A DNA stretch of 64,000 nt, from NCBI GenBank assembly GCA_016868315.1, contig VGHE01000007.1, forward strand, positions 122,058-186,057, given 5' to 3'. Of the stretch, positions 1-64,000 are shown in pieces. A program made the position numbers and the translations under genes. The notes under the pieces were generated by a model that was not told the origin of the DNA, ran no database searches, and worked only from the letters and a program-made list of their open reading frames with translations. The stretch is from Betaproteobacteria bacterium. GTDB taxonomy: Bacteria > Bdellovibrionota_B > Oligoflexia > Silvanigrellales > Silvanigrellaceae. Numbering within the stretch: the stretch's first letter is position 1; the number at the start of each line of letters is the position of its first letter.

Positions 1-552
1 TTGATTCGCCAAGAAAGTGCATTTGACCCATTTGCCCGTTCGGGTGCGGATGCACGCGGTCTCATGCAGTTGCTTCCCTCAACAGCAGCAAAGTGGTTGC
101 CCAATGCCAAGCAAGAGCTTTTCGACCCCAGTGCGAACGTGAGAGTGGGTGTGAAGTACATGGAGACACTCTTTAAACGCTATGACGGAAACGTTGAGCA
201 TGTGCTTGCAGCATACAATGCGGGTATGAGAAATCTCGACAAATGGCGTCAGCGCTTTCCTAAAACCAACACTCTGATGTTTATGGATTTGATTCCATTT
301 AAGGAAACGCGGACGTACGTCGCGATTATTTTGAGGAATGCCTATTGGTATGGACGATTGATGGCTATGCAGCGCGACCTTGTGGCAGACACTCTTGTTA
401 AGAAAAGCACACAAGCACGTTGGCGTTCCGAGACAGTGCAGAATCTTCTAAGCATTGCCTGGGAGCTCGACGGCAGCACAGGGAAATCGAGGATGTCGCT
501 ATCGCAGTTATACGCCTTGCCAGCCAATTTGAACCTACCTCAGCCTAACTGA
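1..552 (+). CDS. Soluble lytic transglycosylase, C-terminal part (5' end outside window)
   Basis: The frame is already open at base 1, and the first codon (TTG, read as Leu of the common 'LIRQES' motif) is internal, so this is the last 183 residues of a longer protein. The SLT domain is clear: the catalytic Glu lies in RQESAFDP (residue 5 here), then GLMQLLPSTA (about 20-29) and AAYNAG (about 70-75). Family members cleave the glycan strand between MurNAc and GlcNAc, leaving a 1,6-anhydro end, and act in the periplasm. The signal peptide and helical N-terminal domain would lie upstream. It ends 3 bp before the convergent methyltransferase gene, with no visible hairpin between them. Confidence 0.9.
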   Translation: MIRQESAFDPFARSGADARGLMQLLPSTAAKWLPNAKQELFDPSANVRVGVKYMETLFKRYDGNVEHVLAAYNAGMRNLDKWRQRFPKTNTLMFMDLIPFKETRTYVAIILRNAYWYGRLMAMQRDLVADTLVKKSTQARWRSETVQNLLSIAWELDGSTGKSRMSLSQLYALPANLNLPQPN

Positions 553-555
553 AGT

Positions 556-1893
556 TTATTTCTTTTCGATTCTGTTTGAGAAATAGAAGGCTCGGATATC
601 CAGGCCACCCAGTGTGAAATGTTCACAGCGTTGTCGCCATCCGCTCAAACATTTCTTGAGCACCTGCCAGGTCTCTTCATGCGCGCACAAAACGACCCCG
701 CTGAGAAATTTATCAGAACGCATCATGACTTTGCCCGCTTCCAAGATTCTCTGCGCAAAGTCGCGATAGAGCTTTTCTGTGCCACCTTGTGATGCGTTGG
801 AAAGCCTGATTCCAAAAGGTGGGTTGGCAAGTAACCAAATGCAATTGTGAGTGGTTAGTTGTGCGTCATCTTTATCAATTAAGGTGCTGTCTCGACAAAC
901 GATTTCAACTCGAGGATGGAGATGTTCGGGTATTCCATGTTCATTGAGCCAAGTTAATGTTGTGTCGACCAGTGCCTGAGATTTTTCCTCGCCTCGAAAA
1001 AACACACTCTGTGCATTCTGATTTTCGCCAGAGAGGAGTGCTTTTGCTTTTTTCTCTCGGTAGTGAAAACTCGTCTTTTTGAAGAAAGGTAGGAGTGGAT
1101 AGCACCAGCTGCTTTTGTTTCCTTCGACTCGTCCAAGGCGACCGAGCAAAAGCGCAGTCTCGTGCAGCAGGGTTCCCGTGCCACAGAAGGGGTTCCAGAC
1201 CAACGCAGGCGGGCGGATTTCGCTCTGCCAATCAGAGTAGAGTTCGCTGAGGCGGAGCACGAGGCAGGCAGCGAGATCTTCGCGCAACGGTGCAGCGTGT
1301 TTGAGATCATTCTTTGCGCCCCGTTGCCAGTAGTCGCGGCCTCCGAGTGAGAGAAGAATCTCAAGAGACTCACGTTCGAGGTGCAAATCAAGCCCTACGT
1401 GGAGAGGTGAAGCACTTGTGTTCTTCTTGTGTTTGAGTTTCAGAGTGCGGAGCGTTTGCTCTTTGATTCGAGTTTCGTTGTAAAGCTGGCTGCGGAGCGA
1501 GTCGACACGCAGATCCCAGACGATATTCGCCTCAGTGGGAATCCACAGGTGCCACTCAATGCCATCGAGGATAGCTTGCAATTTTTCTTCACTGGAGCAG
1601 CGTCCGCGATGCAGTAGGATCTTGACATCTGTAAAGGGCAGACCAAAAAGCAGCAGGTCGTGGCAGAGCTCAAAGGGTGCGTTTTCGATCTGCAGCCGAC
1701 CATTCTTGTCTTTGACTTTGCATTGCGACTTTTCGGTCTCGGGATGTTCTGAGACTATCCTCCTTGCGAAACGTTCACAGAGCTCCAAAAAACCTGGGGG
1801 AGCTTCAATTTCGAAGGTTTGCGGCCGAGCGTGAATATGTTTGCGAATGCGCCGTTCAATGTTCACGGCTGTTGAAGCTTTAGAGTTCTTCAT
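556..1893 (-). CDS. RlmL/Trm14-type RNA methyltransferase (UPF0020 family)
   Basis: Class I SAM-dependent methyltransferase of 445 residues. The SAM-binding motif I is NPFCGTGTLL (about 235). The catalytic motif IV is NPPFG (about 355), the signature of N6-adenine/N2-guanine methyltransferases acting on RNA. Just before motif I, the stretch with RGAKNDLKHAAPLRE resembles the 'HRRGYR..APLKE' linker of RlmL, which methylates 23S rRNA guanine 2445. The N-terminal 150 residues probably hold a THUMP-like RNA-binding domain, but the match is weak by eye. The RlmK half of the fused E. coli enzyme is absent. The ATG overlaps the stop of the upstream PRMT-like gene by 4 bp, so the two are probably translationally coupled. 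The exact target base is uncertain. Confidence 0.82.
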   Translation of the reverse strand: MKNSKASTAVNIERRIRKHIHARPQTFEIEAPPGFLELCERFARRIVSEHPETEKSQCKVKDKNGRLQIENAPFELCHDLLLFGLPFTDVKILLHRGRCSSEEKLQAILDGIEWHLWIPTEANIVWDLRVDSLRSQLYNETRIKEQTLRTLKLKHKKNTSASPLHVGLDLHLERESLEILLSLGGRDYWQRGAKNDLKHAAPLREDLAACLVLRLSELYSDWQSEIRPPALVWNPFCGTGTLLHETALLLGRLGRVEGNKSSWCYPLLPFFKKTSFHYREKKAKALLSGENQNAQSVFFRGEEKSQALVDTTLTWLNEHGIPEHLHPRVEIVCRDSTLIDKDDAQLTTHNCIWLLANPPFGIRLSNASQGGTEKLYRDFAQRILEAGKVMMRSDKFLSGVVLCAHEETWQVLKKCLSGWRQRCEHFTLGGLDIRAFYFSNRIEKK

Positions 1894-3170
1894 TCACGTG
1901 CGCCCAAATGTTTGCCTTGCGCATCGCTGGCGATGGCAGTGACGCGTTCCCAATGTTCGCCGACAGAAACCTTGATTTGAATTATTTCCTTGGAGGTTAA
2001 CGCGCGGTTGAGTGGAACAACCAGAGGACTCCAGTGCTCGCAGGCGTCTTTCTCTCCGGGAATGTTCGAGATGCTCATTGCATGGGTAAGGTGAGCTCTG
2101 AAGCCAATCAAGAGCGCTGGCGCTTCGATTTTTTGTTCAATATCAATCTTAAATGAAGCTGCTGGGCGGCTTGTGGAATCCGAGGGTGGCGGTGCGAGCG
2201 GAATTGAAAAAGCTTTTTTCGCAGCTGCGCATTTCTTTACATCACCCGGACGAATCATGTGTGCAAAGGAGACGTCGTGAAAGTCGAGGGTGTTTCTTAT
2301 TTTTTCGACAGCACCGCTCCATTGTTTCTCTGTTGCAGCCATTTTTCCTGCATAGCGACTCAGCCGTGAGTGAAGAGGTCCATCAACAACATCGACGAGT
2401 TGAACAAAGATGGAACAGCTTTCAGGAATGCCGACAGCTTGCTTGTTGTCGATGCGTGCGAAGATGTTGCGCAACGTCGGGACAACTCCTTCCTGGAGCG
2501 GATCATTGCCAAAGAGTTCGCTCACGACATGGGTCACAGTCGAGGGTATACGCGCGTCGAAGGAATTGCAGTTGTGAATCTGAAGTCGCTTGCGCAATCC
2601 CTCACTCAGATTCTCACGGAGTTGCTTGAGTGATTTTGCTACTGCGGTTTCTTCGATGGCATCAACTTTCCCGGCACCAGATTCAAGTGCGTAGAGAGAG
2701 AGCAGTCCACTGCCTGCACCCACGTCGAGAACGTGTGAGTTTGCACCCACGGCATCTTGGATGGCTTTCTGATAGGCCTGGCAACGTGGGGCGTCGGCGA
2801 GCATTGCCCACTGAATCCAGGCATCACCAAAGCCATCTTGAAGCCCGTGTGCTGCTTCCTGCACGCCAGCTCTGACCAAGCATTGAGCATCCTCGAGATC
2901 CTGCAGCAGTGCGGAGATCTCTCTGGAATCAGGTAAATCCTCGGTGATTTTTCGAAACCTTGTGCGCAAGCGGCCTTCAAGCTCAGAGGGTTGTGAACCC
3001 TTTTGAAGCAAGCAAAGAAGTTCGATGATTTCGGGGGTCAGGTTGAACTCGCCGGAAGAGGCGGAGACTGCGGCTCTGAGCTCACCCGTCGGATCGATGC
3101 GGAAGCGGAGCGCTTGGGCGGGCCTCAGAGAGGATTTTCTAGCGGAATCATGAGATTTTTTACTGGCCAC
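1890..3170 (-). CDS. Protein arginine methyltransferase-like protein with PqqD-like N-terminal domain
   Basis: SAM-binding motif I is VLDVGAGSGLLSLYA (about 144-158). It is followed by VVSELFGND..QEG (about 215-228), in which two glutamates nine residues apart copy the 'double-E loop' of arginine methyltransferases, closest to the PRMT7/PRMT9 pattern. The N-terminal 110 residues include a segment (LTPEIIELLCLL...ISALLQDLEDAQCL) resembling a PqqD-type winged helix, as fused to peptide-modifying enzymes. I chose the GTG at 3170 because AGGGGG lies six bases upstream. The frame stays open to an ATG at 3251, but that start would leave only 18 bp to the divergent gene. It overlaps the RlmL-like gene by 4 bp. 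Class I methyltransferase is secure; arginine specificity is inference. Confidence 0.7.
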   Translation of the reverse strand: MASKKSHDSARKSSLRPAQALRFRIDPTGELRAAVSASSGEFNLTPEIIELLCLLQKGSQPSELEGRLRTRFRKITEDLPDSREISALLQDLEDAQCLVRAGVQEAAHGLQDGFGDAWIQWAMLADAPRCQAYQKAIQDAVGANSHVLDVGAGSGLLSLYALESGAGKVDAIEETAVAKSLKQLRENLSEGLRKRLQIHNCNSFDARIPSTVTHVVSELFGNDPLQEGVVPTLRNIFARIDNKQAVGIPESCSIFVQLVDVVDGPLHSRLSRYAGKMAATEKQWSGAVEKIRNTLDFHDVSFAHMIRPGDVKKCAAAKKAFSIPLAPPPSDSTSRPAASFKIDIEQKIEAPALLIGFRAHLTHAMSISNIPGEKDACEHWSPLVVPLNRALTSKEIIQIKVSVGEHWERVTAIASDAQGKHLGARE

Positions 3171-3269
3171 GAAGTTCCCCCTGGCGACTTTTCCCGCTGC
3201 ACTAAATCGGATATGACCGGCTCGAAAGACAAAGGCATCGACCATGTCCATTCGGAGCAGACACGTACC

Positions 3270-4270
<1,001 letters not shown>

Positions 4271-4274
<4 letters not shown>

Positions 4275-4738
4275 AAACACGCATTGTACTCTTTGCTCGA
4301 TTGCCCGCAGCAGATGAAGGACAACCGCCGCAGATTGTTTTTGCACGTTGGGGTGAGACGCTTGAACTCGAACTTCCGCAACAGATGGGTGTTGAGGATT
4401 TTGCGCTAAAGCACAATCTAAAACGTCTCTCCAAGTTCGACTATGCAGTTGGCGAGATGGGGCGTCGCGCCACGCTCCTCGAGTGTCATGCTCAGCCTAC
4501 TTGCTCGACGTTAATCCTTGATGCAGGTCGGAGCTTGACGTTGACCTGGGAGAACTTCCGGCAAACCGCTTTGGCACTCAAAAATGGAGAGGATCGCAGG
4601 TTTCTCCAGTTGGCTGTGCAGTTTCTGGCGTCGGGTGAAAGCATCGATGACTCGGTGATTGCGGCCGATTACGATGCTGAATTTCTGCAACAACTCCGCA
4701 CTAAACTCGGTGGCGATAGTGGCGACGAGTCGCGTTGA
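4271..4738 (+). CDS. Unknown 155-residue protein coupled to the beta-synthase
   Basis: I do not recognise this family. It starts at an ATG inside an ATGA overlap with the upstream PLP enzyme, so translational coupling is likely. The N terminus (KTRIVLFARL) looks like a beta strand. The middle has a hydrophobic core (CSTLILDAGRSLTLTWENF) and the last third is helical and acidic (DSVIAADYDAEFLQQL). There is no signal peptide or membrane segment, so it is probably cytoplasmic. It ends 5 bp before the convergent cyclase gene. A role connected with sulfur amino acid metabolism can be suggested only from position. Confidence 0.65.
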
Positions 4739-4743
4739 GCCTA

Positions 4744-7119
4744 TCACTTGGTTTTCATGACCCAGACTCCATCCCAGTCCTCTGCGGGTGGATGTTCCAA
4801 GTAATATTCACAGCGCTCAAGAAAGACCGACGCTGGCCCATCCTGAGCTGTGAATTGTAAAATTTGAAGCATCATTTGCATCGCACCCTCAAAGTCACGC
4901 ATGCGGTATTTGCTGAGACCTTGCTCGAAAAGATCTTTGGTCTTGAGAACAAGGTCTTTTCTCTCTGGGAGAACGCGCATCACTTCGTAAATAATGATCG
5001 GTTCGTTCTTGCCTTTGACTTTGATTGAGTCCAGTTCCCTCAAAATGAAGTCTTCGGGGCGCTTGAGTTGCCTTCGGGTTGAATCGGAACAAATGATTCT
5101 GACTCCATATTCCTTGGTAATACCTTCGAGTCGTGAGCCCAGATTTACGGCATCGCCGAGCACAGTGTAGTTGAAGCGCTGAGTGGAGCCCATGTTGCCC
5201 ACCACCATAGACCCTGTGTTGATGCCACAGCCAATATCCATGGCTGGCAAATTCGTTTCTTTCCAACTCTCACGGAGTTTGTCGAGCGCATCGAGCATGC
5301 GTAGCGAGGAGTGCAACGCGCGGTCGGCATGATTTGGTGTGTGCAATGGTGCTCCCCACACAGCCATAAGAGCATCGCCGATATATTTGTCGAGAAGCCC
5401 ACCTGATTCGAGAACAATGTCGGTCATGGGGGTGAAATATTCGTTCAGGAGATTTGCGAGCACTTCGGGCGAGAGCCTTTCGCTAATGCTCGTGAATCCG
5501 CGCACGTCAGAAAAGAATACCGTCAGTTCGCGCTTCTCTCCGCCCAGTTTCAAGGCATCAGGAGAGGAGAGGAGTTCATTGATGACCGAGGGGTTGAGAT
5601 ACTGTTGGAAGGCTCCTTTCACTTTGCGCTTCTCGCGTTCTTCAACAAAAAAACGATAAAGAATCATCGAAGAAAAGATCGTGAAATTTTGTAGATGGAA
5701 AAATCCAAGATGAATTATTTTTCCTTGGCTAAAGAAGAATTTGTGGTCAATAATTTCAAAGGTTGCGACAGAAAAAATCAGCAGAATTAAGCACAAAAGA
5801 GCATCTAATTTGCTCAGCAATGCCACAAGGGTGATTGCTGCTATGAGGCTGGCGAACAGCTCGAAAATAACATTTTTTGGGTTTCTCACGAGAAAGTCTT
5901 CCCGTAAAATGTTCTCGACAACTGTCACGTGGTGCTCAACGCCATTTGCAGTAGGATTTAGCGGAGATGGGCGGACGTCAGAAATTCCCACCGTGGTTGT
6001 TCCCAGGATGAGAATATCCGGAAGCTCTTTGGGAAGAATGTTTTCAGTCGCATCAGCGAGCGAAATTTGGATGGGGGTCAAGCGTTTTCTGGCATCTTGA
6101 TGAGTCCCATAGTGATTGAGAAATATGTGATTTGAAAAGGGCGGAAGTGGAATGTTAAGTGCCTCTCCATTTGCTGCTACGAGATCCAATCTGATTTGTC
6201 CCTTGTCATTTTTCATTCTGATTTTTCGGTTGAGATACTTTGCTGCTAATTGCAGACTCAGGCTGGGTAGATATGCAGGTGCGGCCAAATCCCTATTCTC
6301 GGTTTTAAAATTGACCGGCCTGACCAGCTCGACGGTTCGAGTTAGGCCATCACTTGAGGGTGTGTTGTTGATGAAACCAACAATGGGGCGTGTGCCTGCG
6401 ATGTCTGATGTGTTTGCAAGGAAAAAGGGTGGAGTCACGAGTTGTTGATCGAATGCCCCGGATGCAGCGGCTGTGGTCTCAACAATCGGAACCAATGATT
6501 GCGCGAGGATTTTGCGCTCTCCGTCCAAATCTCGCTCAATTTCTTCATCCTCAATGGGTTTGAAAAACTGAACGGCCTGAACCACATTTCCGAATCTGCG
6601 AAAGGTCTCTCCTAAAATCACGTCGCCTCTGCTGACTTTGAGTAAGTCGTATGCAGAGGCTGCGAATTTGGTTGGATCCAGCATTCCTGCGGGGGTTGAG
6701 TTTTGCTTAAGTAAATTAATGAGCGCAGGGATAGAATCCTCAAGCAGGGGGCGCTCTGGCTCACTGAAGAGCACATCGAGACCAATCCATTTTACGCCTG
6801 CGGCTTTGAGATTATCGAAGGCTTTCGCGTAGGAGTCTCGCGGAAAAGGCCAGCGTCCAAACATGGCAATGGATTTGTCGTCGATCGCAAGAATCCCAAC
6901 CTTGCCGCTCATGGGACGCGTGTCGCGTCTCAGGATACGGCTGTCGAAAAACATTCTGTCTGTGTTTTTAAGAAAGCTCTGACCTGAGTCCTCATCTCCA
7001 AGATTCTCGAACTGCACGCGTCGTGCGTTCAGTGTGAAGAAAGCGAGAGCCACGAGAACTCCCACATGCCAGGCAGCGAGTCGGAGTTTGAGTTTGGATT
7101 TGAGTTTCTCGTGCAGCAC
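4744..7119 (-). CDS. CHASE2-domain adenylate/guanylate cyclase
   Basis: Class III nucleotide cyclase of 791 residues in the inner membrane. Order: an N-terminal membrane helix (about 14-30), a large extracytoplasmic CHASE2 sensor domain (about 45-400, with GLDVLFSEPERP and ILGTTTVGISDVRPSPL), three membrane helices (about 415-500), then the catalytic domain (about 525-710). The catalytic metal-binding Asp residues lie in FFSDVRGF (about 540) and KYIGDALMAVWG. The substrate-contact Lys and Asp are in LLDKYIG and YTVLGDAVNL, and the Asn/Arg pair is in VNLGSRLE, so the site looks intact and adenylate is the likely substrate. It starts at GTG with GAGGTG just upstream. The downstream C terminus (about 715-791) is a helical TPR-like tail. 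Confidence 0.9.
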   Translation of the reverse strand: MLHEKLKSKLKLRLAAWHVGVLVALAFFTLNARRVQFENLGDEDSGQSFLKNTDRMFFDSRILRRDTRPMSGKVGILAIDDKSIAMFGRWPFPRDSYAKAFDNLKAAGVKWIGLDVLFSEPERPLLEDSIPALINLLKQNSTPAGMLDPTKFAASAYDLLKVSRGDVILGETFRRFGNVVQAVQFFKPIEDEEIERDLDGERKILAQSLVPIVETTAAASGAFDQQLVTPPFFLANTSDIAGTRPIVGFINNTPSSDGLTRTVELVRPVNFKTENRDLAAPAYLPSLSLQLAAKYLNRKIRMKNDKGQIRLDLVAANGEALNIPLPPFSNHIFLNHYGTHQDARKRLTPIQISLADATENILPKELPDILILGTTTVGISDVRPSPLNPTANGVEHHVTVVENILREDFLVRNPKNVIFELFASLIAAITLVALLSKLDALLCLILLIFSVATFEIIDHKFFFSQGKIIHLGFFHLQNFTIFSSMILYRFFVEEREKRKVKGAFQQYLNPSVINELLSSPDALKLGGEKRELTVFFSDVRGFTSISERLSPEVLANLLNEYFTPMTDIVLESGGLLDKYIGDALMAVWGAPLHTPNHADRALHSSLRMLDALDKLRESWKETNLPAMDIGCGINTGSMVVGNMGSTQRFNYTVLGDAVNLGSRLEGITKEYGVRIICSDSTRRQLKRPEDFILRELDSIKVKGKNEPIIIYEVMRVLPERKDLVLKTKDLFEQGLSKYRMRDFEGAMQMMLQILQFTAQDGPASVFLERCEYYLEHPPAEDWDGVWVMKTK

Positions 7120-7182
7120 TTTTCACCTCACATCATGAGCAGGCATGGCGTGAGTTTAGCAGCATGGCTGGTTTAATGGGCT

Positions 7183-7950
7183 TCAAATGCGCGGTTTTTG
7201 GCAGTGCACGAGCTGAATTCGGGTCAGTATCTGGGTGAGGTTAGCGACACCTGTTCGGAGAGATTCTTCGCGTGAGTTCTCTACGCTCGTTTCGTATATT
7301 GTCATCGTAGCAAAATGTTTCTTCAATTTTTCGAGAGCCGTTTGAAAGCGAAAGCGCTCTGGGTCGGCAACCAAAAGAGCTCCCTCGGGCTTGAGCAGTT
7401 CAGCTGCAATCCGTGGCACACTGTCGAGGTGCGAATCATCGTAGAAAACATCGCAGGCAATGATGAGGTCGAAGCTGTGGCGCAGGTGTACGGGAGCCGC
7501 CTCACACCAGTCGAGGGTCTCGAAGGGAAGAGCTGCTTCGACTCCAAGTTGCCTGCAATTGCCTCTGAGAAATTCTGCATAGGCAGGCTCGTAATCGGAG
7601 GCGGTCACCGACCAGCGGGTGTTTGCCGCCAACAGGGCGGCGAGGAATCCAACCCCTGAACCCAATTCCAACACAAGCAAGTGTTGATCATTTTTATCGG
7701 ATCCAATTTTTGCAAAGTGTGACGGGTCGGCACTGAGCCATTCCCAAAGTCCCCGTGCACTCGGCCACAACACCGCCCCAAACGGACAGCGCTGTTGGTT
7801 GAGCTGTTCGTCTTGCTCACCTGCGGAAATAAAATCTTCAAGGAGTGAGTCGATGTCCGGTGCCATCCAAACGTTAAAATCACGCCCCGCAACCCGCACC
7901 ATACTGAGCTTGGCTTTTTCAAATGCGAGCGCGGGATGTGACTTCTTCAT
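7183..7950 (-). CDS. METTL21-like class I methyltransferase
   Basis: SAM-dependent methyltransferase of 255 residues. It has the family entry motif FGAVLWPSARGLWEWL (about 63-78), motif I LVLELGSGVGFL (about 91-102), an acidic SAM-ribose residue in TASDYEP, and the post-motif FDLIIACDVFYDD. The combination W-P-S-A and D-V-F-Y is typical of the METTL21/lysine protein methyltransferase group, some of which modify translation factors and chaperones. The substrate here is unknown. It lies 34 bp downstream of ppdK and 63 bp upstream of the cyclase on the same strand, so it may be transcribed with ppdK. No strong ribosome binding site is visible at the ATG; the Met at residue 17 is an alternative start. 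Confidence 0.72.
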   Translation of the reverse strand: MKKSHPALAFEKAKLSMVRVAGRDFNVWMAPDIDSLLEDFISAGEQDEQLNQQRCPFGAVLWPSARGLWEWLSADPSHFAKIGSDKNDQHLLVLELGSGVGFLAALLAANTRWSVTASDYEPAYAEFLRGNCRQLGVEAALPFETLDWCEAAPVHLRHSFDLIIACDVFYDDSHLDSVPRIAAELLKPEGALLVADPERFRFQTALEKLKKHFATMTIYETSVENSREESLRTGVANLTQILTRIQLVHCQKPRI

Positions 7951-7984
7951 GGTTTTGGCTTTATCTCGGGCTGACTGAAAGTCC

Positions 7985-10621
7985 TTAATTCAATGCAGCT
8001 TGAGCGCTGCTCAAGATAGCTACCGGAACGCGGTAGGGCGAGCAGCTCACGTAGTTCACTCCGACTTGATTGAAGAACTCAATCGAGCGAGGGTCGCCCC
8101 CGTGCTCTCCGCACACACCAACCTTCAATTGCGGTTTGCTCGCGCGTCCCTTCTCTGCTGCCCATTGGATCAGCTGCCCGACGCCCTCTTGGTCGACAAC
8201 TGCAAACGGGTCATCGGTCAGGATGTTTTCACGCGCATAGACCTTCAAAAAGGGAGCACTGTCGTCGCGTGAAAAGCCAAAGGTCGTCTGGGTTAAATCA
8301 TTGGTTCCAAAGCTAAAGAAGTCAGCGTGTTCTGCGATTTGATTTGCAGTGAGCGCAGCGCGTGGAACCTCAATCATCGTACCAAAAGGAATGGCGTCAG
8401 ATGTTGATGTGGCACTGAGTGCAGATATCGCGGTTTTGTAGGTTTCAGCTGCAAGACCCTCAAGTCTGTTGCGAAGCCATTTGAGCTCTTGTGCATGACC
8501 TACCAAAGGAATCATCACTTCGGGTTTTGCATTCACCCCTTCCGCATGCAGTTGTGCGGTCGCTTCTGCGATTGCAGCGACTTGCATTTCGTAGATTTCC
8601 GGATGGCTTATGCCGAGGCGGCAGCCACGGTGGCCAAGCATTGGATTTGCTTCATGCAGCTGCGCAACCCGCATTCTAATTTCATCCACCGGAATGCCAA
8701 TCTGTGTTGATAGATTGTGCATATCGCGTTCGGTTTGCGGAAGGAACTCGTGTAGCGGCGGGTCAAGCAAACGCACCGTCACTGGGTAACCTTCCATGGC
8801 TTTGAGAATGTCCACAAAGTCCTGGCGTTGAAAGGGCAAAAGCTTAGCGAGTGCACGAGCCCGCTCTTGCTTATTCTGAGCAAGAATCATTTCCCGCACA
8901 GCCGGAAGGCGCGCTTCGTCGAAGAACATGTGCTCGGTGCGGCACAGACCGATACCCTCAGCACCGAACTCGCGTGCTGCACGCGCATCGCGAGGTGTGT
9001 CGGCATTGGCGCGCACATTCATCACACCCAGGTCTTTTGCCCAACCCAAGAACGTCGAGAATTCGGGGCTCAGCTCAGCTTCACGGGTGCTGACTTTACC
9101 CAGCATAACTTCGCCCGATGCACCATCCAGTGTAATCCAGTCGCCTTCGAAAACCTCAATACGACCGACTTTGAAGTATTTATCCTTAATGTGGATATGC
9201 AGAGCACCGCAGCCCGCAATACAGCTTTTACCCATCTGGCGAGCCACAACGGCCGCGTGTGACGTCATACCACCGCGCGCAGTTAGGAAGCCCTTTGATA
9301 CGTGCATTCCCCCAATATCTTCGGGTGATGTTTCGTCGCGGACAAGGACTATGGATTCACCGCGTGCTGCCCATGATTCGGCGTCCTTTGAGTCGAAAAC
9401 GACGCGGCCAGAGCAAGCGCCTGGCGATGCAGGCAAGCCCTTGGCAATCACCTGCCGGTGTGCGCGCGGGTCGAGAGTCGGGTGTAGTAGTTTTTCAAGT
9501 TCATTCGGTTTGACTCGAACAATCGCTTCTTTTTTGCTGAGAAGTCCTTCGCTCACCATGTCGACTGCAGTTTTAAGTGCTGCCTGGGTCGTGCGCTTCG
9601 CATTGCGCGTTTGGAGCAGCCAGAGTTTTCCTTCTTGAACGGTAAATTCGATATCCTGTACATCGCGGTAGTGGCGCTCGAGAGTCAGTCGCACGCCGTT
9701 GAGTTGTTCATAGACACCAGGCATTTCCTTCTGCAAAAGTGCGAGTGGCTTGGGGGTTCTGATACCCGCCACCACATCTTCTCCCTGGGCATTCACAAGG
9801 TATTCACCGTAAAAAATATTTTCACCGGTCGATGGATCGCGCGTAAAACAAACTCCGGTCGCACTTGTGTTGCCCATGTTTCCGAAAACCATTGCGCAGA
9901 CGTTTACAGCGGTGCCCCAGTTTTCTGGAATGTTATGAATCTCTCTGTATTTCTTTGCGCGGTTGCAGTTCCAGCTGCGGAACACGGCAGAGATGGCTGC
10001 CCACAGTTGGGTTTTGGGATCTTGCGGAAAGGCTTCGCCAAGTTCACGTAGATAGATGGCTTTGAAGTCCTCAACCAGGTGTTTCAGGTCTTGGGAATTG
10101 AGCTCGGTGTCATCCACAATTCCCCGGTGCTGTTTCAGATTCTCGAGAGCGTCTTCAAGGATGTGTGCATCGAGCCCTTTTACGACATTTGCGAACATTT
10201 GAATGAAGCGCCGATAACTGTCGTAGGCAAAGCGAGGATTATTGGATTTGCGCGCGAGTGCTTCAACCACCGCGTCGTTCAGACCGAGGTTCAGAATTGT
10301 GTCCATCATCCCAGGCATGGAGACGCGAGCCCCAGAGCGGACGCTGACAAGCAGAGGTGACTCCTGACTTCCAAACTGAGCATCCATGGCGGCTTCCATG
10401 TTGCGCAGGGCTGCGTTGACCTCGTTCTCGAGCGATGCAGGAAACTTTTCGCCTCCGCTGAGGAAGTCCATGCAGACACGAGTCGATATCGTGAAGCCTG
10501 CAGGCACAGGAAGGCCGAGAGAGGTCATTTCCGCAAGGTTTGCACCCTTTCCGCCCAACTCGGATTTCATTTGAGCGTTGCCGTCAGCTTTGCCTTGTCC
10601 GAAAAAATAAACTAGCGTCAT
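7985..10621 (-). CDS. ppdK: Pyruvate, phosphate dikinase
   Basis: 878-residue enzyme converting pyruvate, ATP and phosphate to PEP, AMP and pyrophosphate, reversibly. The N-terminal ATP-grasp part (about 1-340) contains GGKGANLAEM and the glycine-rich nucleotide loop. The swivelling phosphohistidine domain carries GGMTSHAAVVARQMG with the catalytic His near 453 and the conserved regulatory Thr beside it. The C-terminal PEP-binding barrel carries FGTNDLTQTTFGFSRDD and GVCGEHGGDP, with the catalytic Cys near 833. The length matches the family. I chose ATG 10621 because AGGGGG sits upstream and homology (VYFFGQG) starts directly; the longer frame to 11023 runs antisense through rpmE. No regulatory protein gene (RPS13/DUF299 type) is nearby. 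Confidence 0.95.
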   Translation of the reverse strand: MTLVYFFGQGKADGNAQMKSELGGKGANLAEMTSLGLPVPAGFTISTRVCMDFLSGGEKFPASLENEVNAALRNMEAAMDAQFGSQESPLLVSVRSGARVSMPGMMDTILNLGLNDAVVEALARKSNNPRFAYDSYRRFIQMFANVVKGLDAHILEDALENLKQHRGIVDDTELNSQDLKHLVEDFKAIYLRELGEAFPQDPKTQLWAAISAVFRSWNCNRAKKYREIHNIPENWGTAVNVCAMVFGNMGNTSATGVCFTRDPSTGENIFYGEYLVNAQGEDVVAGIRTPKPLALLQKEMPGVYEQLNGVRLTLERHYRDVQDIEFTVQEGKLWLLQTRNAKRTTQAALKTAVDMVSEGLLSKKEAIVRVKPNELEKLLHPTLDPRAHRQVIAKGLPASPGACSGRVVFDSKDAESWAARGESIVLVRDETSPEDIGGMHVSKGFLTARGGMTSHAAVVARQMGKSCIAGCGALHIHIKDKYFKVGRIEVFEGDWITLDGASGEVMLGKVSTREAELSPEFSTFLGWAKDLGVMNVRANADTPRDARAAREFGAEGIGLCRTEHMFFDEARLPAVREMILAQNKQERARALAKLLPFQRQDFVDILKAMEGYPVTVRLLDPPLHEFLPQTERDMHNLSTQIGIPVDEIRMRVAQLHEANPMLGHRGCRLGISHPEIYEMQVAAIAEATAQLHAEGVNAKPEVMIPLVGHAQELKWLRNRLEGLAAETYKTAISALSATSTSDAIPFGTMIEVPRAALTANQIAEHADFFSFGTNDLTQTTFGFSRDDSAPFLKVYARENILTDDPFAVVDQEGVGQLIQWAAEKGRASKPQLKVGVCGEHGGDPRSIEFFNQVGVNYVSCSPYRVPVAILSSAQAALN

Positions 10622-10794
10622 ATGTTGCCCCCTGCAGCGAAGGAAGTTGGAGCGGGATAGCTTGAAACATACCGATGCGATACAGGAAAAGCAGCCAATT
10701 GTAAAATAGCCACTTAAATCATTGTGGCCAGGTTGGGATGTTTGTTGACCCCCCATATCCTCTATGCTACGTGGGCTCGGCTCAGGCTGCCGCT

Positions 10795-10859
10795 GCGCCC
10801 CCGTGGCGCGACGGGCGCGCTTGTCATCGACCAAAGCAGCTGGTGTACACGCCACCAGC
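10795..10859 (+). promoter_or_regulatory. Structured leader of rpmE (two hairpins)
   Basis: Between ppdK and rpmE (262 bp) the + strand can form a GC-rich hairpin at 10795-10818 (GCGC/GCGC continued by CCGT/ACGG). A second, perfect 7-bp hairpin lies at 10839-10859 (GCTGGTG/CACCAGC, 7-nt loop). It ends 9 bases before the AGAGG ribosome binding site of rpmE. The arrangement resembles ribosomal-protein leader RNAs that bind their own product, but no known L31 leader consensus could be checked here. The rest of the gap holds the promoter region for both divergent genes; TTGACC at 10745-10750 is a possible -35 without a convincing -10. Confidence 0.4.
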
Positions 10860-10882
10860 ACTGTAGAAAGAGGTTTTGTATA

Positions 10883-11098
10883 ATGAAAGAAGGAATTCAC
10901 CCCAAGTACGGCCCATGCGAAGTTTCTTGTGCATGTGGAAACGTCTTCCAGACCCGCAGTACTAAGAGCAGCCTGAAAGTGGATATCTGCTCCAACTGCC
11001 ACCCATTCTTCACGGGTAAGCACAAGGTTGTTGACACCGCTGGACGTATCGAGCGCTTCAACCGCAAGTATGCCAAAACAGGCACCCCTGCGAAGTAA
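10883..11098 (+). CDS. rpmE: 50S ribosomal protein L31, zinc-binding form
   Basis: 71-residue ribosomal protein. The four zinc ligands typical of the C+ type are present: C16 and C18 in SCACGN, and C36 and C39 in CSNCHPFF. The family motif HPFFTGK follows, and the N terminus GIHPKY is standard. L31 bridges the two ribosomal subunits. Start ATG 10883 is preceded by AAAGAGG about 10 bases upstream; the longer frame from 10724 is not protein-like. It is followed after 76 bp by prfA on the same strand, so it may lead a translation-related operon. Confidence 0.95.
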
Positions 11099-11137
11099 TC
11101 ACAGTCTCCTGTTAGTCACTTACTGAAAAAGTCAGAG

Positions 11138-11165
11138 CTCTCGCAGCTTCTTAGTAGCTCGAGAG
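11138..11165 (+). promoter_or_regulatory. Hairpin overlapping the prfA ribosome binding site
   Basis: The sequence before prfA folds as CTCTCG (11138-11143), one bulged C, AGCT (11145-11148), a 7-nt loop, AGCT (11156-11159) and CGAGAG (11160-11165): ten pairs with one bulge. The GAGAGGG ribosome binding site at 11161-11167 lies largely in the 3' arm, so the fold would mask it. The tract after the stem (GGTGTTTTC) is too broken to be a good intrinsic terminator, although weak attenuation after rpmE is possible. Confidence 0.4.
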
Positions 11166-11174
11166 GGTGTTTTC

Positions 11175-12260
11175 ATGGCTCTTGTTGACCAACTTTCGCG
11201 CCTTGAACGGCGATTCCTGGAAATCGAGAATCTGCTTCAGCAGCCCTCGGTTTCCGGGAACGCGTCCGAATTTCGTCGTCTGAGCAAAGAACATTCCGAA
11301 TTAAGCGAGACGATTGCTGCCTTTCGTGAGCACAAGTCCATCATAAAGCAAATTGCAGACACGGAAGAACTCGTTTCTGAAGCGAGTCCGGATTTTGTTG
11401 AACTTGCAGCCGAAGAGCTCTCGAGCTTGCGGACGCAACTCTCTCAATCCGAGCACGGTTTGCGCATTCTCTTGCTGCCTAAAGATGCCAACGACACGCG
11501 CAATGTGTTTCTTGAAATTCGTGCTGGTGCAGGTGGCGATGAAGCAGGGTTATTCGCTGGCCAGCTGTTTCGGATGTATTCGAGATTCTGCGAACGCGCA
11601 GGTTTTCGCGTTGAACTCATGTCCATGAGTGAGAATGAACTTGGAGGCGTTAAAGAGGTTATCGCGCTTGTCTCTGGCGACAACGTGTACCGCACTTTGA
11701 AGTACGAGAGTGGGGTGCATCGCGTGCAGCGCGTCCCTGCAACTGAAAGTCAGGGGCGTGTGCACACATCGACCGTGACTGTGGCTGTTCTGCCCGAAGC
11801 TGAAGACGTTGAAGTGAACATCAATGAAACGGAACTGCGGATTGATACGTATCGCGCGAGCGGCGCGGGTGGGCAACATGTGAACCGAACCGATTCGGCT
11901 GTGCGCATCACGCACTTGCCCAGTGGTCTTGTGGTTGCCTGCCAGGACGAGCGCTCCCAGATCAAAAACCGGGCAAAGGCGATGAAAATCCTACAGGCAA
12001 AACTTTTAGAGCTGGCTCAGAGCGAGCAGGAGAAGGCTTTTGCTGCCGAGCGTAAATTGCAGGTCGGACGCGGAGATCGCTCTGAGAGAATCCGTACGTA
12101 CAATTTTCCTCAGAGCCGTGTCACCGATCACCGCATCAATCACACAACTCACGCGATTCAAGATTTTATGGAAGGCGATATCGGTGATATGCTCACGCGG
12201 CTGGCCGCCTTCGACCAAGAGCAGTTGCTCAAGGAACAGGCCGAGCGTGAGCTGGGGTAG
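11175..12260 (+). CDS. prfA: Peptide chain release factor 1
   Basis: 361 residues, the normal length for RF1. The tripeptide stop-codon reader is PAT (about 187-189, in RVPATESQGR), which specifies UAA/UAG rather than the SPF of RF2. The peptidyl-tRNA hydrolysis motif GGQ is at about 232-234 in GAGGQHVNRTDSAVRITH. The C-terminal helices are intact. The Gln of GGQ is the substrate of PrmC, encoded 2 bp downstream. Start ATG 11175 has GAGGG eight bases upstream. Confidence 0.97.
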   Translation: MALVDQLSRLERRFLEIENLLQQPSVSGNASEFRRLSKEHSELSETIAAFREHKSIIKQIADTEELVSEASPDFVELAAEELSSLRTQLSQSEHGLRILLLPKDANDTRNVFLEIRAGAGGDEAGLFAGQLFRMYSRFCERAGFRVELMSMSENELGGVKEVIALVSGDNVYRTLKYESGVHRVQRVPATESQGRVHTSTVTVAVLPEAEDVEVNINETELRIDTYRASGAGGQHVNRTDSAVRITHLPSGLVVACQDERSQIKNRAKAMKILQAKLLELAQSEQEKAFAAERKLQVGRGDRSERIRTYNFPQSRVTDHRINHTTHAIQDFMEGDIGDMLTRLAAFDQEQLLKEQAERELG

Positions 12261-12262
12261 GC

Positions 12263-13228
12263 ATGTCACAAACCACCGAAATCTGGACCGTGCGCGACGT
12301 TCTGAATTGGACGGCGCAAAGGTTCTCTGCGCTCGAGCTTCCTACGCCTCTTCTTGATGCACAGCTTCTCATAGGCTTTGTGCTTTCGCTCAGCAAAGTT
12401 CAAATTTATACCCAGCTTGATCGTCCTTTGATTGAAGCAGAACGCTCACAGCTGCGTGAGCTGGTGCGGCGTCGGCTTTCGGGCGAACCTGTTGCGTATC
12501 TGTTGAATCAGAAAGACTGGCACGATCTCGATCTCTTTGTAGATAATCGTGTTTTGGTGCCGCGTCCTGAAACGGAAACTTTGCTCGATTTGACACTTGC
12601 CGTGTGTCGTCATGAAAATTGGCAGCCGCAAAAAATTCTGGATTTGTGCACCGGCTCTGGATGTCTTGCAATTGCACTTGCCAAGGCTTATCCCGATGCC
12701 CAAGTCGTTGCTGTTGATGTTTCCGCCGATGCCCTCGAAATTGCACGCATCAATTGCGAGCGCCATAGTGTGAAGAATGTTGAGTTGGTGTTGGCAGATG
12801 CACTTGCGCCGCAGGTACAAGCTCAGCTCTGCAGCAAGGGACCTTTCAATATCATCGTCAGTAACCCGCCTTATGTTTCTGAAGCAGAATGGATGGCCTG
12901 CGACGTTTCAGTGCGCAGCTTCGAACCCAAGCTCGCGCTGGTGGGAGGCGAACAAGGTTGGATGATGCCTGCTGCTCTTTTTCAGGCACTCTCGGCAAGC
13001 GGTTTGATGGAAAAGGCGGAGTTGTTGGGTTTCGAGCTTGGGCTCGCACACCCTGAAATCCTTGCGCGTGAGCTCGCTAACACGCTCACGCTGCCATTCA
13101 CGCAGCCTCTTCAGCTGTTGGCTTGTCAGCGGCCGGTGTGGGAGTTTCCGCGCGATACTTGGTTTGCAGTGAAAGACTACACGCAGAGGAGCCGCTACTT
13201 GTTTGCAGCTCGTTCGAAAGCGCAATGA
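12263..13228 (+). CDS. prmC: Release factor glutamine methyltransferase
   Basis: 321-residue SAM-dependent enzyme that N5-methylates the glutamine of the GGQ motif in RF1 and RF2. The helical N-terminal RF-binding domain (about 1-85) is followed by the catalytic domain with motif I DLCTGSGCLAIALA (about 126-139), VAVDVSADAL, and the glutamine-binding NPPY motif (about 201) in IVSNPPYVSE. The gene starts 2 bp after prfA, the classical prfA-prmC pair. The C terminus is about 35 residues longer than in many homologues, with no recognisable domain. Its stop faces the glycerate kinase gene; the 36 bp between contain only a weak 4-bp stem before five T's. Confidence 0.95.
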   Translation: MSQTTEIWTVRDVLNWTAQRFSALELPTPLLDAQLLIGFVLSLSKVQIYTQLDRPLIEAERSQLRELVRRRLSGEPVAYLLNQKDWHDLDLFVDNRVLVPRPETETLLDLTLAVCRHENWQPQKILDLCTGSGCLAIALAKAYPDAQVVAVDVSADALEIARINCERHSVKNVELVLADALAPQVQAQLCSKGPFNIIVSNPPYVSEAEWMACDVSVRSFEPKLALVGGEQGWMMPAALFQALSASGLMEKAELLGFELGLAHPEILARELANTLTLPFTQPLQLLACQRPVWEFPRDTWFAVKDYTQRSRYLFAARSKAQ

Positions 13229-13264
13229 AGCCTACCCCAATGGAGCGGGTTTTTGTATAGAAGC

Positions 13265-14431
13265 TCAATGCCGACTGTGTTTCTTTGCTATCGCTTCAAC
13301 GATGTGAGCAATCTCTACTCCGATTTCATGGAAGCGTGTTTTGCTCAGGCGCGTGAGTTCGGCTCCTGAATGCATGAGCTGTGTTCCCGTGATGACAAAA
13401 GAGTCGTTGATGCCGAGCTCTTTGAGCAGCTGATTTTGGTCGCCGGAAATGCGCCCAAAGACGCCAGCCAATCGCACTCCGTGCTCACGTGCGATTTGAG
13501 CCACGATAGAAGGAGCCTTTCCAGCCAAGGTTTGCTTGTCGAGACAGCCTTCACCGCACACGGCAAGGTCAGCGCCATGAAAGCTCTGCGCCAACGCTGA
13601 AACACGAGCGATCCGCGACGCTCCAAGTTCCATTGAAAAATTCGGGAAGATTGCACCGAGTCCGAGGCAGAGCCCACCGCCGGCTCCCGTGAACGGGCTT
13701 TCGAGGCTGGGAACGAAAGGGTTACTTTTATGCAGATGCGTCCAAAACTCTTTGAGTGCGCTTTGTACAACCGGGATTTGATCGGCCGCGAATCCCTTCT
13801 GCGGCAGAAAATCGGCAAGCGAGATGGGCTCGCCCAGGGCGGGTGCCTTCACGTCGCACAGGGCAACAATTTTGGTTTTCAACATGAACTCGGGCAGTGC
13901 TGCACGGGTCAGGACGCTGATGCGTTGGGCGTGCGCGAGGCTGGGCGAGAGGTCTGCGCCGCTGGAATCCTGCGCCTTTAAGCCGAAAACCTGCGCTAAA
14001 CCCCAACCCGCATCGGCTGTCATGGTTCCCCCGACAGCAATCCAGATTTCCTGGGGACGGAGGTCAAAGGCTTTTTTGATCAGAAGACCAAGACCAACTG
14101 TTGTTGCCTTCAGTGAGTCGCTTTTATAGGCAATTGTTCGACTCGCACCAAGGACTTCGGCGGTTTCAATGACTGCTACGCGGCGGCTGTTGTTCCAGTA
14201 AATATGAGCCTCAGTGGGTTTGCCGAAGAGGTCTGGAACCTCGATGCGCATGGGCTCGAGGCCAAGATAACTTGCCAAAATTGCTGACGTTCCATCGCCA
14301 CCATCAGCCATCGGTCGCAGCGCGACTTCGATTTTTGGATTACGTTGGCGGATACCCTCTGCAAGGCATTCATTCGCCTGTTGTGAAGTCAGGGTTCCTT
14401 TGAACTTGTCGAGCGCCAGTACAACGCGCAT
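13265..14431 (-). CDS. Glycerate 2-kinase (GlxK/GarK family)
   Basis: 388 residues, matching the bacterial GlxK/GarK family, which phosphorylates D-glycerate at position 2 with ATP. Typical features: the N terminus VLALDKFKGTLTSQQA, the glycine-rich PMADGGDGTSAIL (about 47-59), GGTMTADAGWGLAQVFGL, and the C-terminal GEGCLDKQTLAGKAP and GVRLAGVFGRISGD. ATG 14431 is chosen because AGGAGGAG lies just upstream (6-8 bases); the frame extends to 14452 without another ribosome binding site. It is a single gene, convergent with prmC and divergent from acpP. No glyoxylate-pathway neighbours are visible, so the physiological substrate supply is unknown. Confidence 0.92.
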   Translation of the reverse strand: MRVVLALDKFKGTLTSQQANECLAEGIRQRNPKIEVALRPMADGGDGTSAILASYLGLEPMRIEVPDLFGKPTEAHIYWNNSRRVAVIETAEVLGASRTIAYKSDSLKATTVGLGLLIKKAFDLRPQEIWIAVGGTMTADAGWGLAQVFGLKAQDSSGADLSPSLAHAQRISVLTRAALPEFMLKTKIVALCDVKAPALGEPISLADFLPQKGFAADQIPVVQSALKEFWTHLHKSNPFVPSLESPFTGAGGGLCLGLGAIFPNFSMELGASRIARVSALAQSFHGADLAVCGEGCLDKQTLAGKAPSIVAQIAREHGVRLAGVFGRISGDQNQLLKELGINDSFVITGTQLMHSGAELTRLSKTRFHEIGVEIAHIVEAIAKKHSRH

Positions 14432-14502
14432 GAGCTCCTCCTGTCTGCACAACCCCTCGTCGACACGATTATAAACGAAATAATTCAGATCACTAGGGTG
14501 CG

Positions 14503-14531
14503 TTGATTTTGAGACGCTCCTTTGGTATTGA
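14503..14531 (+). promoter_or_regulatory. Putative sigma-70 promoter of acpP
   Basis: TTGATT (14503-14508) and TATTGA (14526-14531) are separated by exactly 17 bp, about 40 bp upstream of the acpP start. The -35 matches the consensus at four of six positions and the -10 is moderate. It is found by eye only. A TTGACA at 14528-14533 lacks a -10 at proper spacing. Confidence 0.4.
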
Positions 14532-14569
14532 CACCCAGTCCAAAATCTAAACGCAAAGGAGATCTCTTC

Positions 14570-14809
14570 ATGGACAGCAAGACCGTTGAGGCGAAGGTCA
14601 TCAAGATTGTAGCAGAAAAGCTCAACATCGAAGAAAAGAACGTCTCGGCAGCTTCACGCTTCCAGGAAGACCTCGGCGCTGACTCTTTGGACATCGTAGA
14701 ACTCCTGATGGAAATCGAAGAGGAGTTCGGAACCAGTATTTCGGATGAGGAATCCGAGCGCCTCAAGACCGTTGGTGACGCCGTCAAGTTTATCGGCAGC
14801 AAGCTCTGA
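14570..14809 (+). CDS. acpP: Acyl carrier protein
   Basis: 79-residue acidic carrier protein of fatty acid synthesis. The phosphopantetheine attachment serine is S39 in GADSLDIVELL, inside the usual four-helix fold. The start ATG 14570 has AAAGGAG upstream. It stands alone: no fabD/fabG upstream or fabF downstream, unlike the common fab cluster. It has its own likely promoter and a strong terminator. Confidence 0.97.
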   Translation: MDSKTVEAKVIKIVAEKLNIEEKNVSAASRFQEDLGADSLDIVELLMEIEEEFGTSISDEESERLKTVGDAVKFIGSKL

Positions 14810-14826
14810 TTGCTCTCCTCGGAAAC

Positions 14827-14847
14827 GGCACCTTCGGGTGCCTTTTT
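14827..14847 (+). terminator. Intrinsic terminator of acpP
   Basis: Perfect stem GGCACC (14827-14832) / GGTGCC (14837-14842) closed by the very stable UUCG tetraloop, followed directly by TTTTT (14843-14847). It lies 18 bp after the acpP stop and separates acpP from rpiB. Confidence 0.93.
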
Positions 14848-14887
14848 ACTTTTACAAGCAGATCAAGTTCAGGGATGACTAAACGAA

Positions 14888-15370
14888 ATGAAAATAGCCG
14901 TTGCATCAGATCACGCAGGCAAAGAACTCAAAAGTTACATCATTGATTTTCTCAATCTGACGAACCACGAAATTCTCGATTACGGAGTTGCAGCCGACTC
15001 CGTTGGTTCTGTTGATTACCCCGATTATGCTGACATCGTCGGATCCGAAGTTGCAAGTGGTCGAGCTGACCGCGGCATTCTGATCTGCGGCACAGGAATT
15101 GGCATGTGCATTTCCGTGAACAAGTTTCCAGGCGTGCGTGCTGCTCAAGTTTTCGATGAATTTACGGCACGCATGAGTCGGGCACACAACGATGCCAACG
15201 TACTTTGCCTTGGTGCGCGCACTATCAACCACCAGCGCGCGGTCGACTTCGTTAAAATTTGGTTGACGACCGAGTTCGAGGAAGGACGACATCGTTCACG
15301 TCTGAACAAGCTCGCTAACATCGAGAAGAGGCTTGCCTCGCTCGCAGGAACGCACGAAAATCATCGTTAA
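14888..15370 (+). CDS. rpiB: Ribose-5-phosphate isomerase B
   Basis: 160-residue RpiB/LacAB-type isomerase interconverting ribose 5-phosphate and ribulose 5-phosphate in the pentose phosphate pathway. Active-site features: D8 and H9 in ASDHAG, the catalytic C67 in LICGTGIGM, and the conserved R-x-A-x-V-F plus SRAHNDANVLCLGAR segment. It lies 15 bp before glyA, so the two are probably one transcript; RpiB and GlyA are neighbours in many bacteria. Confidence 0.96.
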   Translation: MKIAVASDHAGKELKSYIIDFLNLTNHEILDYGVAADSVGSVDYPDYADIVGSEVASGRADRGILICGTGIGMCISVNKFPGVRAAQVFDEFTARMSRAHNDANVLCLGARTINHQRAVDFVKIWLTTEFEEGRHRSRLNKLANIEKRLASLAGTHENHR

Positions 15371-15385
15371 TCAGAGGGGTCTGCC

Positions 15386-16678
15386 GTGAATCAAATTCTT
15401 TCTGCGAGCCGCGCCGTTCTGTCTGAGTCTGACCCTGCTGTGGCCAAAATTCTTCAATCTGAAGCGCACCGTCTGAGCGATGGGCTTGAGCTTATTGCTT
15501 CCGAAAATGTGGCTAGTCCGGCAGTTCTGGCGGCTCTGAGTAGTGTGCTCTCTAATAAGTACGCTGAAGGGTATCCTGGTCGTCGTTATTACGGCGGATG
15601 TGAGCATGTGGATGAAGTCGAATTACTGGCTATCGAACGTGCAAAAAAGCTTTATGGCGCTGAACACGTCAACGTGCAGCCTCACAGCGGTGCTCAGGCC
15701 AACCAAGCCGTATTTCTGTCTTGCTTGAAGCCGGGCGACACCATCCTCGGGATGAATCTTTCGCACGGAGGGCACCTCACCCATGGTTCGCCCGTGAACA
15801 TGTCAGGTATGGTCTATAAGCCTGAATTTTATGGAGTGCGCGAGTCCGATGGTCTGCTCGACTACGATGAAGTTCGTCGTGTTGCGCATGCAACTCGTCC
15901 TAAACTCATCATCGCGGGTGCCAGTGCCTATCCCCGCATCATTGATTTTGCAGCCTTCCGCAAAGTCGCCGATGCGGTTGGTGCGCTTCTCCTTGTAGAT
16001 ATGGCTCATATTGCCGGTCTCGTTGCTGCAGGCGTGCATCCGAGCCCCGTACCATTCGCTGATTTTGTAACCACCACAACTCACAAAACGCTTCGAGGTC
16101 CACGCGGTGGAATCATTCTGTGCCGCAACGACCATGCTAAAGCGGTCGACAAGGCATTGTTTCCAGGAACCCAAGGCGGTCCTCTAATGCACGTCATCGG
16201 TGCCAAGGCGGTTGCTTTTGGTGAGGCGCTGTCGCCCGACTTTAAGAAATATGCTGAGTTGGTCGTTGCCAACGCTAAGGCGCTGGCCGCTACTCTCGTT
16301 GAGAGCGGGGTGAAGTTGGTTTCTGGCGGAACCGACAACCACCTGATGCTCATTGACCTGCGTGAGTCGCCCTTAAGTGGTAAAGATGCAGAAGAGCGGC
16401 TGGGTCGGATAGGCCTGACTGTAAACAAAAACACTGTGCCTGGCGAAACCCGCAAGCCCATGGTGACCAGTGGAATCCGTATCGGTACCCCAGCTATTAC
16501 GACCCGGGGGCTAAAGCCTTCGGACATGAAGGAATTGGCAGAGGCCATTGTTTGTGCTTTGCACCACAATGAAGACCGAATGGGTCATGCACAGACTCTG
16601 GTGACGCGGCTTTGTCAGAAATACCCTCTCTATGATGGTGTTTTTGCTCGAGAAGGCTATGCCGTCCCAAAAATCTAG
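15386..16678 (+). CDS. glyA: Serine hydroxymethyltransferase
   Basis: 430-residue PLP enzyme converting serine and tetrahydrofolate to glycine and 5,10-methylene-THF. The PLP lysine is about K234 in [14 protein letters not shown]. Conserved segments include [29 protein letters not shown] and [11 protein letters not shown]. The length is slightly above the typical 415-420 because of a longer N terminus. The start ATG follows GAGGGGTCTGCCG. It is part of an rpiB-glyA-nrdR-ribE run on one strand. Confidence 0.97.
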
Positions 16679-16708
16679 CAGATTCACTCGGACTTGCCGG
16701 GAGAGGCC

Positions 16709-17212
16709 ATGAAGTGCAGGCAATGCAAAAGTGAAGACACCAAGGTTCTGGAGAGCCGTGAAAGCAAGGACGGCTTGACCGTTCGGCGTCGGCGTGAATG
16801 CCAAAACTGTGGCTTTCGTTTCACCACCTTCGAGCGCTCCGAGGAGTTGCCCGTCTATGTGGTTAAACGCAATGGTGCCCGTGAGCCTTTCGATCGCCAG
16901 AAACTGCTGCGCAGCATGACAGTTGCCTGTCAGAAGCGCGCGGTCAGTGCCAAGGAACTCGAGGGTATTGCTGATTACGTCGAGCTGACCGCGAGCCAGC
17001 GTGATGATCGCGAAATTTCTTCGCAGGCCATTGGTGAGCTCGTTCTCGACGTTCTGCGTCACCTCGATCCCGTTGCCTACGTCCGTTTTGCATCTGTTTA
17101 TCGCGCCTTTTCAGACCCCGAAGATTTCCTCCGAGAATTGCAGCGTCTTGCACAAAATTCGCGCTTCAATAAGTTGCAGGGAGACCTTGAGAACCCTGAG
17201 TCAGTCCAGTAA
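16709..17212 (+). CDS. nrdR: Transcriptional repressor NrdR
   Basis: 167-residue regulator of ribonucleotide reductase genes. The N-terminal zinc ribbon uses C3, C6, C31 and C34 (MKCRQC and CQNC), followed by an ATP-cone domain (about 48-138, VVKRNGAREPFDRQKL). Family members sense ATP/dATP and bind NrdR boxes. ATG 16709 is chosen because homology starts there and GGGAGAGG precedes it. It sits 30 bp after glyA and 43 bp before ribE; nrdR-ribD/ribE linkage is common in proteobacteria. No ribonucleotide reductase gene lies in this window. Confidence 0.96.
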   Translation: MKCRQCKSEDTKVLESRESKDGLTVRRRRECQNCGFRFTTFERSEELPVYVVKRNGAREPFDRQKLLRSMTVACQKRAVSAKELEGIADYVELTASQRDDREISSQAIGELVLDVLRHLDPVAYVRFASVYRAFSDPEDFLRELQRLAQNSRFNKLQGDLENPESVQ

Positions 17213-17255
17213 CACTTCACTCCAATCGGGCTCGTGCTTGGGGGGGAGGGGAGCA

Positions 17256-17915
17256 ATGTTCACGGGATTAATTCGTGATGTCGGTACTGTTATTGCGTGG
17301 CAGCAGCGCAGCAATTCAGTTCATTTCTCCATATCAACACAACTTCCACTCCAGGATTTGTCCCTGGGCGCAAGCGTTGCTTGCAATGGCGCGTGCCTGA
17401 CTGTTGTTGCCTGTGAGACTGCAGCCAATGGCAAAAATATTTTTGAGGTTGAAGCTGGTCCAGAAACAATCGCGTTGACTCGATTTGGGCTTCCCGATTT
17501 TAAAGGCGTTGGAGAGCTCATCAATCTGGAGCCTGCCCTGCGCATGGGAGATGCCCTTGGGGGGCACATTGTTACGGGGCATGTCGATGCGCGTGGCAGA
17601 GTTCTCATCAACGAGAGTGGTGCAGACGGTTTTTGGAAACTTCGCATTCAGTTTGCGCCGCAGTTTGCTCAATATGTTTTTCTCAAGGGTAGTGTTGCCG
17701 TTGCTGGTGTGTCGCTGACCGTTGCACAATGCAACGCTGAGGAGCACTGGCTCGAGATTATGCTTATTCCGCACACTTTGGCTCAAACAAATCTCCAACA
17801 ATTACAGCCAGGAAACCAAGTGGAGCTTGAGTTCGATTCTCAGGCTAAAATGGTTGCACAGATGCTCTCCGTCATGCTACCAAGTCAGCTCAAAACACTC
17901 ATATCTCAGAGCTGA
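17256..17915 (+). CDS. ribE: Riboflavin synthase, alpha subunit
   Basis: 219 residues in two tandem lumazine-binding repeats (about 1-97 and 98-200). It begins with the diagnostic MFTGLI and contains LGASVACNGACLTVV in repeat 1 and LGGHIVTGHVD at the start of repeat 2. It dismutates two 6,7-dimethyl-8-ribityllumazine molecules into riboflavin. ATG 17256 follows a very strong GGGGGGAGGGGAG tract. No FMN riboswitch is visible in the 43 bp upstream, and ribD, ribA/B and ribH are not in the window. Confidence 0.95.
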   Translation: MFTGLIRDVGTVIAWQQRSNSVHFSISTQLPLQDLSLGASVACNGACLTVVACETAANGKNIFEVEAGPETIALTRFGLPDFKGVGELINLEPALRMGDALGGHIVTGHVDARGRVLINESGADGFWKLRIQFAPQFAQYVFLKGSVAVAGVSLTVAQCNAEEHWLEIMLIPHTLAQTNLQQLQPGNQVELEFDSQAKMVAQMLSVMLPSQLKTLISQS

Positions 17916-17923
17916 AGCTGTAA

Positions 17924-19543
17924 ATGCGAAACGAGCGATTCTATCATAGCGCGCAAAGCGCTGCTGAATCCAACGTCGATGCAGGTCGAGGAGCAATCCC
18001 TGCCGGCAACGCGGTCGCTTTGTTTGAGCGTATTTTTCCTCAAGCTCTTGAAGTGTCGGCCTACACCTTGCGCAAGCGCTTGCTTTGCCCGCGCTGGTGG
18101 CTGACTGGGGTTATGACGCAGTGGCTGACCAAAGACACCGACCTTGTTGTTGCCCAGCTTGGGCTGCGTGAGGGAGACTTTGTTCTCAGTGGTCCTCAAC
18201 TCAATGCCAAAACGTTCCCATTAATTGTCTCGTTGTGGACCGAACTAATGAGTCAGCTGACAACGGAGAATGCAGCGGGAACCTCTGTTGAACTGAATAT
18301 CGGTCGCATTATTAAAGGCACTGCTCTTGAAATGGAGCAGCAACGAGAATTTTTGACGACTTATTTGAGCTCTGCACTACGTATTCAGAGGCTTATTTCC
18401 TCTCCGGGTAGGGTTTCATCGAGGCGCACGAAGTCTGTGCAAAGCCCTGGCTCTGGTTTCGCATTGGAGTCGGTTGGTCTTGTTCAGGTGGTTGAGAACG
18501 TCGTAATGACAGACTCCTCCCGACAAAAATTGTGTGTGACTTTTGCGCGAGACCCGCGCAAACTCTTTGCGCTCGATGTCACTGAGCTTCTGCCTCTCCC
18601 GTTGTTGGACAACGCAAAGATTGCTCAGGGGCTCTCGGAGTGCGGCAATGGCATTGTGACTTTGCAGCCCGATGTGCTGCGTGCGATGAGCCGCAGTTTA
18701 TCTCCGAAAAAACTTATCCCATATTTTCTGCTCGAGATGCTCAAGATCGAAAAACCGGCCACGGATGATGCGGAGGGCAACTTATCCGGCAGCGTGTGGC
18801 GTGGACGATCGTTGGGTCAGCGTGAGCTGGCTCAAACTCACAAAGAGCAGCTTGCGCAGGCGCGTGCTCTTTACGATCATGGGTTGTTGAGTTGGGAGAA
18901 TGAAGCTCCCAGACAGCGTGTGCGAACGCTCATCGACGACTCGAAGGGTTTGCCAGGAAACAGCGGAATTGTTCACTGCTGGCGTTTGTCTCAGCATGCT
19001 GTCGACGCAGTCCAATTTGAGCAGGCTATGAGCTCTTTTCTGCGTAACACCGATTCATCCCGCAGTGCAGAGTTGAGTGCTCCAGCGCCACGTCTGTCTC
19101 TTCCCCAGGCGGGAGTTGAGTCGGCGGCGGTTCAGGTGAAGCAAGTTGAGTTGAGCGCTCGCACAGCTCAAAAGGTTCCCCCTGCAGGCGCGGATTTTCC
19201 TTTGCAGGACTCTCCTGCAACGAAACACTCTGCGGATGTGGGTCGAATCAGTGCAACTTCGGAGAGAACTATTGTCTCTCATGCGGTTCATTCAGGGTTG
19301 AATTTCTCAGGTTCGCAAAAGCCTGCTCCCAAGCCTGCTGCGCGGCCACTGCGAGAGGCATGTGAAGGCTCAGGAACTGTTTGGAGCGATGATGAGTTTT
19401 TGATGTGTGTGGCGGAGTTCTATGAATCTCTGACGCCTGCGCAACAACAAGCGTTCGAACGGGAGCGCAGAAGAATGACTCCCGAGCAGTTCCGTATCTA
19501 CGTGACTCCAGCTCTGATGCGTCACAAAATCAAGAGCGTTTGA
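17924..19543 (+). CDS. Unknown 539-residue protein
   Basis: I recognise no domain. The N-terminal 330 residues look like a folded, mixed alpha/beta soluble protein with no signal peptide (WWLTGVMTQWLTKDTDLVVAQLGLREGDFVLS; FPLIVSLWTELMSQL). Residues about 335-470 are low in hydrophobics and rich in Ser, Ala, Pro and Gln, so probably disordered. The last 50 residues form an acidic/basic helical module (ESLTPAQQQAFERERRRMTPEQF), which looks conserved in character and may be an interaction tail. It starts 8 bp after ribE, so it may be at the end of that operon. It overlaps the convergent pth gene by 14 bp. Confidence 0.7.
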   Translation: MRNERFYHSAQSAAESNVDAGRGAIPAGNAVALFERIFPQALEVSAYTLRKRLLCPRWWLTGVMTQWLTKDTDLVVAQLGLREGDFVLSGPQLNAKTFPLIVSLWTELMSQLTTENAAGTSVELNIGRIIKGTALEMEQQREFLTTYLSSALRIQRLISSPGRVSSRRTKSVQSPGSGFALESVGLVQVVENVVMTDSSRQKLCVTFARDPRKLFALDVTELLPLPLLDNAKIAQGLSECGNGIVTLQPDVLRAMSRSLSPKKLIPYFLLEMLKIEKPATDDAEGNLSGSVWRGRSLGQRELAQTHKEQLAQARALYDHGLLSWENEAPRQRVRTLIDDSKGLPGNSGIVHCWRLSQHAVDAVQFEQAMSSFLRNTDSSRSAELSAPAPRLSLPQAGVESAAVQVKQVELSARTAQKVPPAGADFPLQDSPATKHSADVGRISATSERTIVSHAVHSGLNFSGSQKPAPKPAARPLREACEGSGTVWSDDEFLMCVAEFYESLTPAQQQAFERERRRMTPEQFRIYVTPALMRHKIKSV

Positions 19544-20063
19544 GAATCTCTTCTAGACGTGTTCGGGCGGTGGCAAAACTATTGCCCTTGATGTTCTCGA
19601 GCTCTTCATTAGAGAACTTGCCGAGCACGTAGTTCGCTGTTGCGCTTTTGTGCTCGGGTTTTCCAATTCCAATCTTCAGCCTATAAAAAGCGTCTTGACC
19701 CCAGCGTGCCAGAATGTCGCGAATGCCATTGTGGCCACCATGACCGCCACCGACCCGAAGGCGCACCGCACCGGAGCTTTGGTCGAGATCGTCGAATACG
19801 ACAATGACTTGAGCCGGGCTCAATTTGTAGAATTGAACGGCCTCCAGTACCGAACCGCCGGACAAGTTCATGAAGGTCTGTGGCTTCAGGAGAAGGAGAT
19901 CATGCCCTTTCCAGTTGAGCCGAGAGACCTGTGCGTTGAATTTCGTCTGGCTGAACGAGGCTCCGGATGAGTCTGCAATTTCATCCAAAAACATAAAGCC
20001 CACGTTGTGACGCGTGAGCTCATATTGTGTGCCTGGATTGCCCAGGCCAACGATGAGATGCAT
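19530..20063 (-). CDS. pth: Peptidyl-tRNA hydrolase
   Basis: 177 residues; it frees tRNA from peptidyl-tRNA dropped by ribosomes. N9 in GLGNPG, the catalytic H19 in TRHNVGF, FMNLSGGSV and the conserved Asp in VVFDDLD are all present, along with GGGHGGHNGIRD. It follows rplY by 6 bp, the very common rplY-pth pair. The 3' end overlaps the unknown convergent gene by 14 bp. Confidence 0.96.
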   Translation of the reverse strand: MHLIVGLGNPGTQYELTRHNVGFMFLDEIADSSGASFSQTKFNAQVSRLNWKGHDLLLLKPQTFMNLSGGSVLEAVQFYKLSPAQVIVVFDDLDQSSGAVRLRVGGGHGGHNGIRDILARWGQDAFYRLKIGIGKPEHKSATANYVLGKFSNEELENIKGNSFATARTRLEEILKRS

Positions 20064-20069
20064 CGGCTC

Positions 20070-20612
20070 TTAGAAGCGCACCAGCGATGCCAACGCGAGG
20101 TTGCGGGCAGCAGCGAGGTTCACGCCTTCAGGCAAGCTGACGTCGCCAATGTGAGCGGATTCGTCCACCTTAAGTCGGCTCACGTCCACTGTCAGCGAGC
20201 TTGGAAGCTTGTTGGCAGGTCCCTTCACCAGCAGCGAACGAAGAAGGACTTTGAAGGAACCTTCTTTCTCTTGCTCACGAGTGAGGCCAACGAAGTTGAG
20301 TGGAACCTTCACTTTCACCACTTCGGTTGGTGAAACTTCCTGGAAGTCCATGTGCACGGGAGTGTCCTTGAGAGGATCAACCTGTACGTCGCGCATCAAC
20401 ACAGTTGTGGTTTTGCCGTCGATGTCGAGGTTCACAAGCGTGGAGCGTGGGTGTTGTTTTGGCAAGTTCTTCACAGAGATAGCGATGGTCTTGCTGCCCG
20501 ACTTGCCAAACACAGTCGCAGGTACGAGACCCTGTTGACGCATTTCGCGCAGAGCTCCCTTTGTGGACAAGGAGCGATTTTGTGCAACGATTTTAATTGA
20601 TTCTACTGTCAT
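20070..20612 (-). CDS. rplY: 50S ribosomal protein L25, long Ctc form
   Basis: 180 residues: an N-terminal L25 domain that binds 5S rRNA (about 1-92) plus the C-terminal TL5/Ctc beta domain (about 93-180, KVKVPLNFVGLTREQEKEGSF). Ctc forms are often stress related. The start has GGAGTC upstream. It is the first gene of a probable rplY-pth operon, divergent from pal across 214 bp. Confidence 0.94.
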   Translation of the reverse strand: MTVESIKIVAQNRSLSTKGALREMRQQGLVPATVFGKSGSKTIAISVKNLPKQHPRSTLVNLDIDGKTTTVLMRDVQVDPLKDTPVHMDFQEVSPTEVVKVKVPLNFVGLTREQEKEGSFKVLLRSLLVKGPANKLPSSLTVDVSRLKVDESAHIGDVSLPEGVNLAAARNLALASLVRF

Positions 20613-20715
20613 GATAAGACTCCGATAACATGCCTCGTGCTGAGCTCAGCTCAAGTGAGCCCCGTGGATACACCAGAACTTTTGGGTCGGCAAGTCACAA
20701 AGTGGCTCTGTGCAG

Positions 20716-20743
20716 TTGACAAATTTAAGCCATTGAATAGTTT
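20716..20743 (+). promoter_or_regulatory. Putative sigma-70 promoter of pal
   Basis: A consensus TTGACA (20716-20721) is followed after 16 bp by TAGTTT (20738-20743), about 85 bp upstream of the pal start. It is found by eye; the long leader could hold further control. Confidence 0.5.
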
Positions 20744-20826
20744 GGGTCTTAGGTTTTATGGCACGGAGATCTTTGGGTTTCATCAGGATCATCCGCCGCC
20801 GCCGTTTCATTGAGGAGTTTTGTTCT

Positions 20827-21354
20827 ATGGCAATCACTCTCCGCCGTGTTGCTCTCTGTTCGGTTGCAATCGCAGCTGCAGCCTGCTCCAAGAAGAAGGC
20901 TCCAGAGCCTTCACTTCCCGATACGAAGGCAGCTGCAGCTGCAGCCGCGCCTGCTCCAGCGCCTGCTCCCGTTGCCACGCCCGCTCCGGCTGTCATTCCA
21001 GCTGCGCTCGACACGGCAGATTTCGCTTCTGAAACCATCTACTTCGACTTCGATAGCTACAGTGTGAAGGCCGGAGAACTGGAAAAAGTGCGCAAGCTCG
21101 CCGCTGTAATGAAAGCTTCTGGAAGTCCAGTTAAAATTCAAATCGAAGGCCACTGCGATGAGCGCGGCTCGAACGAGTACAACCTCGCTCTCGGTGAGAA
21201 GCGTGCTCGTGCAATCCAGGACGCCCTGGTTGCTGAGGGCGTAGCAGCGTCCAACGTCACAACCATCAGCTACGGCGAAGAGCGTCCTGCTGTTGAAGGT
21301 CAAGACGAGTCTGCATTCTCGAAGAACCGCCGCGGCGAATTCAAGAAGCTTTAA
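20827..21354 (+). CDS. pal: Peptidoglycan-associated lipoprotein Pal
   Basis: 175 residues. The signal peptide ends in lipobox IAAAAC with acylated C20. A 40-residue Ala/Pro linker follows. The OmpA-like peptidoglycan-binding domain (about 65-175) has FDFDSYSVKA and GHCDERGSNEYNLALGEKRA, including the Asp and Arg that hold diaminopimelate. Pal anchors the outer membrane to the wall and partners with TolB. ATG 20827 is preceded by GAGGAG; the frame extends to 20758 but without a signal sequence. It is unusual in standing apart from tolQRAB, with unknown lipoproteins downstream. Confidence 0.93.
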   Translation: MAITLRRVALCSVAIAAAACSKKKAPEPSLPDTKAAAAAAAPAPAPAPVATPAPAVIPAALDTADFASETIYFDFDSYSVKAGELEKVRKLAAVMKASGSPVKIQIEGHCDERGSNEYNLALGEKRARAIQDALVAEGVAASNVTTISYGEERPAVEGQDESAFSKNRRGEFKKL

Positions 21355-21377
21355 GCTTCTTCAACCGGTGCTGCGAA

Positions 21378-22376
21378 TCAAAGTTTGGCCAGGTCTGAAT
21401 GGATCTGGCCAATTTCTTTTCTGAGGCTCTCAATTTCCGCACCAACTTGCTGGGTCTCTGCCTCCGCATCCTTAAGAATTTTGCAGCTTGATGGGTTCGC
21501 CTGGGTTCCAGCGCCATAGTACTGGGTAATCCATTGAAGAGCCTGTTGAGCGAGAACAACGGCACTGCCTGGGCCAGCGATAACTCCTCCAATTGCAGCA
21601 GCGACTCCTGCAGTCAGCAATGAAGCGAGCGCCTTGGTTCGTGCTTCCTTCACGGCATCAACAGCCGTGTTTCCCTCACAGCGCTTTTGAGCTTCAAGTG
21701 CCATCATCAATTTACTTCTGAACCGGAGTGTCACGGATGCGAGTTGAGCTTCCTTCATCATAAGCGAATTCAGCACGCGTACTTTTTCTTCATTGAGAGT
21801 ATTGCTCAAGGAAATGTTGTTGGTTGTGCTGAGCTGAAACGAGCAGCTCACTGCGTCGGTGTTGGTGTCGTTGGCACGGCACGGATTGAAAATGTAGAAG
21901 TAGCTTCCGGTGGCTGCAAAAGGATCAGAGAATGATGTGCGCATGATTCTCTCACCCAGGAGTCTGCAGTGATAGGTGTTAGAGAGCGCGCTATGCCACA
22001 TGGCTTTCATTTCGATTGCGCTGAGCGGAACAATCATGCCTGCTGTATCACGGCTCGGAAAGCCGAGTGGAGTGCGCAAAATATATCTGGCGCTGCAGCG
22101 CAAGGTCTGCACGAAGTCTGCGTTCTGGTAGTCCACAACCGCAAGGGTATCCATGCTCGTACCTTCAGCGCGCATCGAGCTCAGGGCAACCTTTGGGGAT
22201 AGATTGAGCTCAGTTTGTTGTTCGCTCTGAGCATCCTGGCTTCCGTTTTGTGCTTCTGCTGCATTTGTGTCGTTCGTCTGCGTATTGTCTTGCGATGGTT
22301 GTTCAGCTGAGCCGCAGCCAATTGTGTTCAGAGCCAGCCACCCCAGAGCAACAAATCGTATTCTCTTTCCAATCAT
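21378..22376 (-). CDS. Unknown lipoprotein A of a three-gene operon
   Basis: 332 residues. The signal peptide ends in NTIGC (acylated Cys about residue 21). A Gln/Asn/Asp-rich linker (about 25-58) precedes a cysteine-containing domain (RCSARYIL, YHCRLLGE, NPCRAND, VSCSF). Next come helices, a small hydrophobic helix (LLTAGVAAAIGGVIAG, about 255-270), and a C-terminal coiled coil (about 305-332, EIESLRKEIGQIHSDL). The gene overlaps lipoprotein B upstream by 4 bp (ATGA). The layout mirrors lipoprotein B closely, which suggests duplication. I recognise no family and assign no function beyond an envelope location. Confidence 0.75.
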   Translation of the reverse strand: MIGKRIRFVALGWLALNTIGCGSAEQPSQDNTQTNDTNAAEAQNGSQDAQSEQQTELNLSPKVALSSMRAEGTSMDTLAVVDYQNADFVQTLRCSARYILRTPLGFPSRDTAGMIVPLSAIEMKAMWHSALSNTYHCRLLGERIMRTSFSDPFAATGSYFYIFNPCRANDTNTDAVSCSFQLSTTNNISLSNTLNEEKVRVLNSLMMKEAQLASVTLRFRSKLMMALEAQKRCEGNTAVDAVKEARTKALASLLTAGVAAAIGGVIAGPGSAVVLAQQALQWITQYYGAGTQANPSSCKILKDAEAETQQVGAEIESLRKEIGQIHSDLAKL

Positions 22377-23485
22377 GGCAGCAGACCCTCCGGAATATCC
22401 AATCCAATGCGTTGTGCTTCCTCTGTGTCAGCAGCAAGCAGCAACTGCAGATCCTTGATCCGATAAAGCTCAACGGCTGTATTGATTTTGATTTCTTCGG
22501 CCGTGCTGCATGTCTCTCTGAAGTCGTCTTTGCTCGTAAAAAGCCAAAGGAGAATGCGGGTAATGGCCTGCCCTGTTTGAACGGTATCGATTTTGGTGTT
22601 CCAGATTGCATCGATGCGATCGGCAATTCGATTGTATGGAGACCTTTGCGAAACCGAATTTGGTGCCAGTATGTCAATGAGAATTGCAGAACCATAGCTA
22701 ATAACATTGGCTAGAATGCTTCTTTTGAGGAGTCTCTTGGTCTTCTCCCAGTCGGATGTGTTGCATCGTTCGTAAGCCTCCGCCAAAGCAGCGGCTTTCA
22801 CGGGTAATGATGCTGCGATCTGACGAATAGCTGATATTCGATTGGTCATTCGTGTTAGTAATTCTCTTTTACTGCTCTCAAGACCGTTGCGAAAGCCAAG
22901 CAACGGCTCGGTTGCCGCGACAGCTTCACTGCAAAGAAAGGACTTTGATTCCAGGTTGGGCAGGCATGCGCGCACAAACCATCGCCAGTCACCTGATGGC
23001 GCAGTTAAATCAACGAATTCAATCTGCGGTTGTGCATCCGAAACAGCTTCGCATTTGAGCTTTACATCTTCCCAAAACATGTTTTTTGAAAAAAATTCTT
23101 TGAGCTGTGCCTCTGTTCTCGAAGACGCACCGAGTTCATCAAACTCATTCACTGCACCCCGAATTTTCGTCTCAGCATTGCAACGGTAGATTTGAAAGAG
23201 CAATGCAGGGTCAGGGAGTCCCGCTGGCAAAATCACCGGCGCTTCGATTGTCTTGAATTGCACCAAGCCGACGCTCGGGGAAGGGAGCCGAGTCAAGAGA
23301 TTCAACTGCTTGATTGAGGTGCCACGTTTGCTGCCGAGCTCACCTATGAAGTTGTTGTTGACCTTCAATTCTTTCTTCTCGTTCGATCGGTCAAACCTCT
23401 TGTAACTTCCGCAGCCTCCCAATGTGCTGGCACCTAGGAGAAGCAAAGTCGCCGCTGCACGATTTTTGCGAGTCAGGAATTTCAT
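22373..23485 (-). CDS. Unknown lipoprotein B of a three-gene operon
   Basis: 370 residues with a lipobox at TLGGCG after a clear signal peptide (FLTRKNRAAATLLLLGAS). Like its neighbour A, it has a domain with spaced cysteines (YRCNAET, LKCEAVS, RACLPNL, FLCSEAV). Then follow a helical part ending in YERCNTSDW, a hydrophobic helix (ILANVISYGSAILIDILAP) and a helical C terminus starting at a Cys. ATG 23485 is chosen because it begins the signal peptide and has GAGGAA seven bases upstream. It lies 11 bp after lipoprotein C. Function unknown; a paralogue of A is my inference from the shared order of cysteines, hydrophobic helix and coiled coil. Confidence 0.75.
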   Translation of the reverse strand: MKFLTRKNRAAATLLLLGASTLGGCGSYKRFDRSNEKKELKVNNNFIGELGSKRGTSIKQLNLLTRLPSPSVGLVQFKTIEAPVILPAGLPDPALLFQIYRCNAETKIRGAVNEFDELGASSRTEAQLKEFFSKNMFWEDVKLKCEAVSDAQPQIEFVDLTAPSGDWRWFVRACLPNLESKSFLCSEAVAATEPLLGFRNGLESSKRELLTRMTNRISAIRQIAASLPVKAAALAEAYERCNTSDWEKTKRLLKRSILANVISYGSAILIDILAPNSVSQRSPYNRIADRIDAIWNTKIDTVQTGQAITRILLWLFTSKDDFRETCSTAEEIKINTAVELYRIKDLQLLLAADTEEAQRIGLDIPEGLLP

Positions 23486-23496
23486 GCGCTTGTTCC

Positions 23497-25026
23497 TCAC
23501 AGTGGGTTCAGACGCACAGGACAATCACGTCGGCGCATCAGGTCGATGTAAGATGGGTTTGCAGTCAGCTCCTTTTCAATCCAGGTCAATGAGCTCTTTT
23601 GAAAGTCAAACTGAATTGAATCGCGTTGGTAAAACTGCTCGCCATTGATCAACACACTCAGGCTGAGCAGCTGATATCGGTCGCTCTCCCTGTTCTGCCA
23701 TTCGCAGGCTGTCCGTAGACCACCCCAGGTTGACCAGCAGTTCTTAAATGACCGGTAACTCACGCCCTCCTTTTTGATTTGAATGCTGTGCATATCTCCT
23801 AGTGTTAGATCCGATGAAACATTGAGGAGCCACCGCCCCTCATCGCGGAAGAGTGGAAACAGATTTTCGTCCGGATTGGTAAAGCGGAGACCACCTCCCA
23901 AATCAACCGTTGTTTGCCGTGGATTTGCAATGCTCGTTAGTGGCTTTCGAGTTGACCCCCGATCCCAATCCGAGAGGGGGAGATGATTGCCCTTGATACG
24001 AAGCTCAATTGTTCTGATAGGCTCTTTACCCCAGCAGCCCAGTTGCAAGTCCCCGCGCAGGTCGCGCCGCAGCCTTGAGATGTCTTGTGCTACGGCAAGG
24101 AAAGTATCGGTGCGAGACTGTTGCAGTCGACTTGCGGAAAAAAGCCATTCCTCAAAAAGGGTGGAGGTTTGCTCCTGTGATGCCTGCGAATCTTCCTCTG
24201 GCGCGGTGATCAATGCTGGGCTACTGGCTCTGGCAATTGCCTCCTGTGAGAGGTTATCAAGTTCATTGTCTGCAACACGGCACTCTGGAGTTGAAAGTTT
24301 TTCAATCAGTGGGAGTGTGCTCACTGAAATGCTCGATTGCGTTCGTGTGCTGTAAAGAATTTGCTCCTGAGTCAGCAAGGAAGTATTGTCAACCTTGAAT
24401 GTGAACTGCGCGTTTTTTAAATCCGGTAGGTTCGCGTCAAGAGCCTTGATTTTGATGTTCCCAACGTCTGAGAGTTTTAGATCGCGGAGTTCTCGCGTTC
24501 CCGTTGATGTCCAGGTGATGATTTTCTCTTCGCCTGCATCAAACGCACCAGATTCGATAGAATTATCGAGCACGAGTTGAAACCTGCCACTGACTCCCTG
24601 AATTCTGACTCGATAGGTTCTGTTGTCCCAAACGCGTTGCTCAGCACGACACACCGCAGCAGCGCGCCAAACTGAGGGAGAGAGCGGGGTGTGAACAATG
24701 CACGTGGAGAAAAGCTCTGCTTGACTGGCACAGAGTGCATTTTTTACCTCAAACATCTGTGACAGATAGAGGTTAAGTTGATTGACGTTTGTGGCAATAT
24801 TTGCAGCACTCGCTTTCATTCCGTCGAGTTTTTCAGTCCAGCTTTTTGAATCGAGATTCTTTGGCAGAGCATCTGCATCGCCGCCATTTTTGTTGGATAT
24901 CGATTCATTTTGATTCGCTTTTCCTGAATCGTTGGTATGTGTTTGAAAATTACTACAGCCATTGACAGCTTGGAGAAGCAATAGAAAGCACAGTGTGGAG
25001 CGTTTCGCTGGGAATTGAATAAGCAT
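23497..25026 (-). CDS. Unknown lipoprotein C, first gene of the three-gene operon
   Basis: 509 residues. The signal peptide ends in QAVNGC (acylated Cys about 24), followed by an Asn/Ser-rich linker. A helical segment with NVNQLNLYLSQMF leads into a cysteine-containing region (CASQAELFSTC, AAVCRAEQRVW). The middle and C-terminal parts look beta-rich (YRVRIQGVSGRFQLVLDN; IRTIELRIKGNHLPLSDW; WLLNVSSDLTLGDMHSIQIK). ATG 25026 starts the signal peptide and has GAGGG upstream; an in-frame start at 25080 would bury it. It is divergent from the small-protein pair across 199 bp. I do not recognise the family. Confidence 0.75.
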   Translation of the reverse strand: MLIQFPAKRSTLCFLLLLQAVNGCSNFQTHTNDSGKANQNESISNKNGGDADALPKNLDSKSWTEKLDGMKASAANIATNVNQLNLYLSQMFEVKNALCASQAELFSTCIVHTPLSPSVWRAAAVCRAEQRVWDNRTYRVRIQGVSGRFQLVLDNSIESGAFDAGEEKIITWTSTGTRELRDLKLSDVGNIKIKALDANLPDLKNAQFTFKVDNTSLLTQEQILYSTRTQSSISVSTLPLIEKLSTPECRVADNELDNLSQEAIARASSPALITAPEEDSQASQEQTSTLFEEWLFSASRLQQSRTDTFLAVAQDISRLRRDLRGDLQLGCWGKEPIRTIELRIKGNHLPLSDWDRGSTRKPLTSIANPRQTTVDLGGGLRFTNPDENLFPLFRDEGRWLLNVSSDLTLGDMHSIQIKKEGVSYRSFKNCWSTWGGLRTACEWQNRESDRYQLLSLSVLINGEQFYQRDSIQFDFQKSSLTWIEKELTANPSYIDLMRRRDCPVRLNPL

Positions 25027-25225
25027 CGCACTGCCCTCGAGTCGTTGTTTGTCGGGGTCACTTATTGTCATTCGGTGCAATGCTCTGTTTGCTTAACACT
25101 GCATAACCCGCTCCCCGGCAGATTCTCTCCAGTCAAGAGCATGCACAATCTGCGCAACAATATTGCAATTAATGATACCCTCCAGGAGGGAGACCCTGAA
25201 TTCAACCTTCACAGGGAGGCGAGCT

Positions 25226-25606
25226 ATGCGCGTCGTAAAAGGAGATGTTGTGTTTCTTCGCAACGGCACTCCTGCACTCGTGAAGGAAGTGAACCGGGAG
25301 ACTGGAAAGGTCGTTCTTGATTACGACATGAAAAACGTTCAGAGGGCAACGGAAAAAGGTCTGAAAAATCATCTCTCCGAGACACAACGTTCGTCTTACA
25401 ATGTGACGTTGCGCGAGGTGGAAAATTCAGACAAGCGCGAGGAGGTTCAGGATTTGCATGAGGTGATTCAGAATCTTCGGTCCAACCGGCGCACGGATCC
25501 GAAGGTACTTCACTACCTCGAGAACGAACTGATGCACCGCATGTTGAGGGAAAATTACACACCACCAAACTTTGAAGTCGATTCAGAAAATTTGCCACAA
25601 TATTAA
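25226..25606 (+). CDS. Small unknown protein, beta domain plus helices (paralogue 1)
   Basis: 126 residues. The N-terminal 35 residues (VVKGDVVFLRNGTPALVKEVN, then GKVVLDYD) look like a small SH3/KOW-type beta barrel. The rest is helical and charged (LHEVIQNLRSNRRTDPKVLHYLENELMHRML). The overall pattern matches the next gene, so the two are probably paralogues. ATG 25226 is chosen over the longer frame from 25163 because GGGAGG lies 7 bases upstream. It is cytoplasmic by lack of signal. A role in binding nucleic acid or transcription complexes would fit a KOW-like fold but is a guess. Confidence 0.65.
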   Translation: MRVVKGDVVFLRNGTPALVKEVNRETGKVVLDYDMKNVQRATEKGLKNHLSETQRSSYNVTLREVENSDKREEVQDLHEVIQNLRSNRRTDPKVLHYLENELMHRMLRENYTPPNFEVDSENLPQY

Positions 25607-25627
25607 TTGAGAAAGGGGAGGGATAAT

Positions 25628-26041
25628 ATGATGTCAATGCCAGTACCGAAGCGAAATGCGAACATGCAGATTGGCGATCTAGTTCAGAAGGCAGGAATCT
25701 ACACTAAGCCAGGTGTAGTTGTTGAGAAAAAAGATGATGGCACTGTTGTTATCGATACTGAGCAAAAGCAAATCGAGCGCTACCATCGCTATGCGAACAC
25801 AAGCGGTCTGACTCCCCAAGAAAAAACGCGGTTCAATTCCATCATGGACGAAGTGATGGAGGGCCGTGACGACGCGGAGCGGATCAACCGTCTGCAAGAA
25901 AAAATCGACCAGGTTCGCACTGAGCCAGATGGCAAGCGCGTTTTTGATACGCTGATCAACCAGCAATCAACCTTGATCCGCTATGCAAGGGAATTGCCAC
26001 GGGTCTATAGCTACGACTCAAGTCAGATTAACGGTTATTAA
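25628..26041 (+). CDS. Small unknown protein, beta domain plus helices (paralogue 2)
   Basis: 137 residues, starting 21 bp after paralogue 1 with GGGGAGGG upstream of ATG 25628. It repeats the same plan: a beta-rich start (QIGDLVQKAGIYTKPGVVVE, then GTVVIDT), an 'ERYHRYANTSGLTPQEK' turn, and charged helices (IMDEVMEGRDDAERINRLQ; FDTLINQQSTLIRYARELP). Shared positions with paralogue 1 include G-D-x-V, K-x-V-V-D/V-V-I-D, the L-x-x-x-I/L-x-x-x-R segment and a final aromatic Tyr. Function unknown. It ends 2 bp before the stop of convergent mnmE. Confidence 0.65.
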   Translation: MMSMPVPKRNANMQIGDLVQKAGIYTKPGVVVEKKDDGTVVIDTEQKQIERYHRYANTSGLTPQEKTRFNSIMDEVMEGRDDAERINRLQEKIDQVRTEPDGKRVFDTLINQQSTLIRYARELPRVYSYDSSQINGY

Positions 26042-26043
26042 TT

Positions 26044-27501
26044 TTATTTGCCGATGCAAAAACTCGAGAAGATGTTCGCAAGGACATCTTCTGTTCCTAT
26101 TTCTCCAACAAGCTCTGTGAGATGTTGTGAGGCAAGAACGAGTGTGGAGGCAATCTTCTCAGGGAAATCTCCTCGAGCCACCATGTCAATGGCATGTTCA
26201 ACAGCCCCAAGGGCAAGCAGAGCCTTGTCTTGCTGCCTCCTCGAAATTAAAACAGGTGAGTCGCTGTTACGGCCTGCAACGAGAGTTGCATCGTAAATTT
26301 TTTCGAAGAGTTTTCGAACGTCACCGACGGTTGCAGTTTGGCTTGAGCTAAGTGTGATCGGCGGAACGTGGGCGTCGCTTTGACGGCTCAGTTCGTTTAT
26401 GCGTTCGCTGAGAGCGCTGGGCCAGAGATCTGATTTAGTCAGGACGATGAGTTCTGCACCGCTCTTGTTTGTTTGCGCTGAAGCTTTGAGTTCCGAAATT
26501 TTCTGCTTAAGTTCCAACTCCAGGGCTGATGCGTTCATGTGCACGGGGTCAATAACATAGCAAAGGATGTCAGCCTCCTTCGCTGCGCGCAGGGTGCGCT
26601 CGACTCCAATTTTTTCGATTTGGTCATGAGTCTCGCGCACGCCTGCTGTATCGAGAAGAACAAAATCCTTCCCATTGATGAGCAGTCTATCCTCAACCAC
26701 ATCCCTCGTGGTGCCGGGAATCGCAGTGACAATGGCACGTTCTGTGCCCAAAAGCGCATTGTAGAGCGAGGATTTACCTGCATTCGGTTCACCCAAAAAA
26801 ACAACCTTAAGCCCTTCGCGCATTTTCATACCGGAGGCGTATGAATCAGCCAGTGACCTGACCTTTACGTGTATTAATTCGAGTTGCTGCTTCTGGCTCA
26901 CGGCATCGTAAGAACCGACCTCATCCTCGGCGAAGTCGATGTGAGCCTCGAAATAGGCCATGATTTTGATGAGCTGCTCTCGCAGTTCATGGGTATGCGT
27001 GGCAATGATTCCCGAGGTTGCTTTTCTTGCCAGCGCAACACCGGCAGCTGTGTCGGCATGAATAAGTTGGTCAATAGCCTCTGCTCGGGTTAGGTCAAGT
27101 TTACCGTTGAGATAGGCCCGCTGTGTGAACTCGCCTGGCTCAGCATCACGCATGCCAATGCGCCGTAGCAAAGCTTGAATGCGAGCGACGATGTAGGGAT
27201 TTCCATGACTCGAGATCTCGAGTGTGTCTTCACCCGTGTAGCTGAACGGTTCCCCGAAGAAATTAAACAGGCAGTCATCAATAATGGTTCCGTCTACGTC
27301 GACAAGAAACCCATACCGCGCAAGCGCGTGCTTGAGAACAAGAGCATCCGAGCTGAGTTCCGTTCCCGTTGTGGTAGAAACGGCTCGTCGCAAATAACGC
27401 TCGATTTTCTGCAGGCAGCCCTTCCCTGAGATCCGGATGAGGGCAAGAGCCGAGCGCCCCTTGGCGGAGCTTTGCGCAAAAATAAGGTCAGTTGGGCTCA
27501 T
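26044..27501 (-). CDS. mnmE: tRNA modification GTPase MnmE (TrmE)
   Basis: 485 residues. With MnmG it makes the cmnm5U/nm5U wobble modification of tRNA. The N-terminal folate-binding domain contains GEFTQRAYLNGKLDLTRAEA. The inserted G domain has G1 GEPNAGKSS (about 230-238), G2 around GTTRD, and G3 DTAG. The invariant C-terminal CIGK (Cys four from the end) is present. It is 28 bp downstream of jag in the usual yidC-jag-mnmE order. Confidence 0.97.
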   Translation of the reverse strand: MSPTDLIFAQSSAKGRSALALIRISGKGCLQKIERYLRRAVSTTTGTELSSDALVLKHALARYGFLVDVDGTIIDDCLFNFFGEPFSYTGEDTLEISSHGNPYIVARIQALLRRIGMRDAEPGEFTQRAYLNGKLDLTRAEAIDQLIHADTAAGVALARKATSGIIATHTHELREQLIKIMAYFEAHIDFAEDEVGSYDAVSQKQQLELIHVKVRSLADSYASGMKMREGLKVVFLGEPNAGKSSLYNALLGTERAIVTAIPGTTRDVVEDRLLINGKDFVLLDTAGVRETHDQIEKIGVERTLRAAKEADILCYVIDPVHMNASALELELKQKISELKASAQTNKSGAELIVLTKSDLWPSALSERINELSRQSDAHVPPITLSSSQTATVGDVRKLFEKIYDATLVAGRNSDSPVLISRRQQDKALLALGAVEHAIDMVARGDFPEKIASTLVLASQHLTELVGEIGTEDVLANIFSSFCIGK

Positions 27502-27529
27502 CGAGAGGTCACGGCCATCGGTGTCATTT

Positions 27530-28768
27530 TCATGTATTCAACGGTGGCTGTGCAGACTCGTGCTCATTGCCTTGAGCCTCTGCAGGCTGCCCTTGAATGC
27601 CATCACGTCTTCCACCATGCCGGTTTGCACCGCCTCCACGGCGTCCACGTCGGCGCGAGCGGCGTGGCTGCTGACCTGCGTCCCCTGCGTTCTGAGAGCT
27701 TGCATTCCAGCGCTGTTGCCCCGTGCCACCGCGGCCTCTTTCTCCCTGGCGGGAGCGGTTTTCTCGTGGTTGAGTATCATCTGCTGAACGCGGTGGGCGG
27801 TTGGTTGAATAAATAATGAGTTTTCGATTGTCACCCACACCGACACTCTTGGTGGCGATGCCTTCCATATTTTCGAGTGCCAGGTGAATTACGCGGCGCT
27901 CCTGGCTGCTCTTCGAACTCAAGGTGATCGTTTTGCCGTTCTCTTTGACTTTCGTTGCGACATCGAGTGCCATCGCGCGGAGCTTGTCTTCACGGTCTTG
28001 AGCCGCTCTTCCCGAGTTCAGTGTGACGCGTCCAGAGACATCACCGAAGCGTTTCTGAGCTATGCGTTTGAAAAGATGTTCAAATGCGCACGAGAGGCGG
28101 TCGCTGCGCACAAGGAGTTCCTCAAGTTGAGGAGCTTCGACAGTGACAACAACCTCTTCCTCGTTGAGGAAGTCGAGATTTGGGTTCTGCTGAATTCCAG
28201 GATCGAATCCTTGTGCGAACTGCTGTGCAAGCTCGATGAGCAGAGTTTTGGACTCTTGAGAGTTGAGTGCGCTTCTTGGTCGGTTGGCACGCTCAGAAAG
28301 AGCCTCTTCTGTTTCCAGACGCATATCGTGAGTCCGTTTGCTCTGGGGTTGATTCTGAGCGCCGCTGCGGCGGTTGTTGCTTTGGCGTGGCTCAGGCGCA
28401 GATGCATTTGCACGGCTGTCCCGATCCTGGCGTGCTGGTGCGCGCTTGTTGCCAGCATCGCGCTCGTTGCGTTTTGGGTTTCTATCTTTGTTGTTCGGCT
28501 GCCGCTCTCGAGGTTGTGGTCTATCGGATGATTCGGTGGTGCCGGACATGGCCTGACGCACAGCTTCGCGCGCTGCGGCTTGGACATCATTTTTGTTGTC
28601 GACCCAAGCTTCAAGACGCACACCACGCGCAAAGAGCTTCGAAAAGAGCCCGCCACTCGCCTGGGGCAGGATGTTGTACGAGAGAAGATTTACATCTGTT
28701 CCGAACGCGCGGGCAGCTGCTGCAAGCGCCTCGTCGAGAGTTTTGCCATTAAATTCTTGTTTGCTCAT
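27530..28768 (-). CDS. jag: Jag/KhpB RNA-binding protein with long Arg-rich linker and RGG tail
   Basis: 412 residues, about twice a typical Jag. Order: an N-terminal Jag-N domain (about 1-52, FNGKTLDEALAAAARAFG); a long disordered linker rich in Arg, Asn, Gln and Pro (about 65-175); a KH-like domain (about 205-240, VVVTVEAPQLEELLVRSD); and an R3H domain (about 255-320, RRVIHLALENMEGIATKSVG). The last 85 residues are another disordered tail with repeated RG/RGG units (GERGRGG, RRRGRRGGG, HGGRRDG). Family members bind RNA and, with KhpA, affect cell elongation and division. The linker and tail are the odd part: they resemble eukaryotic RGG boxes. Confidence 0.9.
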   Translation of the reverse strand: MSKQEFNGKTLDEALAAAARAFGTDVNLLSYNILPQASGGLFSKLFARGVRLEAWVDNKNDVQAAAREAVRQAMSGTTESSDRPQPRERQPNNKDRNPKRNERDAGNKRAPARQDRDSRANASAPEPRQSNNRRSGAQNQPQSKRTHDMRLETEEALSERANRPRSALNSQESKTLLIELAQQFAQGFDPGIQQNPNLDFLNEEEVVVTVEAPQLEELLVRSDRLSCAFEHLFKRIAQKRFGDVSGRVTLNSGRAAQDREDKLRAMALDVATKVKENGKTITLSSKSSQERRVIHLALENMEGIATKSVGVGDNRKLIIYSTNRPPRSADDTQPRENRSRQGERGRGGTGQQRWNASSQNAGDAGQQPRRSRRRGRRGGGANRHGGRRDGIQGQPAEAQGNEHESAQPPLNT

Positions 28769-28838
28769 TAAAATGCTCCACAGTTAGGCGGACTTCGCTC
28801 CAAGGACTTCCGCGTCAGGATGCAGGTTTTACTGGTAG

Positions 28839-30515
28839 TTACGCATCCTTGTATTTCTTCATCATGTACTGCTGCTGTGCGAGCGACAGCACTGTGTTCG
28901 TAATAATATAGAGAACAAGCCCCGATGGGTAGGCCAGCATGAATACCGCAAAAATGACTGGGAGCCATTGCATCATTTTTTGTTGGGCTGGATCCATAGA
29001 GGTGGGCATGGGTGTAAGTTTTTGTTGCACATACATCAATGCTGCCATGATCACAGGTGTGACATACATTGGGTCTTTCGCCGTCAAATCGGTCAGCCAA
29101 CCCGCAAATGGAGCATGGCGTAGCTCAAAGGTATGCAACAAGACTGCGTTGAGGCCAAAAAAGATGGGCAACTGTGGCAGAATCGGCAAGCAACCGCTCA
29201 TTGGATTGACCCCTTTCTGCGCCATAATTGCCATCATTTCTTTCTGCTGTGCTTGCCTGTCGTCTTTGTATTTTTCTTTCAACGCATTCAGCTCGGGTTG
29301 GATTTTCTGCATCTTTTTTCCAGCCACGAATGCTTTTTCGGTCAGCGGGTAAAGAATAATTTTCAGAACGATGGTCAGCACAATAATGGCCATACCCCAG
29401 TTGCCCAGAAGGCTATTGCACCACCTGAGGAAGTAATAAAGCGGCCAGGCAATGACCGAGAAAAAACCGTAGTCGATGTTCTTTTGCAGGTTGCTTCCAT
29501 CGAAAGTTTCCAGAGCCGATTTAGATTTCGGCCCTGCAAAGAAATCGAAACTGAGGGTCTGTGCCGCGCCGGGCTGGAGGTTGTCGATTTGTGTGGAGAG
29601 CATGACTTCATAAAGTGTTCTGTCGGGCACAGAAGTTGCCGTGGCAGCGGAATTGAAGCCTGTGCGCGTCACGCTGAAGTCAAACATTGTTTGTGATTTG
29701 GGAAGCAGAGCCAGCGAAAAATAAAGCGAGTTGCCAGCAACCCACTTGGGCAAGAAACCTTTCTTTTCAAGCAAGACTTCTTTTGTCGGGCTCTCTTCGA
29801 AAGGAAGTTTTTCGCGCGTCACCTCATCGTCTGCAAAAAAGGTTGCATCGCGGTATTCGAGCGGTACAGAGCCAAAAAGGTCGCCTGCGCCACGCAGTTC
29901 CGAGACTCCCCCCAGATCCACTGATACGGGACCACTCCATGGTGTAGTTCCGTTGTTCTTCACAGTGATGGTGAATTCGCCTGTGTAGGGCTTGTTGAGG
30001 TTGAGTGTTTTAACGACTCCAAGATTGTCGGAGGTCTGCGTCAGGGTTGCTGCGCCAGCTCCTGCAACGACGATGTTCGCGGCCACGTCGCGCAAATCTT
30101 TTCCGCCGACGCGCACAGCCAGAGCACGGCAGGGGAAATGACCACCTGTCACATGAGCATTGTCTGTCGATTTAGAATTTTCTTTGAAGCCCTTGAGCTG
30201 CACGTGCTCGATACATGCGCCCGTGCGGCTGAAACGTACCATCATGTCGTCACGGTCGAGAACCATTTGTTCAGTGCTGGTCAGCGTTGCTGTGGGCTGC
30301 TGTTGCAACGCTTCTTGAGACGTAGGCGTCGGAGCAGCTGCGGCACTCTCAGGTGTAGCTGTTGCTGCTGCAGGCTGACTCGGGGCTGCCGGTGTTGCGG
30401 AGGAATTTGTTTCTTGGGCTTGAGAGCGAATCGGTAACAGAACGCCACTCAAAACAATTGAAACGATAAGATTCTTGAAATTTGTAGAGCGTTGCAGAGT
30501 GAGACTATTGAGCAC
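28839..30515 (-). CDS. yidC: Membrane protein insertase YidC
   Basis: 558 residues from the GTG at 30515. An N-terminal signal-anchor (NLIVSIVLSGVLLPI) and an Ala/Pro/Gln linker lead to the periplasmic beta domain (about 90-340). The conserved five-helix insertase core follows (about 345-545) with MQKIQPELNALKEKYKDD, NPMSGCLPILPQLPIFFGL and YPSGLVLYIITNTVLS. It inserts and folds inner membrane proteins, alone or with SecYEG. GTG 30515 has AGGAAAA upstream and overlaps the yidD end by 11 bp. The alternative ATG 30575 lies deeper in yidD and has its GGAGG too far away. It is followed after 70 bp by jag. Confidence 0.95.
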   Translation of the reverse strand: MLNSLTLQRSTNFKNLIVSIVLSGVLLPIRSQAQETNSSATPAAPSQPAAATATPESAAAAPTPTSQEALQQQPTATLTSTEQMVLDRDDMMVRFSRTGACIEHVQLKGFKENSKSTDNAHVTGGHFPCRALAVRVGGKDLRDVAANIVVAGAGAATLTQTSDNLGVVKTLNLNKPYTGEFTITVKNNGTTPWSGPVSVDLGGVSELRGAGDLFGSVPLEYRDATFFADDEVTREKLPFEESPTKEVLLEKKGFLPKWVAGNSLYFSLALLPKSQTMFDFSVTRTGFNSAATATSVPDRTLYEVMLSTQIDNLQPGAAQTLSFDFFAGPKSKSALETFDGSNLQKNIDYGFFSVIAWPLYYFLRWCNSLLGNWGMAIIVLTIVLKIILYPLTEKAFVAGKKMQKIQPELNALKEKYKDDRQAQQKEMMAIMAQKGVNPMSGCLPILPQLPIFFGLNAVLLHTFELRHAPFAGWLTDLTAKDPMYVTPVIMAALMYVQQKLTPMPTSMDPAQQKMMQWLPVIFAVFMLAYPSGLVLYIITNTVLSLAQQQYMMKKYKDA

Positions 30516-30813
30516 GGATGATTTTCCTGCAGGTTGAGGGATTTTGCGTTGACGCCTCAGCGGGGTCGTCGCCATAGGGGAAGTCCAATCCTCCGGGATG
30601 CCACGGGTGACACTTGCACAAACGCACGGCTGTTCTGGCTCCTCCAACCAAGAGTCCTTGTCGCCGGATACACAAGTGGGCGTATTCAGAGCAGGTTGGA
30701 TAGAACCGGCACCTTGGGCCGAGCGCTGGAGAGATACACCGTTGGTAAATGCGGATCAAGCCGAGCACCAACAGCGCTGGAAATGAGCTCAATGCTTTAT
30801 AAAACTCTTTCAT
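30505..30813 (-). CDS. yidD: Membrane protein insertion efficiency factor YidD
   Basis: 102 residues. It has an N-terminal hydrophobic/amphipathic helix (ALLVLGLIRIYQRCISP) and the family core CRFYPTCSEYAHLCI, then CKCHPWHPGG. The C-terminal 30 residues beyond the core are longer than usual and lie partly over the yidC start. ATG 30813 begins 2 bp from the rnpA stop with AAAGGAT upstream; the frame is open to 30924 inside rnpA. YidD sits at the inner face of the membrane and aids YidC-dependent insertion. Confidence 0.92.
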   Translation of the reverse strand: MKEFYKALSSFPALLVLGLIRIYQRCISPALGPRCRFYPTCSEYAHLCIRRQGLLVGGARTAVRLCKCHPWHPGGLDFPYGDDPAEASTQNPSTCRKIIRAQ

Positions 30814-30814
30814 T

Positions 30815-31210
30815 TTAAATCCTTTCAGTCCTCGCCAGTTCATCGAGCAGCTTTTTGAATGCCGATAGAATCTGCCTTTGGAGTTCCTCGAAGGAGGCAT
30901 TCTGCATCTCTCGGTGGCTGACAATCAGGAGCTTCAAGCTGACCTGTCCATCGGGCTTCAGTGGGCTCAAGCCCGGTTCGCTCTGTAAAACCCGCGCAGC
31001 GTTGCGCAAGCGGCGCTTGACTCTGTTTCTCATGGTGGCCAGTTTTGAAACCTGTTTTTTGGAGGCAACGATACCCAGCTCGAGGACGTGGGGAGTCTCC
31101 TGGGAGAGTTGGGGCGTTCTTTTTGCTTCAAGACAGAGCATTAACAGCGAGCCAGAGCGTGAACGCGCAATGGCTTCGTGTCTTGACTTCCGTCCGCCGG
31201 AGCGCGCCAT
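30815..31210 (-). CDS. rnpA: Ribonuclease P protein component
   Basis: 131 residues from ATG 31210 (AGGT upstream). The frame also has a Met at 31288. The RNR signature KLATMRNRVKRRLRNAAR (about 65-82) that contacts RNase P RNA is present, preceded by ELGIVASKKQ. RnpA helps the catalytic RNA trim tRNA 5' leaders. It heads an rnpA-yidD-yidC-jag-mnmE operon. The usual upstream neighbour rpmH (L34) is missing: the next gene upstream is a divergent FecR-domain gene. Confidence 0.92.
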   Translation of the reverse strand: MARSGGRKSRHEAIARSRSGSLLMLCLEAKRTPQLSQETPHVLELGIVASKKQVSKLATMRNRVKRRLRNAARVLQSEPGLSPLKPDGQVSLKLLIVSHREMQNASFEELQRQILSAFKKLLDELARTERI

Positions 31211-31356
31211 GGGGCGCACCTGAATGTGAGCAGCCAAAATAATTACCTTCAGTTCCGGTTGCTTGAGCTTGTTATTCGCGTCCACCATTCAAATTCCTGA
31301 CGGTTTCTCAATCAGGCGATGGAAGGGGCCGAACATTCCCACAGGAGGCTATCTTG

Positions 31357-32511
31357 ATGTTTGGCAGCGCTGTCAATCCTATACGGCTCGCCCTGTGCGC
31401 CGGCGTTCTGATTTCTCCGGGATTTGCGACCGGCGCGGCAGCAGAGGTTTTGCTTGGTAAGGTCACAGCTGTGACGGGCAAGGCTGAGATCGTCCTCACC
31501 AGCGGTCGGAAATCGGCCGCAGTGGGTATGGAGTTAAAAGAATCCGACCTTATCGAGACAGGCGCTGGCGGAGCCATCCAGGTGCGCTTCGCTGATGGCA
31601 GTTCGTTTACTGTCTATGAAAAGTCGAGCATCAAGATCGATCAATATCGCGTCGCACCGCAGAACCGCAACGTGATTGATTCCGCTGTTGACATCTTGCA
31701 TGGCAAGCTTCGGTTCTTCGTCAATCCCGATACGAAGAAGAAGAAAAATGCTAAATTCAAGACAAAGTCCGCTGTTATGGGCATTCGCGGCACCAGCGGT
31801 GTCATCGATGCGGCTAACCCAAATCAAACGCAGCTCCTGGTTCTCAGCGGGAAGGTCGAGGTCACGAACCCCAGATTCCCTGCTCGTCCGGTTTTTGTTG
31901 GAGCGAACCTGATGACCAGCATCCCAGCGGCGGCCGTTCCATCGCAACCGGTTCAGGTGTCCGGCGATTTCTTGAAAGCCTTCGTTCCCGAAACACCAAA
32001 ATCAGCTGGATTTTCTGATGACAGTGCTACAGCGGCCTCCGCCTTTGGTGGAACTTCACCCGTTGAAGGTCAGAAGCCGAAGTCTGACGAGGAAAAACCT
32101 CCCGCATCCGAACCCCAGCCGAAGAAAGATCCCGAACCGTCCTCAACACAAAAAGACGGAGGCAGCCAACGCGGTAAAACTCTTTTCGCTCCGGGAGGAG
32201 AGGTCATTCGACCAGCTGCAGAGTCAGGTGGGATAGAGTCCTCGCTTTCCTCGGCCGCACAAGGAAATTCAGGCACGGCAAAGCAAGGCAAACCAACAGC
32301 TGGCGCGGCTGAAAATACACCGGTGGAGAGAAAATCCTCTGAGAAGGTACCTGCGGTCGATGTGCTGCGACAGGTTGATAAAACCACGACTCAAATTAAA
32401 TCGACTGTTGAAACTGTCGAGAGAAATGTGCAGCAGACGATTCAGGTCATTGCTACTCCCGCACCAGCACCTCAGAAAATCAAGGTCAAGATAAACTTGC
32501 CCGGGAATTAA
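31357..32511 (+). CDS. Secreted FecR-domain protein
   Basis: 384 residues. The signal peptide (IRLALCAGVLISPGFATGAAA, cleavage about 28-30) is followed by a FecR domain (about 30-185). That domain has the typical GKVTAVTGKAEIVLTSGR start, the ETGAGGAIQVRFADGSS turn and the MGIRGTSGVI segment. The C-terminal half is Pro/Ser/Glu-rich and disordered, ending in a helix with DKTTTQIKSTVETVERNVQQ. There is no TonB-receptor or sigma factor neighbour, so this is the free-standing periplasmic/outer-membrane type, not the FecIR regulator. ATG 31357 has AGGAGG eight bases upstream. It converges with the next gene, 5 bp apart. Confidence 0.85.
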   Translation: MFGSAVNPIRLALCAGVLISPGFATGAAAEVLLGKVTAVTGKAEIVLTSGRKSAAVGMELKESDLIETGAGGAIQVRFADGSSFTVYEKSSIKIDQYRVAPQNRNVIDSAVDILHGKLRFFVNPDTKKKKNAKFKTKSAVMGIRGTSGVIDAANPNQTQLLVLSGKVEVTNPRFPARPVFVGANLMTSIPAAAVPSQPVQVSGDFLKAFVPETPKSAGFSDDSATAASAFGGTSPVEGQKPKSDEEKPPASEPQPKKDPEPSSTQKDGGSQRGKTLFAPGGEVIRPAAESGGIESSLSSAAQGNSGTAKQGKPTAGAAENTPVERKSSEKVPAVDVLRQVDKTTTQIKSTVETVERNVQQTIQVIATPAPAPQKIKVKINLPGN

Positions 32512-32516
32512 TGTTC

Positions 32517-33545
32517 TTATTTTTGCTTGTCTCGACGTGATAAATTCAGTTGCTGAGTTTGTGGAAGACGGGTGATGATGACCTTCCTCTTCGTTGGCCA
32601 TGAGATGCGTTTTTGCAGCACCTGATTCTCTTCCGTAATCACGGTCAACTCGATTTTGTTATTTTTACTCTCGCGTTGTTGCGGTGTAGCTCGATAAATT
32701 CCGGATGTCAGCTTCGCTTTCCAAAGCTGCAGCGGCATGTTTTCAAGATAAACCCGCACTTTTTGGTTACCGTGTCGAACCACAAAGACTGTTTCTGTAT
32801 TGCCCACTTTCTTTTCGAGTTGGGGGTTTTCGTAACCTCTAATTTCACTGAGCCAGGTCTCTGCTTCTTTTTCGATATTGGGAAACTGGTTCACCAAAAA
32901 CGAAAAGTGCTCGCCGTTGGCGCGCTCCCTGGCGCACTCATGCACTGCTGGAGCATCTTGAAGAGTCGTGCATGCGAGTTTGATTCGTTCACCGAGTGGC
33001 ATGCTGTCTGCTGCCTTCTTCAGATTCTGAACAAGAGTGTTCTTGAGAGTTTCGTCAAGTTTCAGAGCGGTGAAGTCAAAAGCAATCCATTCTGGACGAG
33101 GTGTGGGTTTGTTCACAAGTGACGTGGAGTCTGAGTTGTGCGAAGACAACAACGTGGCATTGCCTTCGTGCACTTCGGCGAGGTCAAAAAAGGTGGTGGC
33201 TTGGTAAACGTTAGACCGAGGTATCAGAAGATCGCGCCGCATTTTGAAGGCGATTCCCTCAGCCTGAAGGATGACCGATTTTCCACTCTTCAACATGACA
33301 CGGCTTTCGAACACGCCGTCAGCGTTGGTTGTGCCGAGCACAATTTGTTCAGGATCAAATGCAGAAATTTTTGCGTTCTTTACCGCTCTTCCACCGGTAC
33401 CGCGCACTGTCACCTTGAGCCTGACCTCTGTTTTTCCGGTGGTAACCACCCCCGACTCAAGCTGATAGCGTTTGATAAGAAATCCGACCGAGGCTGATGC
33501 CAAGCCCATCACAACAAGACCGATGTGTGTCCAGGTCAATTTCAT
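32517..33545 (-). CDS. Membrane-anchored protein with carboxypeptidase-regulatory-like domain
   Basis: 342 residues. An N-terminal membrane anchor (HIGLVVMGLASASVGFLI, about 7-24) leaves the rest outside the cytoplasm. Residues about 40-125 look like an Ig-type 'regulatory-like' beta sandwich (LKVTVRGTGGRAVKNAKISAF, GTTNADGVFES). A helical domain with two cysteines follows (ACTTLQDAPAVHECARE, about 190-207), then a second beta-rich part ending in a basic tail. I do not recognise the full family. The start ATG has GGGGAGG upstream, and that site lies in the loop of a 9-bp hairpin. Confidence 0.7.
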   Translation of the reverse strand: MKLTWTHIGLVVMGLASASVGFLIKRYQLESGVVTTGKTEVRLKVTVRGTGGRAVKNAKISAFDPEQIVLGTTNADGVFESRVMLKSGKSVILQAEGIAFKMRRDLLIPRSNVYQATTFFDLAEVHEGNATLLSSHNSDSTSLVNKPTPRPEWIAFDFTALKLDETLKNTLVQNLKKAADSMPLGERIKLACTTLQDAPAVHECARERANGEHFSFLVNQFPNIEKEAETWLSEIRGYENPQLEKKVGNTETVFVVRHGNQKVRVYLENMPLQLWKAKLTSGIYRATPQQRESKNNKIELTVITEENQVLQKRISWPTKRKVIITRLPQTQQLNLSRRDKQK

Positions 33546-33548
33546 GGT

Positions 33549-33583
33549 GCATCTGCCTCCCCTGACCTGATTTTGGCAGATGC
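33549..33583 (-). promoter_or_regulatory. Perfect hairpin presenting the ribosome binding site of the 33545 gene
   Basis: On the minus strand, GCATCTGCC (33583-33575) pairs perfectly with GGCAGATGC (33557-33549), leaving a 17-nt loop that begins AAAATCAGG. The GGGGAGG ribosome binding site spans the loop and the base of the 3' arm. The start codon follows 3 bases later. A perfect 12-bp palindrome, CTGCATATGCAG, lies at 33586-33597, just upstream. Confidence 0.5.
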
Positions 33584-33638
33584 TTCTGCATATGCAGTGG
33601 TAAAAATTTGCAGCTTTTTTTTGAGCGGAACGATTTTG

Positions 33639-33956
33639 CTACACTCTGGGAATTAATTTCCAGAGTCTACGCTCTGGGCAGTAGGCAATGCATATGCTGC
33701 TTCTATGCTTGTTTAGGAAATGCTTGGCTCTTTGGAGTTGCTTTTTGGTTGTTTCGCGTCGGGCAGTCGAGAGCCAGCCCACGTGGTCGGAGTGCCTGAC
33801 TTCCCCTTGAAGCAGGTTTGTGAGATCCGGGAGGCGGAGCCCTCGGGGACTGCGAACCAAGCAGTGCAGCAGAGTGAGTGTGCGTTTGGGAATGCGCTGC
33901 GGAACGGCATCGATAAGTTCTGTCATTGGAATGAGCTCTTGGTATTCAGATTTCAT
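33639..33956 (-). CDS. Possible small winged-helix DNA-binding protein
   Basis: 105 residues. RTLTLLHCLVRSPRGLRLPD, ETTKKQLQRAKHFLNKH and the final RRLWKLI look like the helices and wing of a winged-helix domain. It fills an otherwise empty 460-bp gap, and no better frame exists on the other strand. The start is uncertain: GGAGG is 13 bases before ATG 33956, and a second Met at residue 11 (33926) is possible. A dyad, ACTCTGG-N10-CCAGAGT (33643-33666), covers its last codons. No homologue comes to mind, so this is a tentative gene. Confidence 0.45.
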   Translation of the reverse strand: MKSEYQELIPMTELIDAVPQRIPKRTLTLLHCLVRSPRGLRLPDLTNLLQGEVRHSDHVGWLSTARRETTKKQLQRAKHFLNKHRSSICIAYCPERRLWKLIPRV

Positions 33957-34067
33957 TGCGGGAATTCATCCTCCAGCCGCACTCTCTGCAAGAGTGATGC
34001 CAACGTCAAAATGTCGCAGGGCAAGCGTGACCCTCCTCCTGCGCCTCAGATCTGCGAGACTGCCTGC

Positions 34068-35195
34068 ATGATGACAAACCATTCCATAGACTTCAGACAA
34101 TTGGCTGAGTGGCAGGAGAGTGCGACTCGAAACCGGGCGCTGATTCGTGTGCTTCAGGAATCTGCACAGGAGACTCTCGCAGGAAAGGTCACGCCCTTAG
34201 CTGCGGCGTTTCATGAAGCCTCGGTTGCGGCTGTATATCAGCAATTTGGTTTCTCCGTGTTTTCTCCGGAGTCTCGGCGATTGCTGGCTATTTCCCAATC
34301 TCGACACACCCGAATCGCGAGCCATACCATCCTCGACTGGCTGGATCAGGCTGCATATCAACAGCTGGCCGATTTCCATGTGCTCAGGTATCTCGACGCT
34401 GAGCCAGACTGGCTGGAACTCAGCCACACCTTCTGCGTTTCAGTCATCAAACGGATCGTTGTGTGTCGTCCGCAGGAGTGGCAGGCCGTAGGACTAGAGC
34501 ATTACCCGCGTGAGCTACTCGAAATGTTGCTCAGAGTGGCGGATTTGCAAATGCTCGGAATGCGGCAACAGGCAGAAATCCTGCCAGGCTTCGAGATGCT
34601 TCTGCGGGCGCAGGGCGATCACCCTCTGCTCAGCGAATTGCTTCAATCGTCGCTTGAACAATGGGGTCACGCTATCGATCTGGTGCTGGCGCGTGTTGCA
34701 CAAGAGCCCCTATCTCTGCTTGCTTGGCGTCTTGAGGCGTTCACAACCGAGAGGCAGTTGCAGAATGATGCACGTCTCGCGGTGCAGACCGTTTCACCTG
34801 AAGAAGTTGAATCGACCGCTCTCAAAGTCATTGTGATGATCGCGGCGCTTTCCGGATTCGAGTTTGGCCAGGAAAAGGCTGTTGTTGCCGAAACACCTGT
34901 GACTTTTTCGCACCTGACAAAGGCGCTTGAAGGCTTCGTTGCGCTGCAGACAGAGCCAGCACGCATGGCTGCTCTGCTGCTTAATTGTGGAGTGTCTCGT
35001 CACAAGTTGATTCAAGAAATCGAAATGACGCTTGCCGTGGGCGAACAGTTGGGCGTTTTCAAATGGGTGACTCTCGCGAAGAACCAGAAGGCAGTGTTGC
35101 TCACATCGCTTGCGATGCAGGTCATCGAGCCTTACCGGGAGTTAATCGAGTCATCCTTTGGGCGAGGCGAACCTCATTCGCACGTTCCCTGCTGA
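34068..35195 (+). CDS. Unknown all-helical 375-residue protein
   Basis: Almost entirely helical, soluble and without a signal peptide. It has many Leu/Gln/Glu-rich helices (QLAEWQESATRNRALIRVLQ; LLEMLLRVADLQMLGMRQQ; KLIQEIEMTLAVGEQLGV), so it may be a helical repeat or adaptor protein. I recognise no motif. Start uncertain: ATG 34068 or 34071 opens the helical part with only a weak GAG upstream, and ATG 34011 is an in-frame alternative. Residues encoded before 34011 are not protein-like. Its 3' end overlaps the convergent outer-membrane protein gene by 22 bp. Confidence 0.62.
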   Translation: MMTNHSIDFRQLAEWQESATRNRALIRVLQESAQETLAGKVTPLAAAFHEASVAAVYQQFGFSVFSPESRRLLAISQSRHTRIASHTILDWLDQAAYQQLADFHVLRYLDAEPDWLELSHTFCVSVIKRIVVCRPQEWQAVGLEHYPRELLEMLLRVADLQMLGMRQQAEILPGFEMLLRAQGDHPLLSELLQSSLEQWGHAIDLVLARVAQEPLSLLAWRLEAFTTERQLQNDARLAVQTVSPEEVESTALKVIVMIAALSGFEFGQEKAVVAETPVTFSHLTKALEGFVALQTEPARMAALLLNCGVSRHKLIQEIEMTLAVGEQLGVFKWVTLAKNQKAVLLTSLAMQVIEPYRELIESSFGRGEPHSHVPC

Positions 35196-36322
35196 CAGTT
35201 CTCAGGAACCTGTGCCGCTTTCATTGCATTTCTAATGGCCTCTGAAAGCATTGCGCTATCTCTGACTCCTGTGAACGTAAAATCAACGCTGATGTTACCG
35301 CCGTCAAGAACAGCTTTGAGAACACGTCCTGTTCTGACTTTATTGGGTGGCACTCCGGTCGAGACAAGGCTTTCGCGTACAGCGTTGATGTGCGCGGGGG
35401 TTTCGGCCTCGACTCTGAGTATCTCCCACGACGTGATGGCAGCCTGAAGTGAGCCACCCAGGTCGATGAGGAACGATTGAGACTCAGGAGTCAGCGTGGG
35501 TCGACCCTTGTCGTTAATGAAGTTGATGATGTTATCGAGAGCCAGCTTCACAACATTTGCTGTGACGGTGATGGTAAAGTCCCGTCTTTTAACTTCAGTA
35601 ATGTCCTTGACCTTGCTGACCACTGTAACCTTACGGATCACCAGAGAGTCAGGCTGTCGGATGGGCAGACCAAATTGGATACCACCCATCAGGCTGTAGT
35701 CAGTCCAGTTCTTCAGACCGAGATTGGACGCAAATTTAAAAAGAAATTTCATGTTCAGGTCAGGATTAAAGATCTGATATCCCGTTTGCACCCCAAGTCC
35801 AAAGCCTGCCCCCGAGGTCTTCGCCTCACTGAAATAATCGAGTTGTGCGGGAAAGCGAACCTGAGTAATAAGTCCAGCAAAGAAGCTGTCCGTAATGCGA
35901 TACGAGGGCGAAAATTCAACGAACAGTCCCGAGACTCCGAGCTCACCATCGACGTCACGGGTTCCCTTATCGTCTGTGAGTTTTTCCGTACCTTTGAGCT
36001 TGTAGGAATACCAGCCCAAGCCAGAGTCAAGCAGCCAATCTTTGTAGAGAAATCCAGCAAGACCTTTGATTTCGAGCGCTGTCCCTTTTTTAGCCGAGTT
36101 CAACTCAGTGCTGCGCGGCTTGGCATTCATGATGCCGTACTCGCCGCCGAGAATCGCGCTAAAACCGGACGAAGCACCTTTGACAATCGTCCGAGTGCTC
36201 TTTGTTTTTGTTCCGGTCACACGCTCTTTAGTTGTGGTCTGAGCCAAAGCTGTTGCAGAAGCAAAGCTGAGAAGCGCGGAGCTCAGGGTGAGGCAGTATT
36301 TTTTTGAACGCGAGATTCTCAT
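35174..36322 (-). CDS. Outer-membrane barrel protein with a degenerate OmpA-like domain
   Basis: 382 residues with a signal peptide (CLTLSSALLSFASATALA). Residues about 45-235 show alternating aromatic/glycine strands (GFSAILGGEYGIM; GVSGLFVEFSPSYRITDSFFAGLI) typical of an outer-membrane barrel. The C-terminal part (about 255-350) aligns in layout with an OmpA domain (TLTPESQSFLIDLGGSLQ, then WEILRVEAETPA, then LVSTGVPPNKVRTG). It lacks the G-H-x-D and the R-x-x-A residues that bind peptidoglycan. The start overlaps the end of the intact OmpA-type gene by 4 bp, so the two proteins are coupled and may form a pair. Confidence 0.72.
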   Translation of the reverse strand: MRISRSKKYCLTLSSALLSFASATALAQTTTKERVTGTKTKSTRTIVKGASSGFSAILGGEYGIMNAKPRSTELNSAKKGTALEIKGLAGFLYKDWLLDSGLGWYSYKLKGTEKLTDDKGTRDVDGELGVSGLFVEFSPSYRITDSFFAGLITQVRFPAQLDYFSEAKTSGAGFGLGVQTGYQIFNPDLNMKFLFKFASNLGLKNWTDYSLMGGIQFGLPIRQPDSLVIRKVTVVSKVKDITEVKRRDFTITVTANVVKLALDNIINFINDKGRPTLTPESQSFLIDLGGSLQAAITSWEILRVEAETPAHINAVRESLVSTGVPPNKVRTGRVLKAVLDGGNISVDFTFTGVRDSAMLSEAIRNAMKAAQVPENCQQGTCE

Positions 36323-37848
36323 AGTCCAGTCTCTCCCTGGCTTTCAGGTAAAGGCGAAGTGCCTGGCGCCGGGCTGGGTGGCGCAAATCCCGGAGTATCA
36401 GCTGAGGGTGCAAAACTCGGCGTGTCGCCTCCAGCGGGTGGTGCCTCAGGAGCTTGACCGCCAGTTGCATTGTCGGGTGAACCTGATGAGGGGGCAGTGT
36501 CTGGAGCTCCCGTTTCAGGCGAAGTTTCCTGTGAGTCGGTCGCTGGTCGGCGCGCTGGGCGACGTCCAAAAATATCTCCTTGAAGCTTTGTGATTGACCG
36601 TTGCAAGATACGCGCATCACGCATGCCCTGGACCTTGATTTCAACGCGGCGGTTCTTCGCAAAATCGATTTCAGTCTTTTCTTCTCTGACGAGAAGTTTC
36701 TCTTCGCCATATCCAATGGCTCGGACGTCTTCAGCCGAAACGCCATTTTGAACAAGCACGTTTCGGACGGTGTCTGCGCGGCGCTGCGACAGTCGCTTAT
36801 TGTAGTCGTTGTTACCCTTGGAGTCTGTGTGCCCTTCGACCACAAGTTTTTGCCAATCTGAGCGCTGTGCGGCAAAAATCTGCCCCAAGCCGGACACGAA
36901 CTGATTCGATTTCTCGGTGAGGTCGGCACTGTTGGTTTTGAAGTTGATCATTTGCGAGTCGAAGATGAAGCTCACGTTCTCGTTTTGAATCAGATTCTGT
37001 CCGCGCGTGACAACCACCTTTTTCTGCACCCGGGAGCGGGATTCTACCGTCTTCCGTTCTGTCACTTTGAGGTAAGGAGAGTTGAAAAGATAAGAATAAG
37101 CGCCACCAAACTTAAACACAGAAGCTGTTCGCTGGTTGCCCGTTGTGAGGAACTGCGCAGTTGCAGCGATTCTGAAATAATGCCGTTGCACTCGGTTCTC
37201 ATAGACCAATTGTGGTCCCACAAGAACCCCATATTTTAGCCCCTGATTTTGAACCGACGAGTACAAAGCTTCCTTCGCGCCAAAGAGAGCTGTTGCCGAC
37301 ACACCCGCCTGGAATTGCCCATTGTCAAAACGGAGTCTCGCATTTCCCTCCACGACAGGAAGCGTTTGCGTCGTCGTGTAGCTCACGTTTGGTTTGACTT
37401 CGGTGACCTCAGCATTGACTGTTTCGTAGTCATTCGTGCCACCAATAATGTTGCCATTGAGAGAGTGTGATTGGACTCCAACGAGCACATCCAACCCAAT
37501 TTTCTTGCTAAAGATTCCCACGCCAAGTTTGGGCTCGACAACCCAGCCACTCGACGCTGTTTCCAGCCTCGCGAAAACATTGTTGGAAGCAGGTTTTGTG
37601 GAGATATATCCAGCATCAAAGTGCGGCGTGATAAAAAGTAATCCAGTCCCACTGTGAACATCTCGTGCACGCGTCTCTGTCTTGCTTTTTTCCTCGGTCT
37701 TGCGGATCTCGCCGGCATCAATCGACTTCTTGGCTCCTTCGCGCTCATCCGCAGTGGGTGCCGGAAGTTCCTCTTGGGCGTGCGCCTCCTGGATCGCTAG
37801 CAGCGGCAAAGCAGTCAGCATGGTGGCAATCGCAGTTCTTTGATTCAT
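36319..37848 (-). CDS. OmpA-family outer-membrane protein with Pro-rich tail
   Basis: 509 residues. Signal peptide (TMLTALPLLAIQEAHA), a charged linker, then a predicted barrel (about 65-270, GTGLLFITPHFDAGYIS; YFRIAATAQFLTTGN). The OmpA peptidoglycan-binding domain follows (about 295-425) with INFKTNSADLT and GHTDSKGNNDYNKRLSQRRA, including the diaminopimelate-binding Asp and Arg. The last 75 residues are Pro/Ala/Gly/Ser-rich. It is the first gene of a two-gene operon and has a good promoter upstream. The combination of barrel plus wall-binding domain suggests a structural tether between outer membrane and cell wall. Confidence 0.85.
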   Translation of the reverse strand: MNQRTAIATMLTALPLLAIQEAHAQEELPAPTADEREGAKKSIDAGEIRKTEEKSKTETRARDVHSGTGLLFITPHFDAGYISTKPASNNVFARLETASSGWVVEPKLGVGIFSKKIGLDVLVGVQSHSLNGNIIGGTNDYETVNAEVTEVKPNVSYTTTQTLPVVEGNARLRFDNGQFQAGVSATALFGAKEALYSSVQNQGLKYGVLVGPQLVYENRVQRHYFRIAATAQFLTTGNQRTASVFKFGGAYSYLFNSPYLKVTERKTVESRSRVQKKVVVTRGQNLIQNENVSFIFDSQMINFKTNSADLTEKSNQFVSGLGQIFAAQRSDWQKLVVEGHTDSKGNNDYNKRLSQRRADTVRNVLVQNGVSAEDVRAIGYGEEKLLVREEKTEIDFAKNRRVEIKVQGMRDARILQRSITKLQGDIFGRRPARRPATDSQETSPETGAPDTAPSSGSPDNATGGQAPEAPPAGGDTPSFAPSADTPGFAPPSPAPGTSPLPESQGETGL

Positions 37849-37907
37849 TCAAAGACCCCAATTTCGGATGGTGAGGAGCAGCGCAAACATCATGTTCCGT
37901 TTCCGCG

Positions 37908-37936
37908 ATTATTCTCCTTTTCCCGAATGATGACAA
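37908..37936 (-). promoter_or_regulatory. Putative sigma-70 promoter of the OmpA-type operon
   Basis: Reading the minus strand, TTGTCA (37936-37931) and AATAAT (37913-37908) are exactly 17 bp apart; each matches the consensus at five of six positions. It lies 60 bp upstream of the start at 37848. Confidence 0.6.
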
Positions 37937-37954
37937 TGAAGTAAGTTTGACACG

Positions 37955-37982
37955 AAAAAGGGTCGTCCAGTGTGGACGACCC
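37955..37982 (-). terminator. Intrinsic terminator of the peroxiredoxin gene
   Basis: Ten-base-pair perfect stem GGGTCGTCCA (37982-37973 on the minus strand) with its complement at 37969-37960 and a 3-nt loop. It is followed on the minus strand by TTTTT (37959-37955). It lies 31 bp past the stop of the peroxiredoxin gene. Confidence 0.9.
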
Positions 37983-38013
37983 TTAGTTCAGCGAAAAAGC
38001 CCTGAGAAATTTT

Positions 38014-38598
38014 TCAGTGCTTAGCGAGGTACTTGCTCACGCCGTCTTTGGTTGCCTTCATAGCTTCTTTTCCATTTGCCCAGTTTGCAGGACACACTTC
38101 ACCGTGCTTCTCAACGTGCGCAAGAGCGTCGACCATCCGGATAGCTTCGTCAACGTTACGGCCCAGGGGAAGGTCGTTCACGATTTGGTGACGCACAACG
38201 CCAGCCTTGTCGATCAAGAACAGGCCGCGGAATGCAACTCCGCCGTCCGAAAGAACGTCGTAGTCGCGGGCAATGGTGCGGTGGATATCAGAAACCAGCG
38301 CGTACTGTACGCCTGCAATTCCGCCTTGATCCTTTGGCGTATTCCACCAAGCAAAGTGCGAGAATTTGCTATCGATGCTGCACGCAAGAACTTCAACATC
38401 ACGCTTCTGGAACTCTGCAAGCTTTTCCTGGAAAGCGTGCAATTCTGTGGGGCAAACGAAGGTGAAATCCAACGGATAGAAAAACAGAACCACGCTCTTT
38501 TTTCCGCGATAGTCAGAGAGCTGAACCTCTTTAAAATCACCGTTGATAACTGCTTCTGCCTTAAAATTGGGAGCTTGACGTCCTACCAAAACGCTCAT
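38014..38598 (-). CDS. Typical 2-Cys peroxiredoxin (AhpC/Prx1 family)
   Basis: 194 residues. The peroxidatic cysteine is C49 in DFTFVCPTEL and the resolving cysteine is near 168 in GEVCPANW, so it should work as a disulfide-linked dimer or decamer reducing H2O2 and alkyl peroxides in the cytosol. GGIAGVQYALVSD and the C-terminal YF-like region are normal for AhpC/Prx1. ATG 38598 follows GGAGGT by eight bases; the frame reaches a TTG at 38613. It has its own terminator. No ahpF reductase is adjacent, so thioredoxin or another reductant must serve it. Confidence 0.95.
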   Translation of the reverse strand: MSVLVGRQAPNFKAEAVINGDFKEVQLSDYRGKKSVVLFFYPLDFTFVCPTELHAFQEKLAEFQKRDVEVLACSIDSKFSHFAWWNTPKDQGGIAGVQYALVSDIHRTIARDYDVLSDGGVAFRGLFLIDKAGVVRHQIVNDLPLGRNVDEAIRMVDALAHVEKHGEVCPANWANGKEAMKATKDGVSKYLAKH

Positions 38599-38831
38599 GA
38601 CATGTACCTCCAAAAGGTGCCTTCATACTGTTTTTGACTGTTTGACACTCATTGCGAGTGCGAACGCTAAAGGCGGAGACTCGAACAGTCAAGGTAACCT
38701 CCGTTGGGCGCCGTCTATTTGGCCACTTCAGCCAAAAGGAGGGGGCGAGAATTTCCGAATGCACCCGGTTCGTGTTAGGCACTGCCCGCGTCAGAGGCGT
38801 GTTGGAAAAGGCAAAGACGGTTGGAGATGGA

Positions 38832-39446
38832 ATGACGCAAAATGTTGCTCCTTGGTTGCGGCGATTGCCCAATCAGCTGACATTGCTCAGAATAGCTTGT
38901 ATTCCTGCGGTTGTTGCGCTCATGAACCAAGGCCAAGTGGTTGCCGGATTGGGCGATGATATTGGTTGGTCGACAACAGACATTGCGGCGGGAATCATCT
39001 TTGCTATCGCAGCAATCACCGACTTTTTTGATGGGTGGATTGCACGAAAGTACGGGGTGGAGTCCATTTTGGGCAAACTTCTCGATCCACTTGCAGATAA
39101 ACTTCTCGTTGTCTCGGCGCTCATCATTTTGGTCGAAAAACATCGCCTCGCGGGCTGGATTGCGGTGGTCTTGATCGTGCGTGATTTGGGCATCAACGCC
39201 ATCCGGCTGGCTGCTTTTGAAGACAACATCATGATCTCCTCCAGCTGGCTTGGAAAAACAAAAACCCTATTCCTCGATGTCGGAATTGTTGGCCTCACAG
39301 TGTGGTCAACTTGGGGCTTCTTTTCGTTTGCGACCTGGGGAATGGTTGCCATGTGGCTTGCGCTCTTCGTGAGCCTTTGGAGCGCCGGGGAATACGTTTG
39401 GGGTTACGCTGCGGAACTCAAAAAACGTAACGCAATTGCTCCGTGA
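38832..39446 (+). CDS. pgsA: CDP-diacylglycerol-glycerol-3-phosphate 3-phosphatidyltransferase
   Basis: 204-residue integral membrane enzyme making phosphatidylglycerol phosphate. The CDP-alcohol phosphotransferase motif is complete: DFFDGWIARKYG, then GKLLDPLADK (about 68-93). The N terminus LPNQLTLLRIACIP is typical of PgsA. About five to six hydrophobic segments follow. ATG 38832 has GGAG seven bases upstream. It is divergent from the peroxiredoxin gene over 233 bp, a gap in which I see no gene, only a short inverted repeat (CACTC-N5-GAGTG) near 38647. It ends flush against the stop of the convergent Rsm22-type gene. Confidence 0.92.
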   Translation: MTQNVAPWLRRLPNQLTLLRIACIPAVVALMNQGQVVAGLGDDIGWSTTDIAAGIIFAIAAITDFFDGWIARKYGVESILGKLLDPLADKLLVVSALIILVEKHRLAGWIAVVLIVRDLGINAIRLAAFEDNIMISSSWLGKTKTLFLDVGIVGLTVWSTWGFFSFATWGMVAMWLALFVSLWSAGEYVWGYAAELKKRNAIAP

Positions 39447-40718
39447 TTAGCGCTCCCGTACGAGAAGTTCGAACTCTTTTCCATTTGTGATTTCGTCGCC
39501 GCGCCTGTGTCTGAGTGGTGAAGTCACGCCTTCGCTTATTCCAGCGATCAGCTCTCCTGAGTGAGTACACAGCTTGGTTTTGGCGCCGTGAAGAGCAAGG
39601 TGCGCAATCCTTTCATCGCTTATTGCTGCGATCTCGGCGAGTTTGTTTGACTTAAAATAGACTTGTCTTTTTTGATGACCTTCCTGTTCACCCACAGGAA
39701 TCGGGTCACTGACGCAAACCGCCCAGGCGTTGTTTTTGCACGTCTGTTTTTCGTGAGCAAAGAGGAGATAGGAGAACGCCAGATCTTGATGATCCAGTTG
39801 AGTCCGATGGTCGAGCTCGAGCTGGAACGGTGGGGCTTTAAAGGTTCTTCTGAACCAGCACCAGTCCGGGCGATTCATTGAAGCGCCGAGTGGGCAATTT
39901 GATGTGTGCGGACAGGGAGCAATCAGTTGTAGGTCGCTCCTCTCCTGTAAAATCTGGTCGCGTAACTCAACCAGGTGTCTCGAATGAATCTCCTGTCCAG
40001 GCTCAACAATGAGTAAAATTGAAGGTGTCTGCGTGTCTTCGGTTCTGAGAGCTTTCTGAAGCATCTTGAATGTTTTAAGATGGTGTTTTTGTGGAATCTC
40101 ATTGAACACATTCGATGCGAGAACAACCTCAAATTTTTGATCAGCCGGAACAGATGTTCGCCGTTCGATGTCAATCTGGATTCCTGGAGCAATACACCGC
40201 TCCAGCCAATTTTCTGCCATCCGAACCGCTTTTTCCGAGCGTTCCACTGCAATAATCTTCAGCTGGCTTATTTTCATATTCTTCGCAGGCGTTTGTGCCA
40301 AAGCCTCGCCCAACGCGATTACAAATCCAAACGTGCTGCTCAAAGGACCTGCGCCAAAGTCCAGAACACTGAGAGTCTCTTTTTGGAGAAGCGCAGACAA
40401 TTTCTCGAGTGCAGTTGGCCGGGTAAGAATGTGCCGCGAGCGCTCGATATTTGGAATAAAAAAGGCAGAGAGATAGGCGCTTAAGTGCCTTTCGCTGGAC
40501 ATGTAATCGCGGTCAAGTGCTTCACGGTCTGTGTTAAAGGCTTGCCAGAGTGATTTGGTCAGATCACCAAGCGATTGCAGCGCGCGCTCACGTTCGCCGG
40601 GTTGGTTGCGATGCTTGACGAGCTCTATGAGGTCATTTTCCCAGAGTGTTACCAGAGCGGGAGTGTCGATCAGTGCTTCCGGGGAGCGCGCCGACCACCA
40701 CAATTCTGCATTTTTCAA
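39447..40718 (-). CDS. Rsm22-family rRNA methyltransferase-like protein
   Basis: 423 residues. The helical N-terminal region has SSERHLSAYLSAFFIPN, and the SAM-binding domain has VLDFGAGPLSSTFG. ILLIVEPGQEIHSRHL then leads to the cysteine segment APCPHTSNCPL and DWCWFRR. That Cys pattern is the hallmark of Rsm22/METTL17, in which cysteines ligate an iron-sulfur cluster on the small ribosomal subunit. I chose the TTG at 40718 because CAGGAGAG lies eight bases upstream and it starts 16 bp after mltG; the frame reaches 40787 inside mltG. It is probably a small-subunit assembly factor or methyltransferase. Confidence 0.78.
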   Translation of the reverse strand: MKNAELWWSARSPEALIDTPALVTLWENDLIELVKHRNQPGERERALQSLGDLTKSLWQAFNTDREALDRDYMSSERHLSAYLSAFFIPNIERSRHILTRPTALEKLSALLQKETLSVLDFGAGPLSSTFGFVIALGEALAQTPAKNMKISQLKIIAVERSEKAVRMAENWLERCIAPGIQIDIERRTSVPADQKFEVVLASNVFNEIPQKHHLKTFKMLQKALRTEDTQTPSILLIVEPGQEIHSRHLVELRDQILQERSDLQLIAPCPHTSNCPLGASMNRPDWCWFRRTFKAPPFQLELDHRTQLDHQDLAFSYLLFAHEKQTCKNNAWAVCVSDPIPVGEQEGHQKRQVYFKSNKLAEIAAISDERIAHLALHGAKTKLCTHSGELIAGISEGVTSPLRHRRGDEITNGKEFELLVRER

Positions 40719-40734
40719 AGCTCGTCTCTCCTGA

Positions 40735-41760
40735 TCAGTTGCGGGCAGTGCCCCTGCGGGATGGCAGAATCTGGTACTGGTACACACTTCTTTCGTGGTC
40801 TTTCAAGTTTTTCGAGAAGATATGGCTGCCATCTCCGCGCGACACAAAGAACAGATCCTCGGTGTCAAGAGGATCAACAGCAGCCTCAATGGCCAACAAA
40901 CCTGGACTCGCAATCGGCCCGGGTGGAATTCCGGAGATGACGTATGTGTTGTAGGGAGTTGCTTCGCGCAGGTCACTTTTTCTGATGTTGCCGTCGTAAC
41001 GTTCCCACATTCCATAGATGACAGTTGGGTCGGTTTGGAGGCGCATACCGAGACGCAACCGATTGTGAAAGACCGAGGAGATGTGCCGCCGCTCCTCCGG
41101 TTTTCCTGTCTCTTTCTCGATAATCGAAGCGAGAGTGATGATTTCAAGAGGGGTTAGTTTTCTCGCTCTGCCTTTTTCAATGATGCTTTCGGGTACGGTT
41201 TTTCTGAAGGTGTCGACCATGGTTTTGAGAACCTCTTGAGCTGAGGTTCTCGGATTGAAGGTATAAGTTTCGGGGAAGAGATATCCTTCGACTGAGGCGG
41301 GCTTGGTGGGCAGAGAGGCGAGCAATTTGGGTTCGCGCATGTGTTCGAGCCACTTTTGCTTGCTCGTGTTCGGGAAAACCTTCTCCAGGCGCTCTGCAAT
41401 CTGGAAAGTGTTCCAGCCCTCTGGGATTGTGAAACTGATGGTGATGGTCTGACCCGTGGCTAGAACCGCAGCAATGCGCTTGGGCGACAAGCTGTTCTCA
41501 AGCCGATAATCGCCAGCTTTAACAGTTGCTTTGGGTTGAGTCAGGCGCCAGCCGATCTCAAAAACCTTGGCAGGCACTTTGATTGCCTTGAGCCGTACCA
41601 GTTCGTTGGAAACACTTTGCAGCGTTGCACCTTCGCGCACCTCAAACTCGATTGGGGAGGGAAGCTTTACGGCCGAGTTCCACCAATTCTGAGCCCAGTA
41701 GGCAGCTGAGCCTGTAGCTGCAAACAACAGCAAGAACAACACAAATAATGCGCGAATCAT
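40735..41760 (-). CDS. mltG: Endolytic murein transglycosylase MltG
   Basis: 341 residues: an N-terminal membrane anchor (ALFVLFLLLFAATGSAAYW), a LysM-like segment (about 30-85), then the YceG domain with the catalytic Glu in ASIIEKETG (about 214), RLGMRLQTDPTVIYG and ATPYNTYVISGIPPGPI. It cuts nascent glycan strands and sets their length. ATG 41760 has GGAGG seven bases upstream. It is followed by the Rsm22-type gene. The usual partners pabC/tmk/holB are absent. Confidence 0.94.
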   Translation of the reverse strand: MIRALFVLFLLLFAATGSAAYWAQNWWNSAVKLPSPIEFEVREGATLQSVSNELVRLKAIKVPAKVFEIGWRLTQPKATVKAGDYRLENSLSPKRIAAVLATGQTITISFTIPEGWNTFQIAERLEKVFPNTSKQKWLEHMREPKLLASLPTKPASVEGYLFPETYTFNPRTSAQEVLKTMVDTFRKTVPESIIEKGRARKLTPLEIITLASIIEKETGKPEERRHISSVFHNRLRLGMRLQTDPTVIYGMWERYDGNIRKSDLREATPYNTYVISGIPPGPIASPGLLAIEAAVDPLDTEDLFFVSRGDGSHIFSKNLKDHERSVYQYQILPSRRGTARN

Positions 41761-41910
41761 AGTCATCCTCCGCGAACACGATGATGCTACCGCGTTCTCC
41801 CAGGGGAGAGGACACCCGGCGGACTCTGCACTGTCAATCGTGTGGCACCGCTTACAGGCCTGCGAAAACAAGCCGATCAACGCACAAGAGTGTTGGAGGA
41901 GAGTTCAGTC

Positions 41911-42213
41911 ATGGCTCAGGGATTCAATGAGTTGGAACTTACTCGGATGATGGAAGATCAGGCTGCCCGGTGCGACAGTATGGGGCGCCTGCAAAAGCGC
42001 AACTTCATTCTTCAGCAGCTGCTCACCCGTGTGCAGGGGTTATCCGACGAGGATTTTGAATCGGCCTTCGCTACTTTTTCCTCGATGGTGGAAACACTCG
42101 AGGCTCGGCGCAAGAAGACTGAAGAAGAGCGGGATAAAGTAAACGGCAGACCTAAAGATCTCATCCAGGAGGTCAACCGCAAGGTCACTCAAAGTCGAGG
42201 AACGACAATCTAA
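41911..42213 (+). CDS. Small charged helical protein, unknown
   Basis: 100 residues, nearly all helical, with two charged coiled-coil-like stretches (ELELTRMMEDQAARCDSM; SSMVETLEARRKKTEEERD) and a basic tail. No signal peptide. ATG 41911 has GGAGGAG about nine bases upstream, a strong site that supports a real gene. It is divergent from mltG across 150 bp. Its last 29 bp overlap the convergent lipoprotein gene. Function unknown. Confidence 0.65.
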   Translation: MAQGFNELELTRMMEDQAARCDSMGRLQKRNFILQQLLTRVQGLSDEDFESAFATFSSMVETLEARRKKTEEERDKVNGRPKDLIQEVNRKVTQSRGTTI

Positions 42214-42898
42214 CGTCGAGCTGCTGTGTTTGAATGCTCAGAGCTCCCGGTCGCCAGTCCACTGTGGCTACCCGTTTTTTCCAAAACAAGACCGGCCGGC
42301 TGATTTCAGTCGTAATCCGCATTTCTGGGCGGGATTTGTCATTTTCGCTGCTCCTGAATTCCACCTTGCTCGCCAAAGACCAGAGATTCTTTCCTTGGAG
42401 CTCGATCTCCCGAGCAGTCTTCAACTCCACCGAGGGAGGGTCTTTTTGTTCAAGATTCTTCTCGGCGAAAAGCAATCCTGAGCAGAGCAGCGAACGAGCT
42501 TCTCCAGTACCCATTTGCGCCAGAAAATCGAGTGCAGTGAGAACGTCATCCGGCGCTCGTACACTCTGATCAACGAGCTGCAGTCCAGAGGAATCAATTT
42601 TGAAATTAAGTAGGTCTTCACCAATAGGGTTGAGAATCTGTCCCTGAATCTCACGCTGAGAATCCCAAATCGCTTCGATTCTCGCAGTACCTTGACCTGA
42701 AATGACGAGGTCGGCGCTGAAGCCGCTTTTAGGTTTCAAGCGACATCGACGATGCAGCTCAGCAATGGAGTTTCTAACGTGTTCGGGTTGTGCATCCGTC
42801 GTCCATTCGCGGTTGCTCACACAAGAGAGCAAGAACATGCTGGTGAGCATGAGGGCAAGATTGAAGCACAATGATTTATTTGCGTTTCCCTTGTTCAT
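42185..42898 (-). CDS. Unknown lipoprotein, possibly LolB-like
   Basis: 237 residues. The signal peptide ends in MFLLSC (acylated Cys about 26). The beta-rich body (FSADLVISGQGTARIEAIWD; GQILNPIGEDLLNFKID; GLQLVDQS) has the strand rhythm of the LolB/LppX-type lipoprotein-carrier fold, but I see no diagnostic motif. The C terminus is again beta (VATVDWRPGALSIQTQQ). ATG 42898 has GGAGTGAGC upstream and follows the glutathione-synthetase-like gene directly; GTG 42904 overlaps it by 4 bp. The 3' end overlaps the convergent small gene by 29 bp. Confidence 0.68.
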   Translation of the reverse strand: MNKGNANKSLCFNLALMLTSMFLLSCVSNREWTTDAQPEHVRNSIAELHRRCRLKPKSGFSADLVISGQGTARIEAIWDSQREIQGQILNPIGEDLLNFKIDSSGLQLVDQSVRAPDDVLTALDFLAQMGTGEARSLLCSGLLFAEKNLEQKDPPSVELKTAREIELQGKNLWSLASKVEFRSSENDKSRPEMRITTEISRPVLFWKKRVATVDWRPGALSIQTQQLDVRLSFLDFE

Positions 42899-42900
42899 GC

Positions 42901-43935
42901 TCACTCCATCAAACTCTGAACGATGCTCTTGGAAAGGTTTCGCCCGCTCAAAGATTCATATGCGCGCAGCCCCGTGGGTGAGGTGATGTTGATTTCAGTG
43001 ATGCGGTCACCGATGAAATCGAGTCCTGCGAGAAGAACGCCACGTTTCTTGAGCTCTGTGGCGACTTTTTCAGAGAGCTCCTTTTGGAGTGAGCTCATTT
43101 CAGAAAGCTCTGCGGTACCACCCTGCGCTAGGTTTGCTTCAACCCGACCTTGAGCAGGGCGTCGCACAAAGTCAAAAGCAACACGTCCGTTAGCAACAAA
43201 CACACGACGATCGCCGTGGGTGAAGATTTCCGGCAGAAGGGGCTGGAGAATGATGCGCTCCGTCAGTACGCCTGTGTGCGGGGTGCAGGGGAGCTGCTCT
43301 AGCCAGCTTGCCAACTGTTCGAGTGAGGCGAAGGTCATCACGCCGCGACCACCATGCCCACGCCAAGGTTTGCACAGGACTTTGAAGGTATATTGACTGA
43401 ACTCAGGTTCATTTTTCAGTGTGTCCAGAAGTGATTTTGCGGTCTCAAAGAGCTCGGCGGCATAACCCATGAGCCCCTGGACGGAGTGGGAAATGAGCTG
43501 TGGCACAAGGGCGTAATCAGGAATAACCCCCGCGCGCGCAAGCTGCAACGGAGCCAGTTTTTCATGATGAAGTAGGAGTGCATGGGGCGCGTTCACAACA
43601 ACCCCTTCCGGAAGCTGCGCTAAAATCCAGCAGAGATCGGTGTATCCCTGATCAAATGGTGGGTCTTTACGAATCAAAATGCGCAGGTAGTGCTTGGCTA
43701 GGTCGAATGTTTTGTTGGTGGATGAAGTTTGTGGAGCAGAGTTGGTGAATACTTTTTCAATTTTTACAGGGCTTTTAACCACAACGCTGGAGTTTAAGAC
43801 TTCAATAGCCCCGGCCGTAGTCCAGTGCACAGAGATGCCTAACTCCAAGGCTCCTTGTGCGATTGCCAACGACGAGTCTGAGCCGAAATTGAGCTCGTTG
43901 AGAGGATCGCCCACGATAAGAAGAGCTTGTGTCAT
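42901..43935 (-). CDS. Glutathione synthetase-like ATP-grasp enzyme
   Basis: 344 residues. Strong GshB features: LIRKDPPFDQGYTDLCWIL (about 98-116), a glycine-rich loop in CKPWRGHGGRGVM, GDRRVFVANG, NLAQGGTAEL, and the metal/ADP site LAGLDFIGDRITEINITSP near the C terminus. GshB joins gamma-glutamylcysteine and glycine. The loop reads WRGHGGRGV where GshB usually has 'LDGMGG', and no gshA is nearby, so a related peptide ligase is possible. ATG 43935 is chosen because homology starts at QALLIVGDP. It is first gene of a two-gene unit with the lipoprotein. Confidence 0.82.
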   Translation of the reverse strand: MTQALLIVGDPLNELNFGSDSSLAIAQGALELGISVHWTTAGAIEVLNSSVVVKSPVKIEKVFTNSAPQTSSTNKTFDLAKHYLRILIRKDPPFDQGYTDLCWILAQLPEGVVVNAPHALLLHHEKLAPLQLARAGVIPDYALVPQLISHSVQGLMGYAAELFETAKSLLDTLKNEPEFSQYTFKVLCKPWRGHGGRGVMTFASLEQLASWLEQLPCTPHTGVLTERIILQPLLPEIFTHGDRRVFVANGRVAFDFVRRPAQGRVEANLAQGGTAELSEMSSLQKELSEKVATELKKRGVLLAGLDFIGDRITEINITSPTGLRAYESLSGRNLSKSIVQSLME

Positions 43936-44046
43936 GCGTCGAAGTCCCCAGAAATGTGCCACACATTGAGGTTGATTTTCCCCTCAGACTGGAGAGAATA
44001 GCGCACTTGGAAGTCAAGGGGAAACCAGACACATGTGGGAGTTGAA

Positions 44047-45222
44047 ATGATTGATTACAGACGTTTGGGTGCCGTTTCGGAGAAACCACACACCGTATTC
44101 GAGTACGAAGGCAAAATGGTGGCCGAGCACGTTTTCACACGTGATGGTTTCAGCGACCTGTACTCCATTCTCTACCAGCGCCGTGCACCCACCCATGAGG
44201 TCAAGGTTGAGACTGCCGACATCAAAAACCCGGGCTTTCCTCATAAGCCCTCAGCGTCTGAAGTCGAACTCAAACGGCGTCACATCAAAACACCACTGCA
44301 TCCGCAGGGAGGAACCTTTCTCCAATCCCGCAAAACATTGTTTTTCAATGATGACTGCACAGTTGGCGTGGCTCGTCCCGACAAGAACTGCACCGAATTT
44401 TTTATTAATGGTGATGCCGACGAAATGCATTTTGTCGCTGAGGGGCATGGAGTTCTTCAGACTGTCTTTGGTGAAATTGATTTCAAAGAAGGCGATTATC
44501 TTTGTGTTCCAAAGGGCATTGCCTATCGCTTCCAGATGAAAACGCCGCTCTACATGATGTGTGTCGAGGGACGAAAAGATTTTGGGGTGCCGCGTGAATT
44601 CCGTTTGGCGCAGGGTCAGCTTCGTCTGGATGCCCCCTACACGCATCGCGATTTCCGCTCACCCTCGCGCCTTTTGTCTCTCGGCGCAAAAGAAAACCCT
44701 CCGTTCATTGTCAAAAGAAACCAGCAATTGACCCGTCATGAGTATACGGAATATCCGTATCAAGTGATTGGTTGGGATGGGTGGTGTTATCCTTATGCGT
44801 TCTCCGTGCATGCCTACCAACCCAAGACCAGTTCAGTGCACCTGCCACCGTCGATTCACACGAGTTTCAGCGGGCGGGGTTTTTACATTATGAATTTTGT
44901 TCCGCGAGTGGTCGATTTTGCAAAGAATGCCATTCCTTGCCCGTATCCACACAGCAACGTCGACTGTGATGAAATTCTCTTTTACGTGCGCGGACAATTC
45001 ACTAGCCGCAAAGGTATCGAACAATACAGCATGAGTTTTCATCCGGGCGGCATTCCGCATGGTCCACACCCAGAAATGTATGAAAAGAGCGTTGGTGCTC
45101 GCGAAACCAACGAACTGGCCGTGATGGTCGACACCTTCGCACCATTGAAAATGGCACCAGCCGCTTTCGAAATGGAAGATCAGTCGTATCATTACACATG
45201 GAACACCACTGAACACCTTTGA
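44047..45222 (+). CDS. Homogentisate 1,2-dioxygenase family protein
   Basis: 391-residue cupin-type non-heme iron dioxygenase. The C-terminal metal site region reads PHSNVDCDEILFYV, followed by FHPGGIPHGPHPEMYE, matching the HmgA family iron ligands (two His and one Glu). TETNELAVMVDTFAPL-type ending is also standard. HmgA opens the aromatic ring of homogentisate to maleylacetoacetate in tyrosine/phenylalanine breakdown. It belongs to the shorter bacterial subgroup. No hpd, fahA or maiA is adjacent; instead murG follows after 21 bp. ATG 44047 has GGGAG just upstream. Confidence 0.85.
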   Translation: MIDYRRLGAVSEKPHTVFEYEGKMVAEHVFTRDGFSDLYSILYQRRAPTHEVKVETADIKNPGFPHKPSASEVELKRRHIKTPLHPQGGTFLQSRKTLFFNDDCTVGVARPDKNCTEFFINGDADEMHFVAEGHGVLQTVFGEIDFKEGDYLCVPKGIAYRFQMKTPLYMMCVEGRKDFGVPREFRLAQGQLRLDAPYTHRDFRSPSRLLSLGAKENPPFIVKRNQQLTRHEYTEYPYQVIGWDGWCYPYAFSVHAYQPKTSSVHLPPSIHTSFSGRGFYIMNFVPRVVDFAKNAIPCPYPHSNVDCDEILFYVRGQFTSRKGIEQYSMSFHPGGIPHGPHPEMYEKSVGARETNELAVMVDTFAPLKMAPAAFEMEDQSYHYTWNTTEHL

Positions 45223-45243
45223 TGCACTGTGCGAGGTAAAGAT

Positions 45244-46377
45244 ATGCGTGAGCCGTTGACTCTTGGCCTGACGGGAGGAGGGACAGCGGGTCACGTCCTT
45301 CCGCATTTCGCCATTGCAACCAATCCCGATTCCACGCTGGCAGAGAAAATCAACGCCGGAGAAATCCGAATTGTATATTTCGGTGGTCGAAATGGGATGG
45401 AGCGAGATATCGTCACTCATGCTCAGCCGAATTGGACGTATGTTCCTATACGCACGGGTAAGTTGAGGCGCTATTTCAGTTTGCAGAACTTTGTCGACCC
45501 CATCAACATCCTGCTCGGTTTCTTCACAGCACTCATCATGATGCGCAGATTGCGCGTGGGCTGTCTGTTTTCAAAAGGTGGGTTCGTATCTGCTCCTGTT
45601 GTCTGGGCAGCGTGGTTGAACCGGATTCCGGTGGTCATTCATGAATCCGACGCCACTCCCGCGCTCGCAACGCGCTTGACACTTCCTTTTGCACAACGTG
45701 CTTTGGTTTCATTCGAAGAGACCCTGAAGTGGATTCCTCAGCGCTACCATGCACGGGTGCGTGCATCGGGCTTGCCGCTGCGCTCCGAGCTATTTACGAA
45801 GTCGCGTGAGGCAGCACTTGCATTTTTCAAGCTCAACCCAGATCTTCCGACGCTTCTTGTTTTTGGTGGAAGCTTGGGGGCTGAGGGGCTCAACAGGCGC
45901 GTAGCAGCAGTGCTTCCGCAACTTTCATCGTCGTGGAATATCATTCACATTGTCGGTAAGGGAAAAAGTTTTACAGGTGAGTTTGGTTCTTGGTACCGGC
46001 AATACGAATTTCTGAGTTCTGAAATGTCACTTGCCTATGCTGCCGCTGATCTTGCGTTATGCAGGGCTGGTGCTTCTTCGATTTTTGAACTTGCAGCTGC
46101 GCGTATTCCCATGCTGCTTGTTCCACTGGGTCTGCACCAAAGCCGAGGCGATCAAATCATCAATGCAAAAATATTTGCTGCCAAAGGTTGGGCAACCTGG
46201 TGCGATGAACAAGATTTGAGTCCAGACAAGATTGTTTCCCTGCTCGAACAATTGCGCACGCAAAACGTTGAGCTCAAGCGGCAGCTCGAGCGTGCTCCCG
46301 GAGCTCAAACAGCTGCGCGTGTTGCACAACTGTTGATGTCTCTGCTTCAGCGCAATGCGATCGCCGAGCCATTCTGA
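45244..46377 (+). CDS. murG: UDP-GlcNAc:lipid I N-acetylglucosamine transferase MurG
   Basis: 377-residue glycosyltransferase of peptidoglycan synthesis; it adds GlcNAc to lipid I on the inner membrane's cytoplasmic face. The first G-loop GLTGGGTAGHVLP, the FSKGGFVSAPVVWAAW segment, the second G-loop FGGSLGAEGLN and the donor site CRAGASSIFELAA with PLGLHQSRGDQ are all present. ATG 45244 has AGGT seven bases upstream. It lies outside the usual division/wall cluster (no mraY, ftsW or murC around), between hmgA and tsaE. Confidence 0.93.
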   Translation: MREPLTLGLTGGGTAGHVLPHFAIATNPDSTLAEKINAGEIRIVYFGGRNGMERDIVTHAQPNWTYVPIRTGKLRRYFSLQNFVDPINILLGFFTALIMMRRLRVGCLFSKGGFVSAPVVWAAWLNRIPVVIHESDATPALATRLTLPFAQRALVSFEETLKWIPQRYHARVRASGLPLRSELFTKSREAALAFFKLNPDLPTLLVFGGSLGAEGLNRRVAAVLPQLSSSWNIIHIVGKGKSFTGEFGSWYRQYEFLSSEMSLAYAAADLALCRAGASSIFELAAARIPMLLVPLGLHQSRGDQIINAKIFAAKGWATWCDEQDLSPDKIVSLLEQLRTQNVELKRQLERAPGAQTAARVAQLLMSLLQRNAIAEPF

Positions 46378-46399
46378 ACTTATTGTGTGAGGCCAAACT

Positions 46400-46939
46400 G
46401 TGTTCAAAAGCGAATCTCTTGAGCCTTGGGCAGCAGGGGGTCAGGCGTCAGTTGAGCTTGCGCTCATAGATCTCCCTGCACTGGCTGATGCATTTTCTGG
46501 TTTCTTGCGCACGCAAGATTTTTTGTTGTTGCAGGGAGATTTGGGTGCCGGGAAGACAACGTTTGTGGCTTTGCTTGCCCGTGCGCTCGGGACACAGCAG
46601 CAGGTCGCGAGTCCAACCTTTTCTCTCTTGAATGTCATCGATATTGCTGTTCCTGCTGTGCACTCGATTTCGCGTATCTGCCACATGGATCTCTACCGTG
46701 TCCGCAGATCAGAAGAACTCTTGCACCTTGGGCTGGAACTTGAGTTCAATTCTTCAGCGTTAGCGATTATTGAGTGGTGCGAAAATGTCGATGGCATGGG
46801 GTGGAAGCATTTCTTCGAAACCACACGCTGCAGAAAACCCACCCGCATTCTGACTCTCTCTATCGAGAATATTCAAGAAGCCTCAAAGCGCAGGTATTCA
46901 TTCGGATGGTTAAGTTTCTCTGAATTTGTTGATGCTTGA
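46400..46939 (+). CDS. tsaE: tRNA threonylcarbamoyladenosine biosynthesis ATPase TsaE
   Basis: 179 residues. The Walker A loop is GDLGAGKTT (46-54). QVASPTFSLLNV, HMDLYRV and IIEWCENVD (the usual I-E-W-x-E) are standard. With TsaB and TsaD it makes t6A37 of ANN-reading tRNAs. It starts at GTG 46400 with GAGG eight bases upstream, 22 bp after murG. The C-terminal 30 residues vary in the family. Confidence 0.92.
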   Translation: MFKSESLEPWAAGGQASVELALIDLPALADAFSGFLRTQDFLLLQGDLGAGKTTFVALLARALGTQQQVASPTFSLLNVIDIAVPAVHSISRICHMDLYRVRRSEELLHLGLELEFNSSALAIIEWCENVDGMGWKHFFETTRCRKPTRILTLSIENIQEASKRRYSFGWLSFSEFVDA

Positions 46940-46966
46940 AATCAGCATAACCGACTTTTGACAAAC

Positions 46967-47707
46967 TCACACGCCACGCAGATTGCCATGAGTTAGGACG
47001 TGCAAGCGTGTTGTCATCCGCCAACCCTTGCTCAGACAAATCTCTTCGAGCCACGTGTTGGTGAGGTGGTCTTCGGTTCGTGTTCCTTCGGCCATGAGTA
47101 TGACTCTCGCCGAATCAATTCCCGCGTCACGAATGAGCGTTTCAACCTCGTCGAGATCCTGCGCAGATTCCTTCTTCCGAATCACAAACTTGAAGTTGAC
47201 GCTCACCTTTTCTGAACCCAATGCAGCCCAGTGCCTGAGTGCGTCAATGTTGAGTGGTTGACCCGCGTTCTTACCCTTGGGGGAGATGTTCCAGTCCATC
47301 AATGCGTAGTGTTCGCGTTTGAAGGAGTGGTGCGCCGCATGGGGAATCTGTGTGCCATTGCTTTCCACTTCGATCGTATGCGTGTCGCTGAGTGCAGAAG
47401 CGAGTGGAGCAAGATTCTGCAGAGTGGGTTCGCCACCCGAGAGAATGACATGCTTGATTCGTGCATGAGCTTTGATCTCAGCAATGAGCTCGTCGTTTGT
47501 TATGCGCTTGAATTTCTGCTTTCCTGCGGGTTCATTTTTGTCGACGGGATCGCTGCGTAACGTATGTGTGTAGGGTGTGTCACACCAGGTACAGCGCAGG
47601 TTACAGATTTGCAAACGCACAAGGACACTGGGTTTCCCGAGATGTGGTCCTTCACCCTGCAGGCAGGGATAAATCTCGTTGACAAGATAAGTCTGGGTCT
47701 CGCTCAT
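46967..47707 (-). CDS. queE: 7-carboxy-7-deazaguanine synthase
   Basis: 246-residue radical SAM enzyme that contracts 6-carboxytetrahydropterin to 7-carboxy-7-deazaguanine in queuosine synthesis. The 4Fe-4S ligands are C35, C39 and C42 (CNLRCTWCDT), preceded by YPCLQGEG. VILSGGEPTLQ and EVESNGTQIP bind SAM and substrate. The start overlaps queD by 4 bp. queC and queF are not in the window. Confidence 0.94.
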   Translation of the reverse strand: MSETQTYLVNEIYPCLQGEGPHLGKPSVLVRLQICNLRCTWCDTPYTHTLRSDPVDKNEPAGKQKFKRITNDELIAEIKAHARIKHVILSGGEPTLQNLAPLASALSDTHTIEVESNGTQIPHAAHHSFKREHYALMDWNISPKGKNAGQPLNIDALRHWAALGSEKVSVNFKFVIRKKESAQDLDEVETLIRDAGIDSARVILMAEGTRTEDHLTNTWLEEICLSKGWRMTTRLHVLTHGNLRGV

Positions 47708-48624
47708 GGGTACAGTGCACCCTTGTTGAGCCCCTCGTAGCCGCGCACCTCAACGCCAGTGCATTCGGAGAAGAATGTCTTATGAATCCACTCAGAAATA
47801 TTCTCGATCGTGCTTTCCTCGGGCATCAGAATAACTCTTTCGCGAGGTGCACAGACCCTGACTTCACCTTGTGTGCCTTCGTATTTGAGCCACATATGGT
47901 TATCGGTTGTGAATTCAAATCCAGTCAAAAGCTCCGCATGCTTCTGCAATTCAGCTGGGCTCGGCAGGTGCGCATAGACGGGTGTCACAAGATATTTGCC
48001 ATCGAGCGCACGCGCGACGTTTTCAGAAGCGCTCTTGTCCAGAGCTGCGTTACGGAACACCTCTACGACATTGCTGTGACCATGGAATCTTTGGCAGTTT
48101 CCGCTGTGCATCCGCAGACTGTGCAGGTAATTGAAGAAATGTGGTTCATGAGCCTGATTGTGCCAGCTAAGTTTAACCTTCACGTGTGAAATGTTGGCTG
48201 GGCTTTCGGCGCGGATGGCCTGGGCAACAAGGAGTTCAAGTTTGCTGCAAGCGTCAGTCGAGAGCTCTTCAAAGATGTCTTCACCAACAACTGTGAGTGA
48301 TTGAGGGTAGGTGTCGAGCAGAAAGCGGTTCTCCGGGGCTGTGGAGAGATAAGGAACGCAGAGCGTTCGACCGTCTGACAACTGCCGTACGTTTGCTTCC
48401 GAAATCACAAGTCGATGGTCAAACTGTTCGTCGATAATCTTCTTTGCGATTTTCTTTGCTGCCGAGAAATCGACAACCACGCCTTCCTCGTCTGTGGCAC
48501 CATGCCACTCGACATCGACGCTCCAAGAGCGTCCCACAGGACCGCGCGTTCTGTCCCAGACAGCGCAATCAAGGATTGTAACGTTGCGGACAAATATTTT
48601 TGAGAATTGCTGCTTGATGCTCAT
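47704..48624 (-). CDS. queD: 6-carboxytetrahydropterin synthase-like protein, two-domain form
   Basis: 306 residues, about 2.5 times ordinary QueD. The N-terminal half carries one PTPS-like unit (ILDCAVWDRTRGPVGRSWSV, then GVVVDFSAAKKIAKKIIDE and FDHRLV). The C-terminal half carries another with RMHSGNCQRFHGHSNVVEVF. The metal-binding His and catalytic Cys seem spread over the two units, so a fused pair may build one active site. It starts at ATG 48624 with GAGG six bases upstream. The 4-bp overlap with queE supports a role in the preQ0 pathway. Confidence 0.82.
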   Translation of the reverse strand: MSIKQQFSKIFVRNVTILDCAVWDRTRGPVGRSWSVDVEWHGATDEEGVVVDFSAAKKIAKKIIDEQFDHRLVISEANVRQLSDGRTLCVPYLSTAPENRFLLDTYPQSLTVVGEDIFEELSTDACSKLELLVAQAIRAESPANISHVKVKLSWHNQAHEPHFFNYLHSLRMHSGNCQRFHGHSNVVEVFRNAALDKSASENVARALDGKYLVTPVYAHLPSPAELQKHAELLTGFEFTTDNHMWLKYEGTQGEVRVCAPRERVILMPEESTIENISEWIHKTFFSECTGVEVRGYEGLNKGALYP

Positions 48625-48692
48625 ATAAAGCCTCAACACACCTCGGTAAATTCCAAGAGGTTTCGGCGTCTTATATGAAAGCTTTTACGGAT

Positions 48693-49616
48693 TCAACTCA
48701 AAAGTTTGAGTGCGAGCTGGGGGAGCTGATTGGACTGTGAAAGCACCGCCACGCCGGCCTGCTGGAGGATCTGCTGCTGCGTCATTCCCGCGCTTTCCTC
48801 AGCAAAATCAGCGTCTTTGATTCGTGACTTGGCCGCGTCGAGGTTCTCAATACGGATGCCCAGGTTGTTGACTGAGCTCTGCAGCCTGTTTTGCACGGAA
48901 CCGAGGGTTGCTCGGTACGAATTGACCCTTTCCAGTGCATCATCGAGGCGTTCCATACTTAACTGAGCCATTTCCTTGGTGTCGACGCGCGTTCCGTCTG
49001 GGCTTTCGGCGCTGCCAATGTTGAGCGAGTTCGGACCGTCTGTCATGGCATTCAGGTCTTGAAGATCGATGCGGATGATGTTGGTTGGGTTTTGAACGTC
49101 GCGCCCGTCTGTCAATGGATTCCAATCAGACCCAACTTGTATCTCGAGCGGCGGAATGTTTCCGTTGCGTTGGAGTTCCTCGGGCAACTGGTTGTCACCG
49201 ACCAGCAGCTTCGTGCCATTGAAGTCTGCAGAGTTCGCAACGCGATCGATTTCGTTTTTGAGAGCCGAAAATTCTTTCTGCAGAAAACCACGCTCGACCG
49301 GACCAATGGTGTCGCTTGCCGATTGAACGCTGAGCTCTCGCAAACGCGAGAGGATATTTGTTATTTCGTTCAGGCTACCTTCCGCCGTTTGAACCAAACT
49401 TATGCCATCTTGTGCGTTGCGTCGTGCCTGCTGCAAACCGCGAACTTCCGTGCGGAGATTTTCGCTGATAGCCAGACCTGCAGCGTCGTCAGCAGCTTTA
49501 TTGATGCGGTATCCGCTCGACAACTTTTCCATATGGGCATTGAGTCGTTGGGTGGAAAGCCCCAACTGCCGTTGTGCGTTGATTGACTGGACATTTGTTT
49601 GAATTCGCAGTCCCAT
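48693..49616 (-). CDS. fliC: Flagellin
   Basis: 307 residues. The conserved N-terminal D0/D1 (LRIQTNVQSINAQRQLGLS; LSSGYRINKAADDAAGLAIS) and C-terminal D1/D0 (about 225-307, ending QAGVAVLSQSNQLPQLALKLL) are complete. The central variable part is short (about 80 residues), so filaments would be thin on surface decoration. GGGAG lies 11 bases before the ATG. It starts 6 bp after the stop of the large helical-repeat gene. No other flagellar gene is in the window. No intrinsic terminator is visible in the 68 bp after it. Confidence 0.95.
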   Translation of the reverse strand: MGLRIQTNVQSINAQRQLGLSTQRLNAHMEKLSSGYRINKAADDAAGLAISENLRTEVRGLQQARRNAQDGISLVQTAEGSLNEITNILSRLRELSVQSASDTIGPVERGFLQKEFSALKNEIDRVANSADFNGTKLLVGDNQLPEELQRNGNIPPLEIQVGSDWNPLTDGRDVQNPTNIIRIDLQDLNAMTDGPNSLNIGSAESPDGTRVDTKEMAQLSMERLDDALERVNSYRATLGSVQNRLQSSVNNLGIRIENLDAAKSRIKDADFAEESAGMTQQQILQQAGVAVLSQSNQLPQLALKLLS

Positions 49617-49622
49617 TGCGTA

Positions 49623-52600
49623 TCAGGCTCCCAATTCAATTCCATTAGAGGTGGCTTGAGAACGAGAAAAATCAATCTGTGACAGGTGCTTTTTGAGCTT
49701 CAAGGTAATCTCGATCACCTTAAATGCCTGCGCTCGCATCGTCTCAATTTCATCCTTCGCTTCCCAGGTCAGTCCTTCATGAACTGCTCGATTGCGGCTG
49801 TCCTGAAGTGAGTGAATCAGCTTAATATACTCAAAAAGCTCAACGTCGCTTTCGAATCCTAGCGGCAGCATTTTTTCAAGTCCAAAGCCACATTTCAAAC
49901 GAGAAGTGACCAGGAAAAACAACGCAAAAGCCTTCGGACCATCAAGTGTGAAGCGCTTACCCGGCCTGTAGAGGCAGACTCCGCGCAGCATTTTCCTGAG
50001 CTTAAACTTTGAAAAATAAGGAATGGTCTTGACGACCGGAAGTGTCGCAAGAAAGTCCTCAAAGATTTGCATTTTTTCTGGAATGGGGCGCGCGTAGCCG
50101 AGGATATCGAGTTTGCGTGAGAGCTGTCCCTTGCGCAACAGAGCATCTGTGTAGGGCTCAAAAGAATCACGGAGCACGAGCTCAACAGCCTTGCAGTGCA
50201 TGTTCACAATTGGGCTAAGATCCATTCCTCCCTGCGTCCATCCGCGGCTCTGCAGAAAAATCATTTCTGCTGTGCGCAGCGCAGATCTCGCATCGACATT
50301 CAGAGAGTCACTGTTGGGCAGAAGAGTACGGATTGTTGTGTCTACATCTTGCCTGTCCATCCGCGCGACCTTCTTGTCCAGGTCAGTTACGCTCGCAGAG
50401 TCTTGTTGATCGATGAGAGCGGCAACCCTTCCAACAGCATCGCGCACAGCGTCGTCAATGTGCTGTGGTAATCTGAGGATTTCAAGAGTCTTGAGTTCCT
50501 GGAGAATCTCTTCTGGGTTGTGAATTGATATTTCGTCAAGAATGTTCAGCTTGAGTTCGTCGGAAATAGCATTACGCCCTACGCAACGAATCAGTGCTTG
50601 CTGTGCACGTGGGTGCGGTGACGGAAGCAGTTCGCGAATAACATGCGAAACAAAATCTCCATCAATATGCTGCAGCCCTTGGTAAAGAAGTGTCTTAATT
50701 GCTTCATCGGTTCCGAGTTGAGCCAATGCTTTTGCTATCCAACGCTTTTCAACGTGTGTGGCAGTGCGCATGGCTTCACGTAGTTGAGTCTCGGTTTCAG
50801 CAAGCGCAGATGACTCAGCAACCTGCTTTTTGCTTTCACTCACAGTGGATTGCAAAGCGCGAATCACCGCTCCCCAGCGCGCAACCGGACGGTCGACAAC
50901 CATGTGCCCAGACCAATCTGCAGCACCCGCTTCACCTTCATCGCTCTCTGCAGGTTCTTCAGTTCCTTCCCCCGTCAGAGCCTCAACGTTGTGATTGGGG
51001 TCGAGCAAAAGACAGAGCTGTGCGAACCGTTCTATTGCATTTAAAGTTTCGGTGTCGCATTCCGAGCGCGAGCTTAGCAGTGCGAGAGCCGTGGTTCGGG
51101 TGAGATATTGCAAACTAAAATCGTCTTTGCTTTTGGATTGATTTTGCTTCGCAGTGTTTTCGAACCGCTTTAAAACATTGAGTCCAAACGAACTATCATC
51201 CGGACGCAAATGCACATAGGCAAGGTCAATCCAACTGATGTCCTCGAGTTGCTGTTTAAGAAAGGCAGCAAGGTTTTGGCTTGTGAGTCTACAACCCAGG
51301 AGCGCTGAAAGCACTGCTGAGTTGGTGTCTTTGTCTTTTTTCTGCGAACACAACTGGCTAAGCTTGGAAAGTAGCTTTTCAACCAATGCATTCGCTTTTT
51401 TTTCTGAAAAATCGTGATTTATGACCGCATTTTCCACGGCCAGAAGTGAACCCAGACAAATGTTGAGAGCTAGATCGGATTCAGCAACTCCCGTTGCCTT
51501 GAGCCATTCATCTAGCTTCTTATCCAGGTCTTTCATTTCATTGTCAGTGAGGTGGATGGCGAGCAGCTCCGGAGAGTCTGCTATCCATGTTTTCAGATGA
51601 TTTGGATCGGTCAGTGCTGAGGTAAAGGCTGCAATCCCTGTGGGGCAGTATTCGCTCCAGAGTCTGCGCACTGCTGCGGCATTTTTGTCTAACTGTACAG
51701 CTGCAATTCCAAGTTTAGAGTGGCTTGCGAGCCACTCGATGCACTCTCTGTCGCCGAGTTTGAGGATCCGTTCCGTGAGAATCGAGCGCTCGGGCAATTG
51801 AGCTTTTTTCTCGAGTATGCGCAGACTCTCGAGTAGTTGTTTGTTTTCAAAACAGCCATATCCGGTGAAGTTGGCTTCTAGCTGTGTGAAGTTCTCACTC
51901 CAGAAGAGTTCTCCTGAGAGTTTGCTAAAGTCTGTTTCGTTACCCTTGCTCAACAGATTGATCTCTTTGAATCCCCAGTTGAGAAGTCGTCGTAGTTCAG
52001 GAATGGTGACTTTGGCCTGAATATTGCACAAAGCCTCGATGTGTTTCTTGCTGCCTGCGAAGAATAGATAAGTGATCGCAGCAACTGCAGCCTTTCTATC
52101 CATGTTAGTTGCGTCAATATGAGATGCAACGAGTTCGTGCGCAACACTGAGTGCCGGTTCGCTTTTTATTCCATGCCTGTAAAGCGCATTGAATGAACGT
52201 GCCAGATAGGCGTCAGAGAGGTCTGTGGCAAGTGTGGGTGCGAGCTGCTGCGCGATGCGGCCATCATGCGCTTCCTCGCAATAGCGCGCGAGGCAATACA
52301 AAATACGTTGTGGCCGTTCTGGGCTCTTCAGATAGTGAAACGCTCTATGGGCGAAGCTTCTCACCTTTGAGCGGGTCATGGCATTAATAGCGTTACCCAC
52401 AACATCCTGTTCCGGATCATTGAGCATATAATTGCAAATCGTCCAAGCTGCCGCGGGTTGAGGAGAAACATTCAGAGTACTCACAGCCTGCACGCGCTCG
52501 AGACGAGAGGGCATCATGGCAAGCAGACTCCAAAGTCCGCCATCTTGCATCTCAGGGTTCGATGCTTGAGCTGAGATTGCAGGAATGATTTTACACCGCT

Positions 52601-52652
52601 CTGACTCAAGCTCGGCTGCAAGGTATGCTGCGAGTGGACTGACTTTTTCCAT
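49623..52652 (-). CDS. Large helical-repeat protein with HEPN-like C terminus
   Basis: 1009 residues, soluble, no signal peptide. Most of the length is made of repeated amphipathic helix pairs of HEAT/armadillo type (PQPAAAWTICNYMLNDPEQD; PRAQQALIRCVGRNAISDELK). A Glu/Ala-rich acidic break lies at about 555-575. The last about 170 residues form a compact helical domain with SRNRAVHEGL (about 950-960), an R-x4-H motif of the kind that forms the RNase site or structural core in HEPN proteins. ATG has GGGAGAG upstream. Flagellin follows after 6 bp, so joint transcription is likely. I know no flagellar protein of this build; function unknown. Confidence 0.75.
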   Translation of the reverse strand: MEKVSPLAAYLAAELESERCKIIPAISAQASNPEMQDGGLWSLLAMMPSRLERVQAVSTLNVSPQPAAAWTICNYMLNDPEQDVVGNAINAMTRSKVRSFAHRAFHYLKSPERPQRILYCLARYCEEAHDGRIAQQLAPTLATDLSDAYLARSFNALYRHGIKSEPALSVAHELVASHIDATNMDRKAAVAAITYLFFAGSKKHIEALCNIQAKVTIPELRRLLNWGFKEINLLSKGNETDFSKLSGELFWSENFTQLEANFTGYGCFENKQLLESLRILEKKAQLPERSILTERILKLGDRECIEWLASHSKLGIAAVQLDKNAAAVRRLWSEYCPTGIAAFTSALTDPNHLKTWIADSPELLAIHLTDNEMKDLDKKLDEWLKATGVAESDLALNICLGSLLAVENAVINHDFSEKKANALVEKLLSKLSQLCSQKKDKDTNSAVLSALLGCRLTSQNLAAFLKQQLEDISWIDLAYVHLRPDDSSFGLNVLKRFENTAKQNQSKSKDDFSLQYLTRTTALALLSSRSECDTETLNAIERFAQLCLLLDPNHNVEALTGEGTEEPAESDEGEAGAADWSGHMVVDRPVARWGAVIRALQSTVSESKKQVAESSALAETETQLREAMRTATHVEKRWIAKALAQLGTDEAIKTLLYQGLQHIDGDFVSHVIRELLPSPHPRAQQALIRCVGRNAISDELKLNILDEISIHNPEEILQELKTLEILRLPQHIDDAVRDAVGRVAALIDQQDSASVTDLDKKVARMDRQDVDTTIRTLLPNSDSLNVDARSALRTAEMIFLQSRGWTQGGMDLSPIVNMHCKAVELVLRDSFEPYTDALLRKGQLSRKLDILGYARPIPEKMQIFEDFLATLPVVKTIPYFSKFKLRKMLRGVCLYRPGKRFTLDGPKAFALFFLVTSRLKCGFGLEKMLPLGFESDVELFEYIKLIHSLQDSRNRAVHEGLTWEAKDEIETMRAQAFKVIEITLKLKKHLSQIDFSRSQATSNGIELGA

Positions 52653-52727
52653 GTTGCTCTCCCGACCCTCCGCTCAGTGTACCTTTTCTGTCCGGGGGCG
52701 GGTCAGAGAACTAATGCAGCCTCGAAT

Positions 52728-54284
52728 TCATTTTTGGGTGGGCAAAATAAGGTCAGTAGGCGAAATGTATCCAGTTTCCATTTGCGCAAGTTGAAGCTTG
52801 CCACTCACGTCCCAATTGACCGCTTGCCAGCGGGTGAATTGGTCAATCACCCAAACTCCCGACTGCCGGCTGCCGTTCCCACTTTTTCCATTACCCCCAA
52901 AGGGCAAATGCGCCTCGGCTCCGGTCGTGCTGTTGTTGATGCTTGTCATTCCGGCTTTGATTTCAGTTTTGAAGCGGTAGGCGGTTTCAATGTTTGTTGT
53001 GTAGATTGCCGAGCTCAGACCATACCCAGTGTCATTAGCAAAGAGTATCGCCTCATCGAGCGTCGAGTAGGTCATAACGTTGATGAGCGGACCGAATGTT
53101 TCGGTTTTATAGATCCGGTCGTTTTTCTGAACATTGTCAACAATCGTAGGGAAAGCATAGCAACCATTCTGAGCATCACCGGAGAATGTTCCCCAATCAT
53201 TGGCCGATGAAATACGTCCGTTTTTGGGAGTGAGAAGTATGTGGTGTTTCTCAACAAGCGTCTCAATGTTCTGAATATGAGTGTTGAGGAACTTTTGGCT
53301 GATCATCGGTCCGTAGAAAATTTCTTGGGAGCGAGGATCGCCAATCTTCAGCTCGGAAACCTTCTCAAGAAGTCTTTTGATGAATGTGGACTTCACGCTC
53401 TCGTGGAGAATTAGGTTGCCCAGCGATGTGCAGCGTTGGCCAGCGGTTCCAAAGGCAGCCCAGAGTGCGCCCGAAAGCGCCGCCTCCAGGTTGGCATCTT
53501 CGGCAACCACCAGTGGATTCTTGCCACCCAATTCCAGGCATGGAGACTGCAGATTTCGGCCGCAGATTTCACCGATCTGCCGACCGACTTCTGTGCTTCC
53601 CGTAAATCCCACTTTGTCGATCAGGCCTTCATCCACAAGAGAGACCAAGGCTGCTCCGGTGATCTGACCGGATCCAAAGACAACATTAAAAACTCCTTTT
53701 GGAATGCCGGCAGCCATAAGGAGCTTATAAAAGGCTAGCGAGGTTTCCGGTGTGTCTTCAGAAGGCTTCCACACACAGGTGTTTCCGCACAGCAGTGCAG
53801 GCACGAAGTACCAAGAGGGAACTGCCACAGGGAAATTTCCTGCAGTAATGCATGCGAAGACGCCCACTGGACGTCGGTAGGTGAAGAGCTCTTTCAACGG
53901 CATTTCGCTGGGGACTGTTTGTCCGTAAAGACGTCGGCCTTCGGAAACAAAGAAATGGCAGGTATCAATAGCTTCCTGAACATCACCGAGTGCCTCACGG
54001 ATGGGTTTGCCCATCTCACGTGTCACAAGCTGTGCTAACGCTGCTTTATTGCGTTCAATCAAGTGAGCGAAATTCTGGAGAACGGAGGCTCGCACGGGAG
54101 CCGGAGTCGCCGACCAAGCAGGGAAAGCCTCACGCGCTGCAACACAAGCATCGCGACAAAGTGGTTTGTCGGCACTTGCGTATGTTCCAACCACATCGTT
54201 GTTATTGGCTGGGTTCAGTGACTGAAAAAGATTGTCTTGCGAAACGACGTCCTGACCCGCAATCAATGCACTCAATGCCTTCAT
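52728..54284 (-). CDS. NAD(P)-dependent aldehyde dehydrogenase
   Basis: 518 residues of the ALDH superfamily. The general base Glu is in CLELGGKNP (about 250) and the catalytic Cys in GTAGQRCTS (about 285). The cofactor motif is VGFTGSTEVG. The C-terminal GNGSRQSGVWVIDQFTRW and LGG..CTSL patterns resemble the ALDH7 group (aminoadipate semialdehyde / piperideine-6-carboxylate dehydrogenases) more than succinate semialdehyde dehydrogenases. The exact substrate is not known. Two ATGs (54287, 54284) overlap the ABC exporter stop; the second has better spacing to GGGGAG. Confidence 0.88.
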   Translation of the reverse strand: MKALSALIAGQDVVSQDNLFQSLNPANNNDVVGTYASADKPLCRDACVAAREAFPAWSATPAPVRASVLQNFAHLIERNKAALAQLVTREMGKPIREALGDVQEAIDTCHFFVSEGRRLYGQTVPSEMPLKELFTYRRPVGVFACITAGNFPVAVPSWYFVPALLCGNTCVWKPSEDTPETSLAFYKLLMAAGIPKGVFNVVFGSGQITGAALVSLVDEGLIDKVGFTGSTEVGRQIGEICGRNLQSPCLELGGKNPLVVAEDANLEAALSGALWAAFGTAGQRCTSLGNLILHESVKSTFIKRLLEKVSELKIGDPRSQEIFYGPMISQKFLNTHIQNIETLVEKHHILLTPKNGRISSANDWGTFSGDAQNGCYAFPTIVDNVQKNDRIYKTETFGPLINVMTYSTLDEAILFANDTGYGLSSAIYTTNIETAYRFKTEIKAGMTSINNSTTGAEAHLPFGGNGKSGNGSRQSGVWVIDQFTRWQAVNWDVSGKLQLAQMETGYISPTDLILPTQK

Positions 54285-56197
54285 CATGCTCTCCCCAATG
54301 AATCTTGACCAACCAAAATAGTCTGAGTTGCGAAACTTTGCATTCCAGAACGGTGTGCAACAAAAATTTTGACTGAATGAGCCGTATGTAAATCAAGGTG
54401 TGCGAGTACTTGCGACTCTGTGGCGACATCAAGAGCGGAGGTGCCTTCGTCAATCAGCCACACTGTGGGGTCGGCGAAGAAGGCACGCGCAAAGGCCAAA
54501 CGCTGTTTTTCTCCGCCTGATAACGAGAGCACAGAATCGAATCTGTTTTTGTTGGAAAGGCAGGCGCGTTGGAGGGCTGTTTCGATGCGCTGAATCTGAG
54601 TTTCATCTGATGGGCGGAGAGAGTCCGGATAGCAGACATTCTCTCCCACTGTACCCGGAAAATAGAACGGATCTTGCGTGAGATAGGAAACACTCAAGTG
54701 CTCCGCAAGAACAGGATTGGCAATTGTGGCTCCTTCACCAGCTTCGAGCAAAATAGTGCCTTCATCTGCTTGTCGCAGTCCGGCGATGCATTCGAGCAGC
54801 GTGGATTTTCCGGAGCCGGAGGGTCCCACAATAGCAAGCTTGTCGCCTGCGGATAGATCGATGTTCAAATCCGAAACGAGATTGAATCCAGCTTGCCCGG
54901 GACGAGCGATACGCAAACCGCGCACTCTCAGGTGCTCTAATTTCCCTGAAGAGTTTACCCTGGTTTGGCTGTCTTTTTTCTCCACTTCCTGGGAAATGCA
55001 TTGAGGGTCATCCAGGAAATCAAGGAGACGCTTCAATGCTGCACTTCCTTTTTTTGTGCTGTTGAATTGATTGACTGCTGTTTGCAGTGAGCCAGAGAGC
55101 TGAGCGACAGTGACTAGAAAAGCTGTGAGTATGGTGCTCGGCAAAGCTCCCTCAGAGACCCGGCGCAGCGCAAGAACGAGCACAAAAGCGCCTGCAGTAA
55201 TTCCCAGCCATTCGACTGTGGGTGATGACAGTGCTTTTGCACGAGCCGAACGCCTCCAAATGTGAAAGATGGTCGAGTTCTTCTCCTCGAATTTGAGAAG
55301 TTCGAGTGGCTTTGACGACAGTGATTGGATGGTCTGCCAGCCTTTCATCTTCTCAAGGAAAGACTGCGAAAGCTCGGTTTGTACATTAATTCCAGTGCGT
55401 GCCAGTTTTCTCAGAGTCGAACCGGTGGTGCGCACAATGAGCCCAGCAGGGATGAAAATCACAAAGAACAGAACAAACAATTGAGTGTCGAGCAAAAGAA
55501 GCAGAATGAGGTAGATGCAGCTATTGAAAATCTCGGTCGGAATGCTTCCACACAACCGCGTAAAGCACTGCCGGATTTCGCGCGAATCATCCCCCAGAAA
55601 GCTAGCGATCAAAGAGCCTTGGGTTCGGCGCGAGATTTCAAAGGACGAGCCCAGGTAGCGCGAAGCTAGCTGGTTTCGAAGATCCCGAGCGACAGTTTCT
55701 CCCAATTTTTCCAGCTCAAACTCCTGAAGTCCCCTCAGGAAATTTGCAAGCAGGGCGACAATAAGCAGCACAGGAGCCACAAACCAACGTTGGTATTCGA
55801 CGCTCAAACCGCTTTCCAGGGTCGTTCCGCGCACGATCGGGGTCAGCCATCGGCTCGCGTGCTCCCCAAGGAGCTCAGGCCAAGTGACGAGACGTGGCTG
55901 ACCCTGTAATTGCGACACTGCATAGGTGACCAACAAGAGCAGGCACATTCCGGGAAAAACAGCGACGAGTCCTGTGGTGAGGGTCAAGGTGTAGCGTTTC
56001 TTGATGGGCGCAATAACCCGTGACCAGTAATAAAAACTCGATTTTTTGCGTTCCTCTGGAAGGGGAATTGGATCCGCGACAGCTTCTTCCAAAAGTGCCT
56101 CACTGAGTGCCGGATTAGGCACGAAATAAGATAAACCCTCATGATTCGGCAAAAATTTCCGATCCGTTCTTACGGGAGCGGAGATTATCAGTGTCAA
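54284..56197 (-). CDS. ABC exporter, fused membrane and ATPase domains
   Basis: Up to 637 residues. Membrane helices at about 70-95, 135-160, 225-265 and 340-390 form a type IV exporter core. The nucleotide-binding domain has Walker A GPSGSGKST (about 460), Q-loop YLTQDP, signature LSGGEKQR (about 560), Walker B VWLIDEGTSALD and the H-loop VAHR. This is an MsbA/LmrA/peptide-exporter type half-transporter acting as a dimer. No N-terminal C39 peptidase is present. The full open frame is given, beginning with a TTG that overlaps the divergent subtilase; GTG 56122 is a plausible shorter start. It is coupled to the aldehyde dehydrogenase by 4 bp. Confidence 0.88.
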   Translation of the reverse strand: MTLIISAPVRTDRKFLPNHEGLSYFVPNPALSEALLEEAVADPIPLPEERKKSSFYYWSRVIAPIKKRYTLTLTTGLVAVFPGMCLLLLVTYAVSQLQGQPRLVTWPELLGEHASRWLTPIVRGTTLESGLSVEYQRWFVAPVLLIVALLANFLRGLQEFELEKLGETVARDLRNQLASRYLGSSFEISRRTQGSLIASFLGDDSREIRQCFTRLCGSIPTEIFNSCIYLILLLLLDTQLFVLFFVIFIPAGLIVRTTGSTLRKLARTGINVQTELSQSFLEKMKGWQTIQSLSSKPLELLKFEEKNSTIFHIWRRSARAKALSSPTVEWLGITAGAFVLVLALRRVSEGALPSTILTAFLVTVAQLSGSLQTAVNQFNSTKKGSAALKRLLDFLDDPQCISQEVEKKDSQTRVNSSGKLEHLRVRGLRIARPGQAGFNLVSDLNIDLSAGDKLAIVGPSGSGKSTLLECIAGLRQADEGTILLEAGEGATIANPVLAEHLSVSYLTQDPFYFPGTVGENVCYPDSLRPSDETQIQRIETALQRACLSNKNRFDSVLSLSGGEKQRLAFARAFFADPTVWLIDEGTSALDVATESQVLAHLDLHTAHSVKIFVAHRSGMQSFATQTILVGQDSLGRA

Positions 56198-57585
56198 AGC
56201 AAATTAGGAAATTTTTGCGATTCCTGCCCATTTTGCCGGGTTTGCTGATGTCGGCAACCGTCTGGCTGGGGATTTTCTTTGCTCTTCTCGCGTTGTTCCT
56301 GACCGCAGTCATTCATCCGTCCACATCCGAGAGATTCTCGCTCTCAGCGCGGAGTTTGAATGAAAAGGCAGGGCTGAGGTTTCCCCTCGGCTCAGAGGAT
56401 GTGGGTATCGTCGGGCGGCTTCAGGCTATGAATGTCGCACCGGTCAACGATGATGGCTTGGCGTTGCAGTGGCACCTGCTCAGCTGGCCTAACCAGTGGT
56501 TTGAGCGTTTCCCTCTGACAGTTGATCAAAACATGCATGACCTGCGTGGTCAGCAATTCGAAGAGACAGCGTACTGGTCGTCGCGCCGCATCAGCGCACG
56601 GATTCCCACGTACGAGCAGACTGCGCAGTGTCTTCAGCCCAATCCGTCGACACCCGCGGCGTTCAAGCTCTGGGACTCGGCGATGGCCACTTCCGGTGAG
56701 CATCTGGGTGAACTCGTGCTGAGCGACAGTATGGCTGCGAGCCAGCACAATGACCTCGCAGGCGTGGTTGCTCTCTCTGAAGGGCAGACCGGGAGTCCGC
56801 TCGAGGGCGACACCCACGGAACTCATGTTGCCGGGGTCATTGCAGCGAAGCGAAACGGTGAGGGGGTCGTGGGTGTCGTTCCGGGGCTCCGCATTCGTCT
56901 CTTCCCGCTTGAGGTTGAGCAAAAGCGCAGCGGGCCGCGCATCTCCGGTGCTGGCGTTTTGCGCAGCCTTGATGCGATTGTCGCTTCGATGATTGCCGCT
57001 TCTGGCACGCCAAGGGCACCGCGCGTGATTTTGCTTTCGTGGGCTTTTTTCGAACAAGATGGCCTGACAGTCGAGTTCATTGAGGAACTCGAGTCGCGTG
57101 TGCGGCAACTCCTGGAATTCGACGTTGTTGTCGTTGTACCTGCAGGTAATTTTGAGTCGGGCAGAGCCGATGCTGGCGGCCGCGTTTTTCCTGCCTCGTG
57201 GTCAGGTCAGTTCCGGGATCTGCGTGGCAGCTTGCTTCCCGTTGCGTCGCTTGATGTCTGTGCGCGTCCTTCCTGGTTCACGAATCTTGCAGCGAATGAT
57301 CTGAGTGACGTGCTTATGGCGCCGGGCGAGCGGATTTTCTCTACATTGCCCCATAATGACTATGGCTTCATGAGTGGAACCTCGGCTGCAGCGGCGCAGG
57401 TGGCAGCAATTTTGGCGATGACCTCCGCGCAGTTCCCGGATGTCGAAATGAAAACCCAGGTGCACACGCTGATTCGCAGTGCCTCCCCTTTGGCATCTCA
57501 TGTTAACGATAGACTCTTGTCGTTTGATGCGCCTGCTTTTGTGCAGGGATTGATGGCTGAATTTGGATGGATTGCTCGGTACTGA
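56191..57585 (+). CDS. Subtilisin-like (S8) serine protease, membrane-anchored or secreted
   Basis: 464 residues. An N-terminal hydrophobic segment (about 8-42, two close stretches) anchors or exports it. A prodomain-like region of about 130 residues follows. The catalytic triad fits D179 (VLSDSMAASQHNDL), H209 (THGTHVAG) and S398 (MSGTSAAAAQVA), with oxyanion N320 (PAGNFE). The motifs are looser than in classical subtilases (LSDS for 'DTG', no Pro after GTSxA). GTG 56191 has GGAG seven bases upstream. It is divergent from the ABC exporter with overlapping 5' ends, suggesting shared regulation. The substrate is unknown. Confidence 0.87.
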   Translation: MSKQIRKFLRFLPILPGLLMSATVWLGIFFALLALFLTAVIHPSTSERFSLSARSLNEKAGLRFPLGSEDVGIVGRLQAMNVAPVNDDGLALQWHLLSWPNQWFERFPLTVDQNMHDLRGQQFEETAYWSSRRISARIPTYEQTAQCLQPNPSTPAAFKLWDSAMATSGEHLGELVLSDSMAASQHNDLAGVVALSEGQTGSPLEGDTHGTHVAGVIAAKRNGEGVVGVVPGLRIRLFPLEVEQKRSGPRISGAGVLRSLDAIVASMIAASGTPRAPRVILLSWAFFEQDGLTVEFIEELESRVRQLLEFDVVVVVPAGNFESGRADAGGRVFPASWSGQFRDLRGSLLPVASLDVCARPSWFTNLAANDLSDVLMAPGERIFSTLPHNDYGFMSGTSAAAAQVAAILAMTSAQFPDVEMKTQVHTLIRSASPLASHVNDRLLSFDAPAFVQGLMAEFGWIARY

Positions 57586-57593
57586 GTAAAACT

Positions 57594-58865
57594 TCAAAAG
57601 TTCCGCAGGCGTAACATCTTCTTTCTGCCGGGAGGCAACTTGAGTGTCCATTGATCCGGTTTGAGGCCAGATTTACTGGGCAATCGAATTGTGACTTCTT
57701 TGTCTGCAGGAACCTTAATGCGTGCGACTTGTATATTTGCAGGAAGCAGTGTCCAGCTGCGCGTATCGGCACGTTCCGTCACGAAATTTGTAACCATGAG
57801 CGCAACAGAGCCGACCTGACCGAGGTGTTTTTCGGCCTGCTCGCGCGCCTTTTCTTTCAAAATGAGGCGTGCCGTCATCTTGGCAAAGTCACGGAGCCTG
57901 CGTCGCTCAAGGGCATTCTCGGCAAGCGTCCCAATGTCGGTGGATTTAACCGCCGTACCACACGCTGCATTGTCGCAGTAAATTGCGGTGCGCGAGCTTG
58001 GATTCGAGATGGGTTGGTACCTGGGAAAGGAAACGTTGACAATCGTTTTGCCGAGGTTCAATCCGTAGTCTTGTGCGACTTTTATTGGGCTATGGCCATC
58101 CTCGATGACCACAAAAACTTCGCCCTGAGAATTGACGCCACTGAGTGATTCTTGTGGTTTGGAAAAACCAAGGTCGCGCAAGAAATCCAGAACATCATCG
58201 CGACGGCGGTGCTCGGCAATACGCCACAGGGCATCTGCAACCATTTTCCGAATGTCAGAGCCGTAGTCTTTGTTGAATTTATTGTAAGCCGATAATGCTT
58301 TGCGGTACTCGATGATGGCTGCATCCCAGTTTGAATTGGTTTCGTAAATCATGCCCGACATGAGATAGGGGAAGCCATCAATACGGGAGCGTGATTCGTC
58401 TTGATCGAGCTTGAGCTGATTTATGACTTCATAAGCTTTTCGGATTTCGATCTGAGCCTTTCCTGGCTCTCCAGCAGAGAAAAAAGCCATCGATGAGAAG
58501 ATCGGGAGCAAAACTTTCTCGTGGTCTTCGCCTTCGTAATCGGTCATATTCTCTGCAACGGTAACGCTTGCTAAAGTTTTGCTTAAACTCAAAGTGTAGA
58601 GTTCTTCGGAACGCCGCAGAGCCCGCGCCCAGTCCTGCGCTGCTTCGCTCATGCGAATGGAGAGGTAGTTTAGCATTCCTCGTTCCATCAAAAACAGAAC
58701 TTCATCTCGTTTTCTCTTTGCGACATCACTTTTTTCAAGAAGAGCCAGAGCTTGGTCAGTATCTCCGGAGGAAAGCGTTGTTCTGACCTTAGCCACTTGC
58801 TCTGTGTATGTGGCACAGCCCGCAATTGATAAGAAAAACAAGAGAGCCGCTTTTTTGTTGACCAT
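57594..58865 (-). CDS. TPR-containing lipoprotein (COG3014-like)
   Basis: 423 residues. Signal peptide with lipobox SIAGCA (acylated Cys about 17). Helical TPR-type repeats fill about 20-230 (DQALALLEKSDVAKRKRDEV; WDAAIIEYRKALSAYNKF). The C-terminal half is beta-rich with EVFVVIEDGHSPIKVAQ, a CDNAACGTA cysteine pair, and an ending KLPPGRKKMLRLR. This matches the general plan of COG3014-type uncharacterised lipoproteins. ATG 58865 starts the signal peptide, 5 bp after the upstream phosphatase gene. It is the last gene of a four-gene operon and convergent with the subtilase. Confidence 0.75.
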   Translation of the reverse strand: MVNKKAALLFFLSIAGCATYTEQVAKVRTTLSSGDTDQALALLEKSDVAKRKRDEVLFLMERGMLNYLSIRMSEAAQDWARALRRSEELYTLSLSKTLASVTVAENMTDYEGEDHEKVLLPIFSSMAFFSAGEPGKAQIEIRKAYEVINQLKLDQDESRSRIDGFPYLMSGMIYETNSNWDAAIIEYRKALSAYNKFNKDYGSDIRKMVADALWRIAEHRRRDDVLDFLRDLGFSKPQESLSGVNSQGEVFVVIEDGHSPIKVAQDYGLNLGKTIVNVSFPRYQPISNPSSRTAIYCDNAACGTAVKSTDIGTLAENALERRRLRDFAKMTARLILKEKAREQAEKHLGQVGSVALMVTNFVTERADTRSWTLLPANIQVARIKVPADKEVTIRLPSKSGLKPDQWTLKLPPGRKKMLRLRNF

Positions 58866-58870
58866 GGATA

Positions 58871-60640
58871 CTACTTGCTCCGGCATTGAGGCGGAATCTG
58901 CCACGAGAAAGCTTTGCCCAGAGTTGGTACCAGGTCAATGTTGGATTTGACCTCACCGAGACGAATCGTGTCAATCATGGATCCCCAACCCGTGAGGAAG
59001 GTTTTCATCTGCGCGCTCTCCCGTGCATGGCCGTGTTGGCCTCGCGGGCGCGGTGCGGGTTTCTTAGGATCTGCAGAGTCGCCCAGAACAAGCTCATCTG
59101 TCACAGCATTTTGCAGGCCATAGTTCTCACGCGCGAACGCGATCAGAAAGGGAGCGTTTTTGTGGTTGAGTCCGGCACTCTTCATTGCATCTGTTCCCTT
59201 GATGAAAACCTTGCTGAAAACGTGTTCTGTGCTGCCCGGAAGTTTAAAGTTCGACAAATTCTTCTGGGTCTGCAAAAGCCACGTCAATTCGTTTTCATCG
59301 GGCAGCGCGGCGAGATCCTTCGCCTGACTTCTGTTCCCATAAAGCATAAGAGTTCCACCTGACGTGACGATATGAGATTCCGTCACTGCTTGAAGGGGAA
59401 TCATTTTGCGAACATTGAGATCTTTGGAGATTGTTGACATGCCGTGATCGCCCATAACGACCACGTTGGTTGAGGCAGGAAGCGCGGCGAAGAAGTTCCC
59501 CACCACAGCATCAACTCGTTCGTAGTGGCGAGCAACAACTTCTCGCGACTGTAAATCTCCTGCGTATTGATGTCGAAGAGCATCGATGTCTTCCAGATAC
59601 AGGAAGAGCACGTCAGCTTTTGTGCTTGGCAGATAGTGTGCCCAATTCCAGTCGAAGTGACCCAGTCGATGCTCGAAGCCACGGATCAGGTGCTCGGCGC
59701 CAAACGAAGCGAGCGCGTGATCTTTGCCAGGTGAAAATATCGCACCGCATGCATCAAACTTTTTGCGCAGCTCTTCTGGAAAAGCCTTATTTGAAGAGAG
59801 TGCAGAAATATACACCTGAGGAGCGACACCCGGCAGAGGTTGAATGAAAGCCCTGAGGCTTTGCTTAGGGGTAAGCACGGTGACATCGATAAGGCCAGTT
59901 GTCGCTGATTTCTCAAAAATGCATTTGTTTTTAAGGCATGAAAAATGTTGGATCTCTGAAATCTCTTTTCCCTTGAATGTTAATTCCTCAATCAGACCAC
60001 CCTCTGAATCTTTCCATGCATGGGTGAGCGGCTTGTCGTGTTTCAGACTCTGAATCTGGCTGCGTCCTAGACTTTCGCCGTACGAAAATCCTTCGCTGAC
60101 CAACCTTCCAGACTCGGAATTGTCGAGCGACGGATAGGCAGCGGTGACAACCTTCAGCCCTGCGTTCTTCAACGTTGTGGCAAAGGTTTCAGTCGCAAAC
60201 CGCGCATCGAAGCCACTGACCATTTTCGTGCCATTCCACTGTGAGTTAGCAAAGATTCCATGCGTTCCTGCAGTGGAGCAGGTTATTGTCGAGATGTGTG
60301 ATGATGAGGTTATTGTTGGCTCATGCACGGTCAGCAGTGGATTCTTGTTTTGCAGCTGCAAAATCCACTTTAGTCCCCGCGGATGCGGATTTCTCAACTG
60401 GCTGATGATGTCCTCCAGCCCAACTTGATTCAGGCTATCGAGGCTGAGCCAAACCAATTTCGGTGAATGAGCAGGCGACCAGGCATAGCGTTGAGAAGGG
60501 AATTCGCATTGCATTGCGGGCGATAGTTGAGGAGGCGGTGTGCCTCGATCAGGTGTGATGCAAGACGTACTGAGTATCAAGGTGAAAAAAACTGTAGGCA
60601 AAACGATCCGGAGCTGCTGGCCAAACGTGCGCTGGTGCAT
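58871..60640 (-). CDS. Lipoprotein of the alkaline phosphatase / nucleotide pyrophosphatase superfamily
   Basis: 589 residues with lipobox LSTSC (C27). Metal-site residues: Asp in WLSLDSLN, the likely Thr nucleophile in EPTITSSSHIS, Asp/His in LEDIDALRHQYA, Asp-His in MGDHGMS, and a final His in RGQHGHA. This is the type I phosphodiesterase/nucleotide pyrophosphatase arrangement (two zinc ions), as in enzymes cleaving phosphodiesters or transferring lipid head groups. Two cysteines (FSCLKNKCIF) mark an insertion. It faces the periplasm. It lies between an acyltransferase and a TPR lipoprotein, so a role in envelope lipid or glycan processing is a fair guess. Confidence 0.82.
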   Translation of the reverse strand: MHQRTFGQQLRIVLPTVFFTLILSTSCITPDRGTPPPQLSPAMQCEFPSQRYAWSPAHSPKLVWLSLDSLNQVGLEDIISQLRNPHPRGLKWILQLQNKNPLLTVHEPTITSSSHISTITCSTAGTHGIFANSQWNGTKMVSGFDARFATETFATTLKNAGLKVVTAAYPSLDNSESGRLVSEGFSYGESLGRSQIQSLKHDKPLTHAWKDSEGGLIEELTFKGKEISEIQHFSCLKNKCIFEKSATTGLIDVTVLTPKQSLRAFIQPLPGVAPQVYISALSSNKAFPEELRKKFDACGAIFSPGKDHALASFGAEHLIRGFEHRLGHFDWNWAHYLPSTKADVLFLYLEDIDALRHQYAGDLQSREVVARHYERVDAVVGNFFAALPASTNVVVMGDHGMSTISKDLNVRKMIPLQAVTESHIVTSGGTLMLYGNRSQAKDLAALPDENELTWLLQTQKNLSNFKLPGSTEHVFSKVFIKGTDAMKSAGLNHKNAPFLIAFARENYGLQNAVTDELVLGDSADPKKPAPRPRGQHGHARESAQMKTFLTGWGSMIDTIRLGEVKSNIDLVPTLGKAFSWQIPPQCRSK

Positions 60641-60671
60641 GGGGTCTACCTTTTAAGAATCAGTTGTTTGC

Positions 60672-61454
60672 TTATTTTCCAAGCGCAGAACCGATAGAAT
60701 TTCTAGCTGCAGCCATGAGTTCCTCTTCGCTCTTGCCTGGGCTAGAAATCATCGGATGAATGGTCATGCGAACTGTCGCAACTGCAGGGATAATCGAACC
60801 CTTTGGAAGAAGATCGTTTGCACCTTCGAGGGTGATTGGCACGATAGCGCACTGTGCTTCCGATGCGAGTCGAAATGCTCCGTTTTTGAAAGTTTGCAGA
60901 GCCCCATCTCTCGAACGTGTACCCTCTGGGAAAAATAACATAGACGTTCCACGGTCGAGATGCTCGCGAGACTTTCTGAAGCATTCGACAGCCGAGTGTC
61001 GGTCTCCGCGCTTCACGGGAACATATCCCACAGCTCTCATCGCCCAACCAAGGAAAGGAACTTTGAAGAGGGAGTCTTTTGCCAGCCAACGGAACTGCCT
61101 ATTCAAAAGGAACACGGTCAGGATGTCTGCTTGACTCTGATGATTTGCAACATACACAACGGGCAGATCTTTCGGAGGAAGATTTTCCGTTCCATGAATT
61201 TCAAACGTCCACCAAGGATTGCATTTAACAATGCTTCGTGCCCAGCCTGAGGCGATGCGGTGAAGCAAGTTGCGGCGCTTATCGAGGACAATGGCCACGG
61301 GTGTCATGACGACTGTCAGTGTTGCAAAAAACACAGTGAGTAAGGGAACAATCGTCCAGACGTAGCAGGCGATAGAGTATCCTAGCCATTTGCTGCGGGT
61401 CTGCCTTTGTGCTCCGGCTTTGAGTGTGTTGTCCTGTGCAATTTGAAGGTTCAT
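60672..61454 (-). CDS. plsC: 1-acyl-sn-glycerol-3-phosphate acyltransferase (PlsC family)
   Basis: 260 residues. An N-terminal membrane segment (about 27-58), then the acyltransferase signature NHQSQAD (H-x4-D, about 104-110), PFLGWAMRAVGYVPVKR, and the glycerophosphate-binding FPEGTRSRDG (about 174). It likely acylates lysophosphatidic acid to phosphatidic acid at the inner membrane. The start overlaps the CoaBC-like gene by 4 bp, and the lipoprotein phosphatase follows after 31 bp. Confidence 0.9.
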   Translation of the reverse strand: MNLQIAQDNTLKAGAQRQTRSKWLGYSIACYVWTIVPLLTVFFATLTVVMTPVAIVLDKRRNLLHRIASGWARSIVKCNPWWTFEIHGTENLPPKDLPVVYVANHQSQADILTVFLLNRQFRWLAKDSLFKVPFLGWAMRAVGYVPVKRGDRHSAVECFRKSREHLDRGTSMLFFPEGTRSRDGALQTFKNGAFRLASEAQCAIVPITLEGANDLLPKGSIIPAVATVRMTIHPMISSPGKSEEELMAAARNSIGSALGK

Positions 61455-62695
61455 TGGCTTTTTTCCGTAAAGAGTCGGGTGATTGCGAGCGCTGCATCCG
61501 CCTTGGAGTTGAGCTCAATTTTCTTGCCCGACTTGCAAACAAGAATACCCATGTGCTGAGCACTTGCTCCGAAGGCTGCGTCGCTCCAATTCCAGTAAAC
61601 ACCATCGAGACTCATTTTCTCAAGCAGTGCTGTTGCCTTCGTGCTCTCCTGCGGAGAATTAGAGTTGGTGAATTTGCATGCCAATTTGAAAGGGATTTTT
61701 GACAGTGATGCGAGTTCGATGAGTTTTGGGAGCTTCTTCAATTTTAACTCGAGTTGCAGAGCATCGCTGGGAATTTTCTCAAAATGCGGGGTCTCTGGGG
61801 CGTAGTCCGAAATGGCGGCCAAGTGGAATAGAGCATCGAAGCCTTTTGTGTTGTTTTCGTTGCTCAGCCAGGAGGAAAGGTCATCGAAAAAGGGCGTGCT
61901 GTGGATTTTTAGCCCCGTACACTCCGGAAGTGATGTCTGCACAGCGCCGCACAGTCCAACGACTTCTTTGCCCTGCTCGAGGAGATGCCTGATGACTTTG
62001 CTACCCAACACTCCGGTTGAATAATTTGATAAGGCACGCGCGGAATCGATGCGCGCCAATGTGCCACCGAATGTGACCAACACCCTCTCCGCAGTCAGAC
62101 CTGCATTCAATCTACGGGTACGGTTGAACCTGAAGGCGACCTCCAGTGCGAGCGCTTCGGGTAAAGGTGATTTCCACTTGCCTTCCTCGACTCGTGGCTG
62201 GATGAGTTCAACTCCTTTGTAGCTTCCCAGAAGGTCAATATTCCGGAGGAACGCAGGCGACTCGCGCAGGGAGTCGTGCATGGTCGGACAGAAAAAAACA
62301 GGCTTTTTGAGACCAAGTGCGCTTTGTATGAATGTAGTACAGGCGTCTGGGCAAATCCCCAGGGCGGCCTTTGAGATGAGGTCGGCGGTTGCTGGAAGAA
62401 CCAGAACCACGTCCTCATTTGATGCTATATGCTCTGCGAGTCCGGTTGAATTGCAGACAACCGGAAAAGTGCTCGCCCATTCCAGTGCATCTTTACCGAC
62501 AAATCGAAGCGCATTTTCGGTTGCGAAAACGTGAACACGTGCGCCCATGCGGCGCAGTTCACGGATGATGCGCGGTGTTTCAATTGCGGCGATGCCTCCT
62601 CCAATACAGAGCGCAACGCGGACGCCTTCGAGGCAATCGGTGTTTCGCGTGACTTCCAGGTCGTCCATTTTTTGGGGAGCAGATTCTCTATTCAA
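61451..62695 (-). CDS. Diverged CoaBC-like flavoprotein, probably not a standard CoaBC
   Basis: 414 residues with the length and two-domain order of CoaBC. The flavoprotein half keeps CIGGGIAAIETP, the His of AEHI (about 88) and PATADLISK. The usual PAMN motif reads PTMH, and the loop that normally holds the catalytic Cys (ACGDIGPGRM) reads VEEGKWKSP without Cys. The CoaB half keeps IDSARALSNYSTGVLG and LAAISDYAP, but the GFAAET and ANDV motifs are replaced (LACKFTN, YWNWSD). So decarboxylation is unlikely by the known mechanism. It starts at TTG 62695 with AAGGACGG upstream; ATG 62668 is possible. First gene of the plsC operon, divergent from speE. Confidence 0.75.
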   Translation of the reverse strand: MNRESAPQKMDDLEVTRNTDCLEGVRVALCIGGGIAAIETPRIIRELRRMGARVHVFATENALRFVGKDALEWASTFPVVCNSTGLAEHIASNEDVVLVLPATADLISKAALGICPDACTTFIQSALGLKKPVFFCPTMHDSLRESPAFLRNIDLLGSYKGVELIQPRVEEGKWKSPLPEALALEVAFRFNRTRRLNAGLTAERVLVTFGGTLARIDSARALSNYSTGVLGSKVIRHLLEQGKEVVGLCGAVQTSLPECTGLKIHSTPFFDDLSSWLSNENNTKGFDALFHLAAISDYAPETPHFEKIPSDALQLELKLKKLPKLIELASLSKIPFKLACKFTNSNSPQESTKATALLEKMSLDGVYWNWSDAAFGASAQHMGILVCKSGKKIELNSKADAALAITRLFTEKSQ

Positions 62696-62792
62696 GGTCG
62701 TCCGTCCTTCTGCGCAAAAAAGTTGTAGGAGTGGTCACTGGGTGCTAGAAGCCGCCCCACATGATGGGTCGTTCTTACAGCGAGGCACAACT

Positions 62793-63713
62793 ATGTATCA
62801 TTCACAGAGAATTCTAAACAGCTCAAGCCCTGCAACGGAAGGTGGAGAGGGTATTGTTCTCGACCTGTGGTATCAGGAGCGCCACAACGATGAAATCTCA
62901 CTTGGCCTGCATGTTAAGAAGGTGCTTGCCACCAAGCAGTCGCCTTTTCAGCGTGTCGATGTGATGGAAACAAGCGGTTTTGGCCGAATTCTGACTCTCG
63001 ATGGTCTCATGATGGTGACCGAGCGTGACGAGTTTGTCTACCATGAAATGATCGCTCATGTGCCTTGTTTGGTTCATAAAAAGCCAGAGCGCGTGCTCGT
63101 CATTGGGGGCGGAGACGGCGGAACTTTGCGGGAAGTTTTGCGCCACGATTCAGTTAAAGAAGCAGTTCTCTGCGAGATCGACCCAGAAGTTGTTTCTCTT
63201 TCCAGGCAATACCTTCCTTTCACGGCGGTTGGGCTTAATCATCCTCGCGCTAAAGTAAATATCGCCGATGGCGTTGAGTTTGTGAAAAACTCCGCAGACC
63301 ACAGTTTCGATATTGTTATCGTGGATTCCACAGATCCCATTGGCCCCGGCGTTGGATTGTTCTCTGGCGCTTTCTACAAAGAAGTTCGTCGCATTCTTAA
63401 GCCTGATGGCATCGTGATGGCTCAGTGCGAGTCGCCCTGGGAAAATGGCATCGATCTGGCGAAGGTCTACGGAAACTTGCGCGAAGTAGGTCAAGTTTGG
63501 GCCTTCTCGGGAAGTATTCCAACTTATCCGTTTGGTTTCTGGTCGTGGGCGTTCGCGAGTGCCACGGCGCATCCCTATGAAGTCATCGACATGGAGCGTG
63601 CGCGCGCTATCGAGAAGTCGACGCGCTACTATAATACGGAAATCCACAGAGGATCGTTCGCGCTTCCTAACTTCCTGAAACAGCGCCTGAAAGGTGTTGT
63701 TTCGAACGCCTGA
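62793..63713 (+). CDS. speE: Polyamine aminopropyltransferase (spermidine synthase)
   Basis: 306 residues. It transfers the aminopropyl group of decarboxylated SAM to putrescine. The N-terminal beta domain has GRILTLDGLMMVTERDEFVYHEM. The SAM-like site is IGGGDGGTLREVLRHD (about 104-119). Asp residues in VDSTDPIGPG and the QCESPW segment are typical. ATG 62793 follows CGAGGC; the longer frame from 62547 is antisense to the CoaBC-like gene. No speD or speB neighbour is present. Confidence 0.94.
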   Translation: MYHSQRILNSSSPATEGGEGIVLDLWYQERHNDEISLGLHVKKVLATKQSPFQRVDVMETSGFGRILTLDGLMMVTERDEFVYHEMIAHVPCLVHKKPERVLVIGGGDGGTLREVLRHDSVKEAVLCEIDPEVVSLSRQYLPFTAVGLNHPRAKVNIADGVEFVKNSADHSFDIVIVDSTDPIGPGVGLFSGAFYKEVRRILKPDGIVMAQCESPWENGIDLAKVYGNLREVGQVWAFSGSIPTYPFGFWSWAFASATAHPYEVIDMERARAIEKSTRYYNTEIHRGSFALPNFLKQRLKGVVSNA

Positions 63714-63724
63714 AAGTTTTTTTT
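63692..63724 (+). terminator. Possible intrinsic terminator of speE
   Basis: Stem AGGTGTT (63692-63698) / AACGCCT (63705-63711), seven pairs with one G-U, then five bases and TTTTTTTT (63717-63724). It overlaps the speE stop codon. The 5-nt gap between stem and T tract weakens the call. Confidence 0.4.
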
Positions 63725-63734
63725 CGGAACGGTG

Positions 63735-63763
63735 TTGACAGCCCCCTCCGATAGGGATACACC
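63735..63763 (+). promoter_or_regulatory. Putative promoter of the initiator tRNA gene
   Basis: Perfect -35 TTGACA (63735-63740), 17 bp, then TACACC (63758-63763), placing the transcription start a few bases before the tRNA. The -10 is a weak match, but a GC-rich discriminator of this type is common for stable RNA promoters. Confidence 0.45.
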
Positions 63764-63781
63764 CCGGTTCGCTCTCGATGA

Positions 63782-63857
63782 CGCGGGGTGGAGAAGTTGG
63801 TATCTCGTCGGGCTCATAACCCGAAGGCCGCAGGTTCAAGTCCTGCCCCCGCCACCA
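63782..63857 (+). tRNA. Initiator tRNA-Met, anticodon CAT, CCA encoded
   Basis: 76 nt. The acceptor 5' strand CGCGGGG pairs with CCCCGCC except for an unpaired C1 opposite C72, the initiator hallmark that blocks EF-Tu and permits formylation. The D arm is GAGA/TCTC. The anticodon stem has the three consecutive G-C pairs (GGG/CCC) required for P-site entry, with CAT at 63815-63817. The T arm is GCAGG-TTCAAGT-CCTGC, and the gene ends ACCA. Confidence 0.97.
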
Positions 63858-63873
63858 AATCACGGTGAGCAGC

Positions 63874-63885
63874 GTTCTTTGAAAA
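63874..63885 (+). promoter_or_regulatory. boxA-like element, possible leader of an rRNA operon
   Basis: GTTCTTTGAAAA lies 17 bases after the tRNA and resembles the boxA/leader motif (C/T-T-C-T-T-T-N-A-A-A) that precedes 16S or 23S rRNA. The remaining 115 bases to the window end contain no open frame I would call and no recognisable 16S 5' end. Confidence 0.4.
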
Positions 63886-64000
63886 GAGAAGAAAGAAGTC
63901 ACAGAGTGCGGGAAGAGCCGTGCGAAGCGACAGAGTGATTCGAGCAGCAATGCTTGGAGAAGTTTGTAACGGACGCGCGGTTTTAACCAAATGAACGTCA

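Follow-up and report, generated by a model that had tools for sequence, protein, structure and literature searches.

The window analysed here is a 64,000-nucleotide stretch of a 3.24-Mb draft genome whose named relatives, as far as found, are Silvanigrella-type bacteria. It encodes a large protein, P, the name used here for the product of the ORF at 49623-52652 (minus strand). On balance, P appears to be a housekeeping RNA nuclease or RNA binder in which a HEPN-type domain is scaffolded by HEAT repeats, and which is chromosomal, vertically inherited, and class-wide. P and its orthologues are termed group I. A divergent set with the same architecture and about 20% identity to group I is termed group II. 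The features of the locus are as follows.

46967-47707, minus strand: QueE-like radical SAM protein, part of the conserved block
47704-48639, minus strand: QueD-like protein (PTPS family), part of the conserved block
48693-49616, minus strand: flagellin, 307 aa (Flagellin_N 3e-40, Flagellin_C 3e-27), one of eight Flagellin_N matches in the genome
49617-49622, minus strand: 6-bp spacer from the P stop to the flagellin start
49623-52652, minus strand: P, HEAT-repeat protein with a HEPN-like C-terminus, 1009 aa (ORF, homologues, AlphaFold2 models, HEAT matches)
49653-50345, minus strand: conserved HEPN-like C-terminal domain, residues about 770-1000 (about 230 aa)
49779-49796, minus strand: R953-N-R-A-V-H958, Rx4H motif at the end of helix 936-959, found in 60 of 60 complete domains
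50169-50183, minus strand: E824-L-V-L-R828, Ex3[KR] motif in the long helix 813-841, with the R kept in group I and lost in group II
50388-50855, minus strand: HEAT solenoid directly before the C-terminal domain, residues about 600-755 (VIA, HEAT_PBS, HEAT_2)
52728-54287, minus strand: aldehyde dehydrogenase, part of the conserved block
54284-56197, minus strand: ABC transporter, part of the conserved block

A sequence-only reading of this DNA had described a 1009-residue helical-repeat protein that ends 6 bp before flagellin and carries R-x4-H in a C-terminal helical domain. Each of these points is borne out. The ORF is real, with homologues in 30 of 38 related genomes, some of them full length; the 6-bp distance to flagellin on the same strand is as described; and the sequence SRNRAVHEG corresponds to residues 952-960. 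P evolves slowly. Full-length comparisons within the family give 37-67% identity, and the C-terminal part, compared across the class, is mostly 32-52% identical. The conserved core of the P family is composed of residues about 770-990. The architecture, conservation, inheritance, and gene order of P are direct observations. One orthologue (L048, G002:C69:8345-11292) is split into frames of 123 aa and 833 aa by an apparent frameshift near the N-terminus, which may be an assembly error.

The AlphaFold2 models of P are helical throughout, with a mean pLDDT of 79 for residues 590-1009 and 69 for the full-length protein. The solenoid matches a designed helical repeat protein in VIA (Z 12.9, rmsd 2.5, 134 residues), and this region has many other alphaRep/HEAT matches. 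HEAT_PBS scores 20.6 bits on P against a cut-off of 20.9, and HEAT_2 exceeds its cut-off in 6 of the 10 full-length relatives scanned. With models that match HEAT/importin-type solenoids and significant HEAT repeats in its relatives, P can be placed among the HEAT-repeat proteins. The N-terminal repeats run on to residue 1. This part of the protein differs in sequence and length among the relatives, which are 692-1037 aa long.

The C-terminal domain contains three features by which HEPN domains are recognised. The first is an Rx4-6H motif with a polar residue after the arginine. All 60 complete domains of groups I and II have Rx4H (RN-x3-H in 59 and RS-x3-H in one), a frequency far above chance. 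The second is an acidic residue in helix 2, often within Ex3[KR]. Group I contains ELVLR and its equivalents at this site, while group II mostly keeps the acidic residue and has lost the basic one. The third is positional: the motif closes helix 3, and a long helix 4 comes next. In the AlphaFold2 models, a predicted helix at 936-959 carries the motif (953-958) and a long predicted helix extends from 963 to 1002. The same arrangement of motif and helices has been described for HEPN domains (PMC3710099).

Groups I and II are separated in the tree with full support. Between them the R, A, and H of the motif are invariant and the N is nearly so, and these are among the few positions of which this is true. 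The genome of the window also holds a group II copy (G000:C3:91763-92416; L073:8761-11514, minus strand). It is 917 aa in length, has HEAT repeats and RNxAAH, and adjoins MurJ-like and RecA-like genes, as do its counterparts in congeners (L132, L133). In PADLOC, the group II proteins at L135, L136, and L138 weakly match the C-terminal end of the model TPR (PDLC02907; E about 0.01-0.02), with two of the three matches covering most of the domain. PDLC02907 is possibly a TPR protein with a C-terminus similar to group II.

The insert between helices 2 and 3 of the P domain is about 95 residues, which is long for HEPN, and is strongly conserved. It may carry another function. The most conserved part of the domain also takes in a long stretch outside the motifs, IPYFSKFKLRKMLRAICLYRPGKRFTLDGPKAFALFF. 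Such a stretch would suit a domain that is derived from HEPN and is non-catalytic, binding RNA or dimerising, with P acting mainly as a scaffold, and some HEPN families do work without catalysis (PMC3710099). This reading is somewhat unlikely, since R, N, and H are kept in both groups at about 20% identity, which suggests an active site.

The sequence-only reading had taken the C-terminus to be HEPN-like and had proposed a profile search against HEPN families. The assignment is supported in several respects: RN-x3-H is near-invariant and closes the penultimate helix, the long helix before it carries Ex3R, and the weak profile matches point to HEPN families. Its weaker side is that none of these matches reaches a family cut-off. 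The sub-threshold Pfam matches are to HEPN_RiboL-PSP, DUF4145, Abi_2, and HEPN_LA2681 (E 0.017-0.25) and cover the motif and its flanking helices. The CARF-HEPN models of PADLOC also match weakly over the motif region. Scans of the single P sequence against Pfam, NCBIfam, and PADLOC gave no HEPN match. Every HEPN match was gone when the RNxxxH hexamer was masked in four members; thus, the motif drives the HEPN sequence signal.

Profile-profile comparison (hhalign) was made against 36 families, 33 of them decoys, using two different query profiles. Abi_2 ranked first and DUF4145 second with both. The probabilities are low (Abi_2 10.6% and DUF4145 2.5% with one query profile, 8.3% and 2.3% with the other). 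As a control, Abi_2 and DUF4145, two accepted HEPN families, were compared with each other and gave only 1.1%, lower than the P family against Abi_2. PF05168 HEPN showed no similarity to the P domain in this test. A screen with single sequences in hhalign was too weak to weigh; its top 10, out of 464, included three of six HEPN proteins. Foldseek and VIA searches with the P models showed no HEPN entry among the matches listed; HEAT solenoids filled these lists, so this is not evidence against HEPN.

The loss of all HEPN matches on masking, and the lack of any convincing match to P in sequence-profile searches of the PDB, are what would be expected if the RNxxxH match were convergent and the domain an unrelated all-helical fold. 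This is unlikely, because the position of the motif, the Ex3R, the order of the helices, and the ranking of families fit HEPN. The C-terminal domain of P is probably HEPN-like. We put catalysis by the domain lower than this assignment, and infer the HEPN fold, catalysis, and an RNA substrate from the evidence above.

Several known families resemble P in part. Abi_2 (Swt1-like HEPN, PF07751), the best of the 36 families by profile-profile score, shares RN-x-x-A-H-x-G in register with P. Abi_2 proteins are small and often plasmid-borne, whereas P is large, has HEAT repeats and a long conserved insert, and is inherited vertically. DUF4145 (PF13643) and HEPN_RiboL-PSP (PF18735) match weakly over helix 3, RNxxxH, and helix 4, but below cut-off, and their partner domains differ (restriction helicases and others). 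The LA2681 HEPN is fused to TPR repeats and AbiJ-NTD4 to HEAT repeats (PMC3710099). Joining HEPN-type domains to TPR is therefore already known, as is the presence of HEAT repeats in HEPN-related architectures. P resembles both in linking superhelical repeats to a HEPN-type domain (or to the companion of one), but LA2681 gave only one sub-threshold match, in group II, and no AbiJ-NTD domain is seen in P. The literature searched contains no description of the P family, its class-wide conservation, or its long conserved insert, and no paper on a link between HEPN and flagellin.

Of 39 good genomes of the class, 35 are matched by a profile of the C-terminal domain. Group I is present in 34 of these, and the remaining genome (G024) has group II only. 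In the tree, the clustering by family is close to the tightest possible, with 16 changes against a minimum of 14 and a shuffled mean of 42. The profile search for the P family stayed inside its phylum. A plasmid search and a viral contig search found no relatives of P. From these sequence comparisons, inheritance of P is vertical and near class-wide, and P behaves as a core gene, not a mobile defence gene.

The suggestion that P is a phage-defence switch does not agree with this pattern. Many HEPN proteins are phage-defence (abortive infection) effectors, and the weak matches of P include Abi_2 and CARF-HEPN models. Against this, anti-phage systems are recognised by patchy and mobile occurrence, defence islands, and matches to defence models, and P has none of these. 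It is near class-wide, its tree clusters by family, searches of plasmids and viral contigs found no homologue, no recognised defence genes lie beside it, and PADLOC gave no match for P itself. A mobile switch is hard to reconcile with vertical inheritance and with searches that found no plasmid or viral relatives, and a role for P as a defence effector is very unlikely.

The genes around P form a block on one strand, present in all 13 Silvanigrellaceae genomes with P. The block contains the ABC transporter, aldehyde dehydrogenase, P, flagellin, QueD-like, and QueE-like genes, while its flanks differ between genera. Only one of the eight Flagellin_N matches of the genome is adjacent to P. The gap between P and flagellin was measured in 12 Silvanigrellaceae loci, of which 10 have 2-9 nt and two have 29-30 nt; the 13th genome (L131) has the same adjacency. 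The Shine-Dalgarno-like sequence nearest to the flagellin start is GGGAG, inside the end of the P coding sequence. Because it shares a same-strand block with fliC, queD, and queE, P may be co-transcribed in Silvanigrellaceae, and co-transcription or translational coupling of P and flagellin is plausible from this layout. A scan for the E. coli-type sigma-28 consensus upstream of the eight flagellins (L001-L008) showed no convincing site for any of them, and a scan for sigma-70 sites and terminators did not outperform shuffles.

Conservation of the gene pair, which the sequence-only reading had proposed as a check, holds in all 13 Silvanigrellaceae genomes with P but was not seen outside this family. 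No flagellin was found among the nearby genes shown for any of 31 group I loci of other families. In these families (L057-L071, L116-L130), P mostly lies beside TamA/TamB-type, FabG-like SDR, and KASIII-like genes and a divergent protein of about 330 aa, where the names given come from reading the sequences and not from a profile scan. P and flagellar genes also do not occur together consistently. Genomes G015 (96% complete) and G026 (92%) contain a group I P with no flagellin and no canonical FliG found; in G015 a single weak FliG_C match falls in a frame of 696 aa. The flagellated genomes G017 and G033 have flagellin and lack P. The pairing is in one family only and these genomes do not match it; therefore, it is read as a family-level placement.

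Chaperones and regulators of flagellar operons whose genes adjoin flagellin include FliS, FliT, FlaF, FlbT, and CsrA/FliW. P differs from these in being much larger, in having no profile match to them, and in being present in genomes without flagellin. Despite the tight spacing kept in Silvanigrellaceae, the proposal that P regulates flagellin mRNA, senses flagellin, or assists assembly is highly improbable, because the 31 loci of other families lack the pairing, P is kept without flagellin in two genomes and missing from two flagellated ones, and the block also contains queD, queE, and unrelated aldehyde dehydrogenase and ABC transporter genes.

A HEAT-scaffolded HEPN-type protein of housekeeping function is the reading preferred here. 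The HEAT part of P would probably serve to dock RNA or a partner; cutting or binding RNA without metal would probably fall to the C-terminal domain, by analogy with other Rx4H HEPN domains. The putative RNase site appears intact in sequence, with R953, N954, and H958, and E824/R828 beside them. Relatives that have no flagella still carry P, and its gene adjoins flagellin in one family only, so P is probably not a flagellin partner but a protein that acts generally on RNA, most likely with a job in RNA processing or stress unrelated to the flagellum; we infer the steps from fold to catalysis and to a target. In every Silvanigrellaceae locus seen, the QueD-like and QueE-like genes (46967-48639 in the window) follow immediately downstream of flagellin, and a link between queuosine genes and the RNase-like gene P is possible from this arrangement. 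A bolder version, and quite an unlikely one, is that a core class-specific HEAT-HEPN ribonuclease represents an undescribed housekeeping system for RNA processing or acting on tRNA. Since P shares its block with queD/queE in Silvanigrellaceae, its activity could be tied to the state of tRNA modification, with flagellin expression coupled translationally.

If the preferred reading is right, P represents an uncharacterised conserved protein family in a little-studied bacterial class. It would be a case of a HEPN-type domain, mostly known from conflict systems, serving as a vertically inherited core component. The locus would also illustrate how two genes can be strikingly paired through lineage-specific placement without forming a functional unit.
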